Source: Pseudomonadota bacterium (GTDB lineage Bacteria; Pseudomonadota; Gammaproteobacteria; Acidiferrobacterales; UBA6901). Taken from it: a stretch of 41,044 nucleotides of DNA. The position numbers and the translations under genes were made by a program. The notes under the pieces were generated by a model. That model saw only the letters and a list, made by a program, of their open reading frames with translations, did not search any database and had not been told where the DNA came from. Below are positions 1 through 41,044 of this stretch, in pieces (the first letter of the stretch is position 1; each line of letters opens with the position of its first letter). Where the stretch lies: NCBI GenBank assembly GCA_027364845.1, contig DAHXOO010000022.1, positions 1 to 41,044 on the forward strand, read 5' to 3'.

Positions 1-159
1 GTCTACGGTGAGGAGGTAATCCAGACCGACGCCACCCGCATGGAAATAACCCAGTCCGAAGATCGCGGATTCGTGCGGCAGGATTGGGCGCAGATGTTGC
101 CGCGTCCAGCCCTTGAACTCCTCGATGGTTCGGATGCAAGTGGGCTCAGACGGCAGCAT
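1..159 (-). CDS. LuxR-type transcriptional regulator, N-terminal part (cut by window edge)
   Basis: An open reading frame on the minus strand starts at an ATG at 157-159 and remains open to base 1, giving 53 residues. It begins MLPSEPTCIRTIEEFKGW and continues with a segment reading LRPILPHESAIFGLGY. A 'W..-L..LLPH(E/D)..I.G' segment is typical of the N-terminal sensor-like region of LuxR-family regulators of the EpsA type, which control exopolysaccharide or PEP-CTERM loci; that subtype is inference. The helix-turn-helix domain would lie beyond the left edge, so the assignment cannot be confirmed here. No strong ribosome-binding site precedes the ATG, and in-frame codons continue upstream, so the true start could lie further right. 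Confidence 0.4.
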   Translation of the reverse strand, partial: MLPSEPTCIRTIEEFKGWTRQHLRPILPHESAIFGLGYFHAGGVGLDYLLTVD

Positions 160-235
160 CGTGTATCGCCCGGCCACGGCACCCCGCAATCTGCCCGCGA
201 TCCGACCCGATCGCGCGAGACCCACTCCGATGGGT

Positions 236-257
236 GACGTCGGCTTTCGCCGACGTC
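236..257. repeat. perfect inverted repeat (9-bp arms, TTTC loop)
   Basis: GACGTCGGC at 236-244 pairs with GCCGACGTC at 249-257 around a 4-base loop. It lies about 80 bases upstream of the LuxR-type start at 159. No T-run follows on either strand, so it is not a standard terminator. It may be a leader hairpin or an operator. Confidence 0.45.
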
Positions 258-1371
258 GTGGCGTCCGAAGAACCTCTGCGAGATGGAAACTTGAAGAATA
301 CGTGCCAGCAACTCGCTCGCGCGATGTGCCGCTCTGGCCTACCCCCTGCTCTCGCCTCCGTATCCATGGCGAGCCCCTCCCTTTATGCTCGAAAATCGGG
401 TAGCCCTAATGTGTATTTCCGCAGGGCCTCGCCGTTTTCGCTTGCCTTATTTTCCTGATCGCGGCGGGATGTCTTTGCCTTTCCCCCCGTTCCGCGACCG
501 CTCCTCTTTCTGACGAAACGCTACTCTTCATTCGCGAGCGATGTCAAGAGCGGTAAACGCTGAGTCGTCGGGGGCGTTTTGAAGGCCGGAAAAGCCGCGT
601 TGCGAGGATACGTGAAGCGGCGTGCGTAGCGCCTTGATCAGTTGGGCGGATGCACCCTGCTGAACCTGCGTGCGGACACCGTCCGATCGGCTCGTTGAAT
701 CCCCGCACGGACGGGGACCGATACCGCCTGACTTTCCTGTCCGCCTATGCATGATCCGCTTGGTACGTCTTGCCTGCGCAGGATTTGCAGGGATGGATGC
801 CGGGATCCCGTTCCCGATCGAAAGTCAGGCCGCCGGCACACAAGCGCGCCCGCCCCAGCCACATCAAAAGCCGAAATCCCGCACGAAACCCAAGAATCAG
901 CACGTTTTTGACACCGTTTAGGCGCGGGGTCGAGCCGCCAAAAAACTTTTACGACCTCTACCTGCCACCTTCCGCCCCAAAGTCTCTTTCATCTTCGGGG
1001 GTGGTGGCAACTACCATGATCGTTAGGTTCACGAAATCTTGACCACCCCGAAGAACCGCCATGGAACTGTTCCTCCAACGTGCAAGTGCGTCTCGAATGC
1101 CATTCATGACTGCGTCGATCCTGACTGACACGAGTGTGCGGTGATCACGGTAGTATTCAATCCCCATTCCGGCTAACAGTGCGCTCCCCGCTGGGTCGCG
1201 TGCGTATGATGCTGCCGAAGTGAGGTCGAAAGAGACAAATCGACCGCGGACGCGCCGACGGTATCGCGTTCGCCGTACTGGTTTTGTCTCAGCCTATCTC
1301 ACCGAAATGGATATAACGATGTGTAGGAAGAAACAAAAACCGCCCGGAAACCCGCATGAATACAGGGTGAG
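258..1371. other. about 1.1 kb without a convincing gene
   Basis: No reading frame here looks like a conserved protein. The best candidate is a minus-strand frame from 1167 down to 958 (69 codons, MGIEYYRDHRTLVSVRID...). The frame stays open upstream to a stop near 1294, and the added residues (SFDLTSAASYARDPAGSALL) look plausibly protein-like, but no family is recognised and no ribosome-binding site was seen. It could be a small gene, a remnant or chance. The stretch 400-950 shows nothing recognisable on either strand. Confidence 0.4.
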
Positions 1372-1448
1372 TGGCGGAGTGGACGGGACTCGAACCCGCG
1401 ACCCCCGGCGTGACAGGCCGGTATTCTAACCAACTGAACTACCACTCC
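1372..1448 (-). tRNA. tRNA-Asp (GUC)
   Basis: A complete 77-base tRNA on the minus strand. The acceptor stem GGAGTGG pairs with CCACTCC, the anticodon loop reads CUGUCAC giving anticodon GUC, the T-loop GGTTCGAGTCC is present, and CCA is encoded. It is the last gene of the hupB/tRNA-Val/tRNA-Asp string, 23 bases after tRNA-Val. Confidence 0.97.
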
Positions 1449-1471
1449 AGGTCTTGTATTCCACGACATCA

Positions 1472-1547
1472 TGGTGGGTGCTGAGGGGTTCGAACCCCCG
1501 ACATTCGCCTTGTAAGGGCGACGCTCTACCAACTGAGCTAAGCACCC
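1472..1547 (-). tRNA. tRNA-Val (UAC)
   Basis: A complete 76-base tRNA on the minus strand. The acceptor stem GGGTGCT pairs with AGCACCC, the anticodon loop reads CUUACAA giving anticodon UAC, and CCA is encoded. Its mature 5' end is only 10 bases after the hupB stop codon, with no terminator between, so it is probably processed out of hupB read-through transcripts. Confidence 0.97.
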
Positions 1548-1557
1548 TAAAGGAGCG

Positions 1558-1830
1558 TTAGTTTACGGCATCCTTCAGGCCTTTACCAGCCTTGAACTTG
1601 GGGTTCTTCGACGCGGGGATGGCTATGGTGTCACCAGTACGCGGATTGCGACCAGTGCGTGCTGCGCGGTTGCTCACCGAAAACGTTCCGAACCCGACGA
1701 TCGTAACCTGATCCCCGCCCTTGAGCGCACCGGAGATCGAATCGAACACCGCATCTACCGCACGGGACGCAGAGGCCTTGTTGAGTTCTGTTGCTTCGAT
1801 GACTTTGTCGATAAGTTCGGCTTTATTCAT
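1558..1830 (-). CDS. hupB: DNA-binding protein HU-beta
   Basis: A small histone-like nucleoid protein of 90 residues, the normal length for HU. It starts [16 protein letters not shown], carries the hallmark VGFGTFSV segment and the DNA-binding arm with [12 protein letters not shown], and ends in the typical [15 protein letters not shown] binds and bends DNA without sequence specificity and dimerises; it is also a natural Lon substrate in E. coli. The ATG at 1828-1830 is preceded by a GGGGAAAGGAAA ribosome-binding region. The frame is open upstream to 1998, but that extension only translates the inserted hairpin DNA, so it was rejected. The gene follows lon as in other gammaproteobacteria, but 560 bases away. 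tRNA-Val begins 10 bases after its stop. Confidence 0.97.
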
Positions 1831-1928
1831 TTTCCTTTCCCCTAGATGAATGCGCAAGAAGTGGTGGTGCAAGCTGCGGCATCGTCGCCGCCGGCGCACA
1901 AACCGCCGCCCCTGGATGCCATTTAGGG

Positions 1929-1967
1929 CATCCTCCCCAGCGTTCACAGCTGGGGATTCTCTACGGC
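1929..1967 (-). repeat. IS200/IS605 (tnpB)-type terminal hairpin, copy 1
   Basis: CCCCAGC at 1935-1941 and GCTGGGG at 1949-1955 form a perfect 7-bp stem with a 7-base loop, flanked by CATCCT and ATTCTCTACGG. Read on the minus strand it gives GAATCCCC-stem-GGGGAGGATG, the form of the right-end hairpin found after tnpB genes of IS200/IS605 elements, where it also forms the guide-RNA scaffold end. No tnpA or tnpB gene is present, so this is a solo end or part of a non-autonomous element. Confidence 0.5.
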
Positions 1968-2140
1968 ATCGCACGGATTCGCTTCCGCGGATCCCCACCA
2001 GACTGTGGCTTCAGATGCCGATCACGTCGATACGGCTCGGCGTTCGCGAATCGATGGCCAGGAGCCTAAAGGCCCGCTTCCCCGAATCGGATCAGCATCG
2101 CCGTTCGGAGCAACCGTTTATACAAGGCACTACCGGCAAA

Positions 2141-2177
2141 TTGACATCCTCCCTAGCCGGAAGGCCGGAGATCCCCA
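2141..2177 (-). repeat. IS200/IS605 (tnpB)-type terminal hairpin, copy 2 (imperfect)
   Basis: On the plus strand this reads TTGACATCCTCCC, an imperfect GCC-GGAA-GGC centred stem, then GAGATCCCC. On the minus strand it ends GGGAGGATGTCAA, the usual last bases of an IS605-type right end. It has the same orientation as copy 1, about 210 bases away. The stem is degraded compared with copy 1. Confidence 0.45.
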
Positions 2178-2390
2178 TGGCGCCGCACACGATATCTGCG
2201 CGAATTCGCCTCGGTTGATTCCTGTTGCCGGCAGCACAACGACACTGCCCGCTCGGCAGACTAAACCGCGCCCACCCTTAATTTTCCGTGCGATTTACAA
2301 TAACACATCGATAACCGTCGCGCTATCCTTCCACCCCGACGGCGGGGCGTGCCAAACGCCGGGTAAAGAAACGGCAGCTGCGCGTCAGCC

Positions 2391-4820
2391 TCAGTGCGTC
2401 GTCACAACCTTGACCACATCGGACTGGTCGTCCACCGCCTTCGACTGTTCACCGGATTCCGGCTCTTTGAGCGGTTCCGGCGGCCGTTCCAGCGCCGTCT
2501 CCAGCACCTGATCGATCCAGCGGTACGGACGGATATCGAGGCCTTCGCGGACATTCTTCGGAATATCGACCAGATCCTTGCGATTTTCCTCCGGAATCAA
2601 CACAATCTTGATGCCACCCCGGTGTGCGGCCAGCAGTTTCTCTTTCAGCCCTCCGATCGGCAGCACCTCGCCACGCAGCGTGATTTCTCCGGTCATGGCA
2701 ACATCGGCGCGTACCGGAATGCGGGTGAGCGCCGACACCATGGCGGTGCACATCGCAATTCCCGCACTAGGCCCATCCTTCGGCGTCGCACCTTCCGGCA
2801 CGTGCACGTGAAAGTCATGCTTCTGGTAGAAATCGACAGGTATACCGAGCGTGGCTGCACGGCTGCGCACGACGCTCATCGCCGCCTGGATCGATTCTTG
2901 CATGACATCCCCGAGCTTGCCGGTGATGGTCAGCTTACCCTTGCCTGGAACGATGATGCTTTCTATCGTCAGCAGTTCACCACCGACCTCGGTCCATGCC
3001 AAGCCCGTGACCTGCCCAACCTGATTGGTCTGTTCGGCCACGCCATAGCGGTACCGCCGCACACCCAGATATTTCTCCAGATTTTTCGCACCCACGGTGA
3101 TCTTGGCGCGCTTCTTCCCCAGCAGCAGCTCCTTCGCCACCTTGCGAAAGATCTTCGATATCTCGCGTTCGAGGCTGCGAACACCTGCCTCGCGCGTGTA
3201 GTAACGCACGATATCCCGCACTGCACTGTCTGAAACCGCAATCTCCGAGTCCTTCAGACCATTGTTCTTGCGCTGCTTGGGAACGAGGTAACGGGTCGCG
3301 ATATTAACCTTCTCATCCTCGGTGTAGCCCGCGAGGCGGATCACTTCCATGCGGTCGAGCAGCGGCGCCGGAATGTTCAGGCTGTTAGCGGTCGCCACGA
3401 ACATGACATCAGAGAGATCATAATCGACTTCGAGATAATGATCGCTGAAGGCATGATTCTGCTCTGGGTCAAGAACCTCCAGCAGCGCAGACGACGGATC
3501 GCCACGAAAATCCATCGACATCTTGTCCACTTCATCCAGCATGAACAGCGGATTTCGCACCTTTACCTTGGCCATGTTCTGCACGATCTTGCCCGGCAGC
3601 GACCCGATATAGGTCCTGCGGTGACCGCGGATCTCAGCCTCGTCACGCACTCCGCCGAGCGACATGCGCACGAACTTGCGGTTCGTCGCACGCGCTAGTG
3701 ACTGACCGAGCGAGGTCTTGCCGACTCCCGGCGGACCCACCAGGCACAGAATGGGGCCCTTGAGTTTGTTGACGCGCTGTTGTACAGCGAGGTACTCGAG
3801 GATTCGTTCTTTAACTTTATCCAGGCCGTAATGGTCGGCCTCGAGTATTTTCTCCGCAGCCACCAGGTCCTTGCGGATCTTGGTGCGTTTCTTCCAAGGC
3901 ACGCTCAGCAGCCAATCGATGTAATTGCGAACCACCGTGGCCTCAGCGGCCATTGGCGACATCATCTTCAGCTTGTTCAGCTCGGCCTGCGCCTTTTCGC
4001 GGGCTTCCTTCGTCATGCCCGCCTTCTCAATCTTCTGCGCCAACTCCTCGGCCTCATTGGGCGCCTCTTCAAGCTCGCCGAGCTCCTTCTGAATCGCCTT
4101 CATCTGCTCGTTCAGATAGTACTCGCGCTGACTTTTCTCCATCTGGCGTTTGACGCGTCCGCGGATGCGCTTCTCGACCTGCAGCAGGTCGATCTCTGTC
4201 TCCATCACGCCGAGAATATGCTCAAGGCGCTCTTGCACGCCCTGCATCTCGAGAATCTGCTGCTTTTCCTCGATCTTCAGGCTCAAGTGCGCGGCAATGG
4301 CGTCCGCTAGCCGGCCCGGATCGTCTATCCCGGCCAGCGAGGTGAGCAACTCCGGAGGAATCTTCATGTTGAGCTTCACATACTGGTCGAACTCGGCCAG
4401 TACGGAACGCATGAGCGCTTCGCCTTCCTTGTCCTCGACCGGCTGCGAGACGATCGTCATCACCTCTGCCGAGAAGTAATCTGTGGTCTCGACGAAGCCC
4501 TGGACCTTGGCGCGCTGCTCACCTTCGACAAGCACCTTGACCGTGCCGTCCGGCAGCTTCAGCAGCTGCAGAATGCTGGCAATCGTGCCTATCTCGTGGA
4601 TCTGTTCTGCCGTCGGATCGTCGTCCGAGGCACTTTTCTGCGCGACCAGCATGATCTGCTTGCCGGATTCCATCGCCTGCTCAAGCGCCTTGATGGACTT
4701 CTTGCGGCCGACGAACAACGGAATGACCATGTACGGAAAGACCACCACATCCCGCAACGGAAGTACCGGGAGTGTGATGACCGAACCGATGGCGGCCGGG
4801 GACTTAAGCTCCTGCGTCAT
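2391..4820 (-). CDS. lon: ATP-dependent Lon protease
   Basis: A cytoplasmic AAA+ serine protease that degrades misfolded and regulatory proteins. The 809-residue protein has the full LonA layout: N-terminal substrate-binding domain (about 10-200), coiled coil and helical region (to about 310), AAA+ module with Walker A GPPGVGKT at 362-369 and Walker B LDE at 428-430, and a C-terminal protease domain with the Ser685 (KDGPSAG) and Lys728 (GGLKEK) dyad. The last 40 residues are an acidic tail beyond the E. coli length (784). A GAGG ribosome-binding site lies 10 bases before the ATG. It sits 232 bases after clpX, and a sigma-32-like promoter in that gap suggests heat-shock control independent of clpPX. 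Confidence 0.98.
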
Positions 4821-4901
4821 AAACGAAATACCTCAGTTCTGGCGTTTCAGGCCCGCTGGCTGTCAGACTCGGCGGCTCTGTCTGGCAACCGCATAAGGAC
4901 A

Positions 4902-4929
4902 GTCTGGGGACATTCACAGGCGATTTCAA
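4902..4929 (-). promoter_or_regulatory. sigma-32-like heat-shock promoter of lon
   Basis: On the minus strand TTGAAA (4924-4929) is followed after 14 bases by CCCCAGAC (4902-4909). This fits the RpoH pattern CTTGAAA-N11-16-CCCCATNT. It lies about 80 bases upstream of the lon ATG, with no competing gene. The -10 half matches fully only in its CCCCA part. Confidence 0.6.
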
Positions 4930-5052
4930 TAGTGACGTCCGACCGCACCGACGCCGCATGCACCCCTGCGGCGCAACCGACACAATTAAAAAACCATCGC
5001 AAAGGCAAGGGAAAGGACGATGCTCCGGCAGGGGGCGCCGGCAGACCAGCGC

Positions 5053-6354
5053 TCAGGGGCGGGTCGATACGCGTTTGTGGCCCTGTTCCTCGTCGTCGGC
5101 ATAGATCACCAACGGCTTTGAACCTTCCTTGATCACTCCTTCTTCGACGACCACTTTCCTTACGTCGTCGACCGACGGCAGCTCGAACATCGTGTCGAGC
5201 AGGGCCGCTTCCAGGATCGACCGCAGCCCGCGTGCCCCGGTCTTACGTTCCATGGCTCGCCTGGCCACGGCGATAAGGGCATCGGTCCGCACCTCAAGCT
5301 CGACACCTTCGAGCTTGAGAAGTTTCTGGTACTGCTTGATCAGCGCGTTCTTGGGTTCAGTAAGGATCCGGATGAGCGCCTGCTCGTCCAGCTCGTCAAG
5401 GATGGCCACTACCGGGAGGCGTCCGACGAACTCCGGGATGAGACCATACTTGATCAGGTCCTCCGGCTCCACGGCACGCAACACATCGCCCATGGACCGG
5501 TTCAGCGACTTACTCTTGATATCCGCACCGAACCCGATGCCGCCCTTCTCGGAACGATCGCGGATTACTCGGTCCAAGCCGGAAAACGCGCCGCCGCATA
5601 TGAACAGGATGTTGCGCGTGTCGACCTGCAGGAACTCCTGCTGTGGATGCTTGCGCCCACCCTGGGGCGGCACTGACGCGATCGTTCCCTCGATCAGCTT
5701 GAGCAACGCCTGCTGCACACCCTCTCCCGACACATCGCGGGTGATCGACGGGTTATCGGACTTGCGCGAAATCTTGTCGATCTCGTCGATGTACACGATC
5801 CCCTTCTGCGCCTTTTCGACGTCATAATCGCACTTCTGCAACAGCTTCTGAATGATGTTCTCGACGTCCTCGCCCACGTAACCCGCCTCGGTCAAGGTGG
5901 TCGCGTCGGCAATCGTGAATGGCACATTCAAAAGGCGCGCCAGCGTCTCAGCCAGCAGCGTCTTGCCCGAGCCGGTCGGCCCGATCATGAGGATATTGCT
6001 TTTCGACAGCTCGACATCCCCGATATTGCCTTCGTGCTCGATGCGCTTGTAGTGGTTGTACACCGCCACCGACAGCACCTTCTTGGCATTCGGCTGCCCA
6101 ATCACATATTCGTCAAGGATCTGGCATATCTCCTTCGGGGTGGGAAATTTGTTCTTCGCGGCTGCGGTGCTGGATTCTTCCTGAACCTCCTCGCGGATGA
6201 TGTCGTTGCACAACTCGACGCATTCGTCGCAGACGAACACAGACGGCCCGGCAATGAGCTTTCGCACCTCGTGCTGGCTTTTGCCGCAGAACGAGCAATA
6301 CAAGAGCTTTTCGCCCTTCCCGTTACCCCGGTCGTTATGGTTGTCGTCAGCCAT
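5053..6354 (-). CDS. clpX: ATP-dependent Clp protease ATP-binding subunit ClpX
   Basis: The AAA+ unfoldase that recognises tagged substrates and feeds them into ClpP. The 433-residue protein starts [12 protein letters not shown]4 zinc-binding domain has Cys20, Cys23, Cys42 and Cys45. Walker A GPTGSGKT is at 125-132, the GYVGE pore loop at 158-162, and Walker B IDE at 189-191. The IGF loop that docks on ClpP is visible as GGIGFGAD near residue 280. A GAGG ribosome-binding site lies 5 bases before the ATG. It follows clpP by 101 bases in the standard clpP-clpX order and is of normal length. After the stop codon there is only a weak hairpin with a T-run, so partial read-through to lon is possible. 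Confidence 0.98.
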
Positions 6355-6455
6355 CTCAGCCTCGCTCTAGCCTTGGAGGGTTACCCACAAAAATGCACGC
6401 TTGCGCCGCCAATTGCAAGTCTCACCGTCCTTTTTACTTATATAGCATAACTCGT

Positions 6456-7091
6456 TTAGCCGCGCTTTTCGATCACCGAATCGACCAGGCCATAGGCAAC
6501 CGCCTCCGGACCGTCCATGAAGTTGTCACGTTCGGTATCCTGCTCAATCTTAGGGAAATTTTGCCCGGTATGCTGGGCCAGAATATGGTTAAGGCGCTCG
6601 CGCACGCGCAGGATCTCGCGGGCATGAATGTCGATGTCGGTGGCTTGCCCCTGGAAACCGCCCAGAGGCTGGTGGATCATCATGCGTGCATGCGGCAGGC
6701 AGAAACGCTTGCCTTTGGCGCCACCCGCCAGCAACAGCGCACCCATGCTGGCCGCCTGACCGATGCAGACAGTGCTGACATCCGGCTTGATGAACTGCAT
6801 CGTATCGTAGATGGCCAGCCCGGCGTTGACCGCCCCACCCGGGGAATTGATATAAAGGTTGATGTCCTTATCCGGATTCTCCGACTCCAGAAAGAGCAGC
6901 TGCGCCACCACCAGATTCGCCATGTGGTCCTCGATCGGACCAACGAGAAATACGAGACGCTCCTTGAGCATGCGCGAATAGATATCGTAAGCACGCTCGC
7001 CGCGACCTGTAGACTCGATCACCATCGGAATCAAACCCAGACTGCGAGTTTCCAGTGCGCCCGGGTTACGATTGAAATCATTCATGCTCAT
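6456..7091 (-). CDS. clpP: ATP-dependent Clp protease proteolytic subunit ClpP
   Basis: The serine protease that forms the two-ring degradation chamber partnered by ClpX. The catalytic triad is Ser115 ([10 protein letters not shown]), His140 (MMIHQPLGG) and Asp189 (TERDNF), with the spacing known from E. coli ClpP. The length is 211 residues with this start. The frame is open four codons further to a TTG, but the ATG at 7091 was chosen because a GGAGG sequence lies 5 bases before it; a second ATG two codons later is also possible. The first residues are likely a short propeptide removed by self-cleavage, as in E. coli. It begins 21 bases after the tig stop, so tig and clpP are probably co-transcribed. 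Confidence 0.97.
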
Positions 7092-7112
7092 GCCTGCCTC
7101 CAACTCAAAACT

Positions 7113-8438
7113 CTACTTGCCCTCTCGCCGACCGGGGCTCGTACGCTCGACCAGTTCGTCAAAAGACACGGAACTGTCCATAATGTCAGCCGCTTCCAGC
7201 AGGACGGCGCCGACCTGCTCCTCAAGAACCAGGGATTCGATCTGTGAAAGACGCCCCGGTTCCGCATAATGCCACTCAATAAACTCCTGCGGCGACTCGT
7301 AGCCACCGGCCAGATGTTCGACGCGCGCCCTTACCTTCGCCGGATCTGCAACGAGCCCGCGCGACTTGACGATTTCTGCCAGGATCAGGCCCAGCGCCAC
7401 GCGACGTCGTGCCTCGTCGGCATACTGCGACCGATCTCGCGACGCCTTGGTCCGCGCGAAGCCCTGCGCCTCGAGATTGTCCGCGGCGAGCTCGATCAGC
7501 CGGTCGATTTCTGCCTCGTACAGGGCAATCGGCACCTCCAGGTCATTCTGCTGAAGCAATAATTCGAACACCTGGTCGCGGACCCGGACACGGACCTGGT
7601 CACGCAGCTCACGCTCCAGGTTGGCCCGTATCTCCGCCCGCAGGGTCTCAAGGCTGCCGTCCTGAATCCCGAACTCACGTACGAACGTGGCATCGACGTC
7701 GGGCAGCACAGACTCGTTCACTTCCTTGACCTGCACCTCGAATTCGACGCTCTGCCCAGCAAGCGCGGGGTCACGATAATCCGCCGGGAACCGCACTGCT
7801 GCCGTACGGGTTTCGCCAGGAAGGGCTCCGACAAGGCTCTCCTCGAAACCGTCCACCAGACTCCTGCTGCCCAGGACCAGCGCGAAATCACTGGCGCGAC
7901 CGCCTTCGAACGGCTGACCGTTCATCCGTCCCACGAAATCGATCACGAGTCGGTCACCGCTGCGGGCAGCACGTTGCACTGCAGTCCACGTCACCCGCTG
8001 CTTGCGCAGTGATTCAATCGTGCGATCGACGTCCTCTTCAAGGATGCTGCTTACCGGACGCTCTATCCGGCAACCGACGATATCCAGCTTGCGCACGTCA
8101 GGGTAGATCTCAAACACCACGGTGTACTGCAAATCCTGGCCACGCGCGATCAAGCGTGATTCAACGGTCGGTCCGCCGGCCGGCTTCAGGCCCTGCCCGA
8201 CAACGGCCTCGTAGAAGCTCGATTGAATGAGATCACCGGCAACTTCCTCCATGATCTTGCCTGCATAATGCGCCTCCACGAGCTTCATGGGGGCTTTGCC
8301 GGGACGGAACCCCGGAAACCGGGACGTTCGCAAAACACGCTGCAGGCGGGCGGACACCTCGCGCTCAAGCCGCTCCGCTGGGAGCGCGACAGTCATCCTC
8401 CGACCCAACCTACCGGTGGCTTCAACGGATACTTGCAT
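7113..8438 (-). CDS. tig: trigger factor (ribosome-associated chaperone)
   Basis: A peptidyl-prolyl isomerase and chaperone that binds nascent chains at the ribosome exit tunnel. The 441-residue protein (E. coli 432) has the N-terminal ribosome-docking loop GFRPGK at 43-48, a central FKBP-like domain (about 155-245, with GDRLVIDFVGRMNG) and a helical C-terminal chaperone domain. The ATG at 8438 is used; the preceding codon is a TTG that would add one residue. An AGGG sequence lies 7 bases upstream. The central domain keeps the FKBP fold pattern but is divergent, so isomerase activity cannot be judged. It is the first protein gene after the tRNA cluster and leads into clpP. Confidence 0.97.
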   Translation of the reverse strand: MQVSVEATGRLGRRMTVALPAERLEREVSARLQRVLRTSRFPGFRPGKAPMKLVEAHYAGKIMEEVAGDLIQSSFYEAVVGQGLKPAGGPTVESRLIARGQDLQYTVVFEIYPDVRKLDIVGCRIERPVSSILEEDVDRTIESLRKQRVTWTAVQRAARSGDRLVIDFVGRMNGQPFEGGRASDFALVLGSRSLVDGFEESLVGALPGETRTAAVRFPADYRDPALAGQSVEFEVQVKEVNESVLPDVDATFVREFGIQDGSLETLRAEIRANLERELRDQVRVRVRDQVFELLLQQNDLEVPIALYEAEIDRLIELAADNLEAQGFARTKASRDRSQYADEARRRVALGLILAEIVKSRGLVADPAKVRARVEHLAGGYESPQEFIEWHYAEPGRLSQIESLVLEEQVGAVLLEAADIMDSSVSFDELVERTSPGRREGK

Positions 8439-8561
8439 CAAGAAACCCTATTCAGGAATAGACCAATTTGACCAGTCATAAACAAATCAGACCGTAACCA
8501 ATGCATCATACCGTGTAGCAGGCGGGAGGCCAAGGACAGCAGGCCTGTGAACGAGAGAGAA

Positions 8562-8646
8562 TGGTGCGAATGGGGAGACTCGAACTCCCACGGGTTGCCC
8601 CACTGGAACCTAAATCCAGCGCGTCTACCAGTTCCGCCACATTCGC
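8562..8646 (-). tRNA. tRNA-Leu (UAG)
   Basis: An 85-base class II tRNA with a long variable arm. The acceptor stem GCGAATG pairs with CATTCGC, the anticodon loop reads UUUAGGU giving UAG, and CCA is encoded. It is the last of the five tRNAs upstream of tig. Confidence 0.96.
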
Positions 8647-8761
8647 AAACCGGGGCATGCTGGCCGTTTCCGCGCCGCCCTCTCCTCAGATTCCAGACCC
8701 CGCAGCAAAGGGCCAAGCGGATGAGCAAAGGCTCGGTGTCCGCGACACCGAGCCTAGCGGA

Positions 8762-8837
8762 TGGTGGGCCGTGTAGGAGTCGAACCTACGACCTAGAGAT
8801 TAAGAGTCTCCAGCTCTACCAACTGAGCTAACGGCCC
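8762..8837 (-). tRNA. tRNA-Lys (CUU)
   Basis: A 76-base tRNA. The acceptor stem GGGCCGT pairs with ACGGCCC, the anticodon loop reads CUCUUAA giving anticodon CUU, which reads AAG only, and CCA is encoded. E. coli has only UUU lysine tRNAs, so a UUU gene should exist elsewhere in this genome. Confidence 0.96.
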
Positions 8838-8862
8838 GCAAACTGCCTGATACAGACAAAAC

Positions 8863-8940
8863 TGGGGTGAGCGATGGGATTCGAACCCACGACAACCGGA
8901 ATCACAATCCGGGACTCTGACCAGCTGAGCTACGCTCACC
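8863..8940 (-). tRNA. tRNA-His (GUG)
   Basis: A 78-base gene including the histidine-specific extra 5' G (G-1) opposite C73. The anticodon loop UUGUGAU gives GUG, the T-arm is GGGTTCGAATCCC, and CCA is encoded. Confidence 0.96.
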
Positions 8941-9024
8941 GTAAACCTGGGTCGAGAAAGGCCATCGGACATTTCAGCCTCGCCTTTCGGCGCCTCCCCG
9001 ACCGTTCCAGCCGGACAAAAAAAA

Positions 9025-9101
9025 TGGTGCGCCCGACAGGAATCGAACCTGTAACCCCCAGCTTAGAAGGCTGGTGCTCTATCCGGTTGAGCTACGGGCG
9101 C
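9025..9101 (-). tRNA. tRNA-Arg (UCU)
   Basis: A 77-base tRNA. The acceptor stem GCGCCCG pairs with CGGGCGC, the anticodon loop reads CUUCUAA giving UCU (AGA/AGG codons), and CCA is encoded. It is the equivalent of argX in the argX-hisR-leuT-proM type cluster of enterics. Confidence 0.96.
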
Positions 9102-9170
9102 GTGCTCAGTCAGAGCAACGGGCACAAGCTCAACCCCGGCATCCCCGTGGCCCCTGTCGACATTAATAAA

Positions 9171-9247
<77 letters not shown>

Positions 9248-9366
9248 ACGACCACGGTTCATCTCGGAAAGCGTCGCGCGACCCCACAGCACCCGGGCCC
9301 GCCGTCGGCCAGGAGCCTTGAACCCCAAGCTCGGAAAGGCAAGCCCGGCGCCGCGCAAGGGCGCAA

Positions 9367-9395
9367 AATATACGCGCTGCCTCCACTACGGTCAA
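9367..9395 (-). promoter_or_regulatory. sigma-70 promoter of the tRNA cluster
   Basis: On the minus strand TTGACC (9390-9395), a 17-base spacer and TATATT (9367-9372) give a near-consensus promoter. A GC-rich stretch (TTGCGCCC) follows the -10, as in stringently controlled stable-RNA promoters. It is placed to transcribe tRNA-Pro onward and is divergent from folD. Confidence 0.65.
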
Positions 9396-9531
9396 TGGCA
9401 ATACGCACCGCCGCCGTGCCGCCGAATATCGCTGACACCAGCCACGGCCGGAGCTCCGATACGAGACTTGGCGGCCGCCAGGGGTCGTGCGATGATGCGC
9501 CCCTTCCCAGGGTGTGAGGGTTCGGCTCAGA

Positions 9532-10401
9532 ATGAGCGCACATATTATCGATGGTAAGGCGATTGCCGCCTCGCTCCGGGCCGAAATAACGCAGCGGGTC
9601 GCGCGGCGCGCCGACGGCGGCGGACGGGCGCCGGGGCTGGCGGTGATTATGGTCGGAGAAGACCCGGCGTCGCAGGTCTACGTGCGCAGTAAACGCAAGG
9701 CTTGCGCTGAAGTTGGTATCCTGTCTTTTTCCCATAACCTGCCTGCATCCACCTCGCAGGGCGGTCTGCTGGAGCTCATCGATTTTCTGAACGGCGACGC
9801 TCGTGTGGACGGAATTCTGGTGCAACTTCCGCTGCCCGCTCACATCGACCCGGAAACCATCATCGAACGCATCCAGCCCAACAAGGATGTCGACGGCTTT
9901 CACCCTTATAACATTGGAAGACTGGCGTTGCGGATGCCGGTACTGCGCCCATGCACCCCACGCGGAGTAATGAGTCTGCTGACAAACTCTGGGGTTCAAG
10001 TCCGCGGGCAACACGCAGTCGTGGTTGGGGCATCCAACCACGTCGGGCGACCCATGGCCCTGGAGTTGTTGCTCGCCGGTTGCACGGTGACTGTCTGCCA
10101 CCGCTTCACCCGCGACTTGCCCGCGCAGGTCGCTGGCGCGGACATTCTGGTGGTAGCGGTCGGCAAGCCGCACCTTATTAAAGGTAAATGGATCAAGGTG
10201 GGCGCGGTGGTCATCGATGTTGGTATCAACCGCGAGACCGACGGCACTCTGGTGGGGGATGTGGAGTTTGAAATCGCGCGCCAGCAGGCAGGGTGGATCA
10301 CTCCGGTCCCCGGCGGAGTAGGACCGATGACCGTTGCCACCCTGTTGCTGAATACGCTGGAAGCCGCCGAACGACCGTTCGTTCAGGTCACAGCCGCCTG
10401 A
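9532..10401 (+). CDS. folD: bifunctional methylenetetrahydrofolate dehydrogenase / cyclohydrolase FolD
   Basis: Interconverts 5,10-methylene-, methenyl- and 10-formyl-tetrahydrofolate using NADP, supplying one-carbon units for purines, thymidylate and formyl-Met-tRNA. The 289-residue protein matches the usual length. The active-site Y50-xxx-K54 pair lies in QVYVRSK. QLPLP is at 98-102, PCTPRGV near 140, the dinucleotide-binding segment is [12 protein letters not shown], and the ending contains [12 protein letters not shown]. The ATG at 9532 is preferred; a GTG at 9514 would add six residues. A GAGGG lies 11 bases before the ATG. It diverges from the tRNA cluster, a linkage also seen in pseudomonads. 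A terminator hairpin overlaps its stop codon. Confidence 0.97.
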
Positions 10402-10415
10402 GCGGCTGTTTCCTT
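10391..10415 (+). terminator. rho-independent terminator of folD
   Basis: CAGCCGC (10391-10397), loop CTGA, and GCGGCTG (10402-10408) form a perfect 7-bp stem followed by TTTCCTTT. The stem includes the folD stop codon region. A second perfect hairpin, TCCGCCGAA-CCG-TTCGGCGGA at 10416-10436, follows at once but has no T-run; it sits between the convergent folD and lipoprotein genes. Confidence 0.65.
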
Positions 10416-10468
10416 TCCGCCGAACCGTTCGGCGGACTTCACAGTTCAACTGCTACGACTTGCTTCCG

Positions 10469-10681
10469 TTACTTGCTCGTATCGGATCCGTTAGTTGCAG
10501 GAGCCGTATTGGTGGCCGGCGTAGGCATAGCGGCCGGTGCAGACGAAGTAGCCGGGGCAGGCATGGCAGCCGGAGCCTGAGTCGCCGGAGCAGAAGGAGC
10601 GGCAGCAGGAGCCTCAGGGGTCTTTTTCTGGCACGCGGCAACCGCAAATGCAATAGCAAACAAAACCAACAGTTTCTTCAT
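10469..10681 (-). CDS. small Ala/Pro-rich lipoprotein
   Basis: A 70-residue protein with a lipoprotein signal peptide: MKK, a hydrophobic stretch LLVLFAIAFAVAA, then the lipobox cysteine at position 18 (AVAAC). The mature part is QKKTPEAP followed by about 45 residues of low-complexity Ala, Pro, Thr and Ser with repeated PAAMP(A/T)PAT units. A GGGAG ribosome-binding site lies 7 bases before the ATG. It is probably an envelope-anchored spacer-like protein; no enzymatic function is suggested. It is convergent with folD and may be a single-gene unit. Confidence 0.75.
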   Translation of the reverse strand: MKKLLVLFAIAFAVAACQKKTPEAPAAAPSAPATQAPAAMPAPATSSAPAAMPTPATNTAPATNGSDTSK

Positions 10682-11172
10682 GTAGATTCTCCCGGGAAAA
10701 TTTTAGTCAAAATTCGGTAATCGCAATAGAAATACTTGGCACGAAGCCGGCGCAGATTATACATGGATCGCACTTGCAAAGTAGCCAGCATGGACCATCA
10801 ATGGTGGAAATATTTAGCGTAAGTCAGCAGCCCATTTTCCATATAGATTGTGGTACTATCGGCTGTTTGTGTGTGCATGGGTGATCGCCGACGGATTGCC
10901 ACCTCGGGCCCAGAGACGCTTCACCGCGGGCGAGAGGGATCCATTCCTGCAATCTTTGAGACTGCGCCGTAGACCAGCCAGCTAGCCGCAGATGTCCCTC
11001 GAATCATGCCGCGACAAGACGCTCACATTCATTGATCTGGATTATTGGGATCACGAAGTCGTGATTCCGCTCGATACACAAACGTGGCACATATTTCCGT
11101 ACCCTATATCACTTTCGCCAAGGTCTATGCCGGCGCATGCCACGGGCGCGCAATAGAGGTGTACGCGGTGAA
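10682..11172. other. 490-base spacer with an inverted repeat and a possible 54-codon ORF
   Basis: Between the lipoprotein start and the SET gene end. A perfect inverted repeat ATCACGA-AG-TCGTGAT lies at 11050-11065. A plus-strand frame from ATG 10992 to TAG 11156 encodes 54 residues (MSLESCRDKTLTFIDLDYW...), with no ribosome-binding site and no recognised family, so it is only a candidate. AT-rich DNA around 10800-10870 probably carries promoter elements. Confidence 0.35.
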
Positions 11173-11628
11173 TCAGCGCGGGAAATAGAGATCTCGCAGA
11201 TAGGGAAGCAGCAATGGCCGCAATCGCAGCTGTACATCGGCAGGCAGATGGCGGAAGGACCTCACCAGCCCGCGACAGTCGGGAGCGCCGCAGGCGCAGG
11301 GAAACCCGCTAAAATCCTCCTCGTCGATCGCGGTACTGTAGTCCCAGGTAAGTTCTTCGTGGGTGGCGATGTCGCGCAGCGCAAACAGAGTGAGCCCATC
11401 ACGGAAACCCGAGTTGGGCTGGCAGGAATGATTGATATAGTCGTCGACAACCCCAGAGGGCCCCAGATACAGGGTCTGCCCGATCTGCAGGTGGTAACCG
11501 TTGAAATCGACCTCGGAACGGTGCAGAACTGGGCCGCTGAAAACGATGATCGGCTCGCCTTCACGGATAGAATCGGCTGCGAAAACCCCGTTTCCGTGCT
11601 GACCGCTCTGTCTGACATAAAGCTTCAT
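11173..11628 (-). CDS. SET-domain protein-lysine methyltransferase (putative)
   Basis: A compact 151-residue protein that is almost only a SET domain, the fold that transfers methyl from S-adenosylmethionine to lysine. Visible motifs are the start region GQHGNGVFAA (GxG, near 9-18), the cofactor and active-site motif NHSCQPN at 66-72, ELTWDYS at 92-98 with the catalytic Tyr97, and a post-SET cysteine cluster C111-x-C113-x4-C118. The ATG at 11628 was chosen because the domain starts there; the frame continues to 11856 but overlaps the divergent cytochrome gene and has no protein-like character. No clear ribosome-binding site. The substrate is unknown; a ribosomal or nucleoid protein is possible but unsupported. 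Confidence 0.85.
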   Translation of the reverse strand: MKLYVRQSGQHGNGVFAADSIREGEPIIVFSGPVLHRSEVDFNGYHLQIGQTLYLGPSGVVDDYINHSCQPNSGFRDGLTLFALRDIATHEELTWDYSTAIDEEDFSGFPCACGAPDCRGLVRSFRHLPADVQLRLRPLLLPYLRDLYFPR

Positions 11629-11727
11629 CGCGCAACACTGTACTAATCTTGTGGGAATATGTGACACTTTGATCCGTGGTGCTAGCCTATCCATAAATCC
11701 GTTGGAAAGAAAGACAGCTACCTGCCG

Positions 11728-12792
11728 ATGAAGACATGCGGTTTTTTCACATTGGCTGCCTTCGCGCTGTGGCCGTGGCTTGCCGTGGCTGCAAGTCCGA
11801 ACCACCCCGCAGTGGATGGTGCCCGCCTCTATGTCCGCTATTGCGCGGCTTGTCATGGCGATAGGGGCCTGGGCGGGATCGGCTTACCTTTGTCCCTGCC
11901 ATCGTTCCAGGCCAGCGTCGACGACACCTACCTGCGCAAGACGATACGGCTCGGTCGACCGGGCCGAATCATGCCTGCATTCCCACGACTGCGGGACAAT
12001 CAGATTGATGCGCTCGTGCGCTATATCCGCCACTGGTCCGGCAACCAGCCGGTCAAGCTGGCTGCTGCCGGGAAACCCGGCAATGCTGCGCGCGGCGCCA
12101 GGCTTTTCACCGGACACTGCGCAATCTGCCACGGAAAAAATGGCATCGGCGGCACGGGAACAGGCGTCACTTTGTCGCGACCACGCAACCAGCCCATCAT
12201 GGCGCCGGCGCTCAATAATCCGGGCTTTCTCGCCTCCGCCTCGGACCGCCTCGTCCGCACCGCGCTTGTTCGCGGCCGCACGGGTACGCCGATGCGCTCT
12301 TTCCTGAAACAGGGATTGAGCGAGCGCGACATTGACGACCTCGTCGCCTATGTGCGCGGCCTTCAGGACACGTCGGCACTGACCAGCGCCGCACTACCCC
12401 AAAATGAGGGTCCCGACATCGTTGGCGTGTCACCCGACGGGGTGGCCGCGACGGTCGCTAGGCTCAAGGAAGCGGTCGAAGCCGCCAACATGCGTCTCAT
12501 TCGGGTACAGTATCTAGACCAGGGCTTCGTCCCAGCGGGGACGGAGAATCGGCAGCAGGTCATCGTATATTCCTGCGACTTCGGTTTTCTGAATACTGCT
12601 TTGCAGATTGATCCGCGGGTCGGTCTGTTTCTGCCCTGTCGTGTGACGGTGCTGCAGCACCATGGCAAAGTGCTGGTAATGTCTGTCAATCCGAAGCGTC
12701 TGGGCGCGCTTTTCAATAACGCCGCCCTCAACCACCTGTGCAACCAGATGTACCGGACCTACCGCAACATCATTGGGGAGGCTACTTTCTGA
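11728..12792 (+). CDS. diheme cytochrome c fused to a DUF302 domain
   Basis: An exported electron-transfer protein of 354 residues. A signal peptide (1-21, cleavage near AVA-A) is followed by two class I cytochrome c domains: heme motif CAACH at 39-43 with likely axial Met82 (IMPAF), and CAICH at 131-135 with likely Met189 (GTPMRSF). Residues about 235-350 form a DUF302 domain (SPDGVAATVARLKEAVEAANM... to NPKRLGALF), a small fold of unknown function. Cytochrome plus DUF302 suggests a periplasmic redox role, perhaps in sulfur or metal oxidation, but that is inference. It overlaps nothing, diverges from the SET gene (99 bases) and is followed after 2 bases by a second DUF302 gene. Confidence 0.9.
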   Translation: MKTCGFFTLAAFALWPWLAVAASPNHPAVDGARLYVRYCAACHGDRGLGGIGLPLSLPSFQASVDDTYLRKTIRLGRPGRIMPAFPRLRDNQIDALVRYIRHWSGNQPVKLAAAGKPGNAARGARLFTGHCAICHGKNGIGGTGTGVTLSRPRNQPIMAPALNNPGFLASASDRLVRTALVRGRTGTPMRSFLKQGLSERDIDDLVAYVRGLQDTSALTSAALPQNEGPDIVGVSPDGVAATVARLKEAVEAANMRLIRVQYLDQGFVPAGTENRQQVIVYSCDFGFLNTALQIDPRVGLFLPCRVTVLQHHGKVLVMSVNPKRLGALFNNAALNHLCNQMYRTYRNIIGEATF

Positions 12793-12794
12793 TC

Positions 12795-13256
12795 ATGCGA
12801 CGATACCGTGTGATGCTGGGCACGCTGCTGCTGGCTGCGCTGTCAGCTTCAGCCGCTGGTGCCGGCGGACTGCTGATGGCGCGCGTGGACCTTCCATTTC
12901 CTGAAGCCATGGCGCAACTGCAGGACAGTATCGTCAGTCACGGCTACACGATATCGAGGATACAGCGCGTCGACGCCGGACTCAGAGCAAACGGTTACTC
13001 CACTGCAGCATACCAAGTGGTGTTCTTCGCCAAGCCCGATGAGATGCGTGCCCTGCCTTCGCTCGACCCGGAAATAGCGGCCTACCTGCCTCTGCAAATC
13101 GTGATCTATGCCGAGCGCGGTCATACCCTGATTCTTGCCGCGGACCCCAGGAAGCTTGCAACATTCTTCACGCAGCCCAGGCTGCACTCTCATTTTGCAA
13201 AATGGGCGCACGATATGAGAGTAATATTCAGGGAGGTCCGCCGCAGCGGTCAGTAA
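12795..13256 (+). CDS. exported DUF302 protein
   Basis: A 153-residue protein with a signal peptide (MRRYRVMLGTLLLAALSASAAG, cleavage near 20-23) and a single DUF302 domain covering most of the mature part (VDLPFPEAMAQLQDSIVSHG ... DPRKLATFFTQPRL). The ATG at 12795 lies 2 bases after the cytochrome stop, and a GGGGAGG about 13 bases before it may serve as ribosome-binding site, so the two genes are surely one operon. It resembles the C-terminal domain of its neighbour, which suggests duplication and a shared ligand or partner. The family has no established function. Confidence 0.85.
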   Translation: MRRYRVMLGTLLLAALSASAAGAGGLLMARVDLPFPEAMAQLQDSIVSHGYTISRIQRVDAGLRANGYSTAAYQVVFFAKPDEMRALPSLDPEIAAYLPLQIVIYAERGHTLILAADPRKLATFFTQPRLHSHFAKWAHDMRVIFREVRRSGQ

Positions 13257-13364
13257 CCGCACATCCGCCAACAGACCGGTGGTCGACACTGATCCCCTCC
13301 TCCCTGGTCACGGGTGTTGGGCAGCTGTGCGACGGCGCTGCTGTGGTCTTGGCTGCGACGGAGG

Positions 13365-13988
13365 TTAGGTTCCGGAACGGAACTTGAAGGAATGTTCCGT
13401 GACGCGTTCTGTCTCCCGCAGACGCCTCTTCGCCTCCGACAGGAGACTCACCGCCTCGGACAGGGCATAGCTGAGGATCAGCACGGCCAGGGCCAGCAGG
13501 ACACCACCAATAATGAACTGCATCCCACCCAGAAACGTCGCGTCACCGAACACCGGGGTCAATTTCTGCAGCGGATCGAGAATGGTCGCAACGCTCATGC
13601 CTGTGAACCAGACATACATTCCCCCTCCCAGCGCGACCAGGCTCGCGAACGCCGCAAAAACCTCGCCAAAGGTCTTGAGCAGCACCGCGACCAGCGGGAA
13701 AGTGCTGAACTCGGAACCGACTATCTTGGCAGCCTCGCGTGCGCGGATAACCAGGATGTGCACCACGGAATAGATTGCCAGGATATAGGAGACCAGAAAC
13801 AGGACTCCTCCCAGTATTCCACTCGGGGGTAACCCAAAAATGACCTTGCCGACTTTGAAAAACGTAACAAGGCTCAGAAGAACGACAAAGCCGGCAATGG
13901 CGCGCAGCGTAATCGCTGCCAGCCTGTTGAGGAATCCCGGCTGATGCAGAAGTTCCAGCACGCGGCGCATGAAAAAATACTTGTCCAT
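13365..13988 (-). CDS. four-helix inner-membrane protein of unknown function
   Basis: A 207-residue protein with about four membrane segments (near 22-46, 52-80, 107-130 and 151-178), an N-terminus beginning MDKYFFMRRVLELL, and a charged C-terminal tail (SEAKRRLRETERVTEHSFKF). The polypeptide is clean and well conserved in hydrophobic pattern, so it is a real gene, but no family is recognised. A GGGAG sequence precedes the start; a GTG one codon upstream at 13991 is equally possible. It is convergent with the DUF302 operon (108 bases apart) and no terminator was seen between them. Confidence 0.8.
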   Translation of the reverse strand: MDKYFFMRRVLELLHQPGFLNRLAAITLRAIAGFVVLLSLVTFFKVGKVIFGLPPSGILGGVLFLVSYILAIYSVVHILVIRAREAAKIVGSEFSTFPLVAVLLKTFGEVFAAFASLVALGGGMYVWFTGMSVATILDPLQKLTPVFGDATFLGGMQFIIGGVLLALAVLILSYALSEAVSLLSEAKRRLRETERVTEHSFKFRSGT

Positions 13989-14226
13989 CACTCACTACTC
14001 CCGGCACCATGACGGTGGTCGAATCCACCCCTTATTTTTTATATTATCTCGACCCCCGATGAAGCTGTCGCAAAATCTCCTCAAATGGGCAATCGAGCCG
14101 ACGAACGGCTGGGCGGCGTCTGATCGGAAGCCTATGGGGTCGCAGTCGCGCGCAACGACTGTCTTCACCGCACAGACACAGCGCTCTGCCCTACAGCTTG
14201 CGTGAAATTCGTGGGAGAATGCGCAC

Positions 14227-15021
14227 ATGCAGCAATACCTCGATTTGATGTCACATGTGTTGACTCACGGGAGCCCCAAAGGCGACCGCACCGGCACCGG
14301 CACCCTGAGTGTTTTCGGGTACCAGATGCGGTTCAATCTCGATGCCGGTTTCCCGCTGCTGACCACCAAAAAGGTCCACCTCAAATCCATTATTCATGAG
14401 CTGCTGTGGTTCCTGAGCGGTGAAACAAACCTGCGCTACCTGCGAGAGCATGGTGTTACCATCTGGGACGAGTGGGCTGATCCAAACGGGGAACTTGGAC
14501 CGGTATACGGCTACCAGTGGCGGTCCTGGCCGATGCCCGACGGCAGCCATATTGATCAGATTGCGCTGCTTTTGCGCGAGATTCGCGAGAATCCCGACTC
14601 GCGCCGGCTGATCGTCAGCGCCTGGAATGTCTCAGACATCGACCGCATGGCATTGCCACCCTGCCATGCATTCTTTCAGTTCTATGTGTCCGAGGGGAGA
14701 CTTTCCTGCCAGCTTTATCAGCGCAGCGCCGACATATTCCTCGGTGTACCCTTCAATATCGCATCCTATGCGCTGCTGACCCTGATGATTGCCCAGGTCA
14801 GCGGATTGAGGCCCGGGGAATTCATTCACACCCTGGGAGACGCCCACCTCTACCGGAACCACTTGGAACAGACTGGGCAACAGCTAAAGCGCATGCCGCG
14901 ATCGTTGCCCACGATGCGTCTGAACCCGGCTGTCCGCTCATTGTTCGATTTTCGCTACGAGGACTTCGAGCTGCTGAACTACGACCCGCACCCGGCAATC
15001 AAGGCTGCCGTGGCGGTATGA
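14227..15021 (+). CDS. thyA: thymidylate synthase
   Basis: Makes dTMP from dUMP with 5,10-methylenetetrahydrofolate, producing dihydrofolate. The protein is 264 residues, identical in length to the E. coli enzyme, with the catalytic Cys146 in LPPCHAFF, the dUMP-binding RRLIVSAWN segment at 126-134, [13 protein letters not shown], and the typical C-terminal IKAAVAV tail. A GGGAG ribosome-binding site lies 9 bases before the ATG. The stop overlaps the start of folA, which recycles the dihydrofolate made by this reaction. Confidence 0.98.
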
Positions 15022-15578
15022 GTGCCCCGCAGTCGCGCATCTCGCTGATCTGGGCCATGACTAGCAATCGCGTCATCGGCGCGGACAACGCCCTCCCATG
15101 GCGTCTGCCGGCCGACCTGCGCCAGTTCCGGCGCCTGACCCTGGGCCATCACGTGATCATGGGCCGCAGGAACTACGAATCCCTGGGACGGCCACTGCCT
15201 GGCCGCGACAATATCGTGGTCACTCGGCAGGCAGATTATCAGGCAGCTGGTTGCACTGTGGTCGGTTCGGTCGAAGAGGCGCTGCGCACGGCCGCCGGCG
15301 ATCCGGAGATCTTCGTGATTGGCGGCGCGACGCTCTATGCCCAGACTCTGGGATTGGCCGACCGCCTCTATGTGACCCTGATCGACGCGCAGATTCCGGG
15401 AGATACGCTGTTCCCGGACTTCGATATGCAAGCATGGGTGGAAACGGCACGCGAACTACATCTGGCAGACCACGACAACCCATTCAATTACAGCTTTGTC
15501 ACATGGGATCGCCGGCCAAGCAGCATACGGCCACATCCCTCGACCGAGCCGCAATTGCAGGCGATCGGCAGCGGATAA
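15018..15578 (+). CDS. folA: dihydrofolate reductase
   Basis: Reduces dihydrofolate to tetrahydrofolate with NADPH; the classical trimethoprim target. The 186-residue protein has [20 protein letters not shown], the substrate-binding acid Asp33 (LPADLRQF), the [16 protein letters not shown] cofactor segment and [11 protein letters not shown]. It is longer than E. coli FolA (159) through a 5-residue N-terminal and about 20-residue C-terminal extension. The start overlaps the thyA stop as ATGA, so translation is coupled to thyA. A terminator hairpin begins inside its last codons. Confidence 0.97.
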
Positions 15579-15600
15579 CCTGACTCCCGCTGCCAGTTTT
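15567..15600 (+). terminator. rho-independent terminator of thyA-folA
   Basis: GGCAGCGG (15567-15574) pairs perfectly with CCGCTGCC (15587-15594) across a 12-base loop, followed by AGTTTT. The 5' arm is within the last folA codons and the stop codon TAA is in the loop. It separates the operon from the convergent fimV gene. Confidence 0.65.
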
Positions 15601-15652
15601 CGACGCCGGGCTCACAGCTCCTGCGCTCACTGCGTTAGCGCGTGCACTGCAA

Positions 15653-18478
15653 TCACACGATCTGCGTGGCGAGCTCGCGTGCCTGGTTCTTCTGGGTCTC
15701 GTTTCCTTCGGTCATAACCTCGTCGAGGATGCTGCGTGCGCCTTCGGCATCTCCCATGTCGATGTACGCCTTGGCCAGATCCAGCTTGGTCGTGGTTTCA
15801 TCCCACTGCGACTGACCCTCGGTGCTGCCTTCATCTGCGCTTTCGAATTCCAGCGCCGGGGCACCTGAGTCTGCATCCGCGAGAAACGCAATGCCGTCGT
15901 CCGCGTGCGGTACTTCGCCGGCAATGGTCCCGAAATCGAGAGTTGGCTCACCTTCGGTAGACGTCGCGGTATCAAGGCTGATCTCATTTGCGTCACCTGT
16001 GGACGGGACGCCTTCAAGGCTGAAATCAAGGTCAAAGCCGGTGTCGGCGGCCGCTGCAGGCGATTGGGCGACGTCGGCAACTGGAGCAGCGACTGGCGTT
16101 GAGGCAAGATTTTGATCGAAGTTTACCGACGCGAAAGATGCCGGCGCCGCGCTGGATTCGGCGGTATCGCCAATTCCAGCGGCTGCGGGAGCTGCCGTGC
16201 TTGCGATATTGAAATCGATTCCGCCGGTTTCCGGTAACGGTGCGACCGGCGCTGCCGATTGCGGCATATCGCTCATCATAGAGGTGGCGGCACCCGCCAT
16301 GATCGGACCCGTAGTCCTGGTCATTTCTTCCAGCATGTCCATTTCGTCAGTCGCCGCACCGGTCTTGCGGCTTGGCGCCTCGCCACGGAACATCGGGTTT
16401 TTCGGGCTGATCTTGCGGCCCATTTCCTCTACTTTCTCCCAGACCTTGCCGCCCTTTCCTTCGATCTGCGCATACAGCTCTTCGGCAAGTGTTTCGAACG
16501 CGACGACATCATTACGCTGCAGGTAGATCTCAAGCAGCTTCTGCTTAAGCTCCTGCCGGTGCGGATCCTTGACAGTCGCTTCCTTGAGGATCTCCTCCGC
16601 CTGCTCATCGCGCCCATACGCGAGATACACTTCCGCCTCCGCGATCGGATCAACTTCGTCAGTGTGTATGTTGCCCATGCCGCCTTGGCTGAAATCGCTC
16701 AGGAACGACGTGTCGCTGGCGGCCGCCTGATTGCCGCTGTCGCTGACGCTCGAAGCATCGGTCGCAAGACTGCCGCCCGAAAGGATGCTTTCCTCGAACT
16801 CAGCCTTGGCACGCCGGCGGCGCAGGTAGTACATCGCCAGAATGCCCACTCCGAGGGCAGCAACCCCGCCGAGCATGGCCAGCGTCAGTGGATTGCCAAA
16901 AATGTCGCCGACAAGACCCTGGATCAAGCCCTCGCTCTGCGGTTGCGGAATAATAATGGAGGGTCGGACCAATGGCTTTGTGATCGGCCGCCGCATAAGT
17001 GGTTTGGGTGCGGCCGGATGCGCCGCAGCGGTGGCCGGCTTGGGCTTCGCAGCCTGTTTTTCGGAGAGCGCTAATTCACGGTTCTCGATTGTGATCAGGC
17101 GCACTGTATTTTGCACCTGCTTGCGCATCTTGCCGACGCGCTGGCGTAGTTCCTTATTTTGCTGCTGCCTGGCATCGATCTGCTCCTCGAGCGTCGTCAT
17201 CTTGTGCGACAAGACGGTCCGTTCGCCGGCCGCTCCCTTCTTGACCGTCGCTGGCCCGGCCGACTTGCTGGATTGGCCGCCGGTGGATTCCGCGTTCAGC
17301 TCCGAACGTACGATGCTCAGCAACGCTTCACCCGCCGAACCGTTTGCAGCGGTTCCCGCAGTCTTGGTTTGTGCGGCTGTCGCGTTCGGCGCAGACTTCG
17401 ATTTCGCCGCAACCGATGCCTTGGCCGGTGATTGTGCTCCGTGACCTGCGGCCTGGGCACTTCCGCTTGGAGCCCGCATGGCATGGCTCGCGGCTGCGAG
17501 CTTCACTTTGTATTCCTGCCAGGCGTCATACTGAACGCGAAAATCCTTCAGGGCGTGCGCCTTGGACACTGACGCCACCCGCTTACGCGCTGGTACCTTG
17601 AGTATCTTCCCGGACATCAGATTGTTGATATTGTGTTGGAAAAACGCGTCCGGATTGGCCCGAAGCAGCGCGATCATCACCTGTTCCGGACTGATGTTTC
17701 GGTCCACCGTGATTTTGTGCGCGATACCGCTCAGGGTATCGCCGTTCCTCACCGTGTATTGGGTCGTGTTCGCCCACGACGAAGAGCGCTCCGGCGCCGG
17801 CGTGGTATTCGCCTCCACCTTGGGAATTTGAGGCGCAGGTGTCGCCGCAGCCTGCATGCTCCCAGAAGGTCCCAACAAAGTACTGGTGGTGGAGACCGGA
17901 GGCGCCGCCGGCTTCGGCGTGGTAACAGTCTGCTGCTGCTCGGGACTCAAAGCCGCCGGCGCGGGTGGCAGGACTGTTGCGGGCACGGTGGCGGCCTGGG
18001 CGGCGGGCGCGATCACTGTCGGAGCTAAAATCGCCGGATGCTGGCTTGCGATCCAGTGAGGCGGATCGAGCAGCGCATTATACTCGCGAACCAGCTGTCC
18101 ACCGGCCCAGTCTACCTCCAGCAGAGTCTGGATAAAGGGTTCGCGGAATGGGCCGTCGGTCGAAAGCTCGATGTAATAGTTACCGTCCTTGTGCTGTTTG
18201 ACGGCGTAATTGATGCGGGTAAGAAAGTGATGGCGGTCTACACCCGCAGCGTCGAAGACCGCGCGTGGGGCCAGAGAGGGACTGAGAGTTTTCAGCTCGT
18301 TCGGCGTGGGATCGATCAGTCTTACGTGCGCATTGAGCGGTTCATCCAAGCCCGACTCCACGACCAGCCGCCCAAGTCCCAGGCCGAATGCGAGTACCGG
18401 CAACGCCGAAAGCGCCGTCCCAAGGATGACGCTGATCAACCATTGATGCCCGCCCGATTTCAACATCTTTTGGCGCAT
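15653..18478 (-). CDS. fimV: FimV-family peptidoglycan-binding polar protein (LysM)
   Basis: A 941-residue inner-membrane protein that organises the cell pole and type IV pilus and type II secretion assembly in pseudomonads. Order of parts: signal-like segment (12-35); conserved FimV N-terminal domain (about 35-140, GLGRLVVESGLDEPLNA); LysM module (about 241-296, YTVRNGDTLSGIA); Ala/Pro-rich linker; coiled coil (about 420-475); one membrane span (about 530-552) followed by RRRR; acidic cytoplasmic region; and a C-terminal TPR-like FimV domain (LDLAKAYIDMGDAEGARSIL). The ATG at 18478 has GGGGGAG 8 bases upstream; the GTG at 18487 overlaps that site and was rejected. It lies downstream of asd, as in Pseudomonas. 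Confidence 0.93.
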   Translation of the reverse strand: MRQKMLKSGGHQWLISVILGTALSALPVLAFGLGLGRLVVESGLDEPLNAHVRLIDPTPNELKTLSPSLAPRAVFDAAGVDRHHFLTRINYAVKQHKDGNYYIELSTDGPFREPFIQTLLEVDWAGGQLVREYNALLDPPHWIASQHPAILAPTVIAPAAQAATVPATVLPPAPAALSPEQQQTVTTPKPAAPPVSTTSTLLGPSGSMQAAATPAPQIPKVEANTTPAPERSSSWANTTQYTVRNGDTLSGIAHKITVDRNISPEQVMIALLRANPDAFFQHNINNLMSGKILKVPARKRVASVSKAHALKDFRVQYDAWQEYKVKLAAASHAMRAPSGSAQAAGHGAQSPAKASVAAKSKSAPNATAAQTKTAGTAANGSAGEALLSIVRSELNAESTGGQSSKSAGPATVKKGAAGERTVLSHKMTTLEEQIDARQQQNKELRQRVGKMRKQVQNTVRLITIENRELALSEKQAAKPKPATAAAHPAAPKPLMRRPITKPLVRPSIIIPQPQSEGLIQGLVGDIFGNPLTLAMLGGVAALGVGILAMYYLRRRRAKAEFEESILSGGSLATDASSVSDSGNQAAASDTSFLSDFSQGGMGNIHTDEVDPIAEAEVYLAYGRDEQAEEILKEATVKDPHRQELKQKLLEIYLQRNDVVAFETLAEELYAQIEGKGGKVWEKVEEMGRKISPKNPMFRGEAPSRKTGAATDEMDMLEEMTRTTGPIMAGAATSMMSDMPQSAAPVAPLPETGGIDFNIASTAAPAAAGIGDTAESSAAPASFASVNFDQNLASTPVAAPVADVAQSPAAAADTGFDLDFSLEGVPSTGDANEISLDTATSTEGEPTLDFGTIAGEVPHADDGIAFLADADSGAPALEFESADEGSTEGQSQWDETTTKLDLAKAYIDMGDAEGARSILDEVMTEGNETQKNQARELATQIV

Positions 18479-18550
18479 GGCGCTCACTCCCCCGACTGCC
18501 CCTGTCCTATCCTAACAACCGCTTTTAGTACTTGGAGTTACATGCACATA

Positions 18551-18580
18551 AGTATAATAGTGTTTACAAACATCAAGTAA
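18551..18580 (-). promoter_or_regulatory. candidate fimV promoter in AT-rich DNA
   Basis: On the minus strand TATACT (18551-18556) lies 18 bases from TTACTT (18575-18580); an overlapping TTGATG offers a less well-spaced -35. A near-palindrome TGTTTACAAACA sits in the spacer. The patch stands out as AT-rich and lies about 75 bases upstream of the fimV start. Confidence 0.4.
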
Positions 18581-18899
18581 CTATAGCCCACAAATACTGT
18601 TTCACCAACCCTCAGTTACCACAGCGGGAAAATCTCGAGCGTCCGGACGCTGCTGCAAGCCACCGACGAGCTCAAAACCCTGGCCGGCATACCGTCGGCG
18701 GCAGCTGTGCCCCACGCACAACGATTTACGCTCGATGGTCCGATGCACAGATCCGGTGGTCTGAACACCATGGTCTCAAAGGGTATATAGCCGTTTTCGC
18801 ATGATCCGTCCATGCAGCCGAACCGCGGTGCCGACCGCCGCAAAACGCAATCGCACTTTAGGGGCGTTCCTCGACCCTGCTGCGCGCCGCGATCCTGAT

Positions 18900-20012
18900 C
18901 TAGTCCTGCAACAGGATGCGCAGCATGCGTCGCAATGGCTCGGCCGCACCCCACAAGAGCTGGTCGCCCACCGTGAATGCCGAGAGATAGTGGTTGCCCA
19001 TCGCCAGTTTGCGCAGCCTTCCTACCGGCACAGTCAGGGTCCCAGTGATTGCTGCCGGGGTCAGCTCGCGCAACGTGCGCTCACGCTCGTTGGGGACAAC
19101 CCGCACCCAGTCATTCGCTGTGGCCAGCATTTCCTCGATCTCATCGACCGGTACGTCACGGGTCAACTTGATCGTTAGCGCCTGACTGTGACAACGCATG
19201 GCGCCGATGCGCACGCAGATTCCGTCAACGGGAACGAGGTTCTCGCCACGGTTCAAGATCTTATTGGTCTCCGCCTGCCCTTTCCATTCCTCGCGGCTCT
19301 GGCCGTTGCCCAAATCCTTGTCGATCCACGGAATCAGGCTGCCAGCCAGCGGAACGCCGAAGGTCTCCCTGGGAAACTTCGGATCGCGCAACCTGTTAGC
19401 CACCGCTTTGTCGATTTCGAGGATGGCCGCAGCCGGATCGTCCAGCAGAGACAGTACAGACTGATGAACCGATCCCATCTGCCTGAGCAGCTCGCGCATG
19501 CTCTGCGCGCCGGCGCCGGAGGCAGCCTGGTAGGTCATCACCGACATCCACTCAACCAAACCCCGCTGGAACAGGGCGCCCAATGCCATGAGCATCAGGC
19601 TGACGGTGCAATTGCCGCCAATGTAGTTCCGTATCCCCTTGTCCAGCGCCGCGCTGATCACCTCGTGGTTGACAGGATCGAGGACAATCACGCTGTCCCG
19701 ATCCATGCGTAGGGTAGACGCGGCGTCGATCCAGTATCCTTTCCAGCCTGCGGCCCGCAGTTTGGGAAAGACATCACCTGTGTAATCGCCGCCCTGACAG
19801 GAGATTACGATGTCCATAGCCTTGAGCGCGCTGATATCGCGCGCATCCTTGAGCGCTGGAACCTCCTTTCCTATTGCCGGCCCTGCCCCGCCGACTTGGG
19901 ACGTCGTGAAAAACACCGGTTCGATCAGCGCGAAATCGCCTTCGGTGCGCATGCGCTGCATCAGCACCGAACCAACCATGCCGCGCCAACCAACCATTCC
20001 TACCCGCTTCAT
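18900..20012 (-). CDS. asd: aspartate-semialdehyde dehydrogenase
   Basis: Reduces aspartyl phosphate to aspartate semialdehyde with NADPH, the branch point to lysine, diaminopimelate, threonine and methionine. The 370-residue protein matches the gamma-type enzyme: [17 protein letters not shown] nucleotide-binding start, active-site Cys135 in [21 protein letters not shown], and the catalytic-region His275 in [12 protein letters not shown]. The ATG at 20012 has GAGG 6 bases upstream; a TTG at 20027 would add five residues. It lies between leuB (282 bases upstream) and fimV, the same order as in Pseudomonas. A promoter-like site with a 10-bp direct repeat precedes it. Confidence 0.97.
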
Positions 20013-20061
20013 AAATCGCCTCTGCAAACTGAACCGCTTCTATGACAATCCGCCCCATCTT

Positions 20062-20112
20062 CCGGGATCTTAATTGCTTAAAAGTCGGTAATATAAACGA
20101 TACCGGGATCTT
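20062..20112. repeat. 10-bp direct repeat upstream of asd
   Basis: CCGGGATCTT occurs at 20062-20071 and again at 20103-20112, 41 bases apart start to start, close to four helical turns. One copy lies inside the putative asd promoter spacer and the other just downstream of it. This spacing fits an operator pair, but the binding protein is unknown. Confidence 0.35.
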
Positions 20113-20119
20113 TAATGAA
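20090..20119 (-). promoter_or_regulatory. candidate asd promoter
   Basis: On the minus strand TTCATT (20114-20119), an 18-base spacer and TATATT (20090-20095). It is about 80 bases upstream of the asd ATG. The -35 is weak, which fits a regulated promoter. Confidence 0.4.
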
Positions 20120-20294
20120 GAAGCGCACCCACCTGGGAGCGGAGACAACCGAGGTCTTCACGATTTTCCTTCCGGAGGTGGTACCACCGTCGAACAACCA
20201 GTAAAGCGGCCGCCTTCGCCAAGACGTCAATCGTCCGAAAGCCGGATTCGCCCCGAAAGGGACGTCCACCTTCAAGACTTGCGGGCCGCAGGCC

Positions 20295-21371
20295 TCACCC
20301 GTGCAATGCTGCCACCACGGCCGCGCCCATCTGCGCCGTACCGACCCGGGAGCAACCGTTAGTGTGGATATCCGCCGTACGCAAGCCCTGACTCAGCACC
20401 GCCTCGACCGCGCGTTCGACGCGCAGCGCCAGGTCCGGTTGGTCGAGAGTGTAGCGCAGCATCATTGCCACAGACAGGATCGTGCCCAGAGGATTGGCGA
20501 TCCCCTTGCCGGCGATATCGGGGGCGGACCCATGGATCGGCTCGTACATGCCCTTGTGCGCCGCATCAACCGATGCCGAAGGCAACATGCCGATCGATCC
20601 GGTCAGCATCGCCGCCTCGTCGGACAGGATATCTCCGAACATGTTCGTAGTAACGATCACGTCGAACTGCTTGGGAGCACGCACTAGCTGCATGGCCGCA
20701 TTATCCACGTACATATGCGTGAGGCTGACCTGCGGATAGTCCTTAGCCACCATGCTGACGACTTCCCGCCACAGCTCGGTGCACTCGAGCACATTGGCTT
20801 TGTCCACCGAGCAGACACGCCGGCCACGCTTCATCGCGATATCGAACGCCACCCGCGCAATGCGCCTGATCTCCGATTCGCTGTAGACGAGGGTGTTGAA
20901 GCCCTCACGCTGACCATCGGCAAGCACCCTCACGCCGCGTGGCTGGCCAAAGTAAATACCGCCGGTGAGCTCGCGTACGATCATCAGGTCGAGCCCCGCG
21001 ACAACTTCCGCCTTCAGGCTGGAAGCCGAAGCCAGCTGCGGATACAGCAGCGCCGGACGTAGATTCGCGAACAGACCCAGTTCTGAGCGCAGACCGAGCA
21101 GCCCCTTTTCCGGCCGCAGCGCGATGTTCAATGACTCCCATCTTGGCCCTCCAACGGCACCAAGCAGCACTGCGTCGGCTGCACGCGCCAGACGCAGCGT
21201 GTTTTCAGGCAACGGCGTACCGGAAGCATCATGCGCGGCGCCGCCAACAAGCCCATGCTCGAGCTCTATATCCAGGCCGTCGGAGCGCAGGGATTCCAGC
21301 ACTTTCACCGCCTCGGCCATGATCTCCGGTCCGATACCGTCCCCTGGAAGGACCAGCACTTTGTGACTCAT
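20295..21371 (-). CDS. leuB: 3-isopropylmalate dehydrogenase
   Basis: Oxidative decarboxylation of 3-isopropylmalate with NAD, the third committed step of leucine synthesis. The 358-residue protein has the N-terminal [21 protein letters not shown], the substrate Tyr and Lys regions ([20 protein letters not shown]), [10 protein letters not shown], and the DILSDEAAM and [18 protein letters not shown] motifs that carry metal and NAD ligands. It starts at ATG 21371 with GGAG 7 bases upstream. It follows leuD by 149 bases; no separate promoter was recognised, so it is probably part of the leuC-leuD-leuB unit. Confidence 0.98.
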
Positions 21372-21520
21372 CGATCGACTCCGTCAGATTATGCAATGAA
21401 CCGTTTTATCAGACCCGCTTGAATTTTCGCGGACAGGGCTAAAACCGGTATCCGCGGCAGGATCGGCGCGCAGCACGCCCCATCTGCCACAGCACTGGAT
21501 CTGTGATTTCGCCGCGGCGC

Positions 21521-22171
21521 CTACGATCGTGCCTCGTGGAACAGCCACGGGGCTTCCTTCCGGCGCTGCGCTTCGTATGCCCGGATCTCGTCTACATGCT
21601 CTAGGGTCAAGGCGATCTCATCGAGGCCATTGATAAGACAGTGCTTGCGAAATGGATCGATGTCAAAGTGAATGTTCCGTCCTGAAGGCGTAGTGATCGT
21701 CTGCATCCCGAGATCAACGCTGAGCCGGTAGCCCTCCTGCGCATAGACCTCCTCGAACAGGCGCTGCACCATATCTTCATCCAGGACAACCGGCAACAAG
21801 CCGTTCTTTAGGCAGTTCTGGTAGAAAATGTCCGCATAGCTCGGAGCAATGATGACGCGGAAGCCGTAGTCCATCAGGGCCCAGGGAGCATGCTCGCGCG
21901 AGGAGCCGCAACCGAAGTTGACACGCGCAAGCAGGACGCTAGCGCCGGCATAGCGTGGCTGGTTCAGCACGAAGTCCGGATTGAGCGCACGCCGGCTGTG
22001 ATCCATGCCGGGTTCGCCGTGATCCAGGTAGCGCCAGGAGTCGAACAGGTTCGGACCAAAACCACTGCGCTTGATCGACTTCAGATACTGCTTCGGAATG
22101 ATCGCGTCGGTATCCACATTCGCACGGTCCATGGGTGCCGCGATACCGGTCAATGTCGTGAATTTCTGCAT
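21521..22171 (-). CDS. leuD: 3-isopropylmalate dehydratase small subunit
   Basis: The swivelling small subunit that completes the active site of LeuC for isomerising 2- to 3-isopropylmalate. The 216-residue protein starts [20 protein letters not shown] and has [16 protein letters not shown], the signature of LeuD. The frame is open upstream to 22333, but the ATG at 22171 was chosen because the family starts here and GGAG lies 5 bases before it. It is 70 bases after leuC. Confidence 0.97.
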
Positions 22172-22241
22172 AATGACTCCATACTGTATTTCAGAGATCA
22201 GGCGGATGTCGCCGGGATCACCTGTGAAAATCTGCCAATGG

Positions 22242-23648
22242 TCAGCGCCAATTACGCACGTCCACAAAATGCCCGGCGATCCCCGCGGCCGCAGCCATGG
22301 CCGGGCTGACGAGATGCGTGCGTCCACCGGCACCCTGACGACCCTCGAAGTTGCGGTTCGACGTGGAAGCGCAGCGTTCTCCCGGCTCCAGGTGGTCGGC
22401 GTTCATCGCCAAACACATGGAGCAGCCCGGCTCGCGCCATTCAAACCCAGCACCGGTAAACACCTTGTCGAGGCCCTCGCGTTCGGCCTGGGCTTTTACC
22501 AAGCCGGAGCCAGGGACCACCATAGCGAGCTTGACGTTGCGCGCAATCCGCCGGCCTTTGACCACCGCGGCAGCAGCGCGCAGGTCCTCGATGCGCGAGT
22601 TGGTACATGAGCCGATGAACACCTTATCGATCGCGATATCGTGCATAGGGGTTCCCGGTACAAGGCCCATATACTCAAGCGCGCCACGCATGCTCGCACG
22701 CCGCGTCGCATCCGCCTCGCGTGCTGGATCCGGGACCCGATCATCGATCGCTACGACCATCTCTGGTGACGTGCCCCAAGTCACCTGGGGCGGGATCGTT
22801 CCTGCATTGACGCCAATCTCACGGTCGAACACGGCATCCTCGTCGCTGTGCAGACTGCGCCAGACGGTCTGCGCCCGGTCCCACTGTTGCTCGGACGGCG
22901 CGTACGGGCGACCGTGGAAATAGTCGACGGTCTTGTCGTCGACCGCGATCAGCCCGGCACGCGCACCGGCCTCAATCGCCATATTGCACACCGTCATGCG
23001 GCCTTCCATGGATAGCGACCGAATCGCGGAGCCAGCAAATTCTATCGCGTACCCGGTGCCACCGGCGGTGCCGATGTGACCGATGACAGCAAGCACGATG
23101 TCTTTGGCAGTGACGCCGAACGGAATTTCGCCATCGACGCGCACCCGCATGTTCTTCGCCTTTTTCATCAGCAGGCACTGCGTTGCCAGCACATGCTCCA
23201 CCTCGGAGGTCCCGATCCCGAATGCAAGCGCACCGAAAGCACCATGCGTTGAGGTGTGGGAATCGCCGCACACTACCGTCATGCCGGGCAGAGTGGCGCC
23301 CTGCTCCGGACCAATGACGTGGACGATGCCCTGGCGTGGGTCGTTCATTGCGAATTCGGTGATGCCGAAGTCCAGGCAGTTCTGGTCGAGGGTCTCGACC
23401 TGCAGGCGCGACACCGGATCCGTGATGCCCTGACGCCGGCCAGTCGTTGGGACATTGTGGTCGGCAGTGGCAAGATTGGCGTCGATGCGCCACGGTACGC
23501 GGCCCGCGAGGCGCAAGCCCTCAAAGGCCTGCGGACTCGTAACCTCGTGCACGAGATGGCGGTCAATATAGATCAGGGCGGTGCCGTCCGGGTTTGACCG
23601 CACCACGTGGGCTTCCCAAAGTTTGTCGTATAGTGTCTTTCCGTTCAT
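22242..23648 (-). CDS. leuC: 3-isopropylmalate dehydratase large subunit
   Basis: The aconitase-family catalytic subunit with a [4Fe-4S] cluster. The 468-residue protein (E. coli 466) begins [16 protein letters not shown], has the substrate region [20 protein letters not shown], and cluster cysteines Cys348 (FIGSCTNSR), Cys409 and Cys412 ([12 protein letters not shown]). It heads the minus-strand leuC-leuD-leuB run. A promoter and a palindrome in the 99-base gap to the divergent LysR gene indicate control by that regulator. Confidence 0.98.
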
Positions 23649-23683
23649 GGCTGTACGCTCGCGTCTGCCGGGATCTTGAGTCT

Positions 23684-23712
23684 ATTCTAGGAGTCGGCTA
23701 TAAATAACGCAA
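23684..23712 (-). promoter_or_regulatory. leuC promoter
   Basis: On the minus strand TTGCGT (23707-23712), a 17-base spacer and TAGAAT (23684-23689), giving a leader of about 30 bases before the leuC ATG. The strong -10 with a poor -35 is typical of an activator-dependent promoter, and a palindrome abuts the -35. Confidence 0.6.
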
Positions 23713-23731
23713 AATCATATTTATCATGATT
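23713..23731. promoter_or_regulatory. palindromic operator between leuC and the LysR gene
   Basis: AATCAT at 23713-23718 and ATGATT at 23726-23731 form a perfect inverted repeat with a 7-base centre. It directly touches the -35 of leuC and ends 16 bases before the LysR start codon, the position expected for a LysR-type protein that activates the target and represses itself. Confidence 0.6.
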
Positions 23732-23747
23732 CCGATTACTATAAGTT

Positions 23748-24617
23748 ATGGATATCGACGACCTGCAGACCTTTCTGGCCGTAGCCGAATACGGTTCCTT
23801 TTCGCGCGCCGCGGAACGAAACTTTATCACCCAGCCGGCTGTCAGCAAGCGCATTGCGGCACTCGAAGCGGAACTTGGCGCAAAGCTTTTTGACCGTGTT
23901 GGGCGGAGGGTTCAACTGGCTCCGGCTGGCACCGCACTGCTGCCTCAGGCGCGATCGATTCTGAACGGGGTGGATGAAGCGAAGCGCCGCATCGCCGCTT
24001 TGTCCCTTGAAATCACCGGGCCACTGCGGCTTGGAACCAGCTACCACGTCGGTCTGCACCGCCTGCCGCGCGCGCTCAAGCAATTCTATACTGCCCATCC
24101 GGGAGTCCAGCTCGACCTTCGGTTCATGGATTCAGAAGCGGCCTGCCATGCCGTTGAACAGGGTGAGCTCGATTTGGCAGTGGTCACGCTCCCACACGGC
24201 GCATACCCGCGGCTGCAGCGGGAAAAGGTCTGGGACGATCCACTCGAAATCGTAGTCGCAGCCGCCCACCCGTTGGCTGCCGCCAGGCAGCTGCGCCTGC
24301 AGACGCTGGCCGAATATCCGGTCATCCTACCGGTGCCGGGCGCCACCACGCGCGAGATCGTTCTCGCGGCACTGGCACCTGTGCGCCGGCAACTGCACAT
24401 AAGCCTTGAGACCAATTACCTGGAACTGATCAAGATGCTCGTGTCGATCGGCCTGGGCTGGAGCGCGCTGCCGCATACGTTAATTGACGGCGACCTCAAA
24501 GTGGTCCAGATTGAGGGGGTCAATATAGTGCGCGAACTCGGGGTGGTGACTCATGCGGCCCGCACTTTGTCGAACGCAGCTACGGCGATTATCGAGGCAA
24601 TTCGAGCAACCGGATAA
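23748..24617 (+). CDS. LysR-family transcriptional regulator (likely of leuCDB)
   Basis: A 289-residue regulator with the winged helix-turn-helix at about 1-60 (LQTFLAVAEYGSFSRAAE, TQPAVSKRIAALEAELG) and a periplasmic-binding-like effector domain at about 90-289 (GPLRLGTSYHVGLHRLP). It is divergent from leuC, an arrangement also found in pseudomonads. The effector is plausibly 2-isopropylmalate, as for other leucine LysR regulators, but this cannot be read from the sequence. No Shine-Dalgarno is visible before the ATG, suggesting low expression. Its TAA stop overlaps by one base with the next gene. Confidence 0.95.
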   Translation: MDIDDLQTFLAVAEYGSFSRAAERNFITQPAVSKRIAALEAELGAKLFDRVGRRVQLAPAGTALLPQARSILNGVDEAKRRIAALSLEITGPLRLGTSYHVGLHRLPRALKQFYTAHPGVQLDLRFMDSEAACHAVEQGELDLAVVTLPHGAYPRLQREKVWDDPLEIVVAAAHPLAAARQLRLQTLAEYPVILPVPGATTREIVLAALAPVRRQLHISLETNYLELIKMLVSIGLGWSALPHTLIDGDLKVVQIEGVNIVRELGVVTHAARTLSNAATAIIEAIRATG

Positions 24618-25039
24618 TGAATTTTCTGCAGCTCATCGAGCAGCTCACAACACGCATCGGCCAGCATCAGCTTCCGCTGAACGCCACCTCGCACAATGTC
24701 CGGACGCTTGTTGATTCGAGCGCGCTGCACTACGAACTTGCCGCCGGTATCGTGTGCGCAATCTACGAGCACAACAGCTGCTGCCGCCTCACTGACCCGG
24801 TCGCGGCGCAGCCAACGTTTGAGGCACTTGGTCCGATCCGCGCTGGTTTGCTCGGCTCCAACCGCACCGACGTTGATATCTACCGGTTCATGGAAGAACT
24901 GTGTGCCGCCGTTGCCAAGATCTTCGATACACATCCGGTCGCGGCGATTGCCGCCAATGCACCGGAGGTGGTGGCGCAGCGGCGCGGCGAACTCGTCAGA
25001 CTCGATGCGGTACGCCGACGCATGAAATCGCTCGCCTGA
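24617..25039 (+). CDS. conserved-looking protein of unknown function, coupled to LysR gene
   Basis: A 140-residue soluble protein starting MNFLQLIEQLTTRIGQHQLP. It looks mostly helical with several cysteines (CAIYEHNSCCRL; ELCAA), no signal peptide and no membrane segment, and ends in a basic RRRMKSLA. The family is not recognised. The start codon shares one base with the LysR stop, so the two are translated together. It is convergent with the MFS gene 43 bases away. Codon use and composition match its neighbours. Confidence 0.7.
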   Translation: MNFLQLIEQLTTRIGQHQLPLNATSHNVRTLVDSSALHYELAAGIVCAIYEHNSCCRLTDPVAAQPTFEALGPIRAGLLGSNRTDVDIYRFMEELCAAVAKIFDTHPVAAIAANAPEVVAQRRGELVRLDAVRRRMKSLA

Positions 25040-25082
25040 GTCCGGCGCCGGCAGGCTGTGGTGCAGGCAGCCGTGACGGCAC

Positions 25083-26243
25083 TTACCGCAACGTCTGCGG
25101 CTTCAGCAGCAGCAAGGTGACCAGGAATGCCAGGCCGGCAGCGACTGCGGCGAGCGTGAAGGTTACCGTCGGGCCAAGCGCCGTCCAGGCGCGTCCGGCA
25201 TAGAAGCTTCCCACGACCCCACCCAGCCCGATACTTGCGCTGCCATAGATCGCCTGGCCGCGATGCTGATGACGTCCGGTGAAAAATCTGTAGATCAGTT
25301 GCATCGCGGCAGCATGAAACGCTCCGAAAGTCGCAGCGTGGAGCACTTGGGCGAATACCAGGACACCGAGGTGGCTCGGGAAATAGCCGATCAGTAGCCA
25401 GCGCAGCGCAGCAAGTGCGAAGCTCGCAAGCAGGACCGGGCGCAATGCGACCCGCGCCAGCAATCGACGCATGGAGAGAAAGACACCAATCTCGCACAGC
25501 ACCGCAAACGCCCACAGCGCACCGATCATGCTCTTCGAATAGCCGTATCCGGCCAGGTACAGCGAGTAGAAGGTGTAGTAAGGTCCGTGGCTCACCTGCA
25601 TCAGGAAACACGCGAGCAGGAAGGCGAAAACTTCACGGCGCAACAGCGCCTGGCGCAGCGGTCCGGGATGGCCGAGGTGGCCACGCACCTCGGCCTCGGG
25701 CAGCATCATGGCCATCACCAATATCCCGGACATCAGCAGCGACAACGCCGGCAACACCAGCCATGGGCCATTGCGATCAATGAGGGCACCCAGCGCCAGG
25801 ACGCTCGCGATGAAGCCGACCGAACCCCATAACCTCACCCGTCCATAGGCACCGGGATCCGCACCGAGATGGCCCATGGTTGTCGCCTCGAGCAGCGGCA
25901 GCGAGGCGTTCCAGAAGAAACCGAACACGAACATCACGGCTGCGAGCGACCAGAAATTTCTCGCCAGGTAAGCACCCGCGAAAGCGACGAGCGCGAGCAA
26001 TGAGGCCAGACGCACGAATATCATGCGCTGCTCCCGGTGATCGGCAAGCCAGCCCCACACCAGCGGCGCCACGATACGTGAAGAAATGAGCAATGCCATG
26101 ATGCTGCCGATGGCGCCGGGACCGAAACCGATGGAATGCAGGTACAGACCCCAGTAAGGGACCAGCGCACCCAGCGTTGCGAAATAAAAAAAATAAAATC
26201 CGCACAGCTGTGTGTGGAATCTGTTCGAAAGGCGTCGAGTCAC
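25083..26243 (-). CDS. MFS transporter (HcaT/MFS_1-like)
   Basis: An inner-membrane transporter of about 386 residues with around 12 membrane segments, each half carrying the MFS pattern (WGLYLHSIGFGPGAIGSIM; VWGWLADHREQRM between helices 2 and 3; GRVRLWGSVGFIAS). The arrangement resembles the phenylpropionate permease-like MFS_1 group (HcaT, LacY-related), but the substrate is unknown. The GTG at 26243 is preferred because GAGGAA lies 9 bases upstream; a TTG at 26273 and a GTG at 26267 would add 8-10 residues. It follows the methyltransferase in the minus-strand aroC group, a neighbourhood seen in pseudomonads. Confidence 0.88.
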   Translation of the reverse strand: MTRRLSNRFHTQLCGFYFFYFATLGALVPYWGLYLHSIGFGPGAIGSIMALLISSRIVAPLVWGWLADHREQRMIFVRLASLLALVAFAGAYLARNFWSLAAVMFVFGFFWNASLPLLEATTMGHLGADPGAYGRVRLWGSVGFIASVLALGALIDRNGPWLVLPALSLLMSGILVMAMMLPEAEVRGHLGHPGPLRQALLRREVFAFLLACFLMQVSHGPYYTFYSLYLAGYGYSKSMIGALWAFAVLCEIGVFLSMRRLLARVALRPVLLASFALAALRWLLIGYFPSHLGVLVFAQVLHAATFGAFHAAAMQLIYRFFTGRHQHRGQAIYGSASIGLGGVVGSFYAGRAWTALGPTVTFTLAAVAAGLAFLVTLLLLKPQTLR

Positions 26244-26332
26244 CGCGGCGTATTCCTCACTATGCACAGGCAACGCGGCGGCCGGACGGAAACCACTGTC
26301 ACACGAATCTCAATCGCTATGGGAAAATGCCG

Positions 26333-27166
26333 CTAGCCGGGCTTTTGGACAATGAGTTCGACCGGTGCCACGAGCCCGGTGGAAACACTGCTGACGATGT
26401 TCTGCATTCTTGCTCCGGTACTCTGCCCCATGATGAGGTGCAATCCCAAGACAGGCGGCCCCGCAGCGGCTGCCAGTCGCGCGCGCAGCTCCCTAAAAAA
26501 GGCGAGCGCGAATTCGCGGCGATTGCGCTCGGCAATGATCAAAAAACCGCACTGCTGTAACGCCTGCTTATAAGCCTGCGGGCTGCAAATATGGTTGTCC
26601 GCAGCGCTCTGCGCCCAGGGAACTGGATATGTAAGAGGGCCTTCGGCCGTGCGCATTACATCATAGATCCCGAACCGTGCCCCGGGGCGCAGCACCCGGT
26701 GCACTTCCGACCACAGCGTAGCCTTGTTATCGATATTCATGCCAACGTGCAGCATGCAGGCAGCGTCGAAGACGCCGGACTCGAACGGCAGGCACGACGC
26801 ATCACCCTGACAAAGCGCGGTCTGTTCGTCAAGCCCCGTCCACGCACAAAGCGCTTGGGCGACTGCCACGAACTCGGCCGTCCGGTCGATACCGCTGACC
26901 CGGCAGCCGTAGCGGCTTGCCATCAGCCGCGCTGTTCCCCCGAGGCCGCAGCCAATGTCCAGCACCCGGTTGCTGGCCGACAGTCCGAGCTGCCCGAGAA
27001 GATCTTCCGAGGCCTGACGTCCACCGATATGGAATTCGTCGACCGGAGCGAGGTCTTCGATCGTGACTGAATCCGGTGACTTACCGAGTCTCAGCAATGC
27101 CGCCCGGATCTTATCGAGCACCTGTCCGGTCTCGTAGTTTTCCGAAATGGCATCGTGCTCTATCAT
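26333..27166 (-). CDS. SAM-dependent methyltransferase (class I)
   Basis: A 277-residue class I methyltransferase. Motif I VLDIGCGLGGTARL is at about 68-81, an acidic motif II region SGIDRT follows, then GDASCLPFESGVFDAACMLHV as motif IV/post-I, and RVLRPGARFGIYDV. The N-terminal part with FHIGGRQASEDLL resembles sarcosine/dimethylglycine methyltransferases and other small-molecule enzymes; the substrate is not determinable. The ATG at 27166 is chosen because AGGAG lies 7 bases before it; the frame runs to 27253, which would overlap aroC. It starts 28 bases after aroC. Confidence 0.9.
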   Translation of the reverse strand: MIEHDAISENYETGQVLDKIRAALLRLGKSPDSVTIEDLAPVDEFHIGGRQASEDLLGQLGLSASNRVLDIGCGLGGTARLMASRYGCRVSGIDRTAEFVAVAQALCAWTGLDEQTALCQGDASCLPFESGVFDAACMLHVGMNIDNKATLWSEVHRVLRPGARFGIYDVMRTAEGPLTYPVPWAQSAADNHICSPQAYKQALQQCGFLIIAERNRREFALAFFRELRARLAAAAGPPVLGLHLIMGQSTGARMQNIVSSVSTGLVAPVELIVQKPG

Positions 27167-27194
27167 CCTTTGACTCCTGGCTGCGCCTGCCCGC

Positions 27195-28295
27195 TCAATC
27201 AGGCGCTGCCGGGATGTCGGGCGTGATTCGTACGACATCGAGGTTCTGGGCACGATGGCGCAAGACGTGGTCCATCAGCACAATGGCAAGCATGGCCTCG
27301 GCAATCGGGGTGGCGCGGATCCCGACACAAGGGTCGTGACGCCCGGTCGTGACTACCTCTACCGGATCGCCGGTAAGATTGACGGTCCTGCCAGGCAGAC
27401 GGATGCTCGAGGTGGGCTTGAGCGCAATGCTCGCAACGATATCCTGACCAGTCGAAATTCCACCCAGTATGCCGCCGGCGTAGTTGCTGAGAAAGCCATG
27501 TGGTGTTATCTCGTCGCGATGCTCGCTGCCTTTCTGACGGATGCTCGCGAATCCCGCCCCGATTTCAACGCCCTTCACCGCATTGATGCTCATGAGCGCT
27601 CCAGCAATGTCGGCGTCGAGACGGCCGAACACCGGCTCGCCGAGTCCGACCGGCACATTGCCCGCGACCACATTGACGCGTGCACCGACCGAGTTTCCCT
27701 CCTTGCGCAGCGCATCCATGTACGCCTCGAGCTCCGGCACTTTCTGCGGGTCCGGGCAGAAAAACGGATTATTCTCGACCTCGTCCCAATCTACCTGCTC
27801 GATGCGGATCGGCCCGAGTTCCGACAGATAGCCACGCACGCTAATGCCGAGGCGCTCGCGCAGATATTTCTTGGCGATGGCGCCGGCAGCGACGCGCATC
27901 GCAGTCTCGCGCGCTGACGCACGGCCGCCGCCGCGATAGTCGCGAAACCCGTATTTCTGCTGATAGGTGTAGTCCGCATGCCCGGGCCGAAAACGATCCA
28001 TGATCTTCGAATAGTCCTGGGAGCGCTGATCGGTGTTCTGGATCATCAGTCCTATGGGCGTTCCGGTGGTGCGGCCCTCGAATACGCCGGAAAGGATCTT
28101 CACCTCATCGGCTTCACGCCGCTGGGTGGTGTGGCGCGACTTCCCGGGCTTGCGTCGATCCAGATCACATTGCAGATCGGCTTCACTGAGCAACATGCCC
28201 GGAGGGCAGCCGTCAACGATGCACAGATATGCCGGCCCGTGGCTCTCTCCGCAGGTGGTGACCGTGAACAGCTTGCCGAAGGTATTGCCGGACAT
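27195..28295 (-). CDS. aroC: chorismate synthase
   Basis: Converts 5-enolpyruvylshikimate 3-phosphate to chorismate with reduced FMN, the last shikimate-pathway step. The 366-residue protein matches the family: [36 protein letters not shown], GANPs-equivalent segments [13 protein letters not shown], and [13 protein letters not shown] near the C-terminus. It starts at ATG 28295. It lies between a small unknown gene and the methyltransferase gene on the same strand, so these are likely one operon. Confidence 0.98.
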
Positions 28296-28342
28296 GGCCG
28301 AATGGTACCGGAATTACCCTGCGCCCAACAGATCCGCCCGGA

Positions 28343-28657
28343 TCAGAAACCCGACCGGTGAACAGTATTGAGCGTCTCGAACAAGCCGTGAAACGGAATA
28401 TAGGTCTTCCACTCACGCACCAAGGGCATTACGGTGAGATCCTGACCGTCCCCAAAATTGTGGGAACCTTCGGCCACTTCCTTACGCAGGCGACCGAGCT
28501 CCGCCCGGAGCTGCTGATAGACCGGAGTCCGGGCGCCGAACTCCTGCAGGCCGTCGCCTTCTTCCTCGGCGCAGCGCAGCAGATCCTCGACCTCAAACTG
28601 CGTCTGCTCGATGAGATCCAGATACTCTTTGGGGGTCTGTGGCTGATGCATAAACAT
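28343..28657 (-). CDS. small soluble protein of unknown function upstream of aroC
   Basis: A 104-residue protein, MFMHQPQTPKEYLDLIEQTQFEVEDLL..., acidic and helical in its first half, ending PFHGLFETLNTVHRSGF. No family is recognised, but the composition is protein-like, and it sits 47 bases ahead of aroC in the same direction. The start may be the ATG at 28657 or the one at 28651; neither has a strong ribosome-binding site. Confidence 0.6.
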   Translation of the reverse strand: MFMHQPQTPKEYLDLIEQTQFEVEDLLRCAEEEGDGLQEFGARTPVYQQLRAELGRLRKEVAEGSHNFGDGQDLTVMPLVREWKTYIPFHGLFETLNTVHRSGF

Positions 28658-29208
28658 TCAAAGTTTCGCGCGCCCGGTGACGGCGATCGTCAGAGTTTAG
28701 CGGCTGGGGCCATAGATATCCATAGCCACTCCGGTAACCACCAGGGTGAGTGTGTCCACCTCCTGACGGTGCCGCTCAACCGCTTAGGCTTAAACAGCCG
28801 CAATAGCAGTACGCCGCCGTCGAGTGATCCCCATCGTAAGACGTTGTCAACAAATCAAGGTATCAACTTGTCTTCTTGGTGTTTGGCCGGATGACATAGT
28901 TGGCTCATTGGGAGCGAAGTCACAATAAGCGACATTTGGAGATTGGGGTTCTAAGGGGATACTCAAGCCGAATCGGTAACCGGTTGCAAGGCATGACGGA
29001 ATTTCGAGCGGTTTGGCTTACACCCTACAACGCTGAAGCTGGATCGTTTCTGACATCACAACAGGAAAACAGCCCGCACAAGGGCGGGCTGTTTTCCAAT
29101 CCATTCGGCAACATCCCACCGGCTAGTGGATTAACTTAACAACACCAGTTTGCACCGATGCTGCTTTTGCCGCATTGCACTACCCGCCGGTAATCGGTAC
29201 GACCCACG
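28658..29208. other. 550-base spacer containing a strong terminator
   Basis: No convincing gene on either strand. The terminator at 29064-29097 is the only clear signal. A frame from 28900 to 29139 on the plus strand translates the terminator stem and is not a gene. GCTAGTGGAT occurs twice (29122-29131 and 29208-29217), the second copy covering the end of the NHL remnant. Confidence 0.45.
29064..29097. terminator. strong bidirectional terminator
   Basis: GGAAAACAGCCCGC (29064-29077) pairs perfectly with GCGGGCTGTTTTCC (29084-29097) around ACAAGG: a 14-bp stem with A- and T-runs at its base on both strands. On the minus strand it lies about 110 bases after the NHL remnant; on the plus strand no gene precedes it. 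Confidence 0.85.
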
Positions 29209-29382
29209 CTAGTGGATCTTGCGGACGGTGTAGTTGCCGCAATCTGCCACATAAAGGTTAGTGCGGTCGTTAGTTATTCTGTGCTCGCCATCGGTACGTG
29301 CTTTCAGCACATTCGGTAACCCTCCACTGGTGGCCACATTCAACTGCGCTGCGGAAACGCAGACAAGGTAAATTAACACCAC
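29209..29382 (-). pseudogene. NHL-repeat secreted protein, remnant
   Basis: A minus-strand frame from GTG 29380-29382 to TAG 29209-29211 encodes 57 residues. It begins with a hydrophobic leader (MVLIYLVCVSAAQLNV) and ends TNLYVADCGNYTVRKIH, a clear NHL-type blade (LYVADxGNxTVRKI). Real NHL proteins have several blades, so a single terminal blade directly after a leader suggests internal deletion. A stop codon (TAA) lies just upstream in frame. A strong terminator follows about 110 bases downstream, as expected for an old gene end. Confidence 0.5.
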
Positions 29383-29533
29383 CGCTTAAAAAAGTTTCGT
29401 AACTATTCAGAAAAAACGCTTGGCAAGATTTTTGCTCGAATTGCGGGACATTGTGGCGCACATCGGCACACCTTATTCTCGTCGCGTGTAGCCGCATACA
29501 GTCCTTCTACTGGGACGGGCCTCGTGCAGTAGA

Positions 29534-30430
29534 TCAGTGCGGCATCGTAACCATAGTCGCGGAGCGCGCGAATATCCACGCGATTCCGAAGCCGGCCATG
29601 ACTGAATTGCGGGTGCGCACCAGCGGGCTGCTTTCGAATACCGCACCAGAAAGGTTGCCGTAGCGCACGAACGCCCCGAACCAGGTGTTACGAAAGCGCC
29701 TGCTGACCGAAATCGTCAATCGCATTCCGCTGTAGCCGCCGGACGTAACATAGGCCGGGCGAGTCGGCGTGGCATAGGCCGGGTCTACTTGATAGTAGTA
29801 AGCATTCTGCTGCTCGGTTGCGAATACAGGACCGAGCGCTGCCCCAAAATTCCAGCGCGCCACACCGAGACGTAGTTTCGTGTCATAGTTGATGATCGGA
29901 TTGAACACCCAACCAATATAGTGCGCATACCGCAGGTCGGTTGCGATCACAGCGCGCGCCGGCAACTTGAATGACCAGGTCGGTTCGCGCCGGCACACTG
30001 GATCGAGACAGACTTCGAGTGCCGGCCCGACTTCCACAGTTGGATAAAGATCCGGCATTCCGGCGCGGGCATCGTTGCGGCTGCTATTTACCGGAACTCC
30101 GGCGTTCAGGCTGAAGTTAAGATTAATGCGCCGATGTCTCACGACTTGTCCCACTACGCCGTGACGACCCACGGTCACGGCATCTCCGCGATACACCAGG
30201 TACGGCAGCGGCAGGAGATAACTGCGCTGTTGGTCCGACCCGTTGTAGTCCGGAACCGTGAGCGGCGCCACACCAAAGCCGATTTCCCACAGCGGGCGCT
30301 GCGCGGCGCTGGCCGATGCTACCAGTCCAGACAGCAGTACGGCAGCCAGCCTTCGCCATCGGCGCACGCGATACCGGACCGTACGCCTCACCGGCGGCCG
30401 CAACTCATTTTCTGCTTTCGGAGCGACCAC
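29534..30430 (-). CDS. MipA/OmpV-family outer-membrane protein
   Basis: A 298-residue exported protein. After a basic N-terminus and a hydrophobic leader (about 28-43, LAAVLLSGLVASASAAQ) comes a beta-barrel with alternating patterns and the MipA opening WEIGFGVAPLTVPDYNGSDQ. It ends in strands with aromatic residues (MAGFGIAWIF) before a short tail. The family scaffolds murein-lytic enzymes (MipA) or acts as a porin-like protein (OmpV). The start is GTG at 30430 with AGGA 6 bases upstream; a later GTG would shorten the basic N-terminus. It probably stands alone. Confidence 0.85.
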   Translation of the reverse strand: MVAPKAENELRPPVRRTVRYRVRRWRRLAAVLLSGLVASASAAQRPLWEIGFGVAPLTVPDYNGSDQQRSYLLPLPYLVYRGDAVTVGRHGVVGQVVRHRRINLNFSLNAGVPVNSSRNDARAGMPDLYPTVEVGPALEVCLDPVCRREPTWSFKLPARAVIATDLRYAHYIGWVFNPIINYDTKLRLGVARWNFGAALGPVFATEQQNAYYYQVDPAYATPTRPAYVTSGGYSGMRLTISVSRRFRNTWFGAFVRYGNLSGAVFESSPLVRTRNSVMAGFGIAWIFARSATMVTMPH

Positions 30431-30770
30431 TTAAAATCCTGAACATGGCTGAAAGTAAGGACACAAGTCCGGCACACCTGCCGGTGCGCACAAGCAGGTG
30501 TGCCAATATCCGCTTTCTGGAGTGCACGCCTCGAATCGCCTCCAGCGCGAAGAGAGGCCGACCCAAGACTGAAGTCTTGAGTCACCGTGACCGCGACACC
30601 CTGATAGCTCAAGATAACGCTGTCTGTGGGGCCGCGTATACCAGTGACACAGGCCGAACCATAACTGCATCCCGGCACGTACGCCAGACCATCTCGTGGG
30701 CAATTCCTGAAACGACATTTACTCGGACCCAGTTTGGATTATAGTTAGGCGTAAACAACAGAAGGACGGC
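30431..30770. other. 340-base divergent promoter region
   Basis: It separates the minus-strand MipA gene from the plus-strand peptidase operon and must hold both promoters. A perfect 7-bp inverted repeat CAAGACT-GA-AGTCTTG lies at 30564-30579, without a T-run. No gene was recognised, although minus-strand frames are open through part of it. Confidence 0.4.
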
Positions 30771-31895
30771 TTGCCACCGACTCATGTCCATACGACTAAG
30801 ACCTTGGCGACGCGGTGGCAACGCCGTGCTTACCTCTTGAGCGCGATTGCCAAACCCCGTGGCGCCGTTACGCGCCAGCACAAGACCGTCCGCCGCTGGG
30901 CTGACTGGCCGGAGGAACGCCTGCTCGATACCCGCCTTTGCGACCTTGACCTGAAGCTTGCGCGCAGCCCGCTGGAAGAACGGATTGCCACGCTGTACCG
31001 CGAGCTCGATCTTCGTGGCATCGGTTTCCGGCCCCACTGCTGGCTGTCGGACTGCTGGTTCAGTCCGGACGGCGTGCCGGGTTTCGCCATTCCGTTCTAT
31101 CTCGCGCATCCGCGCCTGGCACGACTGGAGAAACGCTGGATGCTTGAACTAGAGGGAGGAAGCAGACCGGAATGCCTGAAGCTCATGCGCCACGAAACAG
31201 CGCATGCGCTGGCCAACGCATACCGCCTGCATCTGAGGCGTGAGTGGCGGCGGCGCTTCGGACGCGCTAGCCGCAGTTACCCTGACAGCTATCTGCCGCG
31301 CCCCTATAGCCGAAGTTACGTCATTCATCTTGAAGGCTGGTACGCGCAGAGCCATCCACACGAGGACTGGGCCGAGACGTTCGCCGTGTGGCTGGACCCG
31401 CGCTCAAACTGGCGCGAGCGCTACGGCGGCTGGCCGGCGATCAGGAAGCTCAGATACGTCGACACCTTGATGCAGGAAATAGGACCACGGCGCCCCGCAC
31501 TGCACAACCGGCGCCGGATCGAACCGGTGAGCGCCCTGCGTGTAACGCTGCGCCAATATTTTGAGCAGAAACAGGAGCGGCTTGGTGCCTTCTACCCGCG
31601 CTTCCACCGCCAGCAGCTTGAACTTATCTTCCCGCCCACGAGGTCACAGCGCGCCGAACCGGCCTCGCACTTCATACGGCGGCACCGGCGCGATGCGCTA
31701 GCCGCGGTCTCGCTCTGGACCGCAGCATCGCGCTACCGGGTAAACCTAACACTCGATCACATGGCGCAGCTCGCTGATGAGCTGGATCTGCGCACAGGCG
31801 CGGATAGAGAGAGCGCACGGCTGGCACTGATTTCGGCACTGATCATGCTCTACATGGGTTCGCTGCATGCGGGAAAGTCGCGCCTCACGCTATGA
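30771..31895 (+). CDS. putative zinc metallopeptidase
   Basis: A 374-residue soluble protein with the zinc-peptidase motif H141-ETA-H145 in LMRHETAHALANAYRLH and a downstream acidic motif HEDWAETFAVWL (Glu202 a likely third ligand). This fits the family of putative zinc-binding metallopeptidases whose second motif is (E)DWAE. The rest is rich in Arg and Leu with a C-terminal helical part (about 300-374). The substrate is unknown. The only early start is TTG 30771, with AAGGA close upstream. Its stop overlaps the ATP-grasp start (ATGA), so the two are coupled, implying a shared pathway, for example peptide release or tag processing. Confidence 0.75.
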   Translation: MPPTHVHTTKTLATRWQRRAYLLSAIAKPRGAVTRQHKTVRRWADWPEERLLDTRLCDLDLKLARSPLEERIATLYRELDLRGIGFRPHCWLSDCWFSPDGVPGFAIPFYLAHPRLARLEKRWMLELEGGSRPECLKLMRHETAHALANAYRLHLRREWRRRFGRASRSYPDSYLPRPYSRSYVIHLEGWYAQSHPHEDWAETFAVWLDPRSNWRERYGGWPAIRKLRYVDTLMQEIGPRRPALHNRRRIEPVSALRVTLRQYFEQKQERLGAFYPRFHRQQLELIFPPTRSQRAEPASHFIRRHRRDALAAVSLWTAASRYRVNLTLDHMAQLADELDLRTGADRESARLALISALIMLYMGSLHAGKSRLTL

Positions 31896-32920
31896 AGAAA
31901 TTCCGTGTAATGATGCTGGTCCATTACTCGCTGGTGCCTCCGGATGATCTGCACTCCAAGGACGATCCGCGCATGGAGAAATTTCGCACCGAGTACGACG
32001 TCAAACACGCTCTGCTGAAGCTCGGTCACGAAGTCTGCGTGGTCGGTGTCTACGATGATCTGGCGCCAATACGCACGACCATAGAACAATGGGAACCGGA
32101 CATCGCGTTCAATCTACTCGAGGAATTCGCCGGCATAGCGGCGTTCGATTACTATGTGGTGAGCTATCTCGAGATGATGAAGCTTCCGTATACCGGCTGC
32201 AATCCGCGTGGCCTGCTGTTGGCACGCGACAAGGCACTGTCCAAGAAACTGCTTGCCTACCACCGCATCCAGGTTCCGGACTTTCGCGTGTTCCCGCGTG
32301 GTCGAAAATCACCGCCCAGGCGTCGCGTCCCCTACCCGGTGATTGTCAAGGCGCTCACCGAGGAAGGTTCACTTGGCATCGCGCAGGCATCCTATGTGGA
32401 AAACGAGCGCCAGTTGCAGGAGCGCATCCAGCTCATTCATGAACGCATCCAGGACGACGCCATCGCCGAGCAATACATTGATGGCCGCGAGATCTACGTC
32501 ACGATTCTGGGCAACATCCAACTGCAGGTGCTGCCGGTGCGTGAGCTGATCTTCCGCAACGCGATCGAAGGCGCTCCGCGCATGGCCACCTACAAGGTTA
32601 AATGGGATGAAAAGTACCGGGAACGCTGGGGGATCGACTATCAATTCGCCGCTGACCTAGAGGTGGAGACGGTCGAACGCATCGGCCGGCTGTGTAAGCG
32701 AATATACCGCGCCCTCGGGATGAGCGGCTACGCACGCATAGACCTGCGCCTCAATCCTGCGGGGCAGTTTTTCGTGCTCGAGGCCAATCCCAATCCCGGG
32801 ATCGCCCGAGATGAAGACAGCACGCTGTCCGCGCGCCGGGCCGGAATGAGCTACGAGGAATTTATCCAGCACATCCTGCGGCTCGGCCTGCGCGCACACG
32901 CCAGCGCCAGAATACAGTAA
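31892..32920 (+). CDS. ATP-grasp ligase, D-Ala-D-Ala ligase-like
   Basis: A 342-residue ATP-grasp enzyme that would join a carboxylate to an amine through an acyl phosphate. The N-terminal pre-ATP domain (1-110) includes NLLEEFAG. The ATP-binding part has VIVKALTEEGSLGIA (about 150-164), IAEQYIDGREIYV (191-203), and Mg-binding ARIDLRL (Asp284) and FVLEANPNPGI (Glu297, Asn299). It is too divergent and too short of the D-Ala-D-Ala ligase signatures to be called Ddl. It is coupled to the metallopeptidase and followed after 15 bases by a thioesterase. A peptide-bond or amide-forming role is expected; the product is unknown. Confidence 0.88.
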   Translation: MKKFRVMMLVHYSLVPPDDLHSKDDPRMEKFRTEYDVKHALLKLGHEVCVVGVYDDLAPIRTTIEQWEPDIAFNLLEEFAGIAAFDYYVVSYLEMMKLPYTGCNPRGLLLARDKALSKKLLAYHRIQVPDFRVFPRGRKSPPRRRVPYPVIVKALTEEGSLGIAQASYVENERQLQERIQLIHERIQDDAIAEQYIDGREIYVTILGNIQLQVLPVRELIFRNAIEGAPRMATYKVKWDEKYRERWGIDYQFAADLEVETVERIGRLCKRIYRALGMSGYARIDLRLNPAGQFFVLEANPNPGIARDEDSTLSARRAGMSYEEFIQHILRLGLRAHASARIQ

Positions 32921-32935
32921 CCAGGATATTAACTC

Positions 32936-33346
32936 ATGAGCGAAGACAGTCTTCCGACCGATCGCCACGCTACCCTGCGGGTCGTGCCCATGCCATCCGA
33001 CACGAATTCCGCCGGGGACATCTTCGGCGGCTGGATCATGGCACAAGCCGACATCGCCGGCAGCGTGGTGGCAAGCCGGCGTGCACGCGGCCGCATCGTG
33101 ACCGTCGCGGTGAATGCCTTCCAGTTCCGCAAACCAGTATTCGTGAACGACCTAGTGAGCTTCTACGCCGAGGTGGTTCGGGTCGGTCGCACCTCAATTA
33201 CCGTGGACGTCGTGGTCTTTGCCGAGCGCGCACGGCACAAAGGAGAATGGGCTGGGGAATGCGTCAAGGTGACGGAAGCCACGCTGACCTATGTTGCGAT
33301 CGATGACCAACGCCGGCCGCGCGAGGTGCCGCCGGAGCATAATTAA
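32936..33346 (+). CDS. acyl-CoA thioesterase, YciA-like hotdog fold
   Basis: A 136-residue single hotdog domain with the family hallmark SDTNSAGDIFGGWIMAQADIAGSVVA and the strand FQFRKPVFVNDLVSFYAEVVRVGRTSI. The family hydrolyses acyl-CoA thioesters in the cytoplasm as hexamers. AGGA lies 9 bases before the ATG, and the gene begins 15 bases after the ATP-grasp stop, so it is co-transcribed with it. The length is normal. Confidence 0.93.
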   Translation: MSEDSLPTDRHATLRVVPMPSDTNSAGDIFGGWIMAQADIAGSVVASRRARGRIVTVAVNAFQFRKPVFVNDLVSFYAEVVRVGRTSITVDVVVFAERARHKGEWAGECVKVTEATLTYVAIDDQRRPREVPPEHN

Positions 33347-33471
33347 GCGGCACTTCCGCCGCCCGCGCGGGTCGGCCGCGAGTACGCCCACCGATGGTAC
33401 GACTTGATAACGGGTCCATTGTTCCCCATTTACCTCAAAGACAACTTGCCGCTAGCGAGGTGGCTTTTATC

Positions 33472-34281
33472 ATGACCCGGAACCGTCCTGCAGCCGTGAA
33501 TGGCAGCTTCTACCCCGGGGGACGAGTCGCGTTGACGTCTATGGTGGATTTTTTGCTGTCAGAGGCGGCCACATCCGCAAACGGCGGACTTTTTCCCAAA
33601 GCGATCATCGTGCCACATGCTGGCTACGTGTACTCTGGCGCGGTGGCCGCGCGCGCCTACGCACGCCTACGGGGATACTCAGCTGACATCAAGCGTGTGA
33701 TTCTGATAGGACCGACACACCGTGTACCAGTGCGCGGTCTGGCGCTACCTGGAGCGGAGCGCTTCACGACGCCCCTCGGTACCGTCGACGTGGACCAGGA
33801 CGCCGTGTCTGCAATCTCGCACCTACCGCAAGTGGTCATGAGTGATCTGGTCCATGCGCGCGAACATTCCCTCGAGGTGCAAATTCCGTTCCTGCAGCGA
33901 GTACTGAAAGAGTTCCAGATCCTTCCTCTCGCCGTCGGCGACGCAACCCCGTCCCAGGTCTCCGAAGTGATCGAGATCCTGTGGGGTGGAGCGGAAACAC
34001 TGATCGTGATCAGTTCCGACCTTTCCCACTATCTGCCTTATGAAGTGGCGCAGGAGACGGACAGCCGTACGGTTGAGGCGATCCTTGCGCTCGACGATGA
34101 CCTAATCAGCGACGCCGATGCCTGCGGTAGTACGCCGGTCAGAGGTCTGATCCTGGCGGCCCGGGCACACCGGCTGCATCCGCAGTTGCTCGATCTGCGT
34201 AATTCTGGAGATACGGCAGGCGGCCGCGACAAGGTGGTCGGTTACGCGGCTTTGGTTTTCGGAGAACAAACCCATGTCTGA
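33472..34281 (+). CDS. amrB: AmmeMemoRadiSam system protein B (MEMO1-like)
   Basis: A 269-residue MEMO1-family protein. The start MTRNRPAAVNGSFYPGG matches the family; the ATG at 33472 has AGGTGG 8 bases upstream. An ATG at 33394 would add 26 poorly conserved residues. Metal-ligand positions are visible: His49 (VPHAGYVYSG), His83 (PTHRVP), Asp183 and His186 (SSDLSHY) and Cys218. Human MEMO1 binds iron or copper through similar residues. In bacteria the protein is paired with an AMMECR1-like protein and a radical SAM enzyme. Its function is not established. Its 3' end overlaps the next gene by 8 bases. Confidence 0.93.
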   Translation: MTRNRPAAVNGSFYPGGRVALTSMVDFLLSEAATSANGGLFPKAIIVPHAGYVYSGAVAARAYARLRGYSADIKRVILIGPTHRVPVRGLALPGAERFTTPLGTVDVDQDAVSAISHLPQVVMSDLVHAREHSLEVQIPFLQRVLKEFQILPLAVGDATPSQVSEVIEILWGGAETLIVISSDLSHYLPYEVAQETDSRTVEAILALDDDLISDADACGSTPVRGLILAARAHRLHPQLLDLRNSGDTAGGRDKVVGYAALVFGEQTHV

Positions 34282-34849
34282 CACGCTCGGCACAACACTG
34301 CTGATACTCGCGCGCAATGCAATCGCTGCCGCCCTGAATGAAGCCTGCTTGGCATACCAGGACGCGCCGCGCCTGTCGAAGCCCGGAGCCTCGTTCGTGA
34401 CGCTCACGCGCAACGGCGAATTGCGCGGCTGCATCGGCAGCCTGGAAGCTAAGTGCCCGTTGCGTGCCGATATTGAAGCCAACGCCACAGCAGCGGCGTT
34501 CCGCGATCCCCGGTTTGCGCCGCTCACGCGGCGGGAATATCCGGACACGGCGATCGAGATATCGCTGCTTTCGCCGACCGAGCCTCTGGCTGTAACCGAC
34601 GAACAGCACGCCTGGACGACGTTGCGCCCGGGTGTGGACGGGGTGGTGCTTGAGTTCGGCGGGAACCGCAGCACCTTCCTGCCGCAAGTGTGGGAGCAGC
34701 TGCCGGAGCCGGCCCAGTTTCTTGCCCACCTGAAACGCAAAGCCGGTCTGCCCGCGGATTTCTGGCACGACTCACTGCGGCTTTCGCGCTACACAGTGCA
34801 GAAATGGACCGAGGCTCATACGCTTCCCGCCGCGGAACAGACCTTATGA
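34274..34849 (+). CDS. amrA: AmmeMemoRadiSam system protein A (AMMECR1-like)
   Basis: A 191-residue AMMECR1-domain protein with the invariant LRGCIGS at 50-56 and the conserved segments ATAAAFRDPRFAPLT and TVQKWTEA near the end. AMMECR1 is a human disease-linked protein of unknown activity; the bacterial partner set suggests modification chemistry with the radical SAM enzyme. The start overlaps amrB by 8 bases and has GGAG 9 bases upstream. Its stop overlaps the radical SAM start as ATGA. Confidence 0.93.
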   Translation: MSDTLGTTLLILARNAIAAALNEACLAYQDAPRLSKPGASFVTLTRNGELRGCIGSLEAKCPLRADIEANATAAAFRDPRFAPLTRREYPDTAIEISLLSPTEPLAVTDEQHAWTTLRPGVDGVVLEFGGNRSTFLPQVWEQLPEPAQFLAHLKRKAGLPADFWHDSLRLSRYTVQKWTEAHTLPAAEQTL

Positions 34850-35928
34850 GTTCGGCCGCCTACCCCGCCCGCTACTGGCACCCGCTCGAGGACGGCCGCA
34901 TCCAGTGCGACCTGTGCCCACGCGACTGCCGGCTGCACGATGGCCAGCGTGGTGCATGCTTCGTGCGCCAGCGCACGGGCAACCAGATGGTGCTCACCAC
35001 CTATGGACGTTCGTCAGGGTTCTGCATCGATCCCATCGAGAAAAAACCGTTGAATCACTTTTTTCCGGGATCCAGCGTCTTGTCCTTCGGCACCGCGGGC
35101 TGCAACCTCGCCTGCAAGTTCTGCCAGAACTGGGACATCAGCAAATCACGCGATTTTGACCGCCTTGCCGATCAGGCCTCTGCCGAGGAAATCGCCATCG
35201 CCGCACAGCAGGCCGGTTGCGAAAGCGTTGCTTTTACGTATAACGATCCGGTTATATTCGCCGAGTACGCCATGGACGTGGCGGATGCCTGCCACGCCCG
35301 TGATATCCGCACTGTGGCAGTGACCGCCGGCTACATGCATCCCGAACCGCGGCGCGATTTCTATGCCAAGATGGACGCGGCTAATGTCGACCTCAAGGCA
35401 TTCAGCGAGGAATTTTACTTCAAGCTCACTGGTGCACACCTGCAGCCGGTGCTTGATACGCTGTGTTACCTGCGGCACGAAACCGACGTTTGGCTGGAGA
35501 TCACGACACTCCTGATCCCGGGAAAAAATGACTCGGACGAGGAACTTGCGGCACTGAGCAGATGGATCGTCGACACGCTCGGTCCGGAAGTGCCGCTGCA
35601 CTTCAGCGCCTTTCATCCGGACTACAAGATGAAGGATGTTCCGCCGACCCCGCCGCGCACGCTGCGGCGCGCCCGCGACATCGCCTTGCGCGCCGGGGTG
35701 CGCTATGTCTACACCGGAAACGTGCATGACCTGGCAGGCGGTACTACCTATTGCCCCGGCTGCCGCATACCGCTCATTGAGCGCGATTGGTACGACATCA
35801 TCGACTACCGGCTTGACCCTGCCGGGCACTGTCCGGCCTGCGGCACGGTGATCGCGGGACGCTTTCGGCAGTTCAGCCGGCAGTTCGGCAACCGCCGTAT
35901 CCCCGTGGCAATCCGTCACGGCGGTTAG
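34846..35928 (+). CDS. amrS: AmmeMemoRadiSam system radical SAM enzyme
   Basis: A 360-residue radical SAM protein. The iron-sulfur motif CX3CX2C is Cys86, Cys90 and Cys93 (TAGCNLACKFCQNWD). An N-terminal cysteine set (C21, C24, C28, C38) and a C-terminal pair of CPxC motifs (C303, C306 and C329, C332) may hold extra clusters or a zinc ribbon. Relatives include PflA-type activating enzymes (GNVHD, YTYND-like stretches). The ATG at 34846 overlaps the previous stop, so the triad is translated as a unit. Substrate and reaction are unknown. The alpha/beta hydrolase gene follows after 22 bases. Confidence 0.94.
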   Translation: MSSAAYPARYWHPLEDGRIQCDLCPRDCRLHDGQRGACFVRQRTGNQMVLTTYGRSSGFCIDPIEKKPLNHFFPGSSVLSFGTAGCNLACKFCQNWDISKSRDFDRLADQASAEEIAIAAQQAGCESVAFTYNDPVIFAEYAMDVADACHARDIRTVAVTAGYMHPEPRRDFYAKMDAANVDLKAFSEEFYFKLTGAHLQPVLDTLCYLRHETDVWLEITTLLIPGKNDSDEELAALSRWIVDTLGPEVPLHFSAFHPDYKMKDVPPTPPRTLRRARDIALRAGVRYVYTGNVHDLAGGTTYCPGCRIPLIERDWYDIIDYRLDPAGHCPACGTVIAGRFRQFSRQFGNRRIPVAIRHGG

Positions 35929-35950
35929 GCGATCGACACCGGCGTGCTCC

Positions 35951-36622
35951 ATGGCTCTCGGCATCCAAACCCCGGAAACCCTGGTTCACGTAGCAGTGGA
36001 CGGCACCGAACTGGAGGGCATGCTTGCCATTCCGGACGCAGCGCGCGGCACTGTGCTGTTCGCTCACGGTAGTGGAAGCAGCCGGCTCAGCGTGCGCAAC
36101 AACTTCGTCGCGGAGGTTCTTCGGAAAGCCGGGCTTGCCACCTTCCTTATCGATCTGCTGTCGCCGTCCGAGGATCTCGATTACGCGGCGCGATTCGACA
36201 TTCCGCTCCTCACGCGCCGGCTTCTGGCCGCTACCCACTGGCTGCGCGTCCACCCCCGTGGCGCACAGCTTGCGATCTGCTATTTCGGTGCCAGCACCGG
36301 TGCGGCGGCGGCACTGCAGGCGGCCGCGATCCTGGGATGCGGCATTGCGGCAGTGGTATCGCGCGGAGGCCGGCCCGACCTGGCCGGACCCGAACCCTTG
36401 CGCCGGGTCCGCGCACCGACACTCCTGATCGTAGGCGGACGCGACGAAGCGGTCATCGACCTCAATCGCCAGGCATATGCGCTCATGGACTGTGAGCGCG
36501 CGATCGAGATTATTCCCGGTGCCACCCACCTGTTCGAGGAACCAGGAACGTTGGCGCAGGTGGCAAAGCTGGCCGCACAATGGTTTGACAATCACCTGGC
36601 GCCGGTCAAGGACCGCAGCTGA
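35951..36622 (+). CDS. alpha/beta hydrolase, dienelactone-hydrolase-like
   Basis: A 223-residue serine hydrolase fold with nucleophile Ser115 in GASTGAAA, acid Asp165 (VGGRDEAV) and His193 (GATHLFEE), and an oxyanion-side segment FAHGSGSS near 37-44. The nucleophile elbow G-A-S-T-G is the form seen in DLH-family proteins that are often adjacent or fused to phosphoribosyltransferases, one of which lies close by on the other strand here. The substrate is unknown. The start ATG at 35951 has no clear ribosome-binding site. It may belong to the AmmeMemoRadiSam operon (22-base gap). Confidence 0.9.
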   Translation: MALGIQTPETLVHVAVDGTELEGMLAIPDAARGTVLFAHGSGSSRLSVRNNFVAEVLRKAGLATFLIDLLSPSEDLDYAARFDIPLLTRRLLAATHWLRVHPRGAQLAICYFGASTGAAAALQAAAILGCGIAAVVSRGGRPDLAGPEPLRRVRAPTLLIVGGRDEAVIDLNRQAYALMDCERAIEIIPGATHLFEEPGTLAQVAKLAAQWFDNHLAPVKDRS

Positions 36623-36647
36623 AACCGGTGCGCTCAGGCGCTGCGGG

Positions 36648-37103
36648 TCAGGCGATATCAGGATCGTCGCTCGGAGAAACCGGGAAGCGGTCGCGCAGCA
36701 GCTGACCAAAGAGCCGGCAGGCATCGGTCGTAGTGAAAATCCCCGCCAGCCGGTCTTCCTTCACGACCAGCGCGAACCCGATATGATTGCGTGCCATGTG
36801 CAGCAGCACGCTGTCGAGGCGTTCGCTTACGTCCACGACATAGGCTTCCGGCACGTAGACCCCCCGCACCAGCAGCACTTGCCCTGAAGGAAAGTGCGCA
36901 CCAGTCCCCATAGCCAGAGTGACGTCACGATCACTGATCACGCCCACGAGCGTTCCCTGGTCCTTTACCGGAAGGTGCCTGATGGCATACCGCTCCATCA
37001 TTTCGCGCGCGGTAACGACAGACTCGTCAATTCCGATCGAATACGGAAATGGCGTCATGACCGACATGATCTGGGGCGGGTGTTTCAAATTCGAAAGTGG
37101 CAT
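36648..37103 (-). CDS. CBS-domain pair protein
   Basis: A 151-residue protein consisting of two CBS domains, about 12-70 (SVMTPFPYSIGIDESVVTA, HLPVKDQGTLVGVISDRD) and about 80-135 (HIGFALVVKEDRLAGIFTTTD). Such pairs bind adenine nucleotides or SAM and act as energy sensors for partner enzymes. The ATG at 37103 is chosen because conserved sequence begins there; ATGs at 37169 and 37166 would add about 20 residues rich in Cys and Arg. The gene lies 76 bases after the phosphoribosyltransferase on the same strand, so they are likely co-transcribed. Confidence 0.85.
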   Translation of the reverse strand: MPLSNLKHPPQIMSVMTPFPYSIGIDESVVTAREMMERYAIRHLPVKDQGTLVGVISDRDVTLAMGTGAHFPSGQVLLVRGVYVPEAYVVDVSERLDSVLLHMARNHIGFALVVKEDRLAGIFTTTDACRLFGQLLRDRFPVSPSDDPDIA

Positions 37104-37179
37104 TGCGACACATCCATCACATGGGCAACGCCGGTCCGGCGCCGCAAGCTGGGTTACTCGGACCATCATTGCCCGGCCG

Positions 37180-37812
37180 TTACGCCGCCGGCATAGCCAG
37201 TGCAGCGACGACTTCCGCGTCCTCAACCTGAGGGAAATCCCGATAAAACTGCGCGACCGCGGAAAAGTCCTCCGGCGCCTGCAGGCACACCAGCTCATCG
37301 GCCAACGCCTGCACCTTGGTCAGCGTGTCGGGCGGCGATACCGGCACTGCAGCAATCAAGCGCGCCGGCTGCCTGAAGCGCAGCGAATGTAACGCCGAAA
37401 TCATGGTCGCTCCGGTAGCAAGCCCATCGTCGACCACGATCACTATCCGGCGAGCGGGATCGATCGGCGGCCGCACTGAGGTATACTGCGCGCGCCGCAC
37501 ACGTATGACCGCAAGCTCCTTGTTTGCCTGCGCTTGCAGATACGATTCGGACGCTCCCGCGTTTTGCGCAAAATCCGCGACGTAGATCCGACCATCTTCG
37601 TCCACCGAACCGACAGCAAGCTCGGGGTTGAATGGCGCGCCGATCTTACGCACCAGCACCACATCAAGCTCGCCACCCAAGTCGTCGGCGATGAGCCGGG
37701 CCATCGGCACCGCCCCGCGCGGAATCCCAAGCACCAGCGGATTCCCGCCCTTGTATCGGGCCAGATGCCGCGCTAGCTGGCGCGCCGCATCGCTTCGATC
37801 GCGAAATATCAT
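37180..37812 (-). CDS. phosphoribosyltransferase
   Basis: A 210-residue type I phosphoribosyltransferase-like protein with the PRPP-binding loop VVDDGLATGAT at 126-136 and the early GIPRGAVPMA at 29-38. The family is often paired or fused with dienelactone-hydrolase-like proteins and may act on an unusual base or have lost base specificity. The ATG at 37812 is used; the frame runs upstream to 37956 without protein-like features. It is divergent from metH with 168 bases between. Confidence 0.9.
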   Translation of the reverse strand: MIFRDRSDAARQLARHLARYKGGNPLVLGIPRGAVPMARLIADDLGGELDVVLVRKIGAPFNPELAVGSVDEDGRIYVADFAQNAGASESYLQAQANKELAVIRVRRAQYTSVRPPIDPARRIVIVVDDGLATGATMISALHSLRFRQPARLIAAVPVSPPDTLTKVQALADELVCLQAPEDFSAVAQFYRDFPQVEDAEVVAALAMPAA

Positions 37813-37980
37813 GGCTGCACCCCTGCACTCGGCTGGACGCTGCACTTTTCCCTTGCCAGTGTAGGCCCATTGCCTTGAGACCGGCAATCGGCCAGCCCCG
37901 GGTCCTGCACCAGCGAGCAATTTTCCCGCCTTTTCGCTAAACTTAGCCGCCATCACACAGCGCTTTCCCGCAAATACCCC

Positions 37981-41044
<3,064 letters not shown>

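Follow-up and report, generated by a model that had tools for sequence, protein, structure and literature searches.

A linked Ddl-fold ATP-grasp ligase and divergent Peptidase_Mx metallopeptidase as a candidate two-gene module

A Ddl-fold ATP-grasp ligase and a divergent zinc metallopeptidase are encoded by overlapping genes in a 41,044-nucleotide stretch of gammaproteobacterial DNA (contig DAHXOO010000022.1), referred to here in its full length as the window. The two appear to form a self-contained amide-ligase/metallopeptidase module, a reading to which we assign a probability of roughly 0.55. The best reading of their joint function is that the couple acts in the cytosol on a single small substrate that is probably cationic and does not belong to peptidoglycan.

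Arrangement and inheritance of the gene pair

The initial annotation proposed a translationally coupled pair whose stop and start codons overlap as ATGA, with HETAH and EDWAE motifs in one protein and a Glu-Ala-Asn-Pro-Asn motif in the other. The overlap is present (Table 1), and a 4-base overlap of peptidase and ligase ORFs recurs, by their coordinates, at many homologous loci in both phyla. Both sets of motifs were located: HETAH occupies residues 134-138 and HPHEDWAE residues 188-195 of the peptidase (A2 numbering), with the conserved Glu of YAQSHPHEDWAE about 52 residues past HETAH, and EANPN, which reads EANPNPG, spans residues 297-301 of the ligase. The sole correction concerns the peptidase start, which is uncertain; TTG 30837 is likelier than TTG 30771, because L003 and L006 have ATG and GTG, respectively, at the matching place, and L003 has CTG where the window has TTG 30771. 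Judged from the coding sequences, selection acts on both genes, with dN/dS values against four near relatives of about 0.06-0.09 for the ligase and about 0.15-0.3 for the peptidase.

Table 1. Features of the window and of related loci
Feature	Locus	Position	Strand	Remark
MipA-family gene	Window	29534-30430	-	Upstream, divergent from the pair
Zn metallopeptidase ORF	Window	30771-31895	+	Divergent Peptidase_Mx (PF15887) without N-terminal zinc ribbon; probably cytosolic
ATGA stop/start overlap	Window	31892-31895	+	Putative translational coupling, from sequence
Ligase ORF	Window	31892-32920	+	Ddl-fold ATP-grasp carboxylate-amine ligase, acceptor site altered
YciA-like thioesterase, then AmmeMemoRadiSam B, A and radical SAM	Window	32936-35928	+	Directly downstream of the pair
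Separated ligase and peptidase of G343, about 18 kb apart, with an M28 peptidase gene after each	L102	8754-10628
As above	L103	7706-9175
Small protein upstream of distant peptidase	L127	7745-8101
Same	L128	5772-6146
Same	L129	5658-5999
Same	L131	7793-8149
Same	L133	1572-1976
Tandem Ddl-like ATP-grasps with KamA-like radical SAM	L097	6799-12557		GNAT fused to HDAC-like domain
Same	L145	3990-7702
Same	L146	4768-8505		Same cluster as L097 and L145
Diaminobutyrate (DABA) aminotransferase, SbnA, ornithine cyclodeaminase-like, Ddl-like ATP-grasp and KamA genes	L148	2557-8038		Thioflavicoccus plasmid

The suggestion that this ligase comes with its own peptidase is supported by near-universal linkage, and peptidase homologues elsewhere, on whose linkage the proposal had been made to depend, do adjoin ligase genes. 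In the gammaproteobacterial sample the ligase (E <= 1e-136) occurs in 10 of 185 genomes, with the peptidase present in 10/10 and adjacent in 10/10; an eleventh peptidase stops at a contig edge. Across 247 genomes of Acidobacteriota, 33 of the 38 ligase copies adjoin a peptidase, and at genome level 34 carry both genes against 2 and 2 with a single one (Fisher p 5.5e-37, kinship ignored). Among 359 Pseudomonadota genomes, either gene is found only in the window's own genome and in six of a single other genus, both genes being present and adjacent in 7/7. The exceptions are as follows: ligase and peptidase lie 5-19 kb apart in G206, G326 and G343, L017 has them on different contigs with the peptidase at a contig end, and no peptidase was found in the ligase carriers L010, G317 and G269, where some assemblies may be incomplete. 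As a side observation, the M28 genes that follow each of the separated genes in G343 belong to the same cluster, and the arrangement is repeated in G326.

Gene order bears on a supply route, in which the peptidase would free an amino acid or peptide for the ligase in linear salvage or biosynthesis. The peptidase gene comes first in 32 of the 33 adjacent acidobacterial pairs, and neither pair protein, read by eye, has an obvious secretion signal, both of which fit such a route. The remaining acidobacterial pair (G367) is, however, convergent; the partners of more distant peptidases are likewise more distant ligases, and six of those pairs are convergent too. Because of these seven, gene order is not essential, and a supply route seems to us quite improbable.

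The trees of the two pair proteins are broadly congruent, with weak support at several inner forks. Each tree places the gammaproteobacterial G017 and G140 among Acidobacteriota, has G311 and G377 as its outermost pair, and groups the second copy of G299 with that of G383. Because joint cross-phylum placements, outermost pairs and extra copies match between the trees, the pair can be regarded as one unit that has been inherited and duplicated together, and probably also transferred. Adjacency through operon inertia, with no shared function, could draw on the fact that some flanks are also conserved in near relatives; yet adjacency persists across phyla despite different flanks, and paired duplication and joint placement across phyla speak against it as well, so that this explanation is already contradicted and the most improbable that we weighed.

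The flanks themselves vary. The pair heads a co-directional run of a YciA-like thioesterase and three AmmeMemoRadiSam genes, an arrangement that accompanies the pair in near relatives (L003-L006) but not elsewhere, and no third gene is a recurrent neighbour of the pair at homologous loci. That the pair lacks peptidoglycan-synthesis partners, as first noted, was borne out: the MipA-like gene upstream is common only to near relatives (L003-L008, L010, L088). The small acceptor protein gene for which a search near homologous pairs had been advised did not emerge; no conserved small ORF (18-90 residues) was found within 1.2 kb of them, a span in which very short genes, and beyond which distant ones, could be missed. 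The same span yielded no conserved candidate for the short precursor peptide gene expected of a graspetide/RiPP system. Separately, at L127, L128, L129, L131 and L133 a distant peptidase without an adjacent ligase has a conserved small protein (~113-134 aa) just upstream, with a signal-peptide-like start and, in the one scanned, no Pfam match. A defence or phage origin was rejected: there was no PADLOC or PHROG match, and the two DNA patterns scanned gave no viral relatives. No plasmid copies of the peptidase were found, and plasmid relatives of the ligase reach only <= ~37% identity.

A Ddl-fold ligase with changed acceptor-site residues

By sequence, the ligase belongs to the Ddl-fold superfamily and has an intact ATP/Mg core. 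It matches PF07478 at 104.7 bits (cut-off 24), and its predicted model (pLDDT 85) aligns with DdlA 8evv at Z 32.8 over 299 residues in VIA-align. The equivalents of K215, R255, D257 and N272 are kept in 49/49 aligned pair ligases, and that of E270 is E or D.

Despite the shared fold and core residues, orthology to Ddl (TIGR01205, EC 6.3.2.4), which had been named in advance as evidence against the proposal, was rejected on four grounds. On the TIGR01205 profile, the window ligase scores 116.1-116.4 bits against a curated cut-off of 245.65, and it falls far under every Ddl and Van NCBIfam cut-off among those listed. A separate true Ddl above the TIGR01205 cut-off is present in 18 of 18 carrier genomes tested, where scores of about 108-131 bits were obtained for the pair ligases listed; the window genome's own Ddl, on another contig, carries the classical AERDVSIASG and NTSPGMTATSLLP motifs. 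A tree of 76 sequences places all 49 pair ligases in a single clade with support 100/100 and the 11 Ddls in another.

The fourth ground is the acceptor site. In E. coli DdlB, Ser281-Leu282 lies close to the carboxylate group of the second D-Ala and binds it. Numbered after this enzyme and read from an alignment, position S281 is E/D in 47/49 pair ligases and S in 11/11 Ddls, L282 is D/E in 49/49 and L in 11/11, and Y216 is W in 47/49 and Y in 11/11; the window ligase has E308/D309 and W238 at these places. According to PMC7691350, Ddls whose sole product is D-Ala-D-Ala conserve both Tyr216 and Ser150. Because the core residues are kept while S281-L282 has turned acidic, we infer an enzyme that still works but whose acceptor site has changed and probably binds cations; the substitution of an acidic pair for Ser-Leu suggests a cationic or diamino acceptor rather than a D-amino acid. 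A further candidate, ligase E34 as the counterpart of DdlB E15, was dropped when the wider alignment gave it no support.

Position Y216 also weighs against a VanA/VanX-like system, in which an altered Ddl and a zinc dipeptidase would change or edit peptidoglycan precursors. The likeness lies in a Ddl-like ligase beside a zinc peptidase, together with the divergent MipA (MltA-interacting) gene upstream. The MipA neighbour, though, is not found outside near relatives, the ligase stays far below all Van cut-offs listed, the peptidase matches PF15887 only and not the M15 family of VanX, no VanH adjoins the pair, and position Y216 is W, not H, in 47 of the 49 pair ligases. With no Van-level ligase score, M15 peptidase or VanH around the pair, such a role is very unlikely.

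Outside the pair clade, the closest relatives found for the ligase offer an indirect clue to chemistry. On rhizobial and Thioflavicoccus plasmids they lie alongside DABA aminotransferase, SbnA, ornithine cyclodeaminase-like and KamA genes, forming DABA/Dap-linked ATP-grasps; others are tandem Ddl-like ATP-grasps with KamA-like, GNAT and HDAC-like genes. Because related ligases adjoin diamino-acid and KamA genes, the branch may work on amine-rich small molecules. Unlike the pair ligases, these enzymes have other acceptor-site residues and, in the examples read, no adjacent peptidase. In their own right, the tandem ATP-grasp/KamA-like clusters, which include GNAT, look like a beta-amino-acid peptide pathway, and the L148 cluster is possibly an uncharacterised diamino-acid peptide pathway.

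The peptidase and the proposed reactions

The window peptidase matches PF15887 at 29.7 bits (gathering cut-off 27) and no other family, and 13 of 13 of its homologues match PF15887 as well. In hhalign, the profile of pair peptidases matches that of canonical Peptidase_Mx with 96.7% probability (E 4.3e-10), the alignment being confined to the catalytic core. In all 66 of 66 peptidase homologues HExxH is followed 52-57 residues further by YxxxHPxEDxAE, and canonical Peptidase_Mx shares this motif order with a spacing of 54-57. By contrast, the window peptidase has neither the N-terminal zinc ribbon (C6/C19/C22 ...) of canonical members nor their C-terminal LNRSMG-YPFV region; its C-terminal part is different and its partner is a Ddl-type ligase. 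The spacing of seven residues from Tyr to Glu resembles that of known clan-MA gluzincins. Foldseek returned no structural neighbours of the peptidase at E <= 0.001; VIA-align gave weak matches, mostly to zinc peptidases with a best Z of 6.7, and PPEP-3, ACE/ACE2-type and M48-type enzymes score below that value, too weakly for assignment. An apparent peptidase fusion in L106 (a 1588-aa ORF) was set aside, as only the peptidase domain was matched and the sequence looks like a chance open frame.

In the preferred scheme of a self-contained module, we infer what class of substrate is used, that both enzymes act on one molecule and which way the peptidase step runs, as follows. The ligase would use ATP/Mg to activate a carboxylate to an acyl phosphate, and an amine, probably that of a cationic compound, would then attack it; E308-D309 in the acceptor pocket may select a cationic or diamino acceptor over a D-amino acid. 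The peptidase, a putative cytosolic gluzincin-like enzyme of the HExxH...E type, would serve the same pathway and most likely hydrolyses or matures the ligase product, presumably a short peptide-like metabolite.

Relation to known ligase-peptidase systems

Canonical Peptidase_Mx keeps different company. It occurs in 24 of the 185 gammaproteobacterial genomes, and Alpha-E accompanies it in 24/24, against 54/185 overall (Fisher p 1.6e-15); 16 of its 25 copies are located no more than 3 kb from Alpha-E. For the operon of Alpha-E, ATP-grasp, transglutaminase and Anbu, peptide synthesis or tagging has been proposed (Iyer et al. 2009, as relayed in PMC5666114 and PMC6376114). The genome of the window (G000) has no Alpha-E, with PF04168 unmatched at E 1e-10, and no strong canonical Peptidase_Mx match.

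This company matters for reversible protein tagging, in which the ligase would put an amino acid or small peptide on an acceptor protein and the peptidase would take it off. Tubulin tyrosine ligase/carboxypeptidase and Pup ligase/depupylase are models for such add-and-remove tagging. Strict ligase-peptidase pairing agrees with it, as does the co-occurrence of canonical Peptidase_Mx with an ATP-grasp system itself proposed to tag. Against it, no acceptor gene is conserved near the pair, although a housekeeping protein encoded at another site might serve as acceptor, the closest annotated surroundings of related ligases are diamino-acid clusters for small molecules, and to our knowledge the Ddl-fold ligases on record act on free small molecules. 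The original idea of a tag that is made and removed is thus a possible conjecture, and tagging proper looks rather unlikely. Similarly doubtful is an undescribed reversible conjugation, arisen independently of Alpha-E/Anbu and spread between phyla as a two-gene unit, in which a small group would be put on a cellular acceptor by the Ddl-derived ligase and taken off again by the Peptidase_Mx enzyme.

The Alpha-E systems and the module proposed here are alike in that an ATP-grasp ligase is encoded with a hydrolase and that Peptidase_Mx, in its canonical form, stands alongside Alpha-E; they differ in that the pair consists of two genes only, has a Ddl-type ligase and lacks Alpha-E in the window genome. 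Because the canonical form accompanies the Alpha-E/ATP-grasp system so regularly, Peptidase_Mx looks to have in the pair a second, differently built ATP-grasp partnership, and the pair would thus be a reduced, independent counterpart of these systems. No published description of the pair was found in a search that did not extend to Iyer et al. 2009, where an earlier mention is possible. A separate function, conserved in Acidobacteriota and in several lineages of Pseudomonadota, is hidden because ligases of this family are easily annotated as D-alanine--D-alanine ligase. Pairing an ATP-grasp ligase with a dedicated peptidase is in itself known; the two-gene composition and the acceptor-site signature appear new, and a version without transglutaminase, Alpha-E and Anbu is a far simpler object for finding the substrate of Peptidase_Mx.
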